From contig JADQBG010000008.1 in the NCBI GenBank assembly GCA_016278725.1, forward strand, positions 65,680-119,677: a stretch of DNA of 53,998 nucleotides, in the 5' to 3' direction. A program made the translations under genes and the position numbers. The stretch is from Actinomycetota bacterium (GTDB lineage: Bacteria; Actinomycetota; Thermoleophilia; RBG-16-64-13). Within the stretch, counting starts at the first letter, position 1. Every line of letters starts with the position of its first letter. Shown piece by piece: positions 1-53,998 of this stretch. The notes beneath the pieces are model-generated. The model was given only the letters and a program-made list of their open reading frames with translations, searched no databases and had not been told where the DNA came from.

Positions 1-172
1 CAAGCAGGTCGAGCAGAGTGAGACTGTCCTTTCCTCCGGAGACGCCGACGAGCACCCGGTCGCCGGGGCCGATCAACTCGAGGTCGCGCAGCGTTTTGCT
101 CACCCGGCGGTCGAGGTTGCGCAGCGCGCGCAGGTAGGGATGACTGAGTGGTTGGTGGATGGGGGGCTCCAT
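1..172 (-). CDS. TtcA-like PP-loop ATP pyrophosphatase (N-terminal part, cut by window edge)
   Basis: Only the first 57 codons are present. Reading leftward from the ATG at 172-170, the frame is open to the window edge and contains the PP-loop motif SGGKDS preceded by GPGDRVLVGV and followed by LTLLDLL. That is the ATP-binding signature of the TtcA/TilS group, which adenylate tRNA bases before thiolation or lysidine transfer. The spacing from the start (about 45 residues before SGGKDS, with an LRRL-type helix before it) fits TtcA (tRNA 2-thiocytidine synthesis) better than TilS. The CxxC cluster residues that would settle the choice lie outside the window. The gene is divergent from the helicase gene at 258. 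Confidence 0.75.
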   Translation of the reverse strand, partial: MEPPIHQPLSHPYLRALRNLDRRVSKTLRDLELIGPGDRVLVGVSGGKDSLTLLDLL

Positions 173-257
173 TTGAACTCCAGATGGTACACCCGACGAG
201 TGCCGGCCGCCCAGACGGGCGCGCACGTCCGATCGCGGTCGAGGGTACGATGAGGGC

Positions 258-3200
258 ATGGCTTGGGCCTTGGACAGTTTCTCTGCTCCCGTACGCGGTT
301 GGTTTGAGGCGACATTTGGCCAGCCCACGCCCCCGCAGGCGGGGGGTTGGCCGGCGATTCAGGGCGGCGAACACACCTTGATCCTGGCCCCCACGGGATC
401 GGGCAAGACGCTGGCCGCCTTCCTCTGGGGAATCGACCGCCTGGGGCGAGAGCTTGCGGCCCCCTCCGCCTCCGCGGCCACCCGGGGGTCGAAGGCGGGG
501 GCGGGAGGCGCCCCCGAGCCGGGTGTGCGCATCGTCTACCTCTCCCCGCTAAAAGCGCTCAACAACGATATCCACCGCAATCTGCGGGTGCCCCTCCGAG
601 GGATTCGCGACCACGCCGAAGAGCTCGGCCTCCCCTTTCCCGAACTGCGCGCGGCGGTCCGCTCCGGAGACACCCCGGCCCGGGAACGGCGGTCTCTGGC
701 CAACCGTCCACCCCACATCCTGGTGACCACGCCTGAGTCGCTTTATCTCCTGCTGAGCAGTCCCCGGGCCCGGGAGATGTTCCGCACGGTTCACACGGTG
801 ATCGTGGACGAGATTCACACGATGGCCGGGAGCAAGCGCGGCGTGCACCTGGCCCTCAGCCTGGAGAGGCTGGAACGCCTGGCCGCCGAGCCTGTTCAGC
901 GCATCGGGCTCTCGGCGACCATCCGCCCGCTCGAGGAGGTGGCCCGCTTTCTCGGCGGCTTCGGCGAGTCGCGACCCGGCCGGGAGCCAGCGGGCGGCTT
1001 CGGCGAGGAGCCACCTTCGCCGCCTCGCCCGGTCACCGTCGTGGACTCGGGCTACCGCAAGCCGCTCGAACTGCGGGTGGAGACCGTGCTCGAAGACTAC
1101 ATGCGCCCCCCCGGAGATTCCATCTGGCCGTTGATCATTCCGCGCCTGACCGAGCTCATCCGCCAACACCGAACCACGCTTATCTTCACCAACAACCGCC
1201 GCCTCGCGGAGCGGACCGCGGACCGGTTGAACGAGCAGTTCGCGGCCGAGGCCCGGGGGGCTGCCTCGGGTCTGATGGCAGACGGAGTGGCTTTGGGAAG
1301 CGGCATCGCGGCGGCGGGGCGCGGCCTGCACGAGAACCCGATACGGGCCCATCACGGTAGCATGTCCAAGGAGGTTCGCTTGCGGCTCGAGCGAGACCTC
1401 AAGGCCGGAGAGATGCGGGCGCTCGTCGGCACCTCTTCTCTCGAACTGGGCATCGACATCGGTTCGGTCGACCTGGTCGTGCAACTGCAGTCTCCCAAGG
1501 GGGTTTCGCAAGGATTGCAGCGTGTCGGCCGGTCGGGGCACCTGGTGGGACAGACCAGCAAGGGCCGCATTTTTCCGACCCACCGCGAGGATTTGGTGGA
1601 GGCCGCCGCGGTGGCGGGCGGGATGCTGGCCGGCGAGGTGGAGGAGGTGAGCACGCCCCAGAACGCGCTCGACGTCCTGGCTCAGCAGATCGTGGCCATG
1701 GTTTCGGTGGAGGAGTGGGATGCGGCAGAGCTTCTGGAGCTCGTCCGGCGGGCGTATCCCTACCATCAGCTGAGCGAGCGTGCCTTTCGCGGAGTGCTCG
1801 AGATGCTCTCGGGGCGCTATCCCAGCGAGGCCCACGGGGAACTCCGCCCCCGGCTCGCCTGGGACCGGGTCAACGACCGGCTGATCGCCCTTCCGGGATC
1901 GCGCATGCTGGCGTTGACCAACGGGGGGACCATCCCCGACACCGGCATGTTCGGAGCCTACCTGCCCGACCGCAAGACCAAGGTGGGGGAACTCGACGAG
2001 GAGTTCGTTTTCGAGACCAGGGTGGGGGACAGCTTCATGCTGGGCAGCCAGGTCTGGCGGGTGCTGGACATCACCGACGAGCGGGTGGTGGTCTCCGAGG
2101 CGCCGGGCGCCTTTGCCCGCATGCCCTTCTGGCACGGGGACCTGCCCTGGCGTCAGCCGGCCCTGGGCCGCCGGCTGGGGGCCTTTCGGCGGGAGGTGGG
2201 GGAGCGGCTGGAGCAGGCGGGAGAGCAGCTCGAACTCGAGGACCTGCGTGAGGTGCGCCGTCACTGGGAGGCCCCGGCGGTGCTGGAGGTGGTCGAGTGG
2301 CTCGGGCAGGAGCACGCACTGGACGTGAATTCCGCCCGCCACCTGCTGCAGTATCTGGCCGGACAGGTGGAACGGGGCGCGCTCGCCACCGACCGCCGGC
2401 TCGTGGTCGAGTTCTTCGAGGACGCGGTGGGTGATCCCCGCATGGTGCTGCATTCTCCCTTCGGCGGGCGGGTGAACGGGGCTTGGTCGGTGGTCCTGCG
2501 GGATGCTCTGCGGGAGCGGACCGGGGTCGAGGTCGAGGCCCAGGCGGGCGACGACGGGATTCTGCTGCGCTTCCCCGAGGCGGAAGGCTCCTTCCCGGAC
2601 GACCTGGTCACTTCGATCGGTCCGGAGGAGGCCCGTCAACGCTTGTTGGCCGACCTGGCGAATTCACCCGTATTCGGGGCCCGCTTCCGGCAGAACGCGG
2701 CACGGGCTTTGCTGCTGCCGGCCTCACGGGGCCGGCGCACTCCCTTCTGGCTTCAGCGGCTGCGCGCCAAAGACCTGCTGCAGGCGGTCAAAGGCTTTTC
2801 CGATTTCCCAATCGTGGCCGAGACCTACCGGGACGTGCTCGAGGACGTCATGGATCTGCCGGCGCTCGAACAGGTGCTGGGCGAAGTGCGGAGCGGCGAC
2901 ATCGAGGTGCGGATCGTTCACTCGCCGACGCCCTCCCCGGTGGCCGCGAGCCTGATCTGGAATTTCACCAATCAGTATCTCTACGAGTGGGATGCACCCA
3001 AGGCCGAAGGCCGCCTGGGACGGCTGCAGGTCAGCCGCGAACTGCTGGGGGACCTGCTCCGGGGCGTGGATCTCGGCGACCTGCTCCAACCGGAGGCGGT
3101 CGGCGAGGTGGAGGCCTCGCTCCAGCGCACGGCGCCGGGAGCACGGGCGCGCACGGCGGAGGAACTGCTCCTGGTGCTCGAGGAGTTGGGGGACCTTTCG

Positions 3201-5057
3201 CGGGCGGAACTCGCCGAGAGATCGGAAGTCGATCCGGGAGAGTGGCTCGAGCGGCTAAAAGCCCAGGGCCGCGTCGCTCAGGTGGAACCACCCGCGTCCG
3301 AGGACGACTCTGAACCACGCTGGGTGCCCGTTGAGTATCTGGACGACTATCGCCGCCTGGCCGCCGACGAGTGCGAGGTGGACGAGGAGAATCTGCGGCG
3401 GCTGGTCGGGCGATTCATCCGGCGGCACGGAGTGCTCGAGGCGCGCGAGCCGGCGGCACGTTACGGCCTGCCCGTGGACCGGGTGGGCGCAGAACTCGAA
3501 CGGCTCGTGGACGAACGCCTGATGGTCAGGGGGCGCTTCCGCGGGCGCGCCCAGGCCGGTGACCAAGCCGTCGAGTACGTCGAGGTGGGCAACTTCGAGC
3601 GCATGCACCGCCGTTCCCTGGCGCGGCTTCGCCGGCAGGTCCGCGCCGTGCCGCTGACCACGTATGCCGATTTCCTCACCGCCCACCAGCATCTCGTTCC
3701 CGCCGCCCCCGGACCCGCGGGCCTGCGCGAGGTGGTGGGACAGCTGCGCGGCTTCTTCCTGCCGATGAGCGTCTGGGAGCGGGACGTGCTGCCCTCCCGG
3801 ATACCCGGCTACCGGCCCGCCCTGCTGGACGACCTGAGCCGCCAGGGGGAAGTCGTCTGGGTGGCCGAGGGGGGACAGGATCTCACGCGCGGCGCGGTGG
3901 CCTTCTTCTTCAGGGGGGAGGCGCGGGCCTTCGTCGGCCTTACTCCGGAGATCGCCGCCTTCAGCGAGAATGCCCGGCGGGTGCATGAACTGCTCGCCGG
4001 AGAGGGCGCGCTCTTCTTGGCCGACATCGCGGCGGCCTTGGGCCTCTCGCCCGCCGTCGCGGAAGCGAGCCTTGCCGAACTCGCCGCCGCAGGTATGAGC
4101 ACGAACGATAGTCTTGAGGTGCTTCGCCGCTTGTCCGCGCCCGCGGGCCCCCCTTCGCGCCGAGGCGGCAGGCTGTCCGGTCAGAGGAGCACCCTGGAGG
4201 AGGATCTGCGGCGGCTGCGTTCCGAGCACCGGCCGGGGGAAACCCCGGGGGCGCGGCATTCGCGTGGCTTCGGCCCTCATTCCCGGCGCACCCGGATGGG
4301 CGCCCGGCCCAGCCGGGCCGCCCTTCGCTCCGCCTCTCGCCGGGTTCGGGAAAGGCTCGGCCAGACGGAGCCCGTCGAGGAGCAAATTCGTCACCTGCAC
4401 GAGGGCCGCTGGACGCTCGTCCATCGATTGCCGGTGCTGGGACCGGAGCTCGAGCCTGACGAACGCGCCCGCCGTCAGGCTCGGCAGCTGCTCGAGCGCT
4501 GGGCGGTGGTCACCCGGCGCGCTCACGAGAGAGAGAAAGGAGCCTGGGACTTCTACTCGTCCGATCGCACCTTGGAACGCATGGAGATGCGCGGCGAGGT
4601 GCGCCGGGGGTACTTCGTCGCCGGCCTTCCCGGGGTCCAGCATGCCCTGCCCGACACGGTCGAGGCGCTGCGGTCCTTCGAGGAAGACCCCGCGCGTTTC
4701 GTGGTCATGAACGCCCTCGACCCCGCTCTGCTGAAACTTGCCGCCGAGACCGCGGAGCAGGGCCGGTTGACCTTCAGCCGGGTCCCGTCCACCTGGGTGG
4801 TGCAGCAGCGGGGTCTGCCTCTCTTGGTCGCGGCGGACAGCGGCGCCCGTATCGAGGTGCGCAGGGAGGCACCGGTGGAGTTGGTCGAGGAGGGCTTCGC
4901 AGCGCTGATCGATTACCTGGGCCCGCGGCTTTGGCGAATCTCGGTGGAGCTTTGGAATGGTGGCCCTCCGCCCAAGGAGGCCCGGGAGCTGCTGGCCCGC
5001 CACGGCTTTCACCGCGGCCCCCGAGCCTGGGTGTGGGAGGCTCCGCCGAGCTCGTGA
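258..5057 (+). CDS. lhr: Lhr-type DEAD/DEAH-box helicase
   Basis: A 1599-residue superfamily 2 helicase of the Lhr (large helicase-related) family, which unwinds nucleic acid 3'-to-5' and is linked to DNA repair. Visible motifs are Walker A APTGSGKT (residues about 44-51), DEIH (about 184-187), SAT (about 219) and motif VI QRVGRSGH (about 420-427). The length matches full-length Lhr (core plus a long C-terminal domain) rather than the roughly 900-residue Lhr-Core proteins. The segment between motif III and the next core block holds a low-complexity insertion with a repeated GGFGE stretch (bases 953-967 and 999-1013). The C-terminal part keeps a TNDSL-type block and a GRWTLVHR-like block typical of the family. 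The ATG at 258 sits just before the conserved N-terminal W/GxP region. Convergent with the DUF47 gene. Confidence 0.93.
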   Translation: MAWALDSFSAPVRGWFEATFGQPTPPQAGGWPAIQGGEHTLILAPTGSGKTLAAFLWGIDRLGRELAAPSASAATRGSKAGAGGAPEPGVRIVYLSPLKALNNDIHRNLRVPLRGIRDHAEELGLPFPELRAAVRSGDTPARERRSLANRPPHILVTTPESLYLLLSSPRAREMFRTVHTVIVDEIHTMAGSKRGVHLALSLERLERLAAEPVQRIGLSATIRPLEEVARFLGGFGESRPGREPAGGFGEEPPSPPRPVTVVDSGYRKPLELRVETVLEDYMRPPGDSIWPLIIPRLTELIRQHRTTLIFTNNRRLAERTADRLNEQFAAEARGAASGLMADGVALGSGIAAAGRGLHENPIRAHHGSMSKEVRLRLERDLKAGEMRALVGTSSLELGIDIGSVDLVVQLQSPKGVSQGLQRVGRSGHLVGQTSKGRIFPTHREDLVEAAAVAGGMLAGEVEEVSTPQNALDVLAQQIVAMVSVEEWDAAELLELVRRAYPYHQLSERAFRGVLEMLSGRYPSEAHGELRPRLAWDRVNDRLIALPGSRMLALTNGGTIPDTGMFGAYLPDRKTKVGELDEEFVFETRVGDSFMLGSQVWRVLDITDERVVVSEAPGAFARMPFWHGDLPWRQPALGRRLGAFRREVGERLEQAGEQLELEDLREVRRHWEAPAVLEVVEWLGQEHALDVNSARHLLQYLAGQVERGALATDRRLVVEFFEDAVGDPRMVLHSPFGGRVNGAWSVVLRDALRERTGVEVEAQAGDDGILLRFPEAEGSFPDDLVTSIGPEEARQRLLADLANSPVFGARFRQNAARALLLPASRGRRTPFWLQRLRAKDLLQAVKGFSDFPIVAETYRDVLEDVMDLPALEQVLGEVRSGDIEVRIVHSPTPSPVAASLIWNFTNQYLYEWDAPKAEGRLGRLQVSRELLGDLLRGVDLGDLLQPEAVGEVEASLQRTAPGARARTAEELLLVLEELGDLSRAELAERSEVDPGEWLERLKAQGRVAQVEPPASEDDSEPRWVPVEYLDDYRRLAADECEVDEENLRRLVGRFIRRHGVLEAREPAARYGLPVDRVGAELERLVDERLMVRGRFRGRAQAGDQAVEYVEVGNFERMHRRSLARLRRQVRAVPLTTYADFLTAHQHLVPAAPGPAGLREVVGQLRGFFLPMSVWERDVLPSRIPGYRPALLDDLSRQGEVVWVAEGGQDLTRGAVAFFFRGEARAFVGLTPEIAAFSENARRVHELLAGEGALFLADIAAALGLSPAVAEASLAELAAAGMSTNDSLEVLRRLSAPAGPPSRRGGRLSGQRSTLEEDLRRLRSEHRPGETPGARHSRGFGPHSRRTRMGARPSRAALRSASRRVRERLGQTEPVEEQIRHLHEGRWTLVHRLPVLGPELEPDERARRQARQLLERWAVVTRRAHEREKGAWDFYSSDRTLERMEMRGEVRRGYFVAGLPGVQHALPDTVEALRSFEEDPARFVVMNALDPALLKLAAETAEQGRLTFSRVPSTWVVQQRGLPLLVAADSGARIEVRREAPVELVEEGFAALIDYLGPRLWRISVELWNGGPPPKEARELLARHGFHRGPRAWVWEAPPSS

Positions 5058-5105
5058 AGTCGCGCCGCGCCCGCGGGCAGGGCCGTCCCCGTCAGGCGAT
5101 TCCGG

Positions 5106-5819
5106 CTACTCCAGGTACTCGAGCGACATGTGGCGGATGAGCTCCGCGTTTTCGGCGGCGCGGTCGGCGACCGACTCCAGACGGTCGATGATCGACTTCA
5201 GTTGGTGGAAGGTCTTGAAGTCGGTATCCCACTCGAACATGAACGTGTAGATGTCGGCGTAGAGCTTGTCCGCCTTGCTCTCGATGGCGTCCACCTCACC
5301 CGCCACCTCGATGGCCTTGCGGAAGCTCTCGTCCAGGGCGCGGATCGCGTCCCGCAGGCGCTCGACGGCCTCCACGCAGACTCCGGCCATGCGCAGGAGC
5401 TTCTCGTTGACTTCCTCGGGGAGAGTGAAGGGCCGCATGGCCATGCGGTCGGCGGCGCCAACCGCGTAGTTGGCGATGATGTCGAGCGAGGTTACCAGGC
5501 GGGCCAGGTCGCCCCGGCCGATGTGAAAGGCCCCGGAAACGGAGAGGCGGTCCGAGATTTCCTGCTTGCGGTCGTCGGCCTGGTCCTCGAGCCGCTCCAT
5601 CTCCTCCACCTTGCGGTTCATCGATTGGTAGTCGTCGGCCACGTAGCTTTCGACCACGTCTTCCAACGCCTTGACGATGACCACCACGAAGTCGCTGAAG
5701 TCGAAGATACGCTCCAGGATCTGTTCCTGCCGTTCATCGGCCATCGCATCTATCGCGCTGTCCAGACCGGTGGGGCCCCCCAGGCTCTTGCGGAGCCTAT
5801 CTAGCCGAGACTTGTCCAT
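5106..5819 (-). CDS. DUF47 (PhoU-like) phosphate transport regulator
   Basis: A 237-residue all-helical DUF47 protein, the PhoU-related partner of PiT phosphate permeases. No membrane segment is visible; the sequence is rich in heptad-like charged helices and ends with the RHMSLEYLE tail. It lies 24 nt downstream of the PiT gene on the same strand, the standard pit operon order for this family. The ATG at 5819 is preceded by a good AAAGGAG Shine-Dalgarno at 6 nt. The likely role is controlling or assisting low-affinity phosphate or metal-phosphate uptake; this comes from the family and the context. Confidence 0.92.
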   Translation of the reverse strand: MDKSRLDRLRKSLGGPTGLDSAIDAMADERQEQILERIFDFSDFVVVIVKALEDVVESYVADDYQSMNRKVEEMERLEDQADDRKQEISDRLSVSGAFHIGRGDLARLVTSLDIIANYAVGAADRMAMRPFTLPEEVNEKLLRMAGVCVEAVERLRDAIRALDESFRKAIEVAGEVDAIESKADKLYADIYTFMFEWDTDFKTFHQLKSIIDRLESVADRAAENAELIRHMSLEYLE

Positions 5820-5843
5820 GTCGCGCTCCTTTCGATACGGGTA

Positions 5844-6866
5844 CTAGAGGAAGAGGTCGAGAACCTGGTAGAAGAGGTACGCGGCAATCGCGCAAAAAGG
5901 CAACGTAATCACCCAGGCAAGCATGATCGCACGGAAGACCTTCCAGCTGACCGACGACAGCCCGGTGGCGAGGCCGGTCCCAGTCACCGAGGAGGTGACC
6001 ACGTGGGTGGTGGAAACGGGCAGGCCGAACACCGAGGCCAGCTGAATGATGATCGCCCCGCCGGATTCCGCGCTGAAGCCGTTGATGGGGTGTAGGTGCG
6101 TGATGCGCTCCCCCATGGTGCGGATCAGCCTGAAGGAGCGCACGGAGAGGTAGGTGCCGAAGGCCATGGCGGACGCCGCCGCGAGGATCACCCAGAGGGG
6201 AAAGCCGAACTCGTCGACGTAAGCGCTGACGCTCAAATCTTCTTTGGCGGCCAGAAAGATGACGATGATACCCATCACCTTGGTCGCATCGTTCGATCCG
6301 TGGCTGAAAGAGACCCAACTGGAGGAGAGAATCTGCATGTGCTTGTAGAAGCTGTCGGCCCGCCGCAGGTCCATTTTGACCAGATGAAAGAATGCTCGAG
6401 CACCTTTCATGAGAATGAAACCGGCCAGGATCCCGAGGAAAGGCGACACCAGCAGGGAGGCCATCACCAAGGCCACCTTGTCCATGTTGATGCCGTCGAG
6501 CCCCAGCCCGGCGAAGCCGGCCCCCAAGAGACCGCCGACCAGTGCGTGGGAAGAGCTCACCGGGAGTGCCCAGATCCAGGTGAGCGTGTCCCAGAGCAGC
6601 GCGCCCAGCATGGCGGCGATGACCAGGTGCGCCGTCGCCTGCGACGCCTCGATTACTCCTCCAATGGTCTGGGCCACCGCGACCCCGATGACCAGCGGTC
6701 CGATGAAGTTGAAGAAGGCGGAGATGCCGATCGCGACCTTAGGGGGGAGCGCGCCGGTGTAGATCACGGTCGAGACCGCGTTCGCGCCGTCGTGGAAGCC
6801 GTTCATCATGTCGAACAGGAGCGCCACGGCGACGACCGCTACCAATAGAAGGACATCTGTATCCAA
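5844..6866 (-). CDS. pit: PiT-family inorganic phosphate transporter
   Basis: A membrane protein of about 340 residues carrying both PiT signatures: FHDGANAVST near the N terminus and SHGSNDATKVMG in the second half, each an inverted-repeat ND/GAN motif of the phosphate site. About ten hydrophobic segments are visible. It should import phosphate with H+ or Na+. I place the start at TTG 6866, which has GGGAGG 6 nt upstream and puts the first transmembrane helix directly after MDTDV. A longer frame opens at TTG 6926, but its AAGGAG is only 2 nt from the codon and the extra 20 residues do not look like family sequence. First gene of a two-gene operon with DUF47. Confidence 0.9.
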   Translation of the reverse strand: MDTDVLLLVAVVAVALLFDMMNGFHDGANAVSTVIYTGALPPKVAIGISAFFNFIGPLVIGVAVAQTIGGVIEASQATAHLVIAAMLGALLWDTLTWIWALPVSSSHALVGGLLGAGFAGLGLDGINMDKVALVMASLLVSPFLGILAGFILMKGARAFFHLVKMDLRRADSFYKHMQILSSSWVSFSHGSNDATKVMGIIVIFLAAKEDLSVSAYVDEFGFPLWVILAAASAMAFGTYLSVRSFRLIRTMGERITHLHPINGFSAESGGAIIIQLASVFGLPVSTTHVVTSSVTGTGLATGLSSVSWKVFRAIMLAWVITLPFCAIAAYLFYQVLDLFL

Positions 6867-7025
6867 GCGCACCCTCCCGGATCGATAAGCGGGTAGATCG
6901 TAGTCCATCAGAAGCCGGATAGACAAATCTCCTTCGGGCGGCGAGCTTGAGCCGGGATCCCGGTTGGTAAACTATGAAAAGTGAGGGGGGCGACTGCCCC
7001 TTCGGGTGAACTGTGAGGCACTCTG

Positions 7026-8141
7026 CTGGAGCACCTGGAAGATTCTGATCTGGACGCGGCACTGGCGCGCTACGGCTGGGACGAGGAAACCCGTTCCGCC
7101 TGGGAAGAGTTGGCCGAGCCGGAAGCCCGCGTGGGCCGCGTGGTTGCCGAGTACGCCGGCGCTTTTGTGGTTTGGGGAGAACACGGCGAGAGCGAGGCCC
7201 GGATTGCCGGCCGCCTGCGGCACGACACCCGCGCGGAACGAGGCGAGCAGCCCGCGGTTGGTGATTGGGTGGCCTTCACTCCGGCGGGAAGCGGCGCGGG
7301 CGAGAGCGACGGCCTTGGCCTGATCCACCGCGTTCTCCCGCGCAAGACCAAGCTCTCCCGGCGCGCGGCGGGCCAGCAGGCGATCGAGCAGGTGATCGCG
7401 GCCAATCTCGACACCGTGTTCGTGGTCACCTCGCTGGGTCAGGACGAATTCAATCCGCGCCGGCTGGAGCGCTACCTGGCAGCAGTTTGGCAAGGCGGCG
7501 CCCGGCCGGTCCTGGTGTTGACAAAGACCGACCTGGCCGATGACCTCGAAGGGGCCAGACGAAGCATCGAACATCTGACGGGCCGCATCCCCGTTCACGG
7601 CGTCAGCGCGCTCAGCGGCGATGGTCTCGAAGAGCTCGACCGTTACCTGCGGCCGGGAGAAACCCTGGCCCTGGTCGGCTCCTCGGGCGTGGGAAAGTCG
7701 ACCCTGGTCAATCACTGGCTCGGCCAGGATACCCAAGACGTGAGCGCGGTCCGGGCGGACGGCAAGGGAAGACACACCACGAGCCACCGGCAGATTTTCG
7801 TTCTGCCCTCCGGGGCCCTGGTCATCGACACCCCGGGAATGCGCGAACTCGGCCTTTGGGCGGAGGACGAGGGGCTGGAGGAGTCCTACGGAGACGTGGA
7901 AGAACTGGCGGCCCTCTGTCGCTTTCGTGACTGCCGGCACGAGTCTGAGCCGGGTTGCGCAGTGAAAGCCGCAGTCGAATCGGGGAAACTTTCCCCGGCC
8001 AGGCTCGAAGGTTATATGCGGCTAAAAGTCGAACTCGCGCAACTGTCGGCGCGGCGGGACGAGCAGGCCCGCCGCGAGCAACGCGGGCGGGAACGCCGGC
8101 TGAGCCGCGACATCAAGCGCGCACCCAAGCGCCGCCGCTGA
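7026..8141 (+). CDS. rsgA: Ribosome small subunit-dependent GTPase A (RsgA/YjeQ)
   Basis: A circularly permuted GTPase that matures the 30S subunit. The motifs appear in the permuted order: G4 TKTD, then G1 GSSGVGKST, then G3 DTPGM. A C-terminal zinc site is visible as CRFRDCRHESEPGC. An OB-fold precedes the GTPase domain. The N-terminal family block LARYGWDEE lies upstream of the first ATG/GTG/TTG codon in frame (TTG 7110). A TGA at 7014 closes the frame upstream, leaving only CTG codons at 7023 and 7026 near the GTGAGG at 7013-7018. I therefore propose a CTG start (7026, or 7023); 7110 is the conservative alternative and would remove part of the conserved N terminus. Function is secure, the start is not. 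Confidence 0.9.
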   Translation: MEHLEDSDLDAALARYGWDEETRSAWEELAEPEARVGRVVAEYAGAFVVWGEHGESEARIAGRLRHDTRAERGEQPAVGDWVAFTPAGSGAGESDGLGLIHRVLPRKTKLSRRAAGQQAIEQVIAANLDTVFVVTSLGQDEFNPRRLERYLAAVWQGGARPVLVLTKTDLADDLEGARRSIEHLTGRIPVHGVSALSGDGLEELDRYLRPGETLALVGSSGVGKSTLVNHWLGQDTQDVSAVRADGKGRHTTSHRQIFVLPSGALVIDTPGMRELGLWAEDEGLEESYGDVEELAALCRFRDCRHESEPGCAVKAAVESGKLSPARLEGYMRLKVELAQLSARRDEQARREQRGRERRLSRDIKRAPKRRR

Positions 8142-8230
8142 GCCAGTCAACCTGACCACCCGGCCAGGTAGCGGACTCCCGCCCTGGCCGAGCCACGCCT
8201 CCATGTTTCCCGGTATCCTCAGAGAGACCG

Positions 8231-9247
8231 ATGAGCCAACAGCAGGAGAATCTCGTGTCGAGTTCAGCCTCTTCGGCGGATGCCGGAACTATCCCCAGCG
8301 TCTCCGTGCGCAACCTGGCCAAGTCCTTCGGGCCGGTGCGCGCGGTGCAGGACGTCTCGTTCGACGTCTACCCAGGAGAGATCTTTGGTTTGCTGGGCCC
8401 CAACGGCTCGGGCAAGACGACCACCATCCGCATGATGCTGGACATCTTCGAGCCGGACAAAGGCACGGTGCAGGTGCTGGGCGGCTCTCTGGACCAGGCG
8501 CGCAAAGACCGCATCGGATACCTGCCCGAGGACCGCGGCCTCTACAAAGATCAGAAACTGGACACGGTACTGACCTATCTGGGACGGCTAAAAGGACTCG
8601 ATGAGCCCACGGTCGCCGAGCGGCTCGAGAGTTGGCTGCGGCGCCTGGATCTCTGGGAGCACCGCGAGAAGAAGGTGCAGGAGCTCTCCAAGGGCATGCA
8701 GCAGAAAGCCCAGGTGATCGCGACGCTGCTTCACGATCCCGACCTGATCGTGGTCGACGAGCCCTTCTCCGGACTGGATCCGGTGAATACCCGCATCATT
8801 AAAGAGGTCTTCGACGAGCAGCGCGCCGCGGGCAAGAGCATCATCATGTCCACCCACCAGATGTACCAGGTGGAGGCGCTTTGCAGCCGCATCGCTCTGA
8901 TCAACCAGGGCGAGGTCGTGCTCTACGGCGAGGTCGACGAGATTCGCCGCCGCTTCGCCGGCAACGCCGTCGTGGTGGAGGGCGAAGGCAACTTCGAGGG
9001 TCTCGGGGGCGTGGTGGACGCCCGGCAGACCAACGGAGCCTGGCACCTGGCTCTGTCCGCCGATGCCGACCCGCACGACCTGCTGAGGACGCTGGCCTCC
9101 CGCGAGGGAGTGCGCCTCGACCGCTTCGAGTTGGCGGAGGCCTCCCTGGACGACATCTTCGTCAGCGTGGTGCAGGAAGGCGACCGCGCCTTTGCCGGCG
9201 CAGGCGGGAGCCTCGAGCCTTCGGCCACGGAGAACCGGCGTGCGTAG
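8231..9247 (+). CDS. ABC transporter ATP-binding protein (NatA-like)
   Basis: A 338-residue ABC ATPase with Walker A GPNGSGKT (residues 56-63), signature LSKGMQQK, Walker B LIVVDEPF and H-loop STHQ. A C-terminal domain of about 100 residues follows, of the DUF4162 type found in exporters such as NatA. It is the first gene of a three-gene operon with two ABC-2 permeases; its stop overlaps the next start by 8 nt (GTGCGTAG). The exporter substrate cannot be read from the sequence; Na+ (NatAB) or drug/peptide export are the family options. About 20 poorly conserved residues precede the ABC core, so a start slightly downstream is possible. Confidence 0.92.
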   Translation: MSQQQENLVSSSASSADAGTIPSVSVRNLAKSFGPVRAVQDVSFDVYPGEIFGLLGPNGSGKTTTIRMMLDIFEPDKGTVQVLGGSLDQARKDRIGYLPEDRGLYKDQKLDTVLTYLGRLKGLDEPTVAERLESWLRRLDLWEHREKKVQELSKGMQQKAQVIATLLHDPDLIVVDEPFSGLDPVNTRIIKEVFDEQRAAGKSIIMSTHQMYQVEALCSRIALINQGEVVLYGEVDEIRRRFAGNAVVVEGEGNFEGLGGVVDARQTNGAWHLALSADADPHDLLRTLASREGVRLDRFELAEASLDDIFVSVVQEGDRAFAGAGGSLEPSATENRRA

Positions 9248-10451
9248 GCTTTTCCTGGTAGCCGGGCACGAGTACCAGCGCTTCTTCCGGCGGCGCTCAT
9301 TTCTCTTCTCCCTGATCGGAATGCCGGTCTTTCTGATCCTGATCATGGGCGTGGGCGAGCTGAGCAGGGTGGGGAGTGGTGAGGCGGAGACCATCGGCTA
9401 CGTGGATCGGGCCGGGGTACTCGAACCTCGGGTGTTGGGCACCGGCGCCGCCGAAGACTTACGCCCGGAGGAACTCCTGGCATTCGACACCGAGGAGGCC
9501 GGACTGGAGGCCCTGGCCGACGGGCAGGTGGCGGGCCTCGTGGTCGTGCCTCAGGATTATTTGCGCGAGCGCAGCCTGCTCGCCTACTACGACGAGGGCG
9601 AGCCGGGGGAGGAGGTGTGGAGCGCCTTCCGCGACTTCATCCGGGCGAGTCTGCTCTCCGCCGAGAACCCGCAGGTAGCCGAGCGGGTGGGCGAAGGCGC
9701 CGAGCTCACCGTGCAGAGCCTGCAGGGCGACCGCGAGATGGCGCCCGGAGGCTTCATGGATGTGCTGCTTCCCTTCGCCGCCGGCTTCATCTTCATCTTC
9801 GCCGCCATCACCTCTGGGGGCTACCTCCTGCAGACCGTCAGCGACGAGAAGGAGAACCGGACGGTCGAGGTGCTCACCACCTCGGTGTCTACCAATCAGC
9901 TGATCTTCGGCAAGGCGCTCGGCTTGATCGCTCTGGCGGCCACCCAGCTGCTGGTTTGGGGGCTCGGGGTGGTGGCCGCCATCGTCATCGCCGCGCAGTT
10001 TTTCGAGCCTCTGGCCGCGGCGGAGGTCCCCTGGGTCCTGTTGGGGGTAGTGGTGGCCTTCTTCATCCCCTCCTATCTGCTGGTCGCCGGGATCATGATC
10101 ACCATCGGGAGCGCCTTTCCCGAATACAAGCAGAGCCAGCAAGTGGTCGCCATCATCAACATCCTGTTCTTCATCCCCTTCTTCCTCGTCACCATCTTGT
10201 TCGAGAACCCCAACGGCACCCTGGCTGTGGCCCTCAGCCTCTTTCCCACCACGGCCTTTCTCACCATAGCCATGCGTTGGGGGGCGGCTGTCATCCCGCT
10301 GTGGCAGCTCCTGAGTGCGTGGGCGATCCTGACCACGACTGCCGGACTGAGCATTTGGGTGGCGCCCAAGGTCTTCCGGGCGGGCATGCTGCGCTACGGC
10401 CAGCGGCTCGACCTGGGGGAATCCTGGCGTGCCCTGCGGGGAGGCCGCTAG
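9240..10451 (+). CDS. ABC-2 type permease (NatB-like)
   Basis: A 403-residue exporter permease. An N-terminal transmembrane helix (FLFSLIGMPVFLILIMGVG) is followed by a large extracytoplasmic domain of about 170 residues and then five or six helices, including FAAGFIFIFAAIT. The motif DEKENRTVEVLTTSV after the second helix is typical of the NatB/YhaP group. The start is GTG 9240, preceded by GGAG at 7 nt and overlapping the ATPase stop; an earlier TTG at 9192 would lie deep inside the ATPase gene. The stop lies 1 nt before the next permease, so the three proteins are probably translated as one operon. Confidence 0.9.
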   Translation: MRRLFLVAGHEYQRFFRRRSFLFSLIGMPVFLILIMGVGELSRVGSGEAETIGYVDRAGVLEPRVLGTGAAEDLRPEELLAFDTEEAGLEALADGQVAGLVVVPQDYLRERSLLAYYDEGEPGEEVWSAFRDFIRASLLSAENPQVAERVGEGAELTVQSLQGDREMAPGGFMDVLLPFAAGFIFIFAAITSGGYLLQTVSDEKENRTVEVLTTSVSTNQLIFGKALGLIALAATQLLVWGLGVVAAIVIAAQFFEPLAAAEVPWVLLGVVVAFFIPSYLLVAGIMITIGSAFPEYKQSQQVVAIINILFFIPFFLVTILFENPNGTLAVALSLFPTTAFLTIAMRWGAAVIPLWQLLSAWAILTTTAGLSIWVAPKVFRAGMLRYGQRLDLGESWRALRGGR

Positions 10452-10452
10452 C

Positions 10453-11748
10453 ATGAGAACCGTTTGGATAGTCCTCCGGTACGAATTCCTTTACGCCACG
10501 CGCAAGCGCTCCTTCTGGTTCATGACTTTTCTATTCCCGGTGCTGATTTTGGCGATGAGCTTCGGCAGCAGCTTCCTGGGTGACATCGAGGGCGATTCGC
10601 TCAGCGAGGCCCTGCGTCCGCAGGACCAGGCCCAGATCACGGGCTACGTCGATCAGGCCGGGCTTGTTCAGGAGCTTCCCCCCGATGTGCCGGCCGAGGT
10701 GTTTCCCGGCTTTGCCGATGTGGAGCAGGCCCGGGCCGCGGTCGAGGCGGGGGAGATCGGCGGCTACTTCATCATCGAGGAGGACTACCTTCAGACCGGA
10801 GCCGTCACCCTCGTGCAGGACCAGTTCTCGCCGTTGTCGGCGGCCTCGGCCGGCCCGCTCTTTGAGTACGTGATGAATTACGCGTTGGTGGGTGACGCCG
10901 CGGAGGCCGCCGCCCTGGTAGAGCCCGTCGGGGACACGAAGCTCGAGCAGGTGCAGCTGGCGGGAGCCTCGGGAAGCGGGCAGGGCTCCGAAGGCGCTGC
11001 CGGCGCCGAGGCGGCGGCCGGCAGCGCCGAGACCGACCCATCCTTCAAGGCCATCGCCGACATGGTGCCTTTCGGCGTGCTCTTCATCCTCTTCTTCGTG
11101 ATCACCACGAGCAGCAGCTATCTGCTGCAGAGCGTCTCGGCGGAGAAGGAGAACCGCACCGCCGAGGTCCTGTTGGTTTCGGTCAAGCCGCGCGAGCTCA
11201 TGCTCGGCAAGGTTCTCGGATTGGGTGCGGTGGCCCTGCTGCAAATCGCGGTTTGGATCGCCGGGAGCCTGCTGGTGCTCTACCAGTACGTGGGCATCCC
11301 CGACCTGGCGGCCGTGGGCCTTTCGGGAAGCTTGGTCGCCTGGTTACTGGCCTTTCTGGCGCTTGGGTACGTGGCCTACGGTGCCCTCGTCGCGGCCCTG
11401 GGGGCCATGGTCCCCAGTCAACGGGAGGGCACCCAACTGATCTTCATCGTGCTCTTCCCCCTGATGGTGCCGGTCTGGTTCAACTACGCGCTGACTTCGG
11501 ACCCGGACGGTTTGATCTCGGTCGCGCTCAGCCTCTTCCCGCTGTCGGCTCCGGTGGCGATGCTCACCCGGCTGGCCGCGGGCGCCGTCCCCCTGTGGCA
11601 GCCTTTGGTCGCGCTGGGAGGGCTCGCCGTGATCGCCTACTTCTTCGTCCTGGTCGGGGCGCGGCTCTTCCGAGCCGACACGCTGCTCTCCACGCAGTCC
11701 CTGCGGTGGGGGAGACTGGTGGGCGAGTTTCGCCGCAAGCCTGCCTGA
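10453..11748 (+). CDS. ABC-2 type permease, second subunit (NatB-like)
   Basis: A 431-residue paralogue of the preceding permease with the same layout: N-terminal helix, extracytoplasmic domain, then a membrane domain with the SAEKENRTAEVLLVSV motif. Two permeases with one ATPase imply a heterodimeric membrane unit. The extracytoplasmic domain ends in a low-complexity Gly/Ala/Ser/Glu segment (about residues 175-195) that the partner lacks. ATG 10453 has GAGG 8 nt upstream and follows the previous stop by 1 nt. Last gene of the operon; a convergent fbp gene follows after 57 nt. Confidence 0.9.
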   Translation: MRTVWIVLRYEFLYATRKRSFWFMTFLFPVLILAMSFGSSFLGDIEGDSLSEALRPQDQAQITGYVDQAGLVQELPPDVPAEVFPGFADVEQARAAVEAGEIGGYFIIEEDYLQTGAVTLVQDQFSPLSAASAGPLFEYVMNYALVGDAAEAAALVEPVGDTKLEQVQLAGASGSGQGSEGAAGAEAAAGSAETDPSFKAIADMVPFGVLFILFFVITTSSSYLLQSVSAEKENRTAEVLLVSVKPRELMLGKVLGLGAVALLQIAVWIAGSLLVLYQYVGIPDLAAVGLSGSLVAWLLAFLALGYVAYGALVAALGAMVPSQREGTQLIFIVLFPLMVPVWFNYALTSDPDGLISVALSLFPLSAPVAMLTRLAAGAVPLWQPLVALGGLAVIAYFFVLVGARLFRADTLLSTQSLRWGRLVGEFRRKPA

Positions 11749-11805
11749 GCGCGTTTAGCGCGGACTAATCGCGGCCTGAAGCCAGCGCCACTCCCCGTCG
11801 GTGCC

Positions 11806-12876
11806 TCAGGAAGCGACTGTTCTCGCTGCCCTCTCGGCTCTGCGGGAAGGGCTCTCGGTGCCGTCATGTTCCGCGACGAAGTGTTCCAGGTCGGCCACGT
11901 TGGTCTTGGAACCCGCGAAGAAAGGCGAGCGCTGGTGCAGTTTCTGCGGCACGATGTCCAATACGGGTGAGCTGCCGGTAGTGGCCGCACCTCCCGCCTG
12001 CTCGACCAGATAACCCATCGGGGCGCACTCGTAGAGGAGCCGCAGTTTGCCGGTGTTCATCTCGCCCTTTTTGTTGTCGGCCGGATACATGAAGATCCCG
12101 CCGTAGAGAAGAGTGCGGTGAATGTCCGCCACCATCGAGCCGACGTATCGCGAACTGTAGGGACGGTCACTGCTCTCGTCCGGCTCTTTGATCCAGCGGA
12201 CGTAGCCTTGCACGCCCTTGGACCAGTAGGGGTAGTTGCCCTCGTTGACCGAGTAGATCTTGCCCCGCTCCGGGATGCGGATGTTGTGGTGGGATTCCAA
12301 GAACTCGCCGACCGAGGGGTCCAGGGTGAAGCCGTGGACGCCGTGGCCGGTGCTCATCACCAGCATGGTGCTGGTGCCGTAGACGACGTAACCGGCGGCG
12401 GCCAGATTCCGCCCCGGCTGCATTAGATCCTGCTCGCAGCCGTCTTTGCCCTCGCTCACTCGGCGCCAGATGGCAAAGATCGTGCCGACGGTGATGTTGG
12501 CGTCTATGTTGGACGATCCGTCCAGGGGATCGAAGGCGATGGCGTAGGGCCCCTTCTCGAATTCATCCGGGATGGGGATCACCGCCTCCTCTTCCTCGGA
12601 GACCATTATGCAGAAGTGGCCGGGGTGGTCGAAGGCCGCGTAAAAGACGTCCTGCGCAAACTGATCCAGCTTCCGGACTTCTTCACCCTGGACGTTCTCG
12701 TCTCCGGTGAAGCCCAGGAGTTCGGCGAGGCCGGCCTTGTTCACCTCGCGCGAGACTATCTTCGCGGCTAGAGCAACCTGGTTGAGAATCCCGGTAAGCT
12801 GACCGGTGGCCTCCGGGTGTTCGAGCTGACCCTCGTAGATGTGGCGGGTCAGCGTCATGCCGATCCGTCCGTCCAA
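11806..12876 (-). CDS. fbp: Class I fructose-1,6-bisphosphatase
   Basis: A 356-residue FBPase that hydrolyses fructose-1,6-bisphosphate in gluconeogenesis. The metal/substrate core FDPLDGSSNIDANITVGT is intact, as are the N-terminal LTRHIYEGQ block and the C-terminal YECAPMGYLVEQAGG block. I chose TTG 12876, which has GGAGG 5 nt upstream and gives the family-like N terminus MDGRIGMTLTRHI; ATG 12858 is the alternative. The open frame extends about 120 codons further upstream, but that part shows no family sequence. Many actinobacteria rely on the class II enzyme GlpX, so a class I enzyme is slightly unusual for this background. Confidence 0.95.
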   Translation of the reverse strand: MDGRIGMTLTRHIYEGQLEHPEATGQLTGILNQVALAAKIVSREVNKAGLAELLGFTGDENVQGEEVRKLDQFAQDVFYAAFDHPGHFCIMVSEEEEAVIPIPDEFEKGPYAIAFDPLDGSSNIDANITVGTIFAIWRRVSEGKDGCEQDLMQPGRNLAAAGYVVYGTSTMLVMSTGHGVHGFTLDPSVGEFLESHHNIRIPERGKIYSVNEGNYPYWSKGVQGYVRWIKEPDESSDRPYSSRYVGSMVADIHRTLLYGGIFMYPADNKKGEMNTGKLRLLYECAPMGYLVEQAGGAATTGSSPVLDIVPQKLHQRSPFFAGSKTNVADLEHFVAEHDGTESPSRRAERAARTVAS

Positions 12877-13078
12877 ATGCTCCTCCCCTCGTAGAGCAGT
12901 CCAGCGCGTTAAGAACATCGTATACCGTCGGTCTAACCTCCTCAATCCACTCCCGCCATCACTCCTCGGGAGCGGTGCCGGCAGGTTTGGAGCCCATGGC
13001 GTCGAGAAATCACGAACACGAGCGGTTGGGGATTTTGCGGCGCGGCCGTCGCGCAGTCTGCCCAGAACAGGGGGAAAT

Positions 13079-13642
13079 ATGGGACATGAAGTCGAGATCG
13101 TCCGGTTCGATCCGCAGCCCGTGGCCAGCGTGCGATTGACCATCCACCGCGACGAGCTGGGCTCCGCCCTGGAGGAGGTGCTACCCGATATCATCGAGCA
13201 ACTCAACCGGGAGGGTGTGGAGGCCACCGGTCCGCCTTTCACCCGTTTTCACAACAGCGAGGGCACCAATCTGGAGATTGAGGCCGGGCTGCCGGTCGGA
13301 ACGCGAGTGGCGGGAGGCGGCCGAGTGCGGGCCTCGGAATTGCCGGGGGGCGAGGCCGCGACCATCTGGCACGTCGGCTCCTACGCCACCATTGGCGAGA
13401 GCTTTGGTCGTCTGTCCTCCTGGTTCGCGAAGTCCCACAAGACCCAGGGCGACGGGCCCTGGGAGGTGTACGTCACCGATCCGCGGATGGAACCCGACCC
13501 GGACCACTGGCAAACCCAGATCATCTGGCCGATCGGTGAGGGCGAACCCGATTCTGAGGAGGGGGAAACCCCTCGCGCCCCAGAATGGCGGGCGAGTTCG
13601 CGCAGACGGGCAGCCACCGCCGATTCGGCCGAGGAGGAGTAG
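13079..13642 (+). CDS. GyrI-like small-molecule binding domain protein
   Basis: A 187-residue protein whose residues 1-150 look like the GyrI/AraC effector-binding fold: HEVEIVRFDPQPVASVR at the start, a central ATIWHVGSYATIG strand-helix and a terminal QTQIIWPIGEG. No helix-turn-helix accompanies it, so it is a standalone ligand-binding or enzyme-like member rather than a full regulator. The last 35 residues are charged and of low complexity. ATG 13079 is preceded by AGGGGG at 4 nt. Divergent from fbp with 202 nt between them, room for two promoters. Ligand unknown. Confidence 0.75.
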   Translation: MGHEVEIVRFDPQPVASVRLTIHRDELGSALEEVLPDIIEQLNREGVEATGPPFTRFHNSEGTNLEIEAGLPVGTRVAGGGRVRASELPGGEAATIWHVGSYATIGESFGRLSSWFAKSHKTQGDGPWEVYVTDPRMEPDPDHWQTQIIWPIGEGEPDSEEGETPRAPEWRASSRRRAATADSAEEE

Positions 13643-13647
13643 GTAGC

Positions 13648-13672
13648 CCGCCCGGCGGCTGGTTCCGGGCGG
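13648..13672. terminator. Hairpin between convergent genes (possible bidirectional terminator)
   Basis: CCGCCCGG (13648-13655) and CCGGGCGG (13665-13672) form an 8-bp perfect stem with a 9-nt loop, in the 47-nt gap between the GyrI-like gene and the cytochrome b gene. No T-tract follows on either strand, so termination is inferred from position only. Confidence 0.35.
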
Positions 13673-13689
13673 TTCGGCCAGGAATCCTC

Positions 13690-14433
13690 CTATGCGGCTT
13701 GGCCCTTGCGGGTTTGGACGGGCGGGATCATGGCGGAGTCGCCGGGAACGCCGTCCTCCGCGGACAGATCGAGCCCATCGCACCAGAGGCAGTGGCGCTT
13801 TTGGGCGTAGGCGAGACTCACCCGTCCGGTGAACATCCCCGGTAGCAGGGCGCGATTCTCTTTGATCAGGAAGGCGGCCAGGTGCCCCCCTATGCCCAAG
13901 ATGATGAGGAACATCGCCAGGTTGTGCAGCGTGGTGGTCGTCCACAGCAGCCAGTAGGGGAGTTCGACGCCGGGCAGGTTCTTGACGGCTTTCAGATAGC
14001 CGGTGGCGATCACGAGGAGGATGGCTCCCCCGATGAAGGCGTAGGCCACGCGCTGTTCCGCCAGATATTTGTCGCTGTCGGGCTCTTCTCCTCGGCCGAA
14101 CATCGCCTTGATGATCTGGTAGGACTCCCGGAGGTCGCCCCGCCGGGGCACGATGTCGAACTCGCGGCGCGTGGTGTGGTAGACCACGTGGTAGACGACC
14201 GCGAGAGTCAGGGCTGCGGCCGCCAAATAATGGAGTTGGAGCGTGACGCCGAAGTCCGAGGTCCATGCCAAACCGGGGAGAGTGTCGACGAAATAGCGCT
14301 TGAACAAGGGCAACTGGCCCAAGCCGCTGATGATCAGGACCACAGTCGACAGCGCCACGGTCCAGTGAACGAAGCGGCCGGAAAAGCCGTGGCGTTTGAT
14401 GCTCGCCCGCTGTGCGTCGATCGCTCTATTCAT
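13690..14433 (-). CDS. Formate dehydrogenase gamma-type cytochrome b subunit
   Basis: A 247-residue membrane protein with four hydrophobic segments and histidines placed as in FdnI/FdoI-type di-haem cytochromes b: FVHWTVALS in helix 1, LQLHY and VVYHVVYH in helix 2, and TTLHNL with GIGGHLAAF in helix 4. It should pass electrons between the FeS partner and the quinone pool. The soluble tail contains CLWC. ATG 14433 has GGAGG 6 nt upstream and overlaps the stop of the FeS gene by 8 nt, so the two are translationally coupled. No catalytic Mo/W subunit lies next to the pair. Confidence 0.82.
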   Translation of the reverse strand: MNRAIDAQRASIKRHGFSGRFVHWTVALSTVVLIISGLGQLPLFKRYFVDTLPGLAWTSDFGVTLQLHYLAAAALTLAVVYHVVYHTTRREFDIVPRRGDLRESYQIIKAMFGRGEEPDSDKYLAEQRVAYAFIGGAILLVIATGYLKAVKNLPGVELPYWLLWTTTTLHNLAMFLIILGIGGHLAAFLIKENRALLPGMFTGRVSLAYAQKRHCLWCDGLDLSAEDGVPGDSAMIPPVQTRKGQAA

Positions 14434-15496
14434 CGTTGCCCTCCCTCTCCGGCACGCGCTCCGGGTCGCCACCCGAGGCCGGCGGCGCTCCGTCCTCTCC
14501 TTGCCCCTTCATCGTGCGGTAGGCTGCGGCTCCGGCCCCCACGATCCCCGCGACCGGCGCCACCAAGAGACTGATCGCCAACCCGTTGGCGCTTTCGAGG
14601 AAGTTTTCGGCGTTGACCGGCATTCCCGGGAAGCTGGGGGCCTGCGGGTTCTCTTGGCCTTGCTTTTGTTCCATCAGGGCCTTGTGCACCTTCTCGAAGG
14701 GCACCGGGGAGACGTAGAAAGTGGAGGTGCCACCGTTCTCCTTCTCCCCGTAGACGTATCCGCCGATCTCGGCAGCGCGGGCCCTGGCCGCTTCGAGCAT
14801 CTGTGCCTGCCCCCCGATCTGCATGGCCGCGTTGGGGCACGCTTCTATGCAGGCGGGCAGCTTGCCCTGCTCGAGCCGGTCGTAGCAGAGGTCGCACTTG
14901 TACATCACGCCGCCTCCGGCCAGCTGCGGCGCGAGCTTCAGGTAAAGACCGACGCCGGCCTGCCGGGCGGGAATCCCCCAGGGGCAGACGTCGCGGCACT
15001 TGGCCCCGCCGAAGCAGAGCTCGTCGTCGATAACCACGGGGCCTTCGGGCCTCTTCTCCTGGGCGCTGAAGGGGCAGACCTTCACGCAGGGCGGGTTGTC
15101 GCAGTGCATGCAGCGGCGGGGCACCGACACTTCATGCGCCGTCCCCTCGTGCTCCACCTCGACCTTCTGCACGAAGGTCCAGTTATAGGGGGTGAGCCGT
15201 GAGGTCAGCCCCTTCTTGTCCGTCCAGTCCTCGTGCTTCTTCTGTGGCCAGTAGTTGGCGATGTCGTCGGCCGCGGGCTCGGGGAACTTGTGCTGGTTGG
15301 TGGTGCGGCAGGCGGCGACGCAGGCGGGCGTGTCCTTACCCGGGCAACCGTCGCACTTGGTCAGATCGATAAAAGTGCCCACCGGTTCGCCGGTCGACGC
15401 CAGGGCGACCTTGTCCATGCCGGTGAGGATCACTCCTCCGGCAAGACCCGCCCCCATGCTGCGCTTCAAGAAGTCACGTCGAGAAATGCTTCCCAT
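14426..15496 (-). CDS. Tat-exported four-cluster ferredoxin subunit (FdhB/HybA-like)
   Basis: A 356-residue FeS electron-transfer subunit. A Tat signal (SRRDFLK followed by a hydrophobic run) starts the protein. Four cysteine groups follow: CDGCPGKDTPACVAAC, CMHCDNPPCVKVCP, CFGGAKCRDVCP and CDLCYDRLEQGKLPACIEACP, as in FdnH/HybA proteins with four [4Fe-4S] clusters. A C-terminal hydrophobic stretch (NGLAISLLVAPVAGIVGAG) would anchor it on the outer membrane face. I chose ATG 15496 (GGGAGG 11 nt upstream); ATG 15520 and GTG 15529 in the same frame are possible. A CsoR-type palindrome lies about 70 nt upstream. The partner cytochrome b overlaps its end; the catalytic subunit is absent here. Confidence 0.85.
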   Translation of the reverse strand: MGSISRRDFLKRSMGAGLAGGVILTGMDKVALASTGEPVGTFIDLTKCDGCPGKDTPACVAACRTTNQHKFPEPAADDIANYWPQKKHEDWTDKKGLTSRLTPYNWTFVQKVEVEHEGTAHEVSVPRRCMHCDNPPCVKVCPFSAQEKRPEGPVVIDDELCFGGAKCRDVCPWGIPARQAGVGLYLKLAPQLAGGGVMYKCDLCYDRLEQGKLPACIEACPNAAMQIGGQAQMLEAARARAAEIGGYVYGEKENGGTSTFYVSPVPFEKVHKALMEQKQGQENPQAPSFPGMPVNAENFLESANGLAISLLVAPVAGIVGAGAAAYRTMKGQGEDGAPPASGGDPERVPEREGNDE

Positions 15497-15566
15497 CGTG
15501 AGGTTGTCCTCCCTCTTCATCCCGGGCACACCTGGCCCCTGCTAAGCGGATCCGGGGAGACAAACG

Positions 15567-15582
15567 ATACCCCCCCGGGTAT
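15567..15582. promoter_or_regulatory. CsoR-family type operator, copy 1
   Basis: ATACCCCCCCGGGTAT is a perfect 6-bp inverted repeat ATACCC-N4-GGGTAT. This is the architecture of operators bound by the CsoR/CstR family. It lies about 71 nt upstream of the FdhB-like start. The same architecture recurs at 46794-46809. Confidence 0.55.
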
Positions 15583-15662
15583 GTTCGGCATGGTAACAGA
15601 GGATGAACCGAGGGATCAAGAGAAGGGTCAAAGAGAAGAGCTAAAGAGAAGGGGCCGGGAAG

Positions 15663-16091
15663 CTAGAAGTCCTCGGCGGTGTAATCTCGGCTGCGCTCGC
15701 GCTTCTTCTGGGCCAAGCGCTTCTTCTCCTCGAGCCGTTTGCGCTCCTGGGAGCGAGGCGGTGACGTCGGGCGGCGGGGCGGAGTTTCTTCGAGGGCTTC
15801 GGCAAGGAGTTGCACGAACCTCCCTGTGGCCGCCTCTTTGTTGGCGTGCTGGCTGCGGTGGCGCTGGGAGGTGACCCGGAAGATGCCGGCCCGGCTGATT
15901 CTCCCGGCGAGACGCTCCTGGATGCGCGCCTTCTGTTCTTCGTTCAGGGCGTCGGTGGCCGCGAGGTCGAAGCGCAAGGTGACCCGGGTGTCGGCGGTGT
16001 TGACGTGCTGCCCCCCGGGCCCGCTGCTGCGGGAGGTGGTGTATTCCAGTTCCTGTTCCGGGATGGCGACATTTTCTGTGACGGCGAGCAT
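15663..16091 (-). CDS. arfB: Alternative ribosome-rescue factor ArfB (YaeJ)
   Basis: A 142-residue peptidyl-tRNA hydrolase that frees stalled ribosomes. The catalytic GGQ is in the context SSGPGGQHVNTADT, as in release factors and ArfB. The protein lacks the codon-recognition domains of RF1/RF2 and ends in a basic, lysine/arginine-rich tail (residues about 110-135) that in ArfB enters the mRNA channel. Length fits the family (about 140). ATG 16091 starts the protein close to the conserved IPEQELEYTTSRSSG block. The neighbours are unrelated in function. Confidence 0.93.
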   Translation of the reverse strand: MLAVTENVAIPEQELEYTTSRSSGPGGQHVNTADTRVTLRFDLAATDALNEEQKARIQERLAGRISRAGIFRVTSQRHRSQHANKEAATGRFVQLLAEALEETPPRRPTSPPRSQERKRLEEKKRLAQKKRERSRDYTAEDF

Positions 16092-16130
16092 GAGGAGTTT
16101 CTACCACAGGCCGGGAAAAGCACTCGCCCC

Positions 16131-16169
16131 CAAGAAAAGAAGACCGGCGGATCGGTGATCCGCCGGTCT
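16131..16169 (-). terminator. Rho-independent terminator downstream of the glycine-rich secreted protein gene
   Basis: AGACCGGCGGATC (16141-16153) and its exact complement (16157-16169) form a 13-bp stem with a 3-nt loop. On the minus strand the stem is followed by TCTTTTCTTG (complement of 16131-16140), a T-rich tract. It lies 24 nt past the stop of the gene ending at 16193. Confidence 0.8.
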
Positions 16170-16192
16170 CGAGACAGAGAGCGCCTGCTGGT

Positions 16193-16720
16193 TTAGAGGC
16201 TGGTGGTCTCCGCCGAAGGGGCGCCTGCGCAGCCCGCTCCCAGGCCGCCGCCCATGCCGCCGCCACCGCAGCCGCCCTGGAGTCCGCCCGTACCGCCGGC
16301 GCCGCGGCCAAAGCCACCGCCGAGCTCATCGGAGGACACGCGTTCGCGCACCATTTGCTCCATCCGCTCGAGCATCGAGTCGGACTGCTCCTGAGTGATC
16401 CGGCGGTCGGCTACTGCCTGCTCCATGGCCGCCCGGCGAGATTCGAGCATCGCGTCGACCAACTCGTCCTGAGACACCTCTTTGTCTGCGGCGATGTCGG
16501 CGAGGCTCTTGCCCGCCTGACGCTCCTCTTGGATCTCTTCGGAAGAAAGCCCCAGCAGGTCGGTTACCCGCTCGGCGGCCGACCCCACGCCGTTACAGAT
16601 TCCGGCGGCCACTCCGGGAGCCGGTCCGGGAGCGCCGGATTGCGCCAGCGCGGGCGCGGCAATCGCCAGGAATGCGGCTATCAAAACCGCCCCGACAACG
16701 AGCTTCTTGGTTGATGGCAT
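16193..16720 (-). CDS. Secreted DUF2680-like protein with glycine/cysteine-rich tail
   Basis: A 175-residue exported protein of unknown function. A signal peptide (KKLVVGAVLIAAFLAIAAPALAQ) is followed by a helical region with LGLSSEEIQEERQAGKSLA, resembling DUF2680-type repeats of secreted helical proteins. The C-terminal 40 residues are almost only glycine with two separated cysteines (GGCGGGG and GAGCAG). ATG 16720 has GGAGGG 6 nt upstream; in-frame codons further upstream lack a signal sequence. It is monocistronic, with a strong terminator after it and a divergent FCD gene before it. Possible roles are structural or metal/peptide binding, but nothing shows which. Confidence 0.7.
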   Translation of the reverse strand: MPSTKKLVVGAVLIAAFLAIAAPALAQSGAPGPAPGVAAGICNGVGSAAERVTDLLGLSSEEIQEERQAGKSLADIAADKEVSQDELVDAMLESRRAAMEQAVADRRITQEQSDSMLERMEQMVRERVSSDELGGGFGRGAGGTGGLQGGCGGGGMGGGLGAGCAGAPSAETTSL

Positions 16721-16830
16721 CGACGACCCTCCGTCTAACAGGTTAATTCGCGGCCTCAGCGTAAGCGAAGAATGTGCGCAAAGTGTGAGGAAATGATGGC
16801 TATCCGCACGTCCCCCGGTATTATGTGTCC

Positions 16831-17403
16831 ATGAGTGCACGCATTCCGCCCCAGCCCGGTCCGGATGACCCGACGGCCCGCGCCGAAGATCCTCGAGACG
16901 GCGCCGAGATCTTTTCTTCGGAAGCGGGGAGGGGTCTGGAAGAATTCTTCCGGCCGCTGCTGGCCATTGCCGAATTCACCGAGGACGGGGTTTCTCACCT
17001 GCTCGAAGTGCGCAAGGTTCTCGAGGCCGAGGCGGCATGGCTGGCCGCCCTCCGCGCCGAAGAGCACCACCTGTCCGCCCTCCGCAAAGATTTGGCGGTC
17101 ATGGAGAGAGCGGTGGAGGCCGGAGGCGCGGTGGACGCCGCCGATGCCGGTTTTCATCTGCACGTGGCCGAGGCCAGCGGAAATCCCCTGCTGGAGCGGA
17201 TCATGGACGGCATCTTCGCGGTCCTGGACGAACTGGTGCGCCCGGGCCGCCAGGAGATGGTCAGCGCCGACGACAAGCGGCAGTCCTTCGTCGAGCAGCA
17301 TCGCGAGGTGCTTGAAGGCCTAGAGGCGCGGGACCCGGAGAGGGCGCGGCAGGCCATGTACGTGCACCTCGCCCTGGTCGAACGCGAGTCCGGCGGGTCC
17401 TGA
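16831..17403 (+). CDS. FCD-domain protein without the GntR winged-helix domain
   Basis: A 190-residue protein that is almost entirely an FCD (FadR C-terminal) ligand-binding domain. The metal-site pattern is present: DAGFHLHVAEASGN (Asp plus His), FVEQHREVL (His) and AMYVHLALV (His). Normal FadR/GntR regulators carry an N-terminal winged helix of about 70 residues; here only about 30 non-helical, Pro/Asp-rich residues precede the domain, and the 110-nt upstream gap has no room for one. No Shine-Dalgarno precedes ATG 16831, but TATTAT (16819-16824) lies 6 nt upstream, which would fit a leaderless mRNA. GTG 16825 is an alternative start. It may sense a carboxylate without binding DNA, or act with another regulator. 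Confidence 0.7.
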   Translation: MSARIPPQPGPDDPTARAEDPRDGAEIFSSEAGRGLEEFFRPLLAIAEFTEDGVSHLLEVRKVLEAEAAWLAALRAEEHHLSALRKDLAVMERAVEAGGAVDAADAGFHLHVAEASGNPLLERIMDGIFAVLDELVRPGRQEMVSADDKRQSFVEQHREVLEGLEARDPERARQAMYVHLALVERESGGS

Positions 17404-17423
17404 CCGGCTAGACGGCTGATCCG

Positions 17424-18743
17424 CTAGAAGACCGTGGCGCACCAGGGCGCCGGCGACCAAAGGAAGAGGGAGTCTGCGCGGGCAAGCGCCTGGGGCCGCA
17501 GTTCGCGAATCCTGCCCGCCTGAGCCAGGGCAGAGAAGCTCACGCCGCCAAGGTAAACGGCTCCCAGGGCTTCGGCCGAGAGCCGCAGGTCCGGATCGGA
17601 ATGCGTCCGGTGACATCCCGCGGCTCCATCCTCCACCAGCAACTCAAAAACCCCGCCGAGCTCCGGCAAGAGCGGATCCTCCACCTCCAACACCACTCGC
17701 CCGGTCCCGCGGTAGCCTCGCTGCGCGAGGGCCTTTGGCACGTCGAACAGCCGCACGTATAAGCCGTCGGCCGTGCGCTTCGTGCGCAGCCGGCGCGGAT
17801 CGCGAAGCATCCACCGCAGCGGCTCGTCGAGCGGAGCGGTTTGGACGGCGAGCGTGCCCACGAGATCGAGTTGGAGCAAATAGGACCACAGCCGGGAACG
17901 GGCGGCAGGAGATCCCACCACCTCCCGCACCTGGAGGGTGTGCTCCGGATACCCACGCTCCCAATTCTCTTCCAGGTAGTAGGCGGTGAAACCCTCTATG
18001 CGTTCGTGCTGAGAGCTACAGACGGCTATGAAGAGCGCGGCGTTGGCGCGGGAGGCCTCCTGCTCCAGTTCGAAGAACCAATCGGCCCACACCCAGTCGG
18101 GCCGCGAAAGCTCGCCCGCACGTTCGAGACGCAGCCGCTCCCAGGCTTCGGGAAGGCGCGCTCGGGCTTGATCGAGGGACAGTAGATCTACCCGGCAGCC
18201 GGTCGACGGCAGGTTGAGGTCATTGCGCAGGTCACCGTCGCGGCGGCTCAATTCATAGGCGGCGTAGTAGGTGGCGGCGCCGTAACCAAAGCGGCCGTAG
18301 ATCCCGCTTTCGGCGGCGAACAAGAGACCGATGGGGAAGCCCTGTTCCCGGCCTTGGGATAAATGCCGCGCCATCAGGCTGCGCAGGATCCCCTGACGCC
18401 GGTGGGTCGGGGTCACCCCCACCCAGGTGAGGCCCCAAGCGGTCGTCTCTCGACCTCCGGGAAGCGCCAGCCGCAGTTGGGCGCCCGCTGCCGAACCGAC
18501 GATGTCCTCGCCGTCGGTCGCCACCCAGGTGGCCCCGGGCGAGAACATCCTCTCGCAGACCTCGACCAGTTTGGGGTCGTGGGGATGGCCGAAAGCCTCG
18601 TTGACCACGCGGATGACGTCGCGCAAATCGCTTTGCTCGGCCAGGCGGACGGCGTGCGGTGGCCGGCCGGCGGCCGCGCCCTTGGCGAAACCGGCCGATT
18701 TCCCGGCCGATGGCGGGGTGGGTCCTTGGCTGTGATCGTTCAT
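17424..18743 (-). CDS. Eis-like GNAT N-acetyltransferase
   Basis: A 439-residue protein with the three-part Eis layout: an N-terminal GNAT domain with the acetyl-CoA loop VGVTPTHRRQGILRSLM, a second degenerate GNAT domain, and a C-terminal sterol-carrier-like domain ending in phenylalanine (CATVF). In Eis the free C-terminal carboxylate acts in catalysis. Family members acetylate aminoglycosides or protein lysines; the substrate here is not known. ATG 18743 is chosen because the conserved region begins at VRLAEQSDLRDVIRVVNEAF. Divergent from the thiamine gene pair. This family is especially common in Actinobacteria. Confidence 0.85.
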   Translation of the reverse strand: MNDHSQGPTPPSAGKSAGFAKGAAAGRPPHAVRLAEQSDLRDVIRVVNEAFGHPHDPKLVEVCERMFSPGATWVATDGEDIVGSAAGAQLRLALPGGRETTAWGLTWVGVTPTHRRQGILRSLMARHLSQGREQGFPIGLLFAAESGIYGRFGYGAATYYAAYELSRRDGDLRNDLNLPSTGCRVDLLSLDQARARLPEAWERLRLERAGELSRPDWVWADWFFELEQEASRANAALFIAVCSSQHERIEGFTAYYLEENWERGYPEHTLQVREVVGSPAARSRLWSYLLQLDLVGTLAVQTAPLDEPLRWMLRDPRRLRTKRTADGLYVRLFDVPKALAQRGYRGTGRVVLEVEDPLLPELGGVFELLVEDGAAGCHRTHSDPDLRLSAEALGAVYLGGVSFSALAQAGRIRELRPQALARADSLFLWSPAPWCATVF

Positions 18744-18827
18744 CTCGACTACCGTTCTCCGGGGGGATTGGTACCCTGGCAAGGATACATCCCGGCCCAC
18801 GGGCAGCCATCCGCGAAAGGGGAAAGC

Positions 18828-19496
18828 TTGCACCTAGTCATCGTCGCCGGCTCTCAACTGGCGGAACCATTGGACGTGGACCTGATCGACCGCGCCGACC
18901 GATTGATTGCCGCAGATGGGGGTGCCGACGCCCTCCGGTTCGTCGGCCGCACTCCGGACCTGCTGGTGGGCGACATGGATTCGATCGACCATGCCACTCT
19001 AGAGGCGCTGCGGGGGGAGGGGGTGGAGATTCGGATTCTGCCGACCGCCAAGGACGAGACCGATCTGGAGAGCGCACTGAGGTTGGCGGTCGAGTTGCAG
19101 GCCGAAGAGGTGACGGTCTTTGGAGCGCTGGGAGGACCCCGGCTCGATCATCTCGTCGCCACCCTGCTGTTGTTGACGGCTCCCTGGTTGTCCCGGATGC
19201 GGGTTCGCCTGATGGATCCCTGGCATGAGGTCTACCTGGCCCACGGAGAGACCCTCATCCAGGGAGCCGCTGGGGAGACCCTGTCTTTGCTGCCTCTCAG
19301 CCACGAGGTGCGCGAAGTCTGGACGGAGGGGCTCCTCTATCCGCTCGAGGGGGAGACCCTTCACCAGGGCGCCACGCGAGGGGTGAGCAACGCCCTGACC
19401 GGGGAAAAGGCCAAGGTCACGCATGGCGCGGGCCGCCTTCTGGTGATGCACTATCGGCGGCTCGAGAAGCCTTCACTGCACTTCCGGCAAAGCTAG
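18828..19496 (+). CDS. Thiamine pyrophosphokinase
   Basis: A 222-residue kinase that converts thiamine to thiamine diphosphate. Family marks are ADGGADALRFVGRTPDLLVG followed by DMDSID, the KDETDLESAL block, and GALGGPRLDH in the ATP-binding domain; the C-terminal half is the beta-sandwich domain. The start is TTG 18828 after AAAGGGGAAAGC; the frame is open further upstream but that part overlaps the divergent Eis gene. The next gene, a YkoF-like protein 15 nt downstream, also points to thiamine, so the pair forms a small thiamine operon. No TPP riboswitch was recognised in the 84-nt leader region. Confidence 0.88.
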   Translation: MHLVIVAGSQLAEPLDVDLIDRADRLIAADGGADALRFVGRTPDLLVGDMDSIDHATLEALRGEGVEIRILPTAKDETDLESALRLAVELQAEEVTVFGALGGPRLDHLVATLLLLTAPWLSRMRVRLMDPWHEVYLAHGETLIQGAAGETLSLLPLSHEVREVWTEGLLYPLEGETLHQGATRGVSNALTGEKAKVTHGAGRLLVMHYRRLEKPSLHFRQS

Positions 19497-19511
19497 CGGA
19501 GGAGTTACCAC

Positions 19512-19823
19512 ATGGGGCAGCCCAATTCCCCTCAGGAAAGCGCGCGAATGGCCGTCCAATTTTCCGTATACCCCCTAAGGCAGGAGCATCTGTCGCCCGG
19601 TGTGGAGGCGGCGGTCGAGGCCGCGAAGCAGAGCGGCGTCGAGGTCAAGGTGCAGAATCTGAGCACCCTCATGCACGGACCCGAGGAGCAGGTCTTCGCG
19701 GCCCTGCGGGCCGCTTTCAGGGCCGCGCGCTCGGAGGGGGACACGATTTTGATCGCCACCCTGAGCACCGGCCTGCCCAGCGACCAGCGCGTGGCCGAGA
19801 TCCAGCAGGACCAGAAATCCTAG
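19512..19823 (+). CDS. YkoF-like thiamine/HMP-binding family protein
   Basis: A 103-residue soluble protein with one ferredoxin-like alpha-beta domain: VQFSVYPLRQEHLSPGVEAA, then a helix, VEVKVQNLSTLMHG and a helix ending with DTILIATLSTG. This matches the YkoF/MTH1187 group of thiamine or hydroxymethylpyrimidine binding proteins. GGAGG lies 9 nt upstream of ATG 19512. Its place directly after thiamine pyrophosphokinase supports a thiamine role. The TAG stop is also the first base triplet of a repeat array (19821-19875). Confidence 0.75.
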   Translation: MGQPNSPQESARMAVQFSVYPLRQEHLSPGVEAAVEAAKQSGVEVKVQNLSTLMHGPEEQVFAALRAAFRAARSEGDTILIATLSTGLPSDQRVAEIQQDQKS

Positions 19824-19875
19824 GCGGCCGCGCTAGGCGGCCGCGCCGTAGGCGACCGCGCGTAGGCGACCGCGG
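19821..19875. repeat. Four imperfect tandem copies of TAGGCG(G/A)CCGCG
   Basis: Copies start at 19821, 19834, 19849 and 19863, with a 13-15-nt period. The first two carry TAGGCGGCCGCG and the last two TAGGCGACCGCG. The first copy includes the stop codon of the YkoF-like gene. CGGCCGC and GCGGCCG in adjacent copies can pair as a 7-bp hairpin. The array lies between convergent genes. Confidence 0.75.
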
Positions 19876-19888
19876 ACCCGCGTCCCAT

Positions 19889-19921
19889 GGGCGCGCCCAG
19901 CATTCGCCGGGGGGCGCGCCC
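19889..19921. repeat. Two copies of the palindrome GGGCGCGCCC
   Basis: The 10-bp self-complementary sequence GGGCGCGCCC occurs at 19889-19898 and again at 19912-19921, 13 nt apart. The two copies can pair with each other into a 10-bp hairpin with a 13-nt loop. It lies 15 nt from the kinase stop, in a convergent gap, so a bidirectional terminator is possible, but there is no clear T-tract. Confidence 0.5.
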
Positions 19922-19935
19922 GCGCTCAAAATGCC

Positions 19936-21771
19936 TCAGCGATAGAAGCCCAACTCGGCGATCGATACCCGGTGCCGCCCGTCTTCCCCCGCCTCCGGCG
20001 GCAGCGCTGTGATCCAGATGCGTCCGGCCGTGATCGGCTGTTCCAGGGTGAGAGTCTGGGTCTCCTCCCCGCCCAGTTCGCCCAGAGGCTGCCAGGCGCC
20101 GCCGGAATCCTGCACCTGGAGCGAGCCCTGCCAGCCGGTCTGTCCCGTCTGCAGTCGGACCAGCGTGGCGGGCGTGGAGAGGGTGAACGAAACCCCGACG
20201 CCGCTCTTGCCGGTGGCGCCAAAGTCCGCAGTGCCGTAGCCTTCGGTGGACCAGGCGGTATCGGCCTGATCATCGGTCAGGTTGTTCAGTTCGTCGGAGT
20301 GCTCTTCCTGGTCGCCCTCGGGATCCAGAGCAGAAAGATCGGTGACGGGCACCGCTTCGGGTTCCTTGGTCGCGGTCACGCGAAGCACGCCTCCCGGGGC
20401 GTCTTCGCCGGGCGCGGGATCCTGGGCGATGATGGTGGATGCGGCATCGAAAGAGGGAACCACCTCCACTTCGAGATCCAGGCCCTCGGCACTCGCCTCG
20501 GCCTTGGCCTCGTCCAGCGTAAGCCCGACCACGTCGGGTGCAGCTCCGGGGCCGGAGAACAGCAGCAGGCCCGCCAGGACCACTACCGCGACGACGCCTG
20601 CCAGTAGCGCGGCCCACAAGTATCGGGAGTTGCTTCTGCGCGGTTCCCGCCGGCGATCCACCCGGCGCCCCGTGGCCGTCTGGCGGGAAGGGGTCTCGCC
20701 GCCCACGCGTCCGCGGGCCGCCCCGCTTCGAGGCGGCTCCGGCATGGTTTCGGCGGACGGCTCGAGCGGAGGCGGTGTCCATTCCCCGCTGTCCCCGCTT
20801 CGCTCGCGGCGGCCCAATCCCACCCGGCGCAGGTTCTCGACCAGGCCGCCTGAGGTCCGTTCCAGGCGGTAGAGATCGAGGCCGACGAACGCGCCCAGCA
20901 GTTCGTCCATAGACTGGAAGCGGCTCTCGGGCAACTTCTCCAGACAGCGCATCACCACCCGGGAGAGCTCCGGCGGAATGTCCGGGCGCAGTTCGCTAGG
21001 CGGCGCCGGCCGGTCCTTGACGTGCTGCCGGCCGATATCGGCGATGCTGGTGGCGTCGAAGGGCGGGCTGCCGGTCAGCATCTCGTAGAGCACGATGCCC
21101 AGAGAGTAAAGGTCGGAGCGCCCGTCCACCGGTCTTCCCTGCACCTGTTCCGGAGACATGTAGCGGCCGCTGCCGATTATGGCGCCCACCCGGGTCACCT
21201 TGGTCAGGTCGGCCCCGGTGGCGATGCCGAAATCGGTCAACTTGGCGCGGCCTTCGGCGTCGAGCAGGATGTTCTGGGGTTTGACGTCCCGGTGAACGAT
21301 TCCCGCCCGATGGGCTTGGGCCAGCCCTTCCGCCACCTGTCCGGTGATGTGCACCGCGTCACGAGGCTCCAAGGGTCCGCCCTCGCGGATGAGATCCTTG
21401 AGCGAGCGCCCTTCCACATACTCGAAGACCAGATACTCCTCGTCTTCGGTGGAGCCGCGGTCGATCAGCGTCACCAGGTGTGGGTGCGAGAGCCGGGCGA
21501 TGGCGCGGCCCTCGCGGTTGAAGCGGGCCCGGGAGTGCGCGTCCTCGAGCAGCGGGTCCTCGAGCCGTTTGATGGCTACGTAGCGCTGGAGCCGAGTGTC
21601 CCACGCCCGGAAGACCGTGCAGGTGCCGCCCCGGCCGACCACCTCGGTCAGTTCGTAGCGGTTCATGTAGAGATCGCGCGGCTCCTCGGCCTTGGGGGCG
21701 GAGCCGCCGGCATCGTCCTGGCCCTTGTTTTCAGCCGGGCCGGAGCCCGGATTATCCTTCTCGTATGTCAT
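19936..21771 (-). CDS. PASTA Ser/Thr protein kinase with C-terminal discoidin-like domain
   Basis: A 611-residue membrane-bound Hanks-type kinase. The kinase domain (about 38-300) has a glycine loop GRGGTCTVF, VAIKRL lysine, catalytic HRDVKPQN, DFGIA and the SPEQ activation segment. A basic, proline-rich linker leads to one transmembrane helix (about 398-420), one extracellular PASTA-like repeat (PDVVGLTLDEAKAEASAEGL) and a C-terminal domain of about 110 residues with DQADTAWSTEGYG and PATLVRLQ motifs typical of discoidin/galactose-binding-like modules. Most kinases of this class carry several PASTA repeats and no such domain. Its ATG overlaps the stop of a separate three-PASTA protein (ATGA), so the pair is translationally coupled. 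Confidence 0.92.
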   Translation of the reverse strand: MTYEKDNPGSGPAENKGQDDAGGSAPKAEEPRDLYMNRYELTEVVGRGGTCTVFRAWDTRLQRYVAIKRLEDPLLEDAHSRARFNREGRAIARLSHPHLVTLIDRGSTEDEEYLVFEYVEGRSLKDLIREGGPLEPRDAVHITGQVAEGLAQAHRAGIVHRDVKPQNILLDAEGRAKLTDFGIATGADLTKVTRVGAIIGSGRYMSPEQVQGRPVDGRSDLYSLGIVLYEMLTGSPPFDATSIADIGRQHVKDRPAPPSELRPDIPPELSRVVMRCLEKLPESRFQSMDELLGAFVGLDLYRLERTSGGLVENLRRVGLGRRERSGDSGEWTPPPLEPSAETMPEPPRSGAARGRVGGETPSRQTATGRRVDRRREPRRSNSRYLWAALLAGVVAVVVLAGLLLFSGPGAAPDVVGLTLDEAKAEASAEGLDLEVEVVPSFDAASTIIAQDPAPGEDAPGGVLRVTATKEPEAVPVTDLSALDPEGDQEEHSDELNNLTDDQADTAWSTEGYGTADFGATGKSGVGVSFTLSTPATLVRLQTGQTGWQGSLQVQDSGGAWQPLGELGGEETQTLTLEQPITAGRIWITALPPEAGEDGRHRVSIAELGFYR

Positions 21772-22961
21772 TCTCCGACGGCTTTCATTTGGTTCGCGAC
21801 GGCAATCACGTCGGTTTCCTCCAACCCGTAGGCCCTCAAGGCATAGCGGACGCCGCTCTCCTCCCAGAATAGTACGATCTCGTCGCCCTCGCGCAGGAGC
21901 GTGGCGGCGTGGCCCCGCACCTCCAGGGTTGCCTGCTCGGGCCCACCCGGAGGATCTATCCAGTTACCCTCCATCAAAACGACCCGCGCGGCGGAACCGC
22001 CGGCCTCGAAAGTCACCTCGAAACCAGAAGCACCCGCCGTCGAGGCCACATGCCGCGGATTCTCGGCGGCCCCACCCAGGCTTAGCCCGGCGGGCAGGAC
22101 GGCGGGGTGGAGGACCGGAAACGAGTACCAGGAGGCGAGCGAGCGGAAAAGAGCCTCGTAGGTGTCCGAGACTACTGCCGGTTCGGAACCGTTCGCCGCA
22201 GCCGCCTCGGCCGCCGCGTTCACCACACACACCACCTGCCCGCCATCGGCGATCTCGCTGCCGGGCTCGGGGCTCTGCCGGACGACGGTCCCCGGAAGGC
22301 CCTCTCCGCCGGTCTGCTCGACCAAGCGGAGTGCGAACCCCGATCGGCGGGCCAGGGAGCGGGCCTCCTCCGCAGTGAACCCCACGAGCCGGGGCACCTC
22401 GACCAGTTCGGGCGGTATCCACAAAGCCACCGCCTCGCCGGCGCTGATTTGGCGGCCCGCCGCCGGCTGCTGGCGGATCACTTTGCCCGGGCTGCCGCCT
22501 CCCGGCTCCCCCGCGAGCACTTCAGCCAAGACCAACCCTGCCCGAGCCAGAATATCCTCAGCCTGGGCCAGGTCGAGGCCGGCAAGATCCGGCATGGTGA
22601 GGTTCGGAGCGTCGGCGGAACCCAGCGTGACGACGATGGGCCGCCCCCGGGCGGCTCTGGAACCCGACTCGGGTTCTTGTCCACGGATTACGGCATTGGG
22701 TTCTTCCGTCTGGGTTCCGCTGTTCCCAACCAGAGGCGTCAGGCCGAATCCGGCGACCTGAGCCCGGGCGGTGGCTTCGGAAAGCGTCAACCCTCGCAGT
22801 TCCGGGACCTCGGCTTCCGGGGCGCGCGACGAAACGAACCACCAACCGAGAAGGCCCACGAAGACAACGAGGACCAGGGTGGTGAGGACGAAGCCGGCGA
22901 ATGGCCGGCGGGAGGGCATCTGGAGCCCGGTCTTCTTATCCCCCGAAGGCATTTCCTGCAA
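21768..22961 (-). CDS. Membrane-anchored three-PASTA-domain protein
   Basis: A protein of about 397 residues with one N-terminal transmembrane helix (FVLTTLVLVVFVGLLGWWF), then three PASTA repeats starting at VPELRGLTLSEATARAQ, MPDLAGLDLAQAEDIL and VPRLVGFTAEEARSLARR. PASTA domains bind peptidoglycan fragments or beta-lactams. The C-terminal 120 residues (from SFPVLHPAVLPAGL to YALRAYGLEETDVI) resemble DUF4367-like extracytoplasmic domains. TTG 22961 has GGAG 5 nt upstream; ATG 22952 is the alternative. It precedes and overlaps the kinase gene, suggesting that it supplies extra sensor repeats for a kinase with only one. Confidence 0.8.
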   Translation of the reverse strand: MQEMPSGDKKTGLQMPSRRPFAGFVLTTLVLVVFVGLLGWWFVSSRAPEAEVPELRGLTLSEATARAQVAGFGLTPLVGNSGTQTEEPNAVIRGQEPESGSRAARGRPIVVTLGSADAPNLTMPDLAGLDLAQAEDILARAGLVLAEVLAGEPGGGSPGKVIRQQPAAGRQISAGEAVALWIPPELVEVPRLVGFTAEEARSLARRSGFALRLVEQTGGEGLPGTVVRQSPEPGSEIADGGQVVCVVNAAAEAAAANGSEPAVVSDTYEALFRSLASWYSFPVLHPAVLPAGLSLGGAAENPRHVASTAGASGFEVTFEAGGSAARVVLMEGNWIDPPGGPEQATLEVRGHAATLLREGDEIVLFWEESGVRYALRAYGLEETDVIAVANQMKAVGE

Positions 22962-23121
22962 GGCCGCTCCGTCCGATCGATCGACCGCACAGTAGCATAC
23001 CCGCCCTTCTGCGGAAGCCCCGCAGAAGGCGCCCGATCCTCCCCAAGGCAAAAGACAGTGCCGGGCTTTGCAGGGATTAACCGGGCGCTTGGACAATAAG
23101 GCCGGAGGGCGGCTATCATGG

Positions 23122-23382
23122 ATGACGAAGACCGCGCGCGGACGATCCGAGCGGGGTCGCGGACCGCGAAAGGCAGGGCAGTTGATCTACTACGTGATAC
23201 CGCGCGAACTCGGCGATGAGTACTTCGAAGAGTTCAAGAAGCGCTTCGCGGACGTCGAGGACGTGGAGGTCATTGTCGATCGCCGTCAGGGCGAGCGCCG
23301 CGCGCATGGCGACTATGGCGGCAAACGCGTGCTGCGGGACCGCCGGCGGCGCCGGGCCCCCGGTACTTTTCCCGAGGTATAG
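23122..23382 (+). CDS. Small basic protein of unknown function with RRQGERR motif
   Basis: An 86-residue protein I cannot name. It has a basic N terminus, a central LIYYVIPRELGDEYFEEFKK alpha-beta stretch, VEVIVDRRQGERR, and a C-terminal LRDRRRRRAPG run. Short proteins with the DRRxGERR...RR pattern are common in bacterial genomes but have no assigned role that I can support. ATG 23122 is preceded by GGAGG at 13 nt; TTG 23180 (giving LIYYVIPREL as N terminus, with AAAGG 8 nt upstream) is an equally good start. It faces away from the PASTA operon. Confidence 0.6.
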   Translation: MTKTARGRSERGRGPRKAGQLIYYVIPRELGDEYFEEFKKRFADVEDVEVIVDRRQGERRAHGDYGGKRVLRDRRRRRAPGTFPEV

Positions 23383-23439
23383 CGGGGCGGGACGCTCTCT
23401 CCGGGTTCGCATCGGGCCGCACCACGCAAGGGAGACCCC

Positions 23440-24129
23440 GTGCGCTTCCGCCTCGATCTACACAACCATACGAACGCCTCAGCGGACGGCCTGCTGTCCC
23501 CGCGACGGCTGCTCGAACTGGCCGGAGCGCGGGGAATCGATCTGGTCGGGGTCACCGACCACGATCAGTTTGCCGGTGCCGAAGAGTGCGTCCGCCTCTC
23601 GCAGGAGGACCCCCGTCTTCCCCGCGTCGTCGCCGGTCAGGAGATCACGACTTCGTCCGGCGAACTGATCGGGCTCTATCTGACCGAGCGGATTCCCGAA
23701 GGCCTCTCGCCCGAGCAGACGACCGCGTCGATCCGGGCTCAAGGGGGCCTTGTCTACCTTCCGCACCCGTACGATTCTCATCGCCGCTCGACCATGAAGC
23801 GGCAGTATCTTGAGCAACTGGCCCGCTCCTGCGACCTAATCGAGGTGCGAAACGGCCGCATGCTCGATCCGGCATCTGACCGTGAGGCGCTTGCCCTGGC
23901 CGCGCGGAGCGGCGCCCTGCTTGGCGCCGGAAGTGACGCCCACTACGCGGGTGAGGTGGGCAGGGTCTACGTCGAGCTGACCGAATTGCCCTCCCGGGAG
24001 ACGTTCTTGCGGCTGATGCGGCTGGCCCGCCCCGTGCCCGAAGCCGGTCTGCGCGATACCCTGCGCTCCCGCGCCTATCGTTGGCGAACCGGTGCGAACA
24101 AGGCCCGGCGCTTCATCCATCTCGTTTGA
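23440..24129 (+). CDS. PHP-domain metal-dependent phosphoesterase
   Basis: A 229-residue PHP protein. Metal ligands appear in order: DLHNHTNAS (HxH), GVTDHDQF, GQEITT, LPHPYDSH and GSDAHYAGEVG near the end. This is the layout of small PHP hydrolases such as the TrpH group, which act on phosphate esters or nucleotides; the substrate is not known. The start GTG 23440 has AGGGAG 6 nt upstream and lies right at the first strand of the fold. The C-terminal 25 residues are basic. The next gene begins 115 nt later, behind a strong inverted repeat. Confidence 0.85.
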   Translation: MRFRLDLHNHTNASADGLLSPRRLLELAGARGIDLVGVTDHDQFAGAEECVRLSQEDPRLPRVVAGQEITTSSGELIGLYLTERIPEGLSPEQTTASIRAQGGLVYLPHPYDSHRRSTMKRQYLEQLARSCDLIEVRNGRMLDPASDREALALAARSGALLGAGSDAHYAGEVGRVYVELTELPSRETFLRLMRLARPVPEAGLRDTLRSRAYRWRTGANKARRFIHLV

Positions 24130-24185
24130 TCAAGTCCTTCTTGCGAATCTCCCGCCTCGGTCCCGGGTAGACACGCATAAACGAA

Positions 24186-24225
24186 GGTACGCGCGCTCGA
24201 GGGTACCCGCTCGAGGGCGCGTACC
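24186..24225. repeat. 16-bp inverted repeat just upstream of amrS
   Basis: GGTACGCGCGCTCGAG (24186-24201) and CTCGAGGGCGCGTACC (24210-24225) are complementary with one mismatch and enclose an 8-nt loop that itself holds GGTACCC. The hairpin ends 5 nt before the GAGGAG Shine-Dalgarno of amrS. No T-tract follows. It could be a terminator for the PHP gene or a 5'-leader control structure for the AmmeMemoRadiSam operon. Confidence 0.7.
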
Positions 24226-24244
24226 TGGGCGAGGAGATGTCGAC

Positions 24245-25312
24245 GTGGGGCAAACTGTGAAACCGACCGAAGCGGCGCTATGGGAAGTCTGGAGGGGCGG
24301 ACCGACGGTCCATTGCTTTCTCTGCGCGCATCACTGTCGGATCGAACCCGGTGAGCGCGGCCTTTGCGGGGTGCGCGAGAACCTGGACGGTAAGCTTTAT
24401 ACCTACACTTACTCCTGCGCTATCTCGGCGGCGGTCGATCCCATCGAGAAGAAGCCATTGTTTCACTTCCTTCCGGGCAGTAAGACCTACTCCGTGGCCG
24501 CCGTGGGGTGTAATTTCACCTGCCGCTTTTGCCAGAATGCCGATATCAGTCAGATGCCCCGGGACCGGGGCGAAATCCGGGGGAAGTCCTTCCCGCCGGA
24601 CCGGGTGGTGGAGAGCGCCCTGGAAAGCGGCTGCCGCAGCATCTCTTACACCTACACCGAACCCACCATCTTCTTCGAATATGCGCGTGACTGCTCGCGC
24701 GGAGCCGTCGAGGCGGGCCTGAAGAACGTCTTCGTGACCAATGGGTACATGACCGCCCAGGCGTTGGCCGAGATGGAAGGTTACCTGCACGCGGCCAACG
24801 TCGACCTCAAGTCTTTCTCGGATGACTTCTACCGCTCGATAGTCGGTGCCCGGCTGAAGCCGGTGTTGGATTCCATCCGGCGGCTGCATGACATGGGGGT
24901 CTGGCTCGAGGTCACCACCCTGCTGATCCCCGGCCGGAACGATGGCGAGGAAGAACTGCGGCAGCTGGCCGGGTTCCTGGCCTCGGTCGATCCGGATATC
25001 CCCTGGCACGTCTCCCGTTTCTATCCGACCTACCGGATGATGGACGTGGGGCCCACCCCGATCCGGGCGGTGGAGCGGGCGCTCCGCATCGGGAAGGAGG
25101 AGGGCCTGCGTTACATCTACGCGGGAAATCTCCCGGGTCACGACGGCGAGTCCACCAGATGCCCCTCTTGCAGAGAGATCGCGATCGAGAGGCGGGGATA
25201 CGTTTTGGGCCGGTCGAACTTGGCCGGCGCCCGCTGCGCTTCTTGCGGATACGAACTGCGAATGGTGATCCCGGAGTTCAAAGCCACGGCTGAGGGGGAG
25301 GAGGAGGCATGA
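24245..25312 (+). CDS. amrS: AmmeMemoRadiSam system radical SAM enzyme
   Basis: A 355-residue radical SAM protein. The cluster motif CxxxCxxC is CNFTCRFC at residues 89-96. An N-terminal cysteine set (CFLCAHHCRIEPGERGLCGV, residues 24-41) and C-terminal CPSC and CASC pairs match the AmrS/PflA-like family. It is the first of three overlapping genes for the AmmeMemoRadiSam system, whose function is not settled; a radical modification using Memo and AMMECR1 partners is inferred from their constant linkage. GTG 24245 has GAGGAG 8 nt upstream. The stop overlaps the amrB start by 4 nt. Confidence 0.93.
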   Translation: MGQTVKPTEAALWEVWRGGPTVHCFLCAHHCRIEPGERGLCGVRENLDGKLYTYTYSCAISAAVDPIEKKPLFHFLPGSKTYSVAAVGCNFTCRFCQNADISQMPRDRGEIRGKSFPPDRVVESALESGCRSISYTYTEPTIFFEYARDCSRGAVEAGLKNVFVTNGYMTAQALAEMEGYLHAANVDLKSFSDDFYRSIVGARLKPVLDSIRRLHDMGVWLEVTTLLIPGRNDGEEELRQLAGFLASVDPDIPWHVSRFYPTYRMMDVGPTPIRAVERALRIGKEEGLRYIYAGNLPGHDGESTRCPSCREIAIERRGYVLGRSNLAGARCASCGYELRMVIPEFKATAEGEEEA

Positions 25313-26151
25313 GTCTTGCCGGTGCAGTGATCACCCCCCATCCCCCGATCATCGTTCCCGAGATTGGGGGTTCCCGTCAGCCGGAAGTCGAAGAAACGAT
25401 CCGGGCCATGCGCAGTTTGAGCAGGCTGGTTGCGGATGCGGCACCGGACACCCTGGTCTTGATCAGTCCGCACGCTCCGCTGATGAGGGAGGCGATGGGC
25501 GTCTGCATTGCGGATCGCTACGAGGGCTCGTTCTCCGCATTTGGCGCGCCCCAAGTCGGCCTGGAACTCGAGGGCAATCCGGAACTGGCGAACGCGATCA
25601 TGCGCAGCTCGCTCAAGCGCCAGGTGTCGGTGCGGCCCCTGGGGGGAAGCGGCGGACAAACTTTTCCCTTGGATCACGGGGCTCTGGTCCCGCTCTACTT
25701 CTTGGCAGATGCGATCCGTCCGGCTCCTCGTCTGGTGCTATTGGCCTTTTCCCTGCAGAACCTTCCCGCTCACGTCGATTTCGGCCAAGCCATCGGCGCG
25801 GTACTCGGGGCGCATCTGGGCCGCACTCTTTTTGTCGCCAGCGGCGATCTCAGCCACCGCTTGTCGCCGGGGGCTCCGGCGGGCTATTCGCCCAAGGCGG
25901 CGGAGTTCGACGCCCAGGTGGTCGAGGCCGTGAGGCAGGGGCGGCTCGCAGATCTGCTCTCGATTCCCGAAAGCCTTCGCGAGACCGCGGGCGAGTGCGG
26001 CTACCGGTCGCTCTTGGTTCTCCTGGGAATGCTGCAGGATCTGCTCTACAGCGCCCAGGTGCTCTCTTACGAAGGTCCTTTTGGGGTGGGCTATCTGGTG
26101 GCCATGCTGGACACCGAGCGCTCCACGGGCGGAGGGGGCCTCGATGTCTGA
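25309..26151 (+). CDS. amrB: AmmeMemoRadiSam system protein B (MEMO1/LigB-like)
   Basis: A 280-residue member of the Memo family, related to class III extradiol dioxygenases. Typical blocks are ITPHPPIIVPEIG, LVLISPHAPL, LDHGALVPLYFL and VASGDLSHRLSP, with the histidines that form the metal pocket in LigB-type proteins. It overlaps amrS (ATGA, 4 nt) and amrA (8 nt), so all three should be made together. Family knowledge suggests metal-dependent redox activity, but no substrate is agreed. Confidence 0.9.
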   Translation: MSLAGAVITPHPPIIVPEIGGSRQPEVEETIRAMRSLSRLVADAAPDTLVLISPHAPLMREAMGVCIADRYEGSFSAFGAPQVGLELEGNPELANAIMRSSLKRQVSVRPLGGSGGQTFPLDHGALVPLYFLADAIRPAPRLVLLAFSLQNLPAHVDFGQAIGAVLGAHLGRTLFVASGDLSHRLSPGAPAGYSPKAAEFDAQVVEAVRQGRLADLLSIPESLRETAGECGYRSLLVLLGMLQDLLYSAQVLSYEGPFGVGYLVAMLDTERSTGGGGLDV

Positions 26152-26659
26152 CCCGCTGGTAGAACTCGCCAGGAGCGCCATCGAGAAATGGGTAAGGGAG
26201 GGCGCGGAAGTGACGGCCGAGTTGCCTGCGGGCGCGGCGCCCAAAGGCTCCGGGGTCTTTGTTTCCCTGCACTCCCCGGACGGTTCCTTGAGGGGCTGTC
26301 TGGGCACCATCGCGGCGGCCAAGCCCACCATCGAAGAGGAGGTGGTGGGCAACGCGGTCGCCGCGGCCACGCGCGACCCGCGCTTCCCGCCCCTTGCCGA
26401 GCGGGAATTGGAAGGGCTCCGCGTCAAAGTGGACGTTTTGCACCCCCCGGAAGAGATAGCGGGGGTGGAGGAACTCGACCCAAAGCGCTACGGTGTAATT
26501 GTACGCGCCGAAGACGGACGCCAGGCATTGTTGCTGCCGGACCTCGAAGGGGTGGAGGAAGCCGAGCAGCAGTTTCGCCTTACCTGCCGAAAAGCCGGGA
26601 TCCATCCGGAGCGGGACCGTTATCGCCTCTACCGCTTTGCGGTGACGCGCCATGACTGA
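26144..26659 (+). CDS. amrA: AmmeMemoRadiSam system protein A (AMMECR1)
   Basis: A 171-residue AMMECR1-domain protein. The family signature LRGCLGTI is present as SLRGCLGTIAAAKPTIEEEV, with NAVAAATRDPRFPPL following, and the domain ends at YRLYRFAV. The conserved cysteine in RGC is a likely reactive residue. ATG 26144 overlaps the amrB stop by 8 nt. Third gene of the amrSBA operon. A short protein of unknown function follows after 18 nt and may belong to the same transcript. Confidence 0.92.
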   Translation: MSDPLVELARSAIEKWVREGAEVTAELPAGAAPKGSGVFVSLHSPDGSLRGCLGTIAAAKPTIEEEVVGNAVAAATRDPRFPPLAERELEGLRVKVDVLHPPEEIAGVEELDPKRYGVIVRAEDGRQALLLPDLEGVEEAEQQFRLTCRKAGIHPERDRYRLYRFAVTRHD

Positions 26660-26677
26660 AGATTTGGAGAGTGGAAA

Positions 26678-27139
26678 ATGGCCGAGGCATCGAACACACC
26701 GGTCGAGAGGCTGCAGCGACGGCTGGCCGCCGCCGGCAAGCGGGGACTAGGCTTTCGCAACCTGGGTTGGGATTTGGGCGTGCGCCTCATGGAGAAGGCT
26801 GCCGGCCATCGCCGGGGCGAACCGCTCGACGTCCGCCTTGCCACCACCACGCGCGATCTGCTGACCGAGAAGAGTCGGGCCGCGCGCGAGGAGGTCCGGG
26901 CTCTGAGGCTCGAGATGGAAGCGCTCGCCCATGAGGTGATGAGCGCCGGCGAGTATGCCCGCTCGGAAGAGGCCGTACGCGCGGTGCGGGCGGTGCTGAC
27001 GGCGTTCCGCCGGCAGCTGCCGCCCGACCTGCTCCTCCGGCTGAGCGAATATCTGCCCGAGGCGGAGGCCCGGGAGATCCGGGACTGGCTGCGCCAGGCG
27101 GCCTGCCGCGAGCGGGCGGCCGGAGGCGCCGCGCACTAG
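26678..27139 (+). CDS. Helical protein of unknown function downstream of amrA
   Basis: A 153-residue soluble protein I do not recognise. It is strongly helical and charged, with a likely coiled coil over residues about 60-90 (TTRDLLTEKSRAAREEVRAL and on). There is no signal peptide, membrane segment or cysteine pair. It lies 18 nt after amrA on the same strand, so it may be the last gene of the AmmeMemoRadiSam operon. Its TAG shares the palindrome CTAG (27136-27139) with the stop codon of the convergent lon gene. Confidence 0.7.
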   Translation: MAEASNTPVERLQRRLAAAGKRGLGFRNLGWDLGVRLMEKAAGHRRGEPLDVRLATTTRDLLTEKSRAAREEVRALRLEMEALAHEVMSAGEYARSEEAVRAVRAVLTAFRRQLPPDLLLRLSEYLPEAEAREIRDWLRQAACRERAAGGAAH

Positions 27140-29838
27140 AAGCCCGTGGCGCCCTTCGGTGTAGGTTCGGGCTCCGGCAGCGAATCGGCCTGCGCGCCTT
27201 CGCCCACGTGCGGAGATTCGCTCTCCTGCACCTCGCTCATCAGGATGCGGTCCATCACGTCGCCCACGTGCTCCACGTAGACGAACTCCAGTCCTTCGAC
27301 CAACTCTTCCTTGATCTCAGAGACGTCGGCTTCGTTCCGCTGGGGCAGGAAGACCTTGTCCAGGCCGGCTCGGCGGGCCGCCAGTGTCTTCTCTTTGATC
27401 CCGCCCACCGGCAGGACCTGACCGGTAAGGGTCACCTCGCCCGTCATCGCCACGCTCGCATCGACCGGGCGGCCGGTGACCATGCTGGCCAGCGCCATGA
27501 CAATGGCCACACCCGCCGAGGGACCGTCCTTGGGAATGGCGCCGGCGGGAACGTGCACGTGGATGTCGTGTTCCTGGAAGTAGGCGGGAGGAGCTCCGAG
27601 CCTTTCGGCAATGCTGCGGACGAAGGTGAGCGCGGCCTGCGCAGACTCCTTCATCACGTCCCCCAGCTGGCCGGTCAGGGTTAGCTTGCCCGATCCCCGC
27701 ATGGCCCGCGCCTCGATGAAGAGGATATCGCCGCCGGTGGGCGTCCAGGCAAGACCGGTCGAAACCCCGGCATCACTGGTTCTGCGCTTGCTCTCCTTGA
27801 AGACCCGGCGCTTGCCCAGGAATTCCTGGACCTTCTCCTCATCGACCTCCAGCTGGGTCGTCTCGCCTTCGGCCACCATCCGGGCGAATTTACGGGCGAT
27901 GGTGCCGATCTGCCTCTCCAGGTTCCGGACCCCGGCTTCCGAGGTGTAGCCCTGGATTATCAGACGCAGAGCCTCGTCGCTGAAGTCGAGTTCGGGAAGT
28001 TCGCCCTCGGTCTCCGGCGCCTCCGGGGAGGGCTGGCCGACGCCCACATGCGCTTCTTTGGGCTCCGGGTTCCCGCCGACGTTGCCCTCGGTCTGCGAGG
28101 TGGCCTCTTCCGGCTCCTGAGGCGCCGCCGCAAGCTCGCCCTCCGCGGCCGGCTCGCTCTGTGCAGGCTCCCCTTCGGCTTCGGCCTCGCGCTCGGGAAC
28201 CAGCCCGTGACGCTCGAGTTGGCGGGGGATCAGGTAGCGCCGGGCGATGTGGAGTTTGTCGTCCTCGGTATAGCCGGCCATCTGGATGATCTCCATGCGG
28301 TCGCGCAGCGGGCCGGGGACGGTGTCGAGCATATTGGCCGTCGTTATGAAAAACACTCGGGAGAGGTCGAACGGCAGGTCCAGGTAGTGGTCCCGGAAAG
28401 TATCGTGCTGTTCCGGGTCCAGCACCTCGAGCATGGCGCTGGAGGGATCTCCGCGCCAGTCGGCGCCCATCTTGTCGATCTCGTCGATCATGAACACCGG
28501 GTTGTTGCTCTCGGCGTCCCGCAGAGCGCGGATGATGGTGCCGGGCATGGCTCCGATATAGGTGCGCCGGTGACCGCGGATCTCGGCCTCGTCGCGGACC
28601 CCGCCGACGCTGATACGCACGAACTTGCGCCCGAGAGCGCGGGCCACGCTTTGCCCCAGGCTGGTCTTGCCCACCCCCGGGGGTCCCACGAAGGTCAGGA
28701 TGGGGGAGCGGATCTCCTTCTTCAGCTTCTGCACCGCGAGGAACTCGAGGATCCGGTCCTTGACGTCCTCCAGGTCGTAGTGGTCCTCATCCAGGGTCCT
28801 GCGGGCATTCGCGATGTCCAACTGGTCCTCGGTCGACTGGTTCCACGGCAGGGAGAGGATCCAGTCGATGTAGGTGCGGATAACGCCGTACTCCGCGGCC
28901 GCCGGGGGGAGCTTGGCCAGGCGGTCGAGTTCGCGGCGGGCCTGTTTGTCGGCCGCCTCGGGAAGCTGGGCTTCGTCCAGACGCTCGCGCAGCTCGTTGA
29001 CCTCGGCCTGAGTCTCGTCGGTTTCGCCCAGCTCCTCCTGGATGGCCTTGAGTTGCTGCCGCAGGAAGTATTCCCGCTGCCCCTTCTCCATCTCCGACTG
29101 GACCTGGTTCTGGATCTTGGAGCCCAACTCGAGCACCTCGAGCTCGCGGTTCAGGACCTCGGTCAGACGCCGCAGCCGTTTGGCCACGTCGCCCTCCGCG
29201 AGCAGTTCCTGCTTCTCCTCGGCCTTGATGCGCATGGTCGAAGCGATGAAATAGCCCAAGGTCCCCGGGTTGTCGATGTTGGCCGCGGCCATCTCGAGTT
29301 CATCCGGAAGGTAGGGCACCAGCTCGATGATCCGCGTGTAGACGGACACCAGGTTGCGGTGGAGCGCCTCGAGCTCGGTGGTGTCCTCGACCGTCTCGCT
29401 CAGGTCCTCCACCCGCGCCACCAGGTAGGGTTCCTCGGAGGTCACCTCGATCACCCGGATGCGGCGAATGCCCTGCACGATGATGCGCAGGGTGTCGTCC
29501 GGGGCTTTGATCATCTTCTGGATGACCGAGAGGGTGCCGATCTCGTAGATGTCGTCCGGGCCGGGGCTCTCGACGTCTTCGTTCTTGACGGTCACCAGCG
29601 CGACCATCTTGTCGCCCTGAAGGATGTCGTCGATCAACCGCACCGAGCGGGGCTGCCCCACTGCAAGCGGCATCATGGTCTCGGGGAAGACCACGGTCTC
29701 CTTGAGAGGCAGGAGCGCCACCTCCTCCGGAGTCTTCAGCTCTGAATCCCCGGAGCCGCCTTCTTGCGTGGCCGCCTTCGCCGCCGGCTGCTCGGCCGCC
29801 GGCTCCTCGGGTCTGTCCGTCTTCTCGTTATCGGTCAT
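27136..29838 (-). CDS. lon: Lon ATP-dependent protease with acidic insertion
   Basis: A 900-residue Lon protease, longer than the usual 770-820. It has an N-terminal substrate domain (LPLKETVVFPETMMPLAVG), Walker A GPPGVGKT (about 385), Walker B VFMIDEIDKMG, and the Ser-Lys dyad in KDGPSAG (about 771) and GGIKEKTLAA (about 813). The extra length is a low-complexity Glu/Pro/Gly/Ala insertion at about residues 546-616 (bases about 27990-28200), in the small AAA+ subdomain just after RQLERHGLVP. The ATG at 29838 overlaps the 3' end of the hsp20 gene by 11 nt, so chaperone and protease are probably co-translated. The N terminus also has an acidic low-complexity tail of about 35 residues. Confidence 0.96.
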   Translation of the reverse strand: MTDNEKTDRPEEPAAEQPAAKAATQEGGSGDSELKTPEEVALLPLKETVVFPETMMPLAVGQPRSVRLIDDILQGDKMVALVTVKNEDVESPGPDDIYEIGTLSVIQKMIKAPDDTLRIIVQGIRRIRVIEVTSEEPYLVARVEDLSETVEDTTELEALHRNLVSVYTRIIELVPYLPDELEMAAANIDNPGTLGYFIASTMRIKAEEKQELLAEGDVAKRLRRLTEVLNRELEVLELGSKIQNQVQSEMEKGQREYFLRQQLKAIQEELGETDETQAEVNELRERLDEAQLPEAADKQARRELDRLAKLPPAAAEYGVIRTYIDWILSLPWNQSTEDQLDIANARRTLDEDHYDLEDVKDRILEFLAVQKLKKEIRSPILTFVGPPGVGKTSLGQSVARALGRKFVRISVGGVRDEAEIRGHRRTYIGAMPGTIIRALRDAESNNPVFMIDEIDKMGADWRGDPSSAMLEVLDPEQHDTFRDHYLDLPFDLSRVFFITTANMLDTVPGPLRDRMEIIQMAGYTEDDKLHIARRYLIPRQLERHGLVPEREAEAEGEPAQSEPAAEGELAAAPQEPEEATSQTEGNVGGNPEPKEAHVGVGQPSPEAPETEGELPELDFSDEALRLIIQGYTSEAGVRNLERQIGTIARKFARMVAEGETTQLEVDEEKVQEFLGKRRVFKESKRRTSDAGVSTGLAWTPTGGDILFIEARAMRGSGKLTLTGQLGDVMKESAQAALTFVRSIAERLGAPPAYFQEHDIHVHVPAGAIPKDGPSAGVAIVMALASMVTGRPVDASVAMTGEVTLTGQVLPVGGIKEKTLAARRAGLDKVFLPQRNEADVSEIKEELVEGLEFVYVEHVGDVMDRILMSEVQESESPHVGEGAQADSLPEPEPTPKGATGF

Positions 29839-30355
29839 CGTCTACCTCGTCCGGCAGTTCGGTGGCTTCGGGGTCGCTCTCTTGCGTCCTCTTTGCCGGC
29901 GGTTGATCGGCGCCGGCTTTCTGCACGATGGGGATCTTGCGGGCTTCTCGCTCCACGATGGGCAGAGTGATGATGAGAAAGCCGGCCTCATAGCCCGCCT
30001 TCGCCTGCTCCAGGTTCACGTCGACCGGGACCCGCAGCTCCCGCTGAAAGGTTCCGTAGGCGATCTCCATCTGTTGGTAGACCTTGTCCGACCGGGTGCG
30101 CTCCTCCCGGATCCCCCAGATCCGGATCGTGCGGTCTTTGGCCTCCAGTTGAACTTCCTTGGGGTCGACTCCCGCCAGTTCGAGCTTGACGACGATGGCG
30201 TTGTCGCTCTTCGCGAAGTAGACGTCGGCGTTGGGTCGAAAGGCGCATGTAGCGCAGCCGTAGACGCGGTGCGCTCCGGTGAGCTCGAGGAGGATCCGGT
30301 CCATCTCACTCTGCAGATGGTGGATTCCCTCCTCCCGGCGCTTGCTCGTTGCCAT
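29828..30355 (-). CDS. Hsp20/alpha-crystallin family small heat shock protein
   Basis: A 175-residue small chaperone. The alpha-crystallin domain runs from about residue 40 (FRPNADVYFAKSDNAIVVK) to 140, with VKLELAGVDPKEVQLEAKD and a YEAGFLIITLPIVE strand close to the family's G-x-L motif. It lacks the exact GVL triad, having GFL. The C-terminal tail is acidic. The N terminus holds a CATC pair, unusual for this family. It is the first gene of an operon with lon, overlapping it by 11 nt; co-production of a holdase and Lon makes sense under heat or misfolding stress. No CIRCE or HAIR element was recognised upstream. Confidence 0.9.
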   Translation of the reverse strand: MATSKRREEGIHHLQSEMDRILLELTGAHRVYGCATCAFRPNADVYFAKSDNAIVVKLELAGVDPKEVQLEAKDRTIRIWGIREERTRSDKVYQQMEIAYGTFQRELRVPVDVNLEQAKAGYEAGFLIITLPIVEREARKIPIVQKAGADQPPAKRTQESDPEATELPDEVDDDR

Positions 30356-30514
30356 AATCCTGCACCTCGGGTGAAACGGTTTGGGCGGGGAATTCTCTAT
30401 GTCCTTGATGCCAGAAGCGGCCTCGCGTCAAACCGCTCTGCCACATTTGCGTTTGTCCGGGTAGGGGGAGGGAATCTTCGAGAGAAGGCATTCGGAGAGG
30501 AGCGGGGCGCCAGT

Positions 30515-31762
30515 ATGAAGTGGTCCTACGGGATATTCTCGGCTTTCGGAATCCAGATACGCGTCCACCTCACGTTCTTGCTGATCGTCGGTTACTTCGC
30601 CTTCATCTGGGGCGTGCTGCGCGAACCGGGTGGGATCTCGGGCGCGCTATACGGGGTACTCCTCGTGATCCTCCTGTTCGGCCTCGTCGTCATCCATGAG
30701 TTGACGCACTCGCGCGTCGCTCAGTACTACGGCATCGAGGTCACGAACATCACCCTGCTGCCCATCGGCGGTATGGCCATGATGGGCGAGTTCCCGCGCG
30801 ATCCCAAGAAGGAGTTGGTGATCTCGATAGCGGGTCCGCTGTCGAACGTCGTCCTTGCGCTGATCATGGCGGTGGGCGCCTTCGTGTTCTTCGACGTGGG
30901 CGCGGTGTTCGACGACTTCGTCGGCGTCATGCTCTCTCCCAGCGTGCGCGGCGCGTACTTCTACCTGCTGGTGACGAATATCGCCCTGGCGGTGTTCAAC
31001 CTGCTTCCCGCCTTTCCCATGGACGGCGGCCGGGTCTTCCGCTCCCTGTTGCAGCTCCGGCTGAGCCGCAGCCGCGCGAACCGCATCGCGGTGGTCACCG
31101 GTCAGGTCTTCGCTCTCTTGCTGGGGTTGTTCGGAATCCTGACCGGCAACGTCGTGATGCTGCTGATCGCGGTCTTCATCTACTTCGGCGCCCAGGCCGA
31201 GGGTCAGGGCGACGGCGTGCGGCGCGTGCTGGGCAACCTGAAGGTGAGCCAGGCGGTCAATACTTCCATCGAGGTCGCCCATCCGGATCAGGTGATCGGC
31301 CAATTGGCCACCCGCCTCTTCCACTCCTATCAGGAGGATTTTCCCGTGGTCGACGAAGCCGGCTCCGTCGTGGGCATCGTCACCCGCGAGCGCCTGATTT
31401 CCAATCTGGGCACGCTCGGTCCCAATCATCCTGTCAGCGAGACGATGCGCACTGACTTCCCGGTCGCCGGTCTGGAAGAATGCGTCTACGACGCCTTCGT
31501 CCGCATGCGCACGAAGAACGTCAAGGCCATGCCGGTCATGCGCGGCCGGGAACTGGTGGGAATGGTTTCGTTGGAGGACATCAGCGAGGTCTACGCCCTG
31601 CTCTCGGCGACCGGTCCCGATTTCGTGCGGCGAGTACCGGAAGAGCCGCGCCTGGATCGGGACCGGCGTGACGAACCCCCGAGCCCCACCGCCAACGGAA
31701 ACGGTCACTCGGGGGAGACGATATCGGGAGGGGCAGGGTTCGGGGAGCCACACGAATCCTAG
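30515..31762 (+). CDS. Site-2-type zinc metalloprotease (M50) with CBS domains
   Basis: A 415-residue intramembrane protease-like protein. The zinc motif is VVIHELTHSRVAQYYG (H61, E62, H65), and the third ligand lies in NLLPAFPMDGGR. About six hydrophobic segments fill residues 1-225. Two CBS domains follow (about 235-360; LFHSYQEDFPVVDEAGSVVG and MPVMRGRELVGMVSLEDI), which usually bind adenine nucleotides and would couple the protease to energy state. The last 50 residues are polar and disordered-looking. ATG 30515 is used; frames upstream overlap the divergent hsp20 region. No anti-sigma-factor partner lies nearby. Confidence 0.9.
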   Translation: MKWSYGIFSAFGIQIRVHLTFLLIVGYFAFIWGVLREPGGISGALYGVLLVILLFGLVVIHELTHSRVAQYYGIEVTNITLLPIGGMAMMGEFPRDPKKELVISIAGPLSNVVLALIMAVGAFVFFDVGAVFDDFVGVMLSPSVRGAYFYLLVTNIALAVFNLLPAFPMDGGRVFRSLLQLRLSRSRANRIAVVTGQVFALLLGLFGILTGNVVMLLIAVFIYFGAQAEGQGDGVRRVLGNLKVSQAVNTSIEVAHPDQVIGQLATRLFHSYQEDFPVVDEAGSVVGIVTRERLISNLGTLGPNHPVSETMRTDFPVAGLEECVYDAFVRMRTKNVKAMPVMRGRELVGMVSLEDISEVYALLSATGPDFVRRVPEEPRLDRDRRDEPPSPTANGNGHSGETISGGAGFGEPHES

Positions 31763-31880
31763 CGGACGATGTTTACGGGCAGCGGGCCGGGGAACCTGAG
31801 GGCCGTGTCCACGCCGGAGGGTAAGTGAGGGAGGAGGCAGCGCCATAGCCGAGCGCGAGCAGCGCCTGCCCCATTGGGGC

Positions 31881-32561
31881 ATGGCCATCGATCTCGATCT
31901 CTGTACCGCCTGCCAGGCCTGCGTCGTGGCCTGCTACGCGGAGAACAACATAGCCACAGTGGGGGAGGAGCAGATCCAGAACGGACGCGGCCTCCACTGG
32001 ATCCGCATCGAGCGCTACTGGAAGACCGAGTGGCCCCAGCCGCAGGCTCTCTTCCTGCCCCTGCTCTGCCAGCACTGCGTCAACGCTCCCTGCGAGCCGG
32101 TGTGCCCGGTCTTTGCGAGCGTTCACTCCGACGACGGCCTCAATCTGCAGGTCTACAACCGCTGCTTCGGCACCCGCTACTGCGCCAACAACTGCCCTTA
32201 CAAGGTCCGCATGTTCAACTGGTTCAAGCCCGAGTTCCCGGAGCCCTTGAACGCCTCGCTCAATCCCGACGTCACCGTGCGCGGGGTGGGGATCATGGAG
32301 AAGTGCACCTTCTGCGTTCAGCGGATCCGGCGCGCGCGGCAGCAGGCCCGCGCCGAGGGCCGCAAGGTACTCGAGGGCGAAGTGGTGCCCGCCTGCGTGC
32401 AGACCTGCCCCACCGGAGCGCTCACCTTTGGGGATCTGAACGATCCCAACTCTCTGGTTGCCCGGCTGGCCCAGAGCGAGCGAGGCTACAACCTGCTCGA
32501 GTTCTTGGGCACCCAGCCCTCCATCACCTACCTCAAGGGGGTGGGAGCGGAGCGTGGCTAG
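31881..32561 (+). CDS. Alternative complex III FeS subunit (ActB FeS-domain/PsrB-like)
   Basis: A ferredoxin-type subunit of at least 226 residues with four cysteine groups: CTACQACVVACYAENN, CQHCVNAPCEPVCP, CFGTRYCANNCP and CTFCVQRIRRARQQ with CVQTCP. It should wire the molybdopterin-family subunit to the membrane part. In Rhodothermus-type complexes this domain is fused to the Mo-like domain as ActB; here it is separate. Start problem: ATG 31881 has no Shine-Dalgarno, while a perfect GGGAGGAGG precedes ATA at 31845-31847 by 7 nt. Starting there would add IAEREQRLPHWG, and the HWG before GMAIDLD looks like family sequence. First gene of five overlapping genes. Confidence 0.88.
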   Translation: MAIDLDLCTACQACVVACYAENNIATVGEEQIQNGRGLHWIRIERYWKTEWPQPQALFLPLLCQHCVNAPCEPVCPVFASVHSDDGLNLQVYNRCFGTRYCANNCPYKVRMFNWFKPEFPEPLNASLNPDVTVRGVGIMEKCTFCVQRIRRARQQARAEGRKVLEGEVVPACVQTCPTGALTFGDLNDPNSLVARLAQSERGYNLLEFLGTQPSITYLKGVGAERG

Positions 32562-34164
32562 GCTTCCCAACTGGGCCAGGCTTCCTCGCTACTCCCGCGG
32601 GCCCACCCGCGGGCTGGGTCACGACCCGGTACCCGAGGCCGAACGTCCTCTGGTGCGGCAGGGGCACGGGGAGGAGTTCGGGCCGGGAAGCGTACTCGAG
32701 GTGCAGGACGCGGTGGCGGATGGGCGTATCGAGGACGTTCCGCCCACCGAGCAGGAACTGGAGGAGATGGACGCGGCGCTGGACGGCGTCGTGCTTCGCT
32801 CGATGACCCGCATCGGCCCGGGCTACCTGTTGCTCGCTCTGGTCCTGGGCTTCGGCACCCTTTCGCTTTTCGGGGCCTGGCTCTACCAGATCTTCCAAGG
32901 GATCGGGGTGGCTGGCATAAATCGGCCGGTCTTCTGGGGCTTCTACATTACCAGCTTCGTGTTTTGGATCGGGGTCAGTCACTCCGGCACCCTGATCTCC
33001 GCCATCCTGCGCGTCTTGAATGTGGAGTGGCGCCGTCCGCTCACCCGTGGCGCCGAGGCGATGACGCTGTTCAGCCTGATGGTGGGCGCCCTCTTCCCTC
33101 TGATTCACCTGGGCCGAGTCTGGAAGTTCTACTTCATGATCCCTTACCCCAACGTGCGCGAGCTCTGGCCAAACTTCCACTCGGCCTTGGTCTGGGACCT
33201 GGTGGCGATCCTCACCTACATGACCTCGAGCGCCCTCTTCCTCTTCATGCCGATGATCCCGGACATGGCGACGGCCCGGGACCGCACCACCGGCATCCGC
33301 CGGCGCGTATACGGCGTGCTGGCGCTGGGCTGGCGGGGCTCGCAGCAGCAGTGGCACCGCCTGCATCTGGCGATGAAGGTCTACACCATCGTCATCATTC
33401 CGGTGGCGGTCTCGGTCCACTCCATCGTTTCCTGGGACTTTGCCATGACCACCAACGAGGGCTGGCACAGCACCATCTTCGCCCCTTACTTCGTGATCGG
33501 GGCCATCTACTCCGGTGTCGCTGCGCTGATCACCGTGCTGATCTTCGTCCGGCGCGGACTGGGCCTGCAGGAGTACATCACCAAATTCCACTTCGATCGG
33601 CTGGGGTTGATCCTCCTGGCCGTATCGGTGATCTGGTTCTACATGTTCTTCGCCCAGGTGCTGACCAACTGGTACGGCGGGAATCCAGTCGACCGCGAGT
33701 TGGAGGAACTGCACATCTTCGGGGCGATGGCGCCATTGTGGTGGTTCATGGTGGCGGTCAACGTGTTCCTTCCTTTCTTCACCCTGTGGTTCAAACGGGT
33801 GCGCCGCTCTCTGCCCGCCATGGTGGTGATCACGGTGCTGATCAACATGGGCATGTGGATCGAGCGCTACCTGATCGTGGTTGGCTCCAATGTGCGGAAC
33901 CATCTGCCTTTCGACTGGGGCGACTACACCCCCGGCATTCCCGAGATCATCATCGCGGGCGCCACCTTCGCCATGTTCGCCTTCCTCTACGTCGCCCTCT
34001 CCAAGGCATTGCCCTTCGTCTCGCTTTGGGAGGTCAAGGAGGGTTGGCGGCTGGATAAGTGGCGCACCCAGGGCATTTCCGAGGAAGAGACCGAGTCCGT
34101 GGAAGAGCCGCAGCCCGCTGCGCCGCTGCCTTCCACCTCCGAGGCCGGGGAGGCGGCGACGTGA
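32554..34164 (+). CDS. actC: NrfD-family quinol-oxidising membrane subunit (ActC-like)
   Basis: A 536-residue NrfD/PsrC-type protein with about ten transmembrane helices from residue 85 to 500. Typical blocks are WIGVSHSGTLISAILRV, LIHLGRVWKFYFMIPYP and SVHSIVSWDFAM. It should form the menaquinol site of the complex. About 85 cytoplasmic, acidic residues precede the first helix, longer than in PsrC. GTG 32554 overlaps the FeS-gene stop by 8 nt with GGAG upstream, and the stop overlaps the DUF3341 start (GTGA). Confidence 0.9.
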   Translation: MARLPNWARLPRYSRGPTRGLGHDPVPEAERPLVRQGHGEEFGPGSVLEVQDAVADGRIEDVPPTEQELEEMDAALDGVVLRSMTRIGPGYLLLALVLGFGTLSLFGAWLYQIFQGIGVAGINRPVFWGFYITSFVFWIGVSHSGTLISAILRVLNVEWRRPLTRGAEAMTLFSLMVGALFPLIHLGRVWKFYFMIPYPNVRELWPNFHSALVWDLVAILTYMTSSALFLFMPMIPDMATARDRTTGIRRRVYGVLALGWRGSQQQWHRLHLAMKVYTIVIIPVAVSVHSIVSWDFAMTTNEGWHSTIFAPYFVIGAIYSGVAALITVLIFVRRGLGLQEYITKFHFDRLGLILLAVSVIWFYMFFAQVLTNWYGGNPVDRELEELHIFGAMAPLWWFMVAVNVFLPFFTLWFKRVRRSLPAMVVITVLINMGMWIERYLIVVGSNVRNHLPFDWGDYTPGIPEIIIAGATFAMFAFLYVALSKALPFVSLWEVKEGWRLDKWRTQGISEEETESVEEPQPAAPLPSTSEAGEAAT

Positions 34165-34724
34165 GCCGCGGCGTGGTCTTTGCCGTGGTCAAGAACCAGG
34201 CCGGGGTCGCGCGGGCCATGCGCCGCCTGCGCCGCATGGGCATCTCCAACCGCTATATCGAACTCCTGACCGAGATTCCCTATCCCCCGACTCTCATTGG
34301 AGGAGAGGTCTCGGACACCCGGCTGCCCTGGTTCACGGCGGCCGGCCTGATCGGCGGCTTATTGACCGGCCTCTTCCTGGCGGTGGGCACGCTGCTGCTC
34401 TACCCCCTGATCGTGGGTAGCCAGGCGATCCTCTCTCCGCCGGTGGTGGTCATCGTCTACGAGATCACCATCCTGGGGCTGGTCGTCATGACCTTCGTCG
34501 GCTTTGTCTACGAGAACCGGATCCGGCGCGATCCGCTGCGGGACTGGGTGGTGCCGGCGAACGTGGATGGACATGTGCTGGTGGTTCAGGTGCCGCCGGA
34601 CATGGTCGAGAGCCGGGTTCGCGAGGCACTCCTCGAGGAGGGAGCGCGCATCCTGCCGGTCGAGGAACCGGAAAGAACCCGGCCTGAAGACGACGCCCTG
34701 GTGATCGAGCGGGAGGCTCAGTGA
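34161..34724 (+). CDS. actD: DUF3341 membrane subunit (ActD-like)
   Basis: A 187-residue protein with the DUF3341 layout: an N-terminal soluble alpha-beta part (VVFAVVKNQAGVARAMRRL), two transmembrane helices (FTAAGLIGGLLTGLFLAVG and VVIVYEITILGLVVMTFV) and a short soluble C terminus. It is a constant structural member of alternative complex III. GTG 34161 overlaps the NrfD stop by 4 nt and its own stop overlaps the next GTG by 4 nt, a tight translational chain. Confidence 0.9.
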   Translation: MSRGVVFAVVKNQAGVARAMRRLRRMGISNRYIELLTEIPYPPTLIGGEVSDTRLPWFTAAGLIGGLLTGLFLAVGTLLLYPLIVGSQAILSPPVVVIVYEITILGLVVMTFVGFVYENRIRRDPLRDWVVPANVDGHVLVVQVPPDMVESRVREALLEEGARILPVEEPERTRPEDDALVIEREAQ

Positions 34725-37111
34725 GTTCGGGACCTGACTATCCTCGAGACGAAGTTAGGCCAGACGCCCCCGGAGCCACTCCGGCAGATGGGCTGGTGGT
34801 GCGTCGCCGTCCCGAGCCCTCCGCCTGGAGCGGCTGGGGAAAAGCCATCGCGGCGCTTTTGGTGATCGGCCTCCTGGTCTTCCTCATCGCTCAGATCTTC
34901 ACCGGTTGCCTGATTCCACTGCCCAACGAGTTGGCGGACCAGCCCAGCTTCGGCTACGTGGAGCCCCCGCGGATCATGTCCCCGGCGGAGGCCATTCCCT
35001 TCCAGGGCCCGGTGGCCATCGAGGCGCAGGGCCTGCCGGCCAACCCGGTGGCCTACAGCGTGGAGTCGCTGGCGCGCGGCGAGAACGCCTTCAGCATCTA
35101 CTGCCAACTCTGCCACGGCGAGCCCGGCTCCGGCGTGCCCGGCGAGGTGGGAGCGCTCTTCCAACCACCACCGCCGGACCTGGGTGAGCGCGTGGTCGAT
35201 CTGCCGGACGGGCAGATCTTCGTGGTGATCACCCAGGGCTTTGGGCGGATGCCGGCGCTCGACTGGAACCTCGAGGAGGACGGCCGCTGGCACGTGGTGA
35301 ACTATCTGCGCAGCGTCACCACCGGGGCGCCCCCCGAAGCGGCCGCCAGCGCAACCCAGCGCGCCGCTCTGCTTTTCAACCTGCAGTGCGCCACCTGCCA
35401 CGGACCGACCGGCCGGGGCGCGCTGGGGCCGGCCCTCTACCCCTCGGCATTCATCACCGAGGCGGCCATAACCGACATTGCCCAGATCATCATTGCCGGC
35501 CGTACCAGCCGGGGAATGCCCTCGTTCTCGGGCTACGTCAGCGAGGAAGAGGCCGCCAATATGGCCGAGTTTCTCAAACTGCTGCAGCGCGAGGGCCCGG
35601 CCGGGATCGAGGAGACCCGGCGGCGGCTGCTGGAGTCGGGAGTGGAGGCGCCCGGACCGCCGGGTACCACGACGACGACCGGACCATCCGCGGGCCAGAC
35701 CACGACCACGAGCGCGCCCGCGGGACAGACAACCACCACCGCCTCGCCGGGAACCACCACGGCCCCGGGCGGGGAACTGATCTCGACGGGGCAGCAGGTG
35801 TTCTCCCAGAACTGCGCTACCTGCCACGGCCAGGAGGGCACGGGCGGCGGCATCGGCCCGGTGCTTCAGGGCAACCAGTTCATCCAGCAGGCCACGGACG
35901 ACGATCTGCGGCAACTGATCGAGCAGGGAAGGGCGGGCACGCCCATGCCGCCGTTTGCCGGCCGCCTGACCGACGAGCAGATCACCGCGGCGATCGCGCT
36001 GCTCCGCTCCTGGCAGAGCGGGAGTTCTTCGCTCGATCCGCGGCAGCTTCACCCCGAAAGCGGGCCTCGGCTCGCGGCGCGCGAGTGGGCCCTGGTGGCC
36101 AACACCCTGCTGCGGGGAGTGAGGTACCTCCCGGCGCAGCCCGCTCTCAGTCGGGGAGAGGCGCCGAAGGTGGTGTTGGCCCAAGCAGGCGGAGGCGATT
36201 TGCAGGAAGGGCTCACCCTCTTCTCCCAGAACTGCGCCACCTGCCACGGCCAGGAGGGCACGGGCGGCGGCATCGGCCCGGTGCTTCAGGGCAACCAGTT
36301 CATCCAGCAGGCCACGGACGGCGACCTGCGGCAACTGATCGAGCAGGGCCGGGCGGGCACCCCCATGCCGCCGTTTGGCGGAACCCTGAACGCGGGACAG
36401 ATCGGCTCTCTGATCCAACTGCTCCGCTCCTGGCAGGACGGAGGCGGCGCGGGCGGCACCACCACCACGGCCGCAGGAGGAACCGGTACCACCACCACGG
36501 CTGCAGGAGGGACCGGCACCACCGCGGGCGGCACCGAAAGCACGGCACCGGGGGGCGTTACCACTACGACCGAACCCGCTGGTGCTCCCGGCGGCCGGGC
36601 CGATAACGTCATCGAGGCCGAGGGTTGCATCGAGTTGCCCTTCACGCACAAGGCCCACGTCGACCGGGGGGTCGATTGTCTTTTCTGCCATGCCTCGGCC
36701 CGGCGCGGCCCGGCGGCGGACCTGCCGCCGCTTCAGCTCTGCGCAGGATGCCACCAGTGGATCTCGACCCAGACGGACCAGACCCAGCAGGTGCTGGACG
36801 CGTACAACAATGGCACTGCGGTTTCCTGGGCCCGGGTCTACAACGAGCCCGACTTTGTGTATTTCAACCACCGCTCGCACGTGGTGGTGGCCGGAGTGCA
36901 GTGCGAGCGCTGTCATGGAGACGTGGGGGCGCTCACCATCGTGCGCTCTCCCGCCAACGACTTGAACATGGGCTTCTGTCTGGTCTGTCACAAGGTGGCT
37001 AATTACGCTCTCTACGAGGACCAGCCAGAAGCCGGGATCCAGGGGGCGCTTTGGGGCGAGGATCTGCCCGAGGGGCGCTTCCTGACCGATTGCGACATCT
37101 GCCACATGTAG
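34721..37111 (+). CDS. Nine-haem cytochrome c: four class I domains fused to an ActA-like pentahaem domain
   Basis: A 796-residue protein with an N-terminal membrane anchor (about 41-60) and nine CxxCH haem sites. Single-haem class I domains sit at C128, C223, C365 and C505, joined by Thr/Gly-rich linkers (about 315-350 and 572-625). The C-terminal part carries five sites at C653, C674, C728, C753 and C791 in the context FTHKAHVDRGVDCLFCH, FVYFNHRSHVVVAGVQC and MGFCLVCHK, the pattern of pentahaem ActA. In known alternative complex III the monohaem ActE and pentahaem ActA are separate proteins; here both are one polypeptide. The third and fourth class I domains are near-identical copies. GTG 34721 overlaps the previous stop. 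It should carry electrons from the complex to a terminal acceptor. Confidence 0.92.
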   Translation: MSSGPDYPRDEVRPDAPGATPADGLVVRRRPEPSAWSGWGKAIAALLVIGLLVFLIAQIFTGCLIPLPNELADQPSFGYVEPPRIMSPAEAIPFQGPVAIEAQGLPANPVAYSVESLARGENAFSIYCQLCHGEPGSGVPGEVGALFQPPPPDLGERVVDLPDGQIFVVITQGFGRMPALDWNLEEDGRWHVVNYLRSVTTGAPPEAAASATQRAALLFNLQCATCHGPTGRGALGPALYPSAFITEAAITDIAQIIIAGRTSRGMPSFSGYVSEEEAANMAEFLKLLQREGPAGIEETRRRLLESGVEAPGPPGTTTTTGPSAGQTTTTSAPAGQTTTTASPGTTTAPGGELISTGQQVFSQNCATCHGQEGTGGGIGPVLQGNQFIQQATDDDLRQLIEQGRAGTPMPPFAGRLTDEQITAAIALLRSWQSGSSSLDPRQLHPESGPRLAAREWALVANTLLRGVRYLPAQPALSRGEAPKVVLAQAGGGDLQEGLTLFSQNCATCHGQEGTGGGIGPVLQGNQFIQQATDGDLRQLIEQGRAGTPMPPFGGTLNAGQIGSLIQLLRSWQDGGGAGGTTTTAAGGTGTTTTAAGGTGTTAGGTESTAPGGVTTTTEPAGAPGGRADNVIEAEGCIELPFTHKAHVDRGVDCLFCHASARRGPAADLPPLQLCAGCHQWISTQTDQTQQVLDAYNNGTAVSWARVYNEPDFVYFNHRSHVVVAGVQCERCHGDVGALTIVRSPANDLNMGFCLVCHKVANYALYEDQPEAGIQGALWGEDLPEGRFLTDCDICHM
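35801..35956. repeat. 156-bp near-identical cytochrome-domain repeat, copy 1
   Basis: Encodes the haem-3 domain core from FSQNCATCHGQEG to GTPMPPF. Compared with copy 2 (36221-36376, offset exactly 420 nt) I count about six or seven base differences and one amino acid change (Asp to Gly). The flanks outside the block are much less alike. Confidence 0.9.
36221..36376. repeat. 156-bp near-identical cytochrome-domain repeat, copy 2
   Basis: Encodes the haem-4 domain core of the same protein; partner of 35801-35956. Near-identity in silent positions shows recent duplication or gene conversion within the gene. Confidence 0.9.
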
Positions 37112-37132
37112 CCGGAGGAGAACCGTACGAGG

Positions 37133-39358
37133 ATGATGCCCAAGTTCACACGCCGGGAGTTCCTGAAGAAGTCGAGGATGCTGGCTGCCGCCGGCACGCT
37201 CGGGCTGAGCGGGTGCGGGGCGAGGGACGACCAAGCCCGCTTGGTCCCCTTCCTTCAAACTCCGGAGGAGCAGGTCGCCGGCACCTTCACCTACTTCACC
37301 AGCCTCTGCCAGATGTGCCCGGCGGGCTGCGGGATTCTGGTACGCACCATGAATGGGCGGGCGAACAAGCTGGAGGGCAACCCGCAGCACCCCGTCAGCC
37401 AGGGGCGTTTGTGCGCCCGGGGGCAGGCGGGCCTGCAGGCAATCTACAACCCGGACCGCGTGCAGACGCCGCAGGTGCGCACGAACGAACGAGGGGATCC
37501 CTTCGCGCCCACCACGTGGGACGAGGGGTTGGCCATCCTGGCCGAGGGCCTCTCTCAGTCTCAGGGGAGAATGGCAATCTACAGCGGCCATCTTCCCGAC
37601 CATGTCTACCGGGTGGCGGCGCGGCTGCTCGACGCGGGGGGAAGCGCCCGGCGGCCCATCGTGTGGAACCTCTACCGCGCCGCCGAGGGGCGGAATCTGC
37701 TGCAGCAGGCCGCGGCGGAGGTGTTGGGAGCCGAGCGGCTTCCCCTCTTTGACATCGGCGCGGCCACCGCGGTGATCAGCTTCAACGCGGGTTTCCTCGA
37801 AACCTGGCTCTCACCCGTGCAGTACGCCCGAGGCTTCGCCGAGCTGCGCAAAGGCGCCACCCGCGGCAGCCTGGTGGCGGTGGAACCGCGGCTCTCCTCC
37901 ACGGCGGCGGTGGCCGATGAGTGGCTCTCCCCACCCGGCGGGCGCGAGGGAGACGTCGCCCTGATCCTCGGCCGCATCATCTTGGACGAGCGGTTGGGCG
38001 CGAGTGACCGGCCCTCGGAAGTCGATGCGATCTTTGCCGACGTGAGCGTGCGCGACTCGGCTCAGGAACTCGGACTCGACTTCGAGCAGGTGGTGCGGAT
38101 TGCCCGCGGCTTTGCCCAGGCGGACGCTCCGCTGGCCATCCCCGGCGGCGGCCTCAGCGGCTTCGACAACGCTCCGGCCGCCATGCGCGCCGTCCTCGCC
38201 CTCGACCTCTTGGTGGGGGCTCCCAACCGCACGCTGTTCCTGACCCCGCCGCCCCCGGCCGGCGGCGAACTCGATCCGCGCGAGGAGGTCTCCTCCTACG
38301 CCGATGCTGCTGCGCTGGTGGAAGAGATGGGCGCCGGGCAGGTGGATCTCCTGTTGGTGCTGGACGGGGATCCCTATCACGATCTCCCTCAGGCAATGGG
38401 CTTCGCCGACGCAGCCGCTCAGGTGCTTCTCATCGTGGATTTCTCGCCCTTCCCCACCGACACCAGCGTGCTCTTTGCCGATCTGCACCTGCCTCAGCAC
38501 ACCTACCTCGAGTCCTGGGGCTTCGGGGTGCCGGAGCCGGGAACCGCGCTCCGCACCATGACCGCGCAGCAACCGGCGGTTCCTCCGGTCTTCGACACCC
38601 GCTCCCTGGCAGACATCCTGTTCGCGGCGGCCCGTCTGGCCGGCCCTCCCTACGCCGACCGGCTGCCGTGGGAAGACGAGTTCACCTATGTGCGCCAGTC
38701 CGTGGAGACCATGCAGCAGGCCCTGAATTCGCAACAGATCCAGACCGGCTCCATCCTGACCAACAATTTGGAGAACTTCTTCTTCGAATGGCGGCAATTC
38801 GGGGGTTGGTGGTCGGCGCAGGAGGACCGGCCCGAGGTGAGCCCCACCGTTCCGCAGAACGCCCGGCCGGAGCCGCCGGTGCGCTTGGCGGAGGAAGGCC
38901 GTCCCTTCCGGCTCCAGATCTATCCTCACCTGCTGCTCGCCGAAGGACGCCACGCCAACAAGACCTGGATGCAGGAGACACCCGAGCCGATGACCACCGT
39001 GGTTTGGCAGAGCTGGGTGGAGATCAATCCGCAGGTCGCCGAGGAACTGGAACTAGAAACCGGGGACATCGTCCGGGTGGCCTCCGCGGTGGGAGAGGTG
39101 GAGGTCCCCGTCTACGTCTTTCAGGGCATCGGCCCCGACGCGGTGGCGATGCCGATGGGCCAAGGCCACGTCGCCTATGGCCGTTACGCCAGTGGGCGCG
39201 GGGTGAACACCGTCGATCTGCTGGAGATGACCGAAGTCGGCGATACCGGCGAGCTGGCCTGGGGCTCCACCTGGGTCTCCATCGAGAAGACCGGAGAGCA
39301 CGAGCCTCTGGCCCGCATCGAGCGCTCAGACGCCACCGAAATGCCCACGGGCATCTAG
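37133..39358 (+). CDS. Tat-lipoprotein molybdopterin oxidoreductase-family subunit (ActB Mo-like domain)
   Basis: A 741-residue member of the molybdopterin oxidoreductase superfamily. The N terminus is a Tat signal (TRREFLKK) with a lipobox LSGC, so Cys28 is a likely lipid anchor outside the membrane. An FeS motif follows: C59, C62, C66 and C94 (CQMCPAGC...LCARG). The block FLETWLSPVQYARGFAELRK and SSTAAVADEWL match the ActB-type branch. In structurally known alternative complex III this domain binds no Mo cofactor; whether this version does cannot be read here, but its four FeS cysteines are kept. ATG 37133 follows GGAGGAG and lies 21 nt after the cytochrome gene. Last gene of the cluster. 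Confidence 0.88.
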   Translation: MMPKFTRREFLKKSRMLAAAGTLGLSGCGARDDQARLVPFLQTPEEQVAGTFTYFTSLCQMCPAGCGILVRTMNGRANKLEGNPQHPVSQGRLCARGQAGLQAIYNPDRVQTPQVRTNERGDPFAPTTWDEGLAILAEGLSQSQGRMAIYSGHLPDHVYRVAARLLDAGGSARRPIVWNLYRAAEGRNLLQQAAAEVLGAERLPLFDIGAATAVISFNAGFLETWLSPVQYARGFAELRKGATRGSLVAVEPRLSSTAAVADEWLSPPGGREGDVALILGRIILDERLGASDRPSEVDAIFADVSVRDSAQELGLDFEQVVRIARGFAQADAPLAIPGGGLSGFDNAPAAMRAVLALDLLVGAPNRTLFLTPPPPAGGELDPREEVSSYADAAALVEEMGAGQVDLLLVLDGDPYHDLPQAMGFADAAAQVLLIVDFSPFPTDTSVLFADLHLPQHTYLESWGFGVPEPGTALRTMTAQQPAVPPVFDTRSLADILFAAARLAGPPYADRLPWEDEFTYVRQSVETMQQALNSQQIQTGSILTNNLENFFFEWRQFGGWWSAQEDRPEVSPTVPQNARPEPPVRLAEEGRPFRLQIYPHLLLAEGRHANKTWMQETPEPMTTVVWQSWVEINPQVAEELELETGDIVRVASAVGEVEVPVYVFQGIGPDAVAMPMGQGHVAYGRYASGRGVNTVDLLEMTEVGDTGELAWGSTWVSIEKTGEHEPLARIERSDATEMPTGI

Positions 39359-39374
39359 GGCGGCGAGGGCGACG

Positions 39375-39397
39375 GGCGGCGGCGAAGCGCCGCCGCC
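39375..39397. terminator. 10-bp GC hairpin between convergent genes
   Basis: GGCGGCGGCG (39375-39384), loop AAG, CGCCGCCGCC (39388-39397): a perfect 10-bp stem in the 52-nt gap between the Mo-family gene and the UPF0182 gene. It has no T-tract; a bidirectional termination role is inferred from position. Confidence 0.5.
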
Positions 39398-39410
39398 AAC
39401 TCCGGCCTCG

Positions 39411-42332
39411 TTACGGCTGTCCCTGGCCGCCGTTCAGCGCCTGCAGCCGCTCGAGCACCCGTCCCAGCGCTTCGATCTCCTGCCCGTAGGTGGCCCAGTC
39501 GCCGGCCCGTTGAGCCGCTTCCGCCGCCTGGTAGTGTTGGTCGGCAAGGGCGATCAGGCCATCCACGTCGGACGGTAGCTCGCCGCCCGGCTGAGTGGTA
39601 CCGGGACTCGGGGGCGCGGTGGTCGAGGTCGTCGGGAGACCGCCCTCGCTGGTCGTGGTGGTCCCCCCTGGCTCGGTGGTGCCGGTCCCCCCTGGCTCAG
39701 TGGTGCTGGTCGTGCCCGGCGCCTGAGTGGTGACGGTCGGCGGGCGGACCCCTTGGTCAAAGATGTCTCTGAGCGCCCCCTGGAGGTCCTCCGCCATGAC
39801 CACCCGGTCACCGTAGCTTACGATGACGCGTTTGAGTTCGGGGATGGGGCTCTGCTCGGCCTGCAGATAGAGCGGCTCCACGTAGAGGATGGAATCCTCG
39901 ATGGGAATCACCAGCAGGTTTCCCCGGATCACCCGGCTGCCGGCCTGGTCCCACAGGGTCACCTGTTCGCTGATCGTGGGATCGTTGGAGATCCGAGCTT
40001 CCACCTGCGAAGGTCCGTAGATCAGTTTGTCCTTGGGGAAGCTGTAGAGCACCAGTTCCCCGTAGTTCTCGCCGTCAGAACGGCCCCCCAGCCAGGAGAT
40101 CATGTTCTGCTTCTGCACGGGAGTGAAGGGGCGCAGAAGCAGGAACTCTTCGCCCTCGCCGCCCGGCAGTCCCATGATCACGTAGTAGGGCAGCACCGGC
40201 ACGGTCTCACCGGCGTACTGCTCCATGGGGATCTCCCAGGCGTCTTCCTTGTTGTAGAACACCTGCGGATCCTGCATGTGGTAGAGCGACAGCACCTCCG
40301 ACTGCACCGTGAATAGATCCTCCGGATAGCGGATGTGGGCCCTCAGGTCATCCGGCATCTCCGATCCGGGGGTGAAGAGGTCGGGAAAGACGTTGGCCCA
40401 GGTCTTGGCCACGGCATCCGCTTCGTCCATCAGGTAATAGGTGACGTCGCCGTTGAAGGCGTCCACCACGACCTTCACCGAGTTGCGGATGTAGTTGTAA
40501 CCCGTGCTGCGGGGCTGGGAGTAGGGGAAGTAGTCGGTGGTGGTGTAAGCGTCCCATATCCAGGCGAGGCTGCCGTCGGCGCGCACCACCATGTAGGGGT
40601 CGCGGTCGAACTGCAGGAAGGGCGCCGCCTCGGGCACTCTTTCCTGCAGGGTGCGGCGGTACATCAAGCGGGAGTTTTCGGTCAGGTACTCCGAAAGCAC
40701 CAGCTTGAGCGTCCCAAAGCGCAGCGCGAAGGCGGCTTGGCGGGGAAGCGAGGCCACCGAGATACCGCCTCGCCCCGAGTAATCGTCCACGTACACGTTC
40801 TGATCGCCCTGCGGGTAGTCGAACTCTTGGGCCGTGGTCCGCACCAGAACGTAGTCCGCTCCCGCCTCGCCGTAGTAGATGGCGGGCTGGGTAACCTCGA
40901 GGTCGGTGACGCTCTGCGGGGGGATGTTCCTGACAAAGAACACCGGCAGACCTTCGCCGCGGACCTCGTTTACCGGGCTGGCCACGACTCCGTAGCCGTG
41001 CGTATAGGTCAGGTGCTGGTTCACCCAGGTCTGGGCCTGAGCCTGCAGCTGGCTCTGATTCATCTCGCGCGCGGCCACCAGAAGCTGTCGGTAGTTGCCG
41101 TCGACGTCATAGCGGTCGATATCGACGTCCTGGAAGTCGTAATAGATCCGCAGTTCCTGCAGCTGGGAGTAGGTGTCGAGCGCCGGGCGCGGATCCCAGA
41201 GCCGGATGTTGTCGATCGTCTCCACGTTGCGGGTGACGTCGGCGTACTCGAGCGATTCCTCGGCCGGGAATTCCCTCACGGTCACCCGCTCGAGGCCGTA
41301 GGCGAACCGGGTGGCCTCGATATTCGAGGCGATGTACTCGTCCTCCGCCTCGATTTCGTTGGGGGAGACCTGATACTGCTGCACGAAGGCAGGGTAGATC
41401 TGGCCCGCGAGGAGCCAGACCACGGCCAGCAGGGCGATGGCCGCCGCGGGCAGCCGCCAGCCGCGATAGTAGATGTTGACCAAGAAGATGAGCGCGGAGA
41501 TCACGGCCACCGCCGCCAGGATGTAGAGCACCGGCAGTTCGGCATTGACGTCGGTGTAGCTGGCGCCAAAGGTCACCCCCCGCGGCGAGAAGTCCAGACG
41601 CCAGGCATCCATCACGTAGCCGAAGGCCACCAGCAGCAGGGCCAGAGCCGCGAGCACCGACAGGTGTCCCTTGACGTGCGGGGCCAGCTTCAGGCTGCGC
41701 TCGTTCTGGATGGATACGGCCTGATCGAGCACGTAGACCGCGGCGGTGCCCAGGATGGTGAGCAGCAGCGTCATCCAGAGGAAGGTCGAGGCCGCTTCGA
41801 GCAAGGGCAGGGTGAAGACAAAGAACGACGCGTCAAAGCCAAAAAGCGGCTCCTCGTAGCCGAAGTCCACCTGGTTGAGGTAGAGGAGGACCGTCCTCCA
41901 GGTGTTGCCCGCACCCAGAGCGAAGAGCAGGGCGAACACCGCGGTGACCCCGGTGATGATCCCCAAGACTCGGCGATTGCTGAGCGGCACCAGTTCGACT
42001 ATCTCTTCGTCGTTCACCCGGCCCATCACGCGGATCTTGGGCGAGAGCCGCCGGGCCAGGTACAGGTTGACGAAGAAGACCACCGCGAAGATCAGTCCTC
42101 CGCCGGCGGCGACAGCGGCCCAAGCCTGTATGCGGGTCCAGAAGACGCCCTCGAAGCCCAGCTCCTGATACCAGAGCAGGTCGGTCCAGAGGGTGGCGAG
42201 CGTAGTCAGAGAGAACAGCACGAGCAGGACCAGCCCGACCGCGGCCAAAAGCAGCCGGCGGCGCCGGGAAATCGTCGGGCGTTTGCCCCCGGGCTTGGAC
42301 GCCTTGCGCCGATTCCACATCCAAGAGATCAT
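39411..42332 (-). CDS. UPF0182 family membrane protein
   Basis: A 973-residue UPF0182 (COG1615) protein of unknown function. Seven hydrophobic segments occupy roughly residues 25-325 (for example LLLAAVGLVLLVLFSLTTLA). A large extracytoplasmic domain follows with family blocks RYDVDGNYRQLLVAAREMN, FFVRNIPP and PYYVIMGLPGGEGEEFLLL. A Thr/Gly/Pro-rich linker (around residues 855-910) leads to a short helical end. The family is widespread in Actinobacteria and some cyanobacteria. ATG 42332 has no strong Shine-Dalgarno. It is convergent with the complex III cluster and may form an operon with the upstream DUF3343/YedF genes. Confidence 0.92.
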   Translation of the reverse strand: MISWMWNRRKASKPGGKRPTISRRRRLLLAAVGLVLLVLFSLTTLATLWTDLLWYQELGFEGVFWTRIQAWAAVAAGGGLIFAVVFFVNLYLARRLSPKIRVMGRVNDEEIVELVPLSNRRVLGIITGVTAVFALLFALGAGNTWRTVLLYLNQVDFGYEEPLFGFDASFFVFTLPLLEAASTFLWMTLLLTILGTAAVYVLDQAVSIQNERSLKLAPHVKGHLSVLAALALLLVAFGYVMDAWRLDFSPRGVTFGASYTDVNAELPVLYILAAVAVISALIFLVNIYYRGWRLPAAAIALLAVVWLLAGQIYPAFVQQYQVSPNEIEAEDEYIASNIEATRFAYGLERVTVREFPAEESLEYADVTRNVETIDNIRLWDPRPALDTYSQLQELRIYYDFQDVDIDRYDVDGNYRQLLVAAREMNQSQLQAQAQTWVNQHLTYTHGYGVVASPVNEVRGEGLPVFFVRNIPPQSVTDLEVTQPAIYYGEAGADYVLVRTTAQEFDYPQGDQNVYVDDYSGRGGISVASLPRQAAFALRFGTLKLVLSEYLTENSRLMYRRTLQERVPEAAPFLQFDRDPYMVVRADGSLAWIWDAYTTTDYFPYSQPRSTGYNYIRNSVKVVVDAFNGDVTYYLMDEADAVAKTWANVFPDLFTPGSEMPDDLRAHIRYPEDLFTVQSEVLSLYHMQDPQVFYNKEDAWEIPMEQYAGETVPVLPYYVIMGLPGGEGEEFLLLRPFTPVQKQNMISWLGGRSDGENYGELVLYSFPKDKLIYGPSQVEARISNDPTISEQVTLWDQAGSRVIRGNLLVIPIEDSILYVEPLYLQAEQSPIPELKRVIVSYGDRVVMAEDLQGALRDIFDQGVRPPTVTTQAPGTTSTTEPGGTGTTEPGGTTTTSEGGLPTTSTTAPPSPGTTQPGGELPSDVDGLIALADQHYQAAEAAQRAGDWATYGQEIEALGRVLERLQALNGGQGQP

Positions 42333-42452
42333 GCTGAAGAGATTGGGACGCTGTGGGAAGCCTTGGTTTGGCTCTTCTTCGGGGTCGCGATTTTGGCGGT
42401 TGGGATCGAAGAAGCTTATGGGGGTACTCCTCGTCTCGGCTGGTTCCTCCGC

Positions 42453-42743
42453 CTACTCTACCATCCGCCCCTGGCCGAACCGGTTTTCATCCCGCCGGTA
42501 ACTCCCTGTCGGAACGACGACGCGGTCGTATTCCGCCCCGGCGTCCTGCAGGGCCGCGACCGCGGCGTCCAGGTCCTTCTCTCGAAGCCGGTGGGCGAGC
42601 CCGCATCCCGCGCTCACCTCTTCCGGGGCAGGGACCACCTCGAATGCGACGGCGGCATCGTGAAGCACTTCCTCGGCGGCCATGGCCTGGTGGGTGGTTT
42701 GATAGGTGATGATGCGAACATCATCTTCGGGCGCCCGAGTCAC
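42453..42743 (-). CDS. DUF3343 family small protein (putative Se/S carrier-like)
   Basis: A 96-residue protein with the DUF3343 pattern: YQTTHQAMAAEEVLHDA, a VVPAPEEVSAGCGLAHRL block with the conserved Cys-Gly, then an amphipathic helix. Members are found beside selenium-metabolism and sulfur-transfer genes such as YedF and are proposed to carry Se or S on the cysteine. GTG 42743 has GAGGGG 6 nt upstream, inside the end of the yedF gene region, 10 nt away. The pair is a co-transcribed unit. Confidence 0.82.
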   Translation of the reverse strand: MTRAPEDDVRIITYQTTHQAMAAEEVLHDAAVAFEVVPAPEEVSAGCGLAHRLREKDLDAAVAALQDAGAEYDRVVVPTGSYRRDENRFGQGRMVE

Positions 42744-42753
42744 TCAGGACCCC

Positions 42754-43089
42754 TCAGAGCGTGATCACTTTTTGAGCCGACAGCATCAGCTCTTGCAGCT
42801 TCGCCATCGATCCGATCTCTCCGACCGCGACCCGATCCTTGGCGTCGTAGTAGTCGAGGCAGGTGCCGCAGGCCAAGAAGCGGCAGCCCTCGCGCTCCAA
42901 GGCACTGAGGGACTGGAGAACGGGGGAATCTTCCAGGACCAGCAGCACTCCTCGGTTGATGAAGGCCACGGTGAGGGGTTGCTCCAACCTCTCACCCAGG
43001 CTATTCCAGAAGCTCTGCATCAAACGGAGGCCGAGTTCGGGCTCTTCGCCAAGCGAATCCGAGCGCACATAAATCAGGGTATCTGCCAT
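42754..43089 (-). CDS. yedF: YedF-type DsrE-like protein (C-terminal domain form)
   Basis: A 111-residue DsrE-fold protein matching the C-terminal half of YedF: LIYVRSDSLGEEPELG, VAFINRGVLLVLEDS and the CGTCLDYY motif, with two cysteines in CxxC spacing. Full-length YedF also has an N-terminal TusA-like domain; it is absent here, and the GGAG 6 nt before ATG 43089 makes this start convincing. YedF is associated with selenium metabolism. It forms an operon with DUF3343, and a DtxR-type palindrome lies in the divergent promoter region. Confidence 0.82.
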   Translation of the reverse strand: MADTLIYVRSDSLGEEPELGLRLMQSFWNSLGERLEQPLTVAFINRGVLLVLEDSPVLQSLSALEREGCRFLACGTCLDYYDAKDRVAVGEIGSMAKLQELMLSAQKVITL

Positions 43090-43178
43090 CGTTTTCTCCA
43101 CCGATCGAAGGTGCCTCCTGCAACTCTCGCACGAGCGGGACCGCCCCGGCAAACGGGCGTTGTGATGGCGACACTCGT

Positions 43179-43192
43179 TTAGGGTACCCTAA
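43179..43192. promoter_or_regulatory. DtxR/IdeR-type palindromic operator
   Basis: TTAGGGTACCCTAA is a perfect 14-bp palindrome resembling DtxR/IdeR/MntR boxes (TTAGG...CCTAA). It lies 55 nt upstream of a DtxR-family gene and in the divergent region shared with yedF. Autoregulation is the simplest reading; control of yedF-DUF3343 is also possible. Confidence 0.65.
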
Positions 43193-43247
43193 GCTAACTA
43201 GAAACCTGGACGACAGCCAGCGCCACCGCAAATGCCTGGGAGAATTG

Positions 43248-43943
43248 GTGCCGACACCCGCCATAGAGGAGTACCTGGAGTCCATCTACAAGTTGCAGGC
43301 CCGCGGTTTGCGCGTGATTGGCGCCCGCCTGGCCGAGGACTTGGGGGTCTCCGCTCCCACGGTGACCGAGATGGTCAAGCGCCTGCGCCAGGAGGATTTC
43401 GTCTCGGTGGCGAACGACCGGGAGATCGTCCTGACCAAGAGGGGCCGGGAAGCGGCCGAGGTGCTCATTCGTCGTCATCGGCTCTCGGAGCGCCTGCTGA
43501 CCGACATCCTGGGAATGACGTGGGCGGAGGCGCACGAGGAGGCCTGCAAGTTCGAACACGTGATCTCCCCGGCGGTCGAGGCCCAGCTGGCGAGAGTGCT
43601 CGACTATCCGACCACCTGCCCCCATGGTAATCCCATTCCCGGGAGCGGGCAGGCTCCCGAGACTCTGGTCAGGCTGAGCGACGCTGAGGCCGGCGCGCGC
43701 GCGGTTCTTCGCTGCATCGAAGGCGAAGACCAGGAACTGCTCGGGTATGTTCAGGGATTGGGCCTCGTCCCCGGCACGATTCTGGCGGTAGGCGACTTTG
43801 CGCCGATGGAGGGGCCGGTGCGCATCAGGTTGATCCGCGACGACGGAGAGGAATCGGTTTTCGTGGCTCTGGCTGCGGCAGAGCGGATTCTGATCAAAGT
43901 CGACGGACGCCCGGCGGGCCCGGGGAAAAAACCGGGGCCCTAG
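43248..43943 (+). CDS. DtxR-family metal-dependent transcriptional regulator
   Basis: A 231-residue DtxR/MntR/IdeR-type repressor. The winged helix covers residues about 5-65 (IEEYLESIYKL, LGVSAPTVTEMVKRL). The metal-binding and dimer domain follows with ACKFEHVISPAVEAQL (Cys, Glu, His) and CPHGNPIPG, and a C-terminal SH3-like FeoA-type domain ends the protein. Fe2+ or Mn2+ should be the co-repressor. GTG 43248 has GGGAG 5 nt upstream; TTG 43245 is adjacent. A palindromic box in its promoter supports self-control. Confidence 0.92.
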   Translation: MPTPAIEEYLESIYKLQARGLRVIGARLAEDLGVSAPTVTEMVKRLRQEDFVSVANDREIVLTKRGREAAEVLIRRHRLSERLLTDILGMTWAEAHEEACKFEHVISPAVEAQLARVLDYPTTCPHGNPIPGSGQAPETLVRLSDAEAGARAVLRCIEGEDQELLGYVQGLGLVPGTILAVGDFAPMEGPVRIRLIRDDGEESVFVALAAAERILIKVDGRPAGPGKKPGP

Positions 43944-44030
43944 CGCGACCGGTGCCCGCCGCAGTTTCCTCAGGCCGGGTGGGGGTGCCGCAGGCCGGGT
44001 TGGGCTTACTCGGGCCGGGTACTGCGCTAC

Positions 44031-44327
44031 CTACCGGCCCGTGGGACCGGCCTTGGCGAAGCGTCCCACCACGTCCAGCAGTTCCTCTACCGCGCGGTCG
44101 GCGTCCGGCCCATCCGTTGCCAGCGCGTTGCGAACGCATCCCTGGATGTGATCTTCCAGCACCAGAGCCCCCACGCCCTGGAGCGCCGCCATCACCGAAG
44201 AGACCTGGGTCAGTACGTCGACGCAGTACTTTTCCTCGTCGATCATTCTCTGCAGCCCGCGCACCTGACCCTCGATGCGCTTGAGCCGGGCCAGTAGTTT
44301 CGCCTTGTCCTGGGTATACGAAGCCAT
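44031..44327 (-). CDS. csoR: CsoR-family copper-sensing repressor
   Basis: A 98-residue all-helical CsoR/RcnR-family repressor. The Cu(I) triad is complete: Cys35 (EKYCVDVL), His60 and Cys64 (LEDHIQGCV), the C-H-C pattern of copper CsoR rather than the His-less CstR group. AGGAG precedes ATG 44327 by 6 nt. A divergent CopZ-like chaperone gene starts 119 nt away. The shared region contains a GGGGGTAT half-site (44360-44367), and perfect ATACCC-N4-GGGTAT sites occur upstream of two other operons in the window. Confidence 0.92.
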   Translation of the reverse strand: MASYTQDKAKLLARLKRIEGQVRGLQRMIDEEKYCVDVLTQVSSVMAALQGVGALVLEDHIQGCVRNALATDGPDADRAVEELLDVVGRFAKAGPTGR

Positions 44328-44445
44328 CTTCCGCTCCTAGCGGGTTGATAGTAGGGGCAGGGGGTATATCATGGAACGAGAATACCATGGGCGCCTGCCT
44401 GACCGAGGCTCGTCAAGACCGATCAAGGATCAAGGAGGATCTCGA

Positions 44446-44655
44446 ATGACCAAGAAGACCTACCAGGTGCCGGACGTTTCCTGCGGCCACTGCAAGGCCA
44501 GCATAGAGAAGGCCCTGGGAGCGATGGGGGGCATCGAGACGGTGCAGGTCGAGGTGGACCAGAAGACCGTTGACGTTGCCTTTGACGAAAGCAAGGTCAC
44601 CGAAGAGCAGATCAAGACCGCCTTGGCCGAAGAGGGCTACCCCGTCGCTGCCTAG
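44446..44655 (+). CDS. copZ: CopZ-like heavy-metal-associated chaperone
   Basis: A 69-residue HMA-domain protein with the metal loop VSCGHCKASIEKAL (Cys13, Cys16) and the beta-alpha-beta-beta-alpha-beta pattern. The usual motif is MxCxxC; here Met is Val-Ser. It should carry Cu(I). A strong AAGGAGGAT lies 5 nt before ATG 44446. It is divergent from csoR, which makes copper control likely, though no copper ATPase is present in the window. Confidence 0.9.
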   Translation: MTKKTYQVPDVSCGHCKASIEKALGAMGGIETVQVEVDQKTVDVAFDESKVTEEQIKTALAEEGYPVAA

Positions 44656-44707
44656 GCGGGTTCACCGATCCTTTTGAAAGCAATGATGCCGTGACGCGAG
44701 GCGCGCG

Positions 44708-46024
44708 GTGAACCCGCGCCCCGAGGTGCTCGTGGTCGGCGCGGGACCGGCCGGGGCCACTGCCGCTATTCTTCTCGCGGAAGAGGGCTTCGAAGTCACC
44801 GTGCTCGACCGGGCGCATTTTCCCCGCGACAAGGTTTGTGGGGACGGGCTCGCCCCTCGGAGCGTGGGCGTGCTGCGCCGGCTGGGACTCGAAGACCGGC
44901 TGACCCAGGCGGGGCATCGGCCGCTGGCGGAATATCGGATCGTCAGCACCTGGGGCGACTCGATAAGGGCCGGTCTACCCTCATACGGTAAGGGTCCGCC
45001 GTACGCATACGTGATCCCCCGCCGTGAATTCGACGCTCTGCTGGTGGAGCGGGCCCGGGAGGCCGGAGCCGAAATTCTCGAGGGCCGCCGCGCCGAGCGC
45101 CTGATTCCCGGCACTGCCGCGGCTCCCGCCGTCGAAACCGAGGATGACCGCGGCCGGCGGCTGGTGATGCGTCCCCGGGTGGTGGTGGCCGCCGACGGTT
45201 CCCGGGGCTCGTTCTCGCGCACCGTTATCCCCTCCAGGCATTTGCGGCCTATCGCCGTCGCCATGCGTCAGTACCTGGACGGGGTGGAGGGTCTGGACGG
45301 GGCGCTCAGCTTCTTTCTGGATCAGCCCATGCTGCCCGGGTACGGCTGGGCCTTTCCCGCGAGCCGAGAGGGCGGGCCGGTCAATGTGGGCGCCGGCATG
45401 ACCGTCCACGCTTTGAAGCGCCGGGGCCTCAAGGTCCGCCAGGTGATGGACTGGTTCATGGGGCCTGACTCGCGGGCCTTTCCCTACCTGGCCGGTGCCC
45501 GCCCGGTCGGGCCACGCGCGGCCTTTCCCCTGCTGATCGATTTCCCCCGCGGCCGCCGCAGGCGGGGGGCCGTTCTCCTGGTCGGTGACGCCGGCAATCT
45601 GATCGACCCGCTTTCCGGCGAGGGCATCGGCTACGCGCTGGAGAGCAGCGTCGCTGCGGCTGAGGCCATAAGCGCTTCCCTTCACTCCGGCGACCTCCGG
45701 GAGTTGGCCGGATATGAACGCGGCATCTGGAAGGAATTGGGGCCCGAGTTTCTCGGGGCCTACGCCCTTCGGCAGTTTCTGCAGCAGCCCTGGGGAAACG
45801 GGGGCATGGTGCGATTGATCGAGCGCGACGAGGCGCTCGCCCGCGGAGGCATGGGGGTCTTGTCGAACACCGTGCCCGCCACCTGGCTTCTCAAGCCGGG
45901 GTTGTGGCGCAAGATCCTGGACCCGAGCCGCGTGCGCGCGACGATCAAGGCGACGCGGCCCGCCCGGGAGCGGAACGGCGGGGCCGGCGCAGCGCCAGCC
46001 ACATCAGTGAAAGCACCCCGGTAG
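44708..46024 (+). CDS. Geranylgeranyl reductase-family FAD-dependent protein
   Basis: A 438-residue flavoprotein with an N-terminal FAD motif VVGAGPAGATAAILLAEEG, the family block FPRDKVCGDGLAPRS and a second FAD block LLVGDAGNLIDPLSGEGIGYALESS. Members reduce isoprenoid chains; in Actinobacteria a related enzyme (MenJ) partially saturates the menaquinone side chain. Such a role would fit the nearby quinone-linked complexes but is inference. GTG 44708 lies 53 nt after copZ. The last 80 nt overlap the convergent DUF1405 gene. Confidence 0.87.
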   Translation: MNPRPEVLVVGAGPAGATAAILLAEEGFEVTVLDRAHFPRDKVCGDGLAPRSVGVLRRLGLEDRLTQAGHRPLAEYRIVSTWGDSIRAGLPSYGKGPPYAYVIPRREFDALLVERAREAGAEILEGRRAERLIPGTAAAPAVETEDDRGRRLVMRPRVVVAADGSRGSFSRTVIPSRHLRPIAVAMRQYLDGVEGLDGALSFFLDQPMLPGYGWAFPASREGGPVNVGAGMTVHALKRRGLKVRQVMDWFMGPDSRAFPYLAGARPVGPRAAFPLLIDFPRGRRRRGAVLLVGDAGNLIDPLSGEGIGYALESSVAAAEAISASLHSGDLRELAGYERGIWKELGPEFLGAYALRQFLQQPWGNGGMVRLIERDEALARGGMGVLSNTVPATWLLKPGLWRKILDPSRVRATIKATRPARERNGGAGAAPATSVKAPR

Positions 46025-46646
46025 TGGCCACCGAGAATCCGGCGATCAGCTGGAGATCTTCGGGGTTGGGCAGCCGAGGCCGGCGGCCGACGGCGTAATC
46101 GACCAGGTCATTGGCGCCGTACCAGGCGGCGACCAGCGCTACCTCCCGCAGCCCGAAACTGAGGAGGGGCAGCAGGGTCAATCCCTCGAGCACCATGCCA
46201 AAATGATTCAGGCTGAGGACGACGGCTTCGAGGTCGTAAGTCCCTCCTGACAGCGAGTTGGTGAACCAGACCCAGTCGGTCCACAGACCATATTTGATGC
46301 ACCCGGTGACGGCCAGCAGGCCGAGCAGCGGCATCGGGCGGCCGCGGTAGTAGGCGAGCAGGGCGAAGGCGAAGAGCGTTGCCGAGAGCGGGCTGTCCGG
46401 AACGAAGGGCCAAAAGTAGGGCGGGCTGGCCAGGATCGCGTCCCCGTACCAATAGATGTAACCGAGCACGGCGCTCGAGAGATTGATGCCCACGAGAGTC
46501 CACACCACCCATCGAGTGGACACCACCCATCGCGAGAATCGCAACCAGAATTGGGGAAATAGGGTGGCTCCGGGGGGGCGGTCTCTGCCCTCGGATGCCG
46601 TTGGGCCGGGTTGCGGCGCATGCTTGTCTGCGATGACTTCGTTCAT
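45945..46646 (-). CDS. DUF1405 family membrane protein
   Basis: A 233-residue protein of unknown function with about five or six transmembrane helices and the DUF1405 pattern: WVVWTLVGINLSSAVLGYIY, YWYGDAILASPPYFWPFVPD and IKYGLWTDWVW. ATG 46646 is chosen; 12 further codons upstream have no start support. Its 3' end overlaps the convergent flavoprotein gene by 80 nt (45945-46024), a long tail-to-tail overlap. Divergent from the thioredoxin operon across 281 nt. Confidence 0.82.
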   Translation of the reverse strand: MNEVIADKHAPQPGPTASEGRDRPPGATLFPQFWLRFSRWVVSTRWVVWTLVGINLSSAVLGYIYWYGDAILASPPYFWPFVPDSPLSATLFAFALLAYYRGRPMPLLGLLAVTGCIKYGLWTDWVWFTNSLSGGTYDLEAVVLSLNHFGMVLEGLTLLPLLSFGLREVALVAAWYGANDLVDYAVGRRPRLPNPEDLQLIAGFSVATTGVLSLMWLALRRPRRSAPGRAASP

Positions 46647-46766
46647 CCGGCGGCCATTATAGACCCGGAGGCGGGCGGCCACGGGTTACCGAGACCCCGC
46701 ATCGGGTAATCCGAGGAGCAGAGGCCACGCGCCCCAAGACCATCAACAAATAAATGGTTGGTGCTC

Positions 46767-46795
46767 TTGTCCTCCTTGCCGGAGGCCGTTACTAT
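46767..46795 (+). promoter_or_regulatory. Candidate sigma-70-type promoter of the trxA operon
   Basis: TTGTCC (46767-46772), a 17-nt spacer and TACTAT (46790-46795), each matching 4 of 6 consensus bases. The -10 end overlaps the CsoR-type palindrome, a layout that would allow repression. Confidence 0.35.
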
Positions 46796-46809
46796 ACCCC
46801 CTTGGGTAT
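46794..46809. promoter_or_regulatory. CsoR-family type operator, copy 2
   Basis: ATACCCCCTTGGGTAT is ATACCC-N4-GGGTAT, the same architecture as 15567-15582. It lies 118 nt upstream of the trxA start codon and touches the candidate -10 element. Confidence 0.6.
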
Positions 46810-46835
46810 CAAACGGGCGCGGTGTGGCCTGTTTT

Positions 46836-46861
46836 GTAAAGCGGGTGCGTAAAGCGGGTGC
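46836..46861. repeat. Tandem 13-bp repeat in the trxA leader
   Basis: GTAAAGCGGGTGC is repeated twice without spacing (46836-46848 and 46849-46861), between the CsoR-type operator and the trxA start. Confidence 0.8.
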
Positions 46862-46927
46862 TGTCACCTCACGGGGCCTTGTTGCCAACAGGCTCGGTCG
46901 AGGGGGCTCCGCCGAAAGGAGTTAGAC

Positions 46928-47254
46928 GTGGGTGACGGACAAGTGCGGGACATCGATACGACTGTGTTTGACGACGAGGTAATCAGCGCGGACGGCAAGG
47001 TGGTGGTCGACTTCTGGGCGCCATGGTGCGGCCCCTGCAAGATGGTCGGACCGGTGCTCGAGAAGCTCGCCGGTGAACACACCGAGAGCGTCAAGGTGCT
47101 CAAGGTCAATGTGGATGAGAATCAGGAACTCGCGGCCCGTTACGGCATCATGAGCATTCCCACCGTGATCCTCTTCGAGAAGGGCCAAGTTTCGGCTCAG
47201 ATCATCGGTGCGCGGAGCCAGAAGGACTACGAGCGCGAGTTCGGGCTCGTTTAG
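46928..47254 (+). CDS. trxA: Thioredoxin
   Basis: A 108-residue thioredoxin with the active site FWAPWCGPCKMVGPVLEKLA (Cys34, Cys37) and the cis-proline loop MSIPTVILFEKG. It reduces protein disulfides and is itself reduced by a thioredoxin reductase. GTG 46928 has AAAGGAG 6 nt upstream. It heads a same-strand series: Sec protein (9-nt gap), FmdB-type zinc ribbon and CcmH-like protein, with a terminator after the last. The promoter region carries a CsoR-type operator. Confidence 0.96.
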   Translation: MGDGQVRDIDTTVFDDEVISADGKVVVDFWAPWCGPCKMVGPVLEKLAGEHTESVKVLKVNVDENQELAARYGIMSIPTVILFEKGQVSAQIIGARSQKDYEREFGLV

Positions 47255-47262
47255 GAGGCAGT

Positions 47263-47592
47263 GTGTCAGGCGTAAAGACCGGAGAACTGGTCGTGGTTGG
47301 TTCGCACGCATACGATGCGTGCCGCGGGGGCGGTTGAGCTCCTCCTCTGTCTCTGGAAGAGACGGTGGGTTACATCAATCGCTACCTGCAGCAGGACTAC
47401 GGCGATCACGTTCGCATTCGCTACGTGGACGTCGACAGTTCAGAACTGGCGGAGTATCCTTCATTGGCCAAAGCAGTCGAGGAGGGCCTTCCTCTGCCCG
47501 TGGTTCTTTCGGGCGACGAGGTGAAGACCCCGCCGGTGCTCTCATTCGGCTGGGTGGTCAACGAACTCAAAGCTCAGGGAGCGCTGGAATAG
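47263..47592 (+). CDS. Candidate selenoprotein: small thioredoxin-fold-like protein with in-frame UGA (Sec25)
   Basis: The frame starts at GTG 47263 (AGGAGG 4 nt upstream, overlapping the trxA stop), reads 24 codons to a TGA at 47335-47337 and continues in the same frame to TAG 47590-47592: 109 residues if the TGA is selenocysteine. Before the TGA is GELVVVGSHAYDACRGGG; after it APPLSLEETVGYINRYL, then a VRIRYVDVDSSELAEYP strand and LPLPVVLSGDEVKTPP. The beta strand, redox site, helix, strand and proline-bearing segment look like a thioredoxin-like fold related to small YuzD/DUF1462-type proteins that carry cysteine at this place. A hairpin with SECIS geometry follows the TGA. Downstream, FmdB begins with no gap. 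Alternative: a pseudogene split by a Cys-to-stop mutation, but the frame, start site and hairpin argue against this. Confidence 0.72.
47343..47369 (+). promoter_or_regulatory. SECIS-like hairpin after UGA 47335-47337
   Basis: Seven pairs CUGUCUC (47347-47353) with GAGACGG (47359-47365, one G-U pair) close a UGGAA loop; a U-U mismatch and three more pairs (UCC 47343-47345 with GGG 47367-47369) extend the stem. The loop G at 47355 is 18 nt after the UGA. Bacterial SECIS elements need a loop G near this distance. Confidence 0.65.
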
Positions 47593-47805
47593 ATGGCGTC
47601 TTACGATCTGCGCTGCACGTCATGCGGGAGCGATTTCGAGGTCTTCGTGCAGGGATTCCTGAAGGACGAGAATCGGCTCTGCCCTGACTGTGGCAGCCGC
47701 GAAGTCGAACAGCGGTTCACCGGATTCATGGCCTGCACTTCCTCTTCCTCTTCGTCTTCGAGCGGCGGCGGAGCTTCCAGCTGTCCCTCGAGCGGCTTTG
47801 GCTGA
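47593..47805 (+). CDS. FmdB-type zinc ribbon protein
   Basis: A 70-residue protein with two CxxC pairs (Cys8/Cys11 and Cys30/Cys33; MASYDLRCTSCGSDFEVF and LCPDCGSREVEQRF), the FmdB regulatory-protein fold. The C-terminal 25 residues are a serine run followed by glycine and a second pair of cysteines (MACTSSS and SSCPSS), typical of small FmdB proteins. ATG 47593 follows the previous TAG without a gap. Exact role unknown; members often lie with redox or C1 genes. Confidence 0.88.
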   Translation: MASYDLRCTSCGSDFEVFVQGFLKDENRLCPDCGSREVEQRFTGFMACTSSSSSSSSGGGASSCPSSGFG

Positions 47806-47820
47806 GGGCTCTAAGCGTCT

Positions 47821-47838
47821 TTCGGTGAGTTCACCGAA
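47821..47838. promoter_or_regulatory. 18-bp palindrome in front of the CcmH-like gene
   Basis: TTCGGTGAGTTCACCGAA: arms TTCGGTGA and TCACCGAA are perfectly complementary with a 2-nt centre. It ends 13 nt before ATG 47852 and 3 nt before the GAGGAG Shine-Dalgarno. It may be a repressor site or a leader hairpin; no known motif was recognised. Confidence 0.55.
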
Positions 47839-47851
47839 GAGAGGAGCATTG

Positions 47852-48385
47852 ATGTCGCGTGCTGACGTTAAAGGGCTGGGGCTAGGCTACCCTGCCCTGT
47901 TGCTCTCGGCCTTTCTGGTCGTGGCTGCCATGTTCGTGGTTCCCGGAGCCGCTTGGGCCGCTACGGCGGACACGCTGTCTGCCGAGCAGGAATCGCTGGC
48001 TCGGTCTTTGGAGGGAGAGCTGATTGCTCCCTGCTGCTACACTCAGACCGTCGCGGAGCACGACAGCGAGAAGGCGGAAGAGATAAAAGCCCAGATACGT
48101 TCGCTGGTGGCAAGCGGCTCGGACAAAGGCGAGATCCTCGGTTTTTTCAAAGAGCGTTACGGCTCGCAGATACTTGCCGCTCCCGAAAAGTCAGGCTTCG
48201 GTCTGATGGCCTATCTGTTCCCCACCTTGGCCACGCTGGTGGCCCTCGGCGCGATCTTGTTCGTGATTCAGCGTTGGCGGCGCCGGGATGAGTCCGCCGT
48301 TGCGGTGCCGATCCCGGTCAATCGAGAAGGCTCCGATCAGGCACGCGCCCGGTTGGACGAAGAGCTGCGTCGATTCGACGACTAA
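47852..48385 (+). CDS. CcmH-like cytochrome c maturation protein
   Basis: A 177-residue protein with a signal-anchor helix (about 13-36), a small domain and a second transmembrane helix (about 133-157). The domain ELIAPCCYTQTVAEHDSEKAEEIKA...IRSLVASGSDKGEILGFFKERYG corresponds to CcmH/CycL, which keeps the haem-binding cysteines of apocytochrome c reduced. The usual CxxC is replaced by adjacent Cys61-Cys62 (PCCYTQ). ATG 47852 has GAGGAG 5 nt upstream. Last gene of the trxA series, followed by a strong terminator. The nine-haem cytochrome and other c-type cytochromes are possible clients. Confidence 0.8.
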   Translation: MSRADVKGLGLGYPALLLSAFLVVAAMFVVPGAAWAATADTLSAEQESLARSLEGELIAPCCYTQTVAEHDSEKAEEIKAQIRSLVASGSDKGEILGFFKERYGSQILAAPEKSGFGLMAYLFPTLATLVALGAILFVIQRWRRRDESAVAVPIPVNREGSDQARARLDEELRRFDD

Positions 48386-48700
48386 GGGCGGCGCCTAAGG
48401 GCGTCTAAGCTGTGTCAATCTGTTGTACGTGAGGGCGGCCCCCCAGGGCCGCCCTTTTGTTTTGCGCTGCGCCTGCCATTTCACCCTGAATGGAGGGGTT
48501 TCGCCGGCACCGCAAAGTCAATAGAATCGGGAGCAGTGCAGGAACCGCCGCGGGCAAATGCTTGCCACACGAGCGTTTCTCGGGGCGCAGAGCCGGTTGG
48601 GGGGTCCGGCGCCTTGAGCCGGAACTCGTCTCGGTCTCCTCTTCCCGCACCCTGTGAGGGCGGCCCCCCGGGTTTTGGTGAATCGGAAGGAGGTTGATGG
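48386..48700. other. Intergenic region between the trxA series and the hydrogenase operon
   Basis: This 315-nt stretch holds a strong terminator near its left end and otherwise no gene I can support. The 16-mer GTGAGGGCGGCCCCCC occurs twice, at 48429-48444 (inside the terminator) and 48654-48669. The hydrogenase promoter must lie in the second half, but I cannot point to clear -35/-10 or sigma-54 elements. Confidence 0.6.
48432..48463 (+). terminator. Rho-independent terminator after the CcmH-like gene
   Basis: AGGGCGGCC (48432-48440), loop CCCCAG, GGCCGCCCT (48447-48455): a perfect 9-bp stem followed by TTTTGTTTT. It lies 46 nt after the CcmH-like stop. Confidence 0.9.
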
Positions 48701-48805
48701 ATGAGGCTCACCCGTCTCGAGTTCCTCAAGTTTCTGTACGGCGCTCTGGCCGGCACGGGAATTGGCGTGGCGCTCAAGAATCTGCGCAAGGGGTGGTCGG
48801 CGTGA
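48701..48805 (+). CDS. 34-residue small membrane protein at the head of the hydrogenase operon
   Basis: A short gene with an excellent start: AAGGAGG 7 nt before ATG 48701. It encodes MRLTRLEFLKFLYGALAGTG followed by IGVALKNLRKGWSA, then TGA at 48803-48805, which overlaps the small-subunit GTG (GTGA). The hydrophobic centre (FLKFLYGALAGTGIGVAL) with charged ends suggests one membrane-spanning helix. It resembles a Tat signal without the twin arginine (RLEFLK instead of RRxFLK). Translational coupling to the hydrogenase small subunit suggests a role in assembly, anchoring or translation control. I know no named family for it. Confidence 0.7.
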   Translation: MRLTRLEFLKFLYGALAGTGIGVALKNLRKGWSA

Positions 48806-49908
48806 ACCGGCTCGAGAAGGCCCTGGAAGCGCATGATCTCAGCAGGCGAGACTTCCTCAAGGGCTGCGCCGCGCTGGCCGCGGCCATGGGATTGGGAAGC
48901 TCGTTCGCTCCCAACATTGCCCGGGCGCTCGCGCAGGCGGCCGAGCGCCCGCCGGTCGTCTGGGTGACCTGGCAGGAATGCTTGGGTTGCACCGAATCCG
49001 TCACCAAGAGCCGCAACCCCGACTTCGTCAGCCTGGTGCTCGATCTGGTCAGTGTCGAATACCACGAGGCGATCATGGCCGGTGCGGGAGAGAGTGCGCA
49101 CCAGAGCCTGCAGAAGACCGTGTCCGCGGGCGGCTACGTACTGGTGGTCGAGGGGTCGGTGGCCACCGGCATCGAGAATGCCATGACTGTCGGAGGCCGG
49201 ACTTCGGTCGACATCGCCCGGGAGGTCATCCCGGCGGCGGCACTGGTGATCGCCATTGGCAACTGCGCCGCCTTTGGTAACGTCCAGGCCGCCTACCCAA
49301 ACCCGACCGGAGCCGTGGGCATGCTGGAGTTCATGGAGAGCGAGGGCATGGATACGGAGAAGCTCGTGCAGCTGACCACCTGCCCCGTGAATCCGGTTCA
49401 CCTGACTTCGACCATCACCTACTTCCTGACCCGCGGGGCTTTGCCCGAGACCGATCACTGGCGCCGCCCGCTGGTTCATTTCGGCAAGAAGGTTCACGAC
49501 ATGTGCGAGCGGCGGGCTCACTTCGACGAGGGCCGCTTCGTCGAGCAATTGGGCAGCGAGGCCGAGTTCAACCGTTATTGCCTGTACAAGATGGGCTGCC
49601 GCGGCCCCAGCACCTTCGCCGACTGTCCTCAGGTCCTCTTCAACGGGCGCACCTCCTGGTGCGTGCAGGCGGGGCAGTGCATCGGCTGCGCCGAGAAGGA
49701 CTTCTGGGATGAGTTGATCGACTTCTATCAGCCCCTACCGGGGATCGCCATTCCGGGAGTCGGGGGGATCCGCGCCGACGCCGACACCATCGGCATCGGG
49801 CTGGCTGCCGCCACAGGTGCTGCCATCGCCGCCCACTTCGCCGTCAGCGCCGCCCGGGGGCGCCTCGGCAAGACCCAAGAGGTGGTCGAGAAAGAGGAGG
49901 AGGTCTAG
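48802..49908 (+). CDS. [NiFeSe] hydrogenase small subunit, Tat-exported
   Basis: A 368-residue small subunit with a Tat signal (SRRDFLKGCAALAAAMGLG), so the enzyme faces the cell exterior. The proximal cluster starts with CLGCTES (Cys60, Cys63), then GNCAAFG and TTCPVNPVH. The distal and medial clusters use the C-terminal set NRYCLYKMGC, FADCPQVLFNG, SWCVQAGQCIGC. A C-terminal hydrophobic stretch (about 330-350, GIGLAAATGAAIAAHFAV) would anchor it. GTG 48802 overlaps the stop of the 34-residue gene. The large subunit begins with no gap (TAG-ATG) after GAGGAGG. Confidence 0.93.
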   Translation: MNRLEKALEAHDLSRRDFLKGCAALAAAMGLGSSFAPNIARALAQAAERPPVVWVTWQECLGCTESVTKSRNPDFVSLVLDLVSVEYHEAIMAGAGESAHQSLQKTVSAGGYVLVVEGSVATGIENAMTVGGRTSVDIAREVIPAAALVIAIGNCAAFGNVQAAYPNPTGAVGMLEFMESEGMDTEKLVQLTTCPVNPVHLTSTITYFLTRGALPETDHWRRPLVHFGKKVHDMCERRAHFDEGRFVEQLGSEAEFNRYCLYKMGCRGPSTFADCPQVLFNGRTSWCVQAGQCIGCAEKDFWDELIDFYQPLPGIAIPGVGGIRADADTIGIGLAAATGAAIAAHFAVSAARGRLGKTQEVVEKEEEV

Positions 49909-51546
49909 ATGCCGAAGATCATCATCGACCCGGTCACCCGCATCGAGGGCCACCTTCACGTAGAGGTCGAGGTGGAAAACGGAGTGGTGAAGGACGCCTG
50001 GACATGCAGCACCCTCTTCCGCGGCATGGAGACCATCGTCGAAGGGCGGCCCTGGTACGACGCTCAGCATTACACCGAGCGGATCTGCGGAGTTTGCCCA
50101 GCGCCGCACGGGCACAACTCCGCCTTTGCCCTGGAAGACGCCGCGGGCGTGAACATCCCCGTGAACGGCCGCCTGATGCGGAACCTGCTCGAGTGCGGGC
50201 AGTTGCTCCATGACCACGTGCTCTGGTTCTACGTCCTGAACGGCCTGGACTATGTGAACGTGCCCAGCGCGCTCGGGGCCAAGGCTTCCTCCGAGGAGTT
50301 GCAGACGGTGCAACGGCGGCTTCAGGTCTTCGTGGATTCCGGCCAGCTCGGCTTCCTGGAGAGCGGCTACTGGGACCATCCGGCCTACACGCTGCCCCCC
50401 GAGCTCAACCTGCAGCTGGCGGCTCACTATCTCGAGTCGGTCTCCATTCAGGCCACGGCCTCGGAGGCCTTCGCCGTGTTCGGCGGCAAGTTCCCCCACC
50501 ATATGTCGACTCCGCCAGGCGGCTGGTCGTCTGTGCCCCACGAGGAGCAGATCAACCGTTACGCCTTCAAGGTGCGGGAGGTCAAGGACTTCATCGACAA
50601 CAAGATGGTTCCCGACCTGTTGGCCATCGCGCCCTACTATCTGGATCAGGCGAGTATCGGGCAGGGTCACGGCAACTACTTCAGTTGGGGCGTGCTCGAC
50701 TGGAACGACCTGGAGGAAGGCCGCCCCGAGAACCGCTTCTTCCCCCAGGGCGCCATAATCGGTGCGCTGGAGGGAAACCTCGAGGTTCAGCCCGTCAACC
50801 AACTGGAGGACGTGCTTGTCTGGTACAACAGCACCTGGCAGGAGCCCTTCAACGGCGTGCACCCCTACGAGGCCAAGCAACGGCCGGACTTCACCGGCCC
50901 CCACGGCATCACCGAGGTGGCGGGGCTGGACCGGTACGCCTGGGACCGGAGCTCGACTCTAAAGGGGGTCCCCTGCGAGGTGGGTCCCCTGGCGGAGATG
51001 TTGATGGCCTACCTGGTTCACGGGGACTCCCATCCGGCCAAACAGATGGTGGACAGCACGCTGGCCGCCGTCGGTCAGGCGGGTAACGTTCCGGTGCTCT
51101 TCTCCAACCTCGGACGGATCGCCGCCCGCACGCTCAAGATCCAACTGGTGGCGGATCAGACTCTGGCCTATGTCGAGGCTCTGCGCGAGAACATGAAGAA
51201 CGGGGACCTCGATTTCTTCGCGCCCTTCCCAGATAGCCCCAGCGGCCGGGGCTTCAGCGGCTGGGACGCGCCTCGCGGTTCGCTGGCGCATTGGGTCGAA
51301 CTGGACGGTGGCGTGGTCAGCCACTACTCGGTGATCACTCCTTCCGGGTGGAACTTTTCCCCGCGGATGACTTCAGATCGGATCCGGGGGCCGGTGGAGG
51401 AAGCCCTCGTGGGCACCCCGGTGGCCGATCCGGAACGGCCGTTGGAGGTGTTGCGCACCTTGCACAGTTTCGACCCCTGAATGGCCTGCTCGGTTCACGT
51501 GATTGAACCGAAGAGCAACCGGGTTCTCGACTTCAAGGTGCGGTGA
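49909..51546 (+). CDS. [NiFeSe] hydrogenase large subunit with selenocysteine (Sec524)
   Basis: The catalytic subunit of a [NiFe]-type hydrogenase. The N-terminal Ni ligands are in RICGVCP (Cys60, Cys63). A conceptual translation stops at TGA 51478-51480 just after LHSFDP, but the frame continues for 21 codons as MACSVHVIEPKSNRVLDFKVR and ends at TGA 51544-51546. Reading the first TGA as selenocysteine restores the universal C-terminal motif as DPUMACSVH (family DPCxxCxxH), with Sec524 and Cys527 as Ni ligands. The maturation protease would cut after the His, removing a 15-residue tail. A strong SECIS-like hairpin follows. Without readthrough the enzyme would lack two Ni ligands. Length 545. 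A cytochrome b gene follows after 12 nt. Confidence 0.93.
51487..51517 (+). promoter_or_regulatory. SECIS hairpin of the hydrogenase large-subunit gene
   Basis: UCGGUUCA (51490-51497) pairs perfectly with UGAACCGA (51504-51511) around a CGUGAU loop; UGC (51487-51489) and GCA (51515-51517) can extend the stem past a 3-nt bulge. The loop G at 51499 is 19 nt after the UGA, within the bacterial SECIS range. Confidence 0.8.
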
Positions 51547-51558
51547 GGAAGGGGAGCC

Positions 51559-52182
51559 ATGAAGCGCCAGCTGCTTTGCTACCACGATCCCATCGAGCGC
51601 GCCGGCCACTGGATCCACCTGGGGAACACCGTTCTGCTGGTGCTGTCCGGATTCCAGATCCACTGGCCGGAGTTCAACGTGTTCGGCAGCATGAACAACG
51701 CCCGCTGGGTGCACTTCGTGGACATGTACCTGTTCGTGTTCATCGGGGTGTTTCACATCTACCAGTTCTTCGCGAGCGGCAAGTGGTCGCAGGCCGGGCC
51801 CACTCCGCGCAACATGTCGGGGCTGGGCAACTCCCTCAGGTACTACCTGTTCCTGACGGACGAGAAGCTGCATCTGCACAAGTACAACCCGCTTCAGATC
51901 ATCACCTATCTGTTGCTGTTCGTCCTCTCCGCTGTCATGGTGCTGGTCGGTTTCGCCCTGTACTGGCCGCTGCGGCTCTATTGGCTGGTCGAGCTGTTCG
52001 GCGGGATCATGACGGCCCGCCAAATCCACTTCCTGATCGCCTGGTTGTTCGTGTCTTTCACCTTGGTACACATCTATCTGGTGTTGATGCAGCCTCTCGC
52101 TCGGACACGGGCGATGATCACCGGTTGCTATTGGCAATCGGTCGACGAGACCGGTCACGTGGTCGAGGAGAGCGGGGCCTGA
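51559..52182 (+). CDS. Hydrogenase-associated cytochrome b subunit
   Basis: A 207-residue membrane protein with four hydrophobic helices and the histidines expected for a di-haem b-type hydrogenase/formate dehydrogenase subunit: IERAGHWIHLGNTVLL in helix 1, FIGVFHIYQFF in helix 2, ARQIHFLIAWLF and FTLVHIYLVL in helix 4. It would accept electrons from the exterior hydrogenase and reduce menaquinone. ATG 51559 follows GGAAGGGGAG and lies 12 nt after the true end of the large subunit, last in the operon before a terminator. Confidence 0.88.
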   Translation: MKRQLLCYHDPIERAGHWIHLGNTVLLVLSGFQIHWPEFNVFGSMNNARWVHFVDMYLFVFIGVFHIYQFFASGKWSQAGPTPRNMSGLGNSLRYYLFLTDEKLHLHKYNPLQIITYLLLFVLSAVMVLVGFALYWPLRLYWLVELFGGIMTARQIHFLIAWLFVSFTLVHIYLVLMQPLARTRAMITGCYWQSVDETGHVVEESGA

Positions 52183-52244
52183 CCGCCCTCGCCCGCGCCG
52201 CTGCCTGAGGTCTCGCGGCAGCGACCAAGAGTGCCGCACACCGA

Positions 52245-52279
52245 CGGGGAGGCGGGCCGGGGCCCGCCTCCCCGTTTTT
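52245..52279 (+). terminator. Strong rho-independent terminator of the hydrogenase operon
   Basis: CGGGGAGGCGGGCC (52245-52258), loop GG, and its exact complement (52261-52274) form a 14-bp stem followed by TTTTT (52275-52279), 63 nt after the cytochrome b stop. Confidence 0.92.
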
Positions 52280-52337
52280 CCGCCTGTTCCGCGCGGGTAG
52301 AAGCGACAGGAACTATTCGCACGGACGAGGTGTAGAC

Positions 52338-53900
52338 GTGAGCACTCCAGAGAGCAAATCGTCGGGTTACGACGTGATCGTGGTGGGCGCGGGACCGGCC
52401 GGCCTCTCCGCCGCTATGAATGTGGCCAACCGCAAACGCTCGGTGGCGGTGTTTGACGCGCTTCGGCCTTTTTCCAAGACCCGGCGCGCGCCGCAGATTC
52501 CCAACTACCCGGGCTTTACCTTCACCACCGGGGAGGAGCTCGCCGACAGCTTTCTCGAGCATCTGGAGCGTTTCGAGGTGACGCTGCTCAAGGAGAGGGT
52601 GACCCGCATTCTTCCCGGCGAGGAGGAGTTGATGCTGTCGACCGACCGGGATAACTACCACGCCCAGGCAATCATCCTGGCGCCCGGGGTCTACCGGGGC
52701 TCGACCCTCGAGGGCGAGGACGATCTGGTGGGCATGGGCGTCAGTTATTGCGTCAACTGCGACGGCCGCCTGTACGCCGGCCGCGAGGTGGCGTTCATCA
52801 GCTACGCCCAGGAAGGCGAGGAAGAGGCCGCCGCCCTGGCGGAGGACATGGGCTCCCAGGTGAAGTTCATCCCCTTGTACGAAGGCGCCTACGAGCTTCC
52901 CGCCGAGGTCGAGGTCCTCCCGCGGCAGCGGCCGGACCGCCTGTACCGCGAGGGGATGAAGGTCCATGTGGTGCTGCCGGACCGGGAGCTCGTGGTCGAT
53001 GGGGTGTTCATCTTCCGGGAGAGCGTCTCCCCGTCGACGCTCGTGGACGGTCTCGAGTTCGAGGGCCGGCACATCAAGGTCAACCGTAAGATGGAGACCG
53101 GCATCCCCGGGATCTTCGCCGCGGGGGACTCCGTGGGGGAGCCTTACCAGATCGCGAAGGCGGTGGGAGAAGGCCAGGTCGCAGCGCTGAGCGCCGTGAG
53201 ATTCGCCCGCAGCCGGGAAGGCGGACGCCCGGAAGAGCCGCACGCCATCACCTCGGAGGACCGGGCCAATCTGTCTCGCATCTTGGCAAAGCTGCAGGAG
53301 CCGGTGAGGCTCCTGCACATGACCCAATTGCCGGATTCGGAAATGACCAGCCTTGCCTGTCACGAGTGCGAAGAAGCTCGGCGTCTGCTGAGCGAGTTCG
53401 CGGGGCTGTCGCCCAAGCTCGAGCTCGAGTTGCTGGACTTCTTGCAGGATCACGAAAGGGCCGAGGACCTGGGAGTCGAGCGCATCCCCGCCACTCTTCT
53501 CGGCACGGAGGGCGAGCAGTATCCCCGCATCCGTTTCTACGGGGTACCCGCGGGTTACGAGTTCGGCGCGTTTTTGGACGACGTGATGGATCTCTCCCGC
53601 GGGGAGCTTCGCCTGAGCGAGCAGACCCGGGAGGGCCTGAGCGCACTGACGGAGCCGGTTCACCTCGAGGTGCTGGTGACACCCACCTGCCCCAATTGCC
53701 CCGGGGTCGTGCGCTTGGTTCACCGCTTCGCCATGGCCTCGCCTCAGGTGACCGCGGATATGATCGCCGCCACGGCTTTCCCCGAGGTGGCTCAGCGCTA
53801 CCAGGTGTCCACCGTGCCGACGCTCGTGGTGAACGGCCAAGTTGCGCCGCCAGGGCCCCTCAGTGAGGAACGCCTGCTGGAGTTGATCGGCAAAGGGTAG
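52338..53900 (+). CDS. Thioredoxin reductase-like flavoprotein fused to a PDO-type double thioredoxin fold
   Basis: A 520-residue fusion. Residues 1-300 are thioredoxin-reductase-like: FAD motif VVGAGPAGLSAA, redox site CVNC (Cys138, Cys141) and the C-terminal FAD block IFAAGDSVGEPYQIAKAVGEG. The NADPH subdomain lacks the GGGxxA motif and the HRRxxxR arginines; where they belong one reads FISYAQEGEEEAAAL. Residues 320-520 hold two thioredoxin folds with CHEC (Cys341, Cys344) and CPNC (Cys451, Cys454) plus STVPTLVVNG, as in protein disulfide oxidoreductases. The reductase may therefore use ferredoxin or another donor and pass electrons internally to the PDO part. GTG 52338 start; monocistronic after a strong terminator. 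Confidence 0.88.
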   Translation: MSTPESKSSGYDVIVVGAGPAGLSAAMNVANRKRSVAVFDALRPFSKTRRAPQIPNYPGFTFTTGEELADSFLEHLERFEVTLLKERVTRILPGEEELMLSTDRDNYHAQAIILAPGVYRGSTLEGEDDLVGMGVSYCVNCDGRLYAGREVAFISYAQEGEEEAAALAEDMGSQVKFIPLYEGAYELPAEVEVLPRQRPDRLYREGMKVHVVLPDRELVVDGVFIFRESVSPSTLVDGLEFEGRHIKVNRKMETGIPGIFAAGDSVGEPYQIAKAVGEGQVAALSAVRFARSREGGRPEEPHAITSEDRANLSRILAKLQEPVRLLHMTQLPDSEMTSLACHECEEARRLLSEFAGLSPKLELELLDFLQDHERAEDLGVERIPATLLGTEGEQYPRIRFYGVPAGYEFGAFLDDVMDLSRGELRLSEQTREGLSALTEPVHLEVLVTPTCPNCPGVVRLVHRFAMASPQVTADMIAATAFPEVAQRYQVSTVPTLVVNGQVAPPGPLSEERLLELIGKG

Positions 53901-53944
53901 TTGATCGGGGCAGGTTCGCAGGCCGGCGCCCAAGAGGCCGCGGG

Positions 53945-53998
53945 CTAGCAGGCTGTTGAAAAAGCAGCCCCGATGAGCCTCTCAACTGTCGTAGATAT
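53945..53998 (-). other. Window edge with insertion-sequence-like end motif
   Basis: The sequence CAGGCTGTTGAAAAAGCAGC near 53950-53969 resembles ends of some insertion sequences, and a short minus-strand frame (53945-53998) is open to the edge. Too little is present to decide whether an element or gene begins here. Confidence 0.2.

Follow-up and report, generated by a model that had tools for sequence, protein, structure and literature searches.

Background

To our knowledge, the DUF1462 (YuzD) family has a solved structure and no known function. PDB 1xg8 (S. aureus SA0798) is a DUF1462 member, and the proteins of this family are called YuzD-type putative disulfide oxidoreductases. Thioredoxin-fold proteins with selenocysteine (Sec) are common as such; most known selenoproteins are small proteins of this fold with Sec before the first helix (PMC13188914). 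Published criteria for the bacterial Sec insertion element (bSECIS) are a loop of 3-9 nt with G in the first two places, a stem of 4-16 bp, a distance of 16-37 nt from the UGA and a minimum free energy of at most -7.5 kcal/mol (PMC13188914). Here we describe a gene, referred to as X, that very probably encodes a selenoprotein, of thioredoxin fold and related to DUF1462, in an Actinomycetota bacterium. The window is the whole stretch of DNA analysed, 53,998 nucleotides long, and the features used below are as follows.

46928..47254, plus strand: trxA, thioredoxin (WCGPC), first gene of trxA-X-fmdB (TIGR01068, 121 bits, above cut-off)
47253..47258, plus strand: AGGAGG, putative ribosome-binding site of X (from the sequence)
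47263..47592, plus strand: X, proposed selenoprotein gene (109 aa, Sec at residue 25, motif CRGGGUAPP)
47335..47337, plus strand: UGA probably read as Sec (TGA at codon 25 in 27/27 class members, and 15 further UGA loci)
47347..47365, plus strand: putative SECIS hairpin, CUGUCUCU-GGA-AGAGACGG (8 bp, 3-nt loop, 17 nt past the UGA)
47593..47805, plus strand: FmdB-family zinc-ribbon protein, adjoining X (TIGR02605, 42.1 bits; PF09723, 44.5 bits)
47852..48385, plus strand: CcmH/NrfF-like protein, next in the gene group (PF03918, 77.3 bits)
49909..51546, plus strand: NiFeSe hydrogenase large subunit (PF00374, 461 bits; Sec at TGA 51478-51480, DPUMACSVH)

Results

Reading frame and coding selection

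A preliminary description of this DNA had proposed one frame broken by a single UGA, and the frame is as claimed. It runs from GTG 47263, preceded by AGGAGG, to TAG 47590-47592, and its sole interruption is the TGA at codon 25. The trxA stop at 47254 lies 8 bases 5' of the start of X, and the ATG of the FmdB-family gene at 47593 stands directly at its stop. The part after the TGA had been said to have no good start of its own, which is borne out: the sole in-frame start there is GTG 47365, giving 75 aa, and since just 3 of 27 relatives keep a GTG there (elsewhere ACC, GTC etc.), it is not a conserved start. When X was compared with seven relatives of the same family, pN/pS was 0.00-0.42 on the 5' side of the TGA and 0.09-0.45 on the 3' side. 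The two ranges are much alike, and the comparison shows purifying selection on X on both sides of the UGA.

The UGA could alternatively be an ordinary stop, the locus then consisting of two short ORFs or being a pseudogene or a sequencing error. Automatic ORF calling does yield the 75-aa ORF from GTG 47365; the occurrence of the TGA in 41 genomes, the selection on both sides of it, the non-conserved start and the covariation of the hairpin (see below) contradict this explanation, and we regard it as extremely improbable.

Conservation of the UGA among homologues

A scan of genome contigs, reaching beyond Actinomycetota, with the X protein as single query returned actinobacteria only; three genomes matched at 69-94% identity, and in each of them codon 25 is TGA. 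Homologues were then collected from samples of 396 genomes of the phylum and 349 genomes of the class. X was present in 27 class members including the window's own genome; in each, the frame contains one TGA and no more, always at this codon. A wider profile added 14 genomes from f24, f46, f63 and f73, four further GTDB families, with the TGA at a G-U-G motif. In total, the family has 42 UGA loci in 41 Actinomycetota genomes of six GTDB-level families, the UGA sitting at a Sec-type motif, [S/G]G-U-x-P or G-U-G. No relatives were found in viral contigs and plasmids.

Cys forms of X were absent among close relatives, and all non-UGA homologues were remote. Cys occupies the Sec column in L024 (CGGCG / GGCGC), L102 (GGSCGP) and L030 (CNICG), as well as in 1xg8, and Tyr occupies it in L025. 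Of the genomes whose homologues are non-UGA forms, two, G071 and G115, have no selA. Cys20 of X is not universal, being replaced by Trp in L040 and L069.

The hairpin after the UGA

All 27 class sequences, when folded from 9 nt on, form CUGUCUCU-GGA-AGAGACGG or variants of it 17 nt past the UGA, and in some sequences of f3, the second lineage of the class (L016, L020), the minimum-energy fold differs from this hairpin when the UGA and the first bases are included. The window copy has an energy of -8.8 kcal/mol alone and -13.5 kcal/mol with the lower stem. It agrees with the published bSECIS criteria, and several relatives are weaker than the -7.5 kcal/mol limit. In the 26 distinct sequences all eight pairs are standard throughout, and 24 cells are changed on both sides of the stem. 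The pair at the base of the stem varies as C-G or U-A across lineages, the next as G-C, U-A or U-G, and the one after that as G-U, G-C or A-U. The covariation score was reached by none of 500 shuffles, and sliding the partner strand destroyed the signal; because the shuffle control leaves relatedness in, the slide control and the cross-lineage pattern weigh more.

Codon usage beneath the hairpin is nearly fixed, with TCT, CTG and GAG each in 27/27 and GAA in 25/27, while among the same sequences an equally invariant Leu farther along X uses five codons and further unchanging residues are encoded by many. At each of the 42 loci the UGA is followed, 17-22 nt on, by a stem-loop whose loop contains GG, in agreement with what a bacterial SECIS needs; at the 15 distant loci the hairpins differ in sequence, and those of L096 and L097 have just 4 bp uninterrupted. 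Rfam searches at gathering and relaxed thresholds gave no match.

Sec machinery

The window genome carries selA (556 bits) on contig C18 with selB (344 bits) adjoining it, a tRNA-Sec (selC) with anticodon TCA on contig C14, and a selD that is itself a selenoprotein gene with TGA in the motif GSGUACK (L072, G000 contig C26:106754-107677). Thus all four of selA, selB, selC and selD are in the host. Among class members, selA was found in 26 of the 27 genomes bearing X vs 162 of 322 others (Fisher P=6e-7, uncorrected for phylogeny), and over the whole family in 38 of the 41 UGA genomes. The three UGA genomes in which selA had no match are G455 (76% complete), which has a clear tRNA-Sec, G360 (77%) and G094 (97%); in the last, whose locus L088 is a UGA form, the searches gave no selA and no convincing tRNA-Sec. 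Matches to tRNA-Sec scoring near 47-50 bits were put down to other tRNAs, since equal scores occur in genomes that lack selA.

The hydrogenase large subunit is a second selenoprotein of the window and served as internal control. Together with its small subunit (48694-51546) it makes up a NiFeSe-type hydrogenase in an actinomycete, and its DPUMACSVH motif likewise occurs in L009, L010 and L011.

One might also suppose that the UGA is recoded as Trp, Gly or Cys, a reading with which the open frame by itself would agree. The genome has tRNA-Sec, selA, selB and selD; TGA is also used as a plain stop, e.g. that of the hydrogenase gene; a hairpin at such a place is expected only for Sec; and in remote relatives the site is occupied by Cys. 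These observations make another amino acid highly implausible. With the UGA homologues, the remote Cys homologues, the hairpin past the UGA and the complete selA-selD set that were looked for all found, the initial proposal of a selenoprotein stands. The conserved UGA, the SECIS element, the Sec machinery and the coding selection across the UGA lead us to propose, with a probability of roughly 0.93, that X encodes a selenoprotein with Sec inserted at the UGA.

Fold and family

No Pfam or NCBIfam model matches the window protein. A scan of 17 members against NCBIfam release 20 gave only a chance-level RecU match (E=0.095) and no selenoprotein family. A profile of the 17 members matched PDB 1xg8 (E=7e-5, positions 8-107), with Sec25 aligned to the second Cys of CASC. 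The window protein does not match PF07315 (DUF1462) at its gathering cut-off; 4 of 17 relatives match it weakly (best 3e-4), the Cys form L030 lies barely over the cut-off (25.1 vs 25 bits), and no DUF1462 protein was found in the window's own genome. Nor does X belong to PF00085, having no Pfam match and the motif CRGGGU rather than CxxC or UxxC.

An AlphaFold model built with four sequences (pLDDT 83.7) has the thioredoxin order of strands and helices. The predicted topology is beta-alpha-beta-alpha-beta-beta-alpha, the third strand being preceded by a conserved Pro (invariant P79), and the active-site loop 17-27, which holds Sec, has pLDDT below 50. VIA-align placed ArsD first (3kgk, Z 7.8, 85 residues, 2.7 A), with 1xg8 at Z 7.2 (102 residues) and many thioredoxins at Z 6-7; with Foldseek by itself, nothing matched under 1e-3. 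From the profile match, the model and the VIA-align comparison we conclude that X, expected earlier to be thioredoxin-like, has a thioredoxin fold, that it is a relative of DUF1462 and perhaps of ArsD, and that it is outside PF07315 by the Pfam test.

Gene neighbours and possible function

X is flanked by trxA in 9 of 9 testable same-family relatives and by fmdB in 10 of 10 checked, and the closest relatives also keep ccmH and the hydrogenase near trxA-X-fmdB. The partnership with thioredoxin suggested in the preliminary description has this conserved operon of one lineage in its favour, but the trxA link is confined to the window's GTDB family and absent elsewhere, so the partnership is only suggestive. 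About 5 kb downstream of the trio, at 52338-53900, a thioredoxin-reductase-like FAD domain is fused to a protein disulfide oxidoreductase domain (TIGR02187, above cut-off).

As a working mechanism, X would be a small cytosolic protein, and the hairpin at 47347-47365 would direct SelB to place Sec at UGA 47335. Sec25 would lie in the loop that leads into the first long helix, at the place of the redox Cys of thioredoxins and DUF1462, and X would be a thiol/selenol oxidoreductase with Sec25 as its nucleophile. For most members Cys20 probably serves as the resolving residue, and the few members without it would need an outside thiol. In the window lineage the adjacent thioredoxin is the likely candidate for reductant. 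We give X about an even chance of working as an oxidoreductase, and put its reduction by thioredoxin slightly below that.

The neighbours in other lineages are different. At the 6 loci seen in f3, X adjoins the gene of a PP-loop protein that resembles ThiI/MnmA and carries an NFACT-R RNA-binding domain, and two of these loci also have a TudS-type thiouracil desulfidase gene. At L033 and L035, X, the PP-loop/NFACT-R protein and TudS may form a selenoprotein-containing cassette that thiolates or dethiolates tRNA. X could on this ground be a carrier or reductant for transfer of sulfur or selenium to and from tRNA bases. Such neighbours were not seen beside X in the window lineage, f24 or f46, and a persulfide relay would lack a second Cys that is strictly conserved, which makes this role quite unlikely.

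An arsenic operon at L036 (G244 contig C6:30001-46000) reads arsD-arsR-arsA-arsA, a remote UGA relative (GAGGUGP), fmdB and an ACR3-like transporter. The same genome has a second relative of Cys type (L030) adjoining a HypC-like gene, and a remote relative in G071 lies beside arsM. A selenoprotein binding metalloid or metal as an ArsD-like chaperone, instead of transferring electrons, would fit these two arsenic contexts, the top structural rank of ArsD and the resemblance of its C-G-P (GMCGPTIDP in the ArsD of L036) to the U-G-P of X. The Z of 7.8 is level with many thioredoxins, there is no Pfam ArsD match, and no ars genes were seen beside X in the window family or f3; we consider a metalloid chaperone somewhat unlikely. 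Returning to X as a thioredoxin-fold selenoprotein in general, its gene neighbourhoods suggest a role with sulfur or metalloids instead of bulk disulfides.

Discussion

In the 119-family selenoprotein table published in 2026, none of the entries is DUF1462-like or YuzD-like, and none has the motif C-x-GG(G)-U-(A/G)-P (PMC13188914). Searches of the open-access literature for YuzD with thioredoxin and for DUF1462 with selenoprotein returned nothing, and for ArsD with selenoprotein only irrelevant papers; naming in subscription papers or unreleased models is possible. The family thus is apparently uncatalogued, in line with the earlier expectation that annotation would miss it, and its comparative support is unusually strong. 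Since close Cys forms are nearly lacking, the usual approach through Cys homologues would overlook it. Automatic ORF calling truncates X to 75 aa or splits it, and the conserved hairpin offers a pattern by which the gene can be found and annotated correctly. DUF1462/YuzD also gains a Sec-bearing relative with informative gene neighbours. A broader idea is that the types seen in the window, f3, f24 and f46 form a Sec-dependent YuzD/ArsD superfamily acting on non-disulfide substrates (metalloids, thiolated or selenated tRNA bases), with Sec ancestral in the phylum and not a recent Cys swap; this we think unlikely.

Comparison with known systems

Sec-Trx, Sec-Grx, SELENOW-like, SaoT, TsoX and HUIPC proteins are, like X, small and of thioredoxin fold with Sec before the first helix, but none of their NCBIfam models matches X or 16 relatives. 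The arsenic metallochaperone ArsD supplies the top VIA-align chain, a C-G-P like the U-G-P of X, and ars operons around remote relatives, whereas it has no sequence-family match to X, its Z is tied with thioredoxins and the window lineage has no ars context. The DUF1462/YuzD-type proteins (PF07315; SA0798, 1xg8) are alike in size, in the full-length profile match and in the alignment of Cys with Sec; they have CxxC, whereas X has CxxxxU or CxxxU, together with Sec and a SECIS element.
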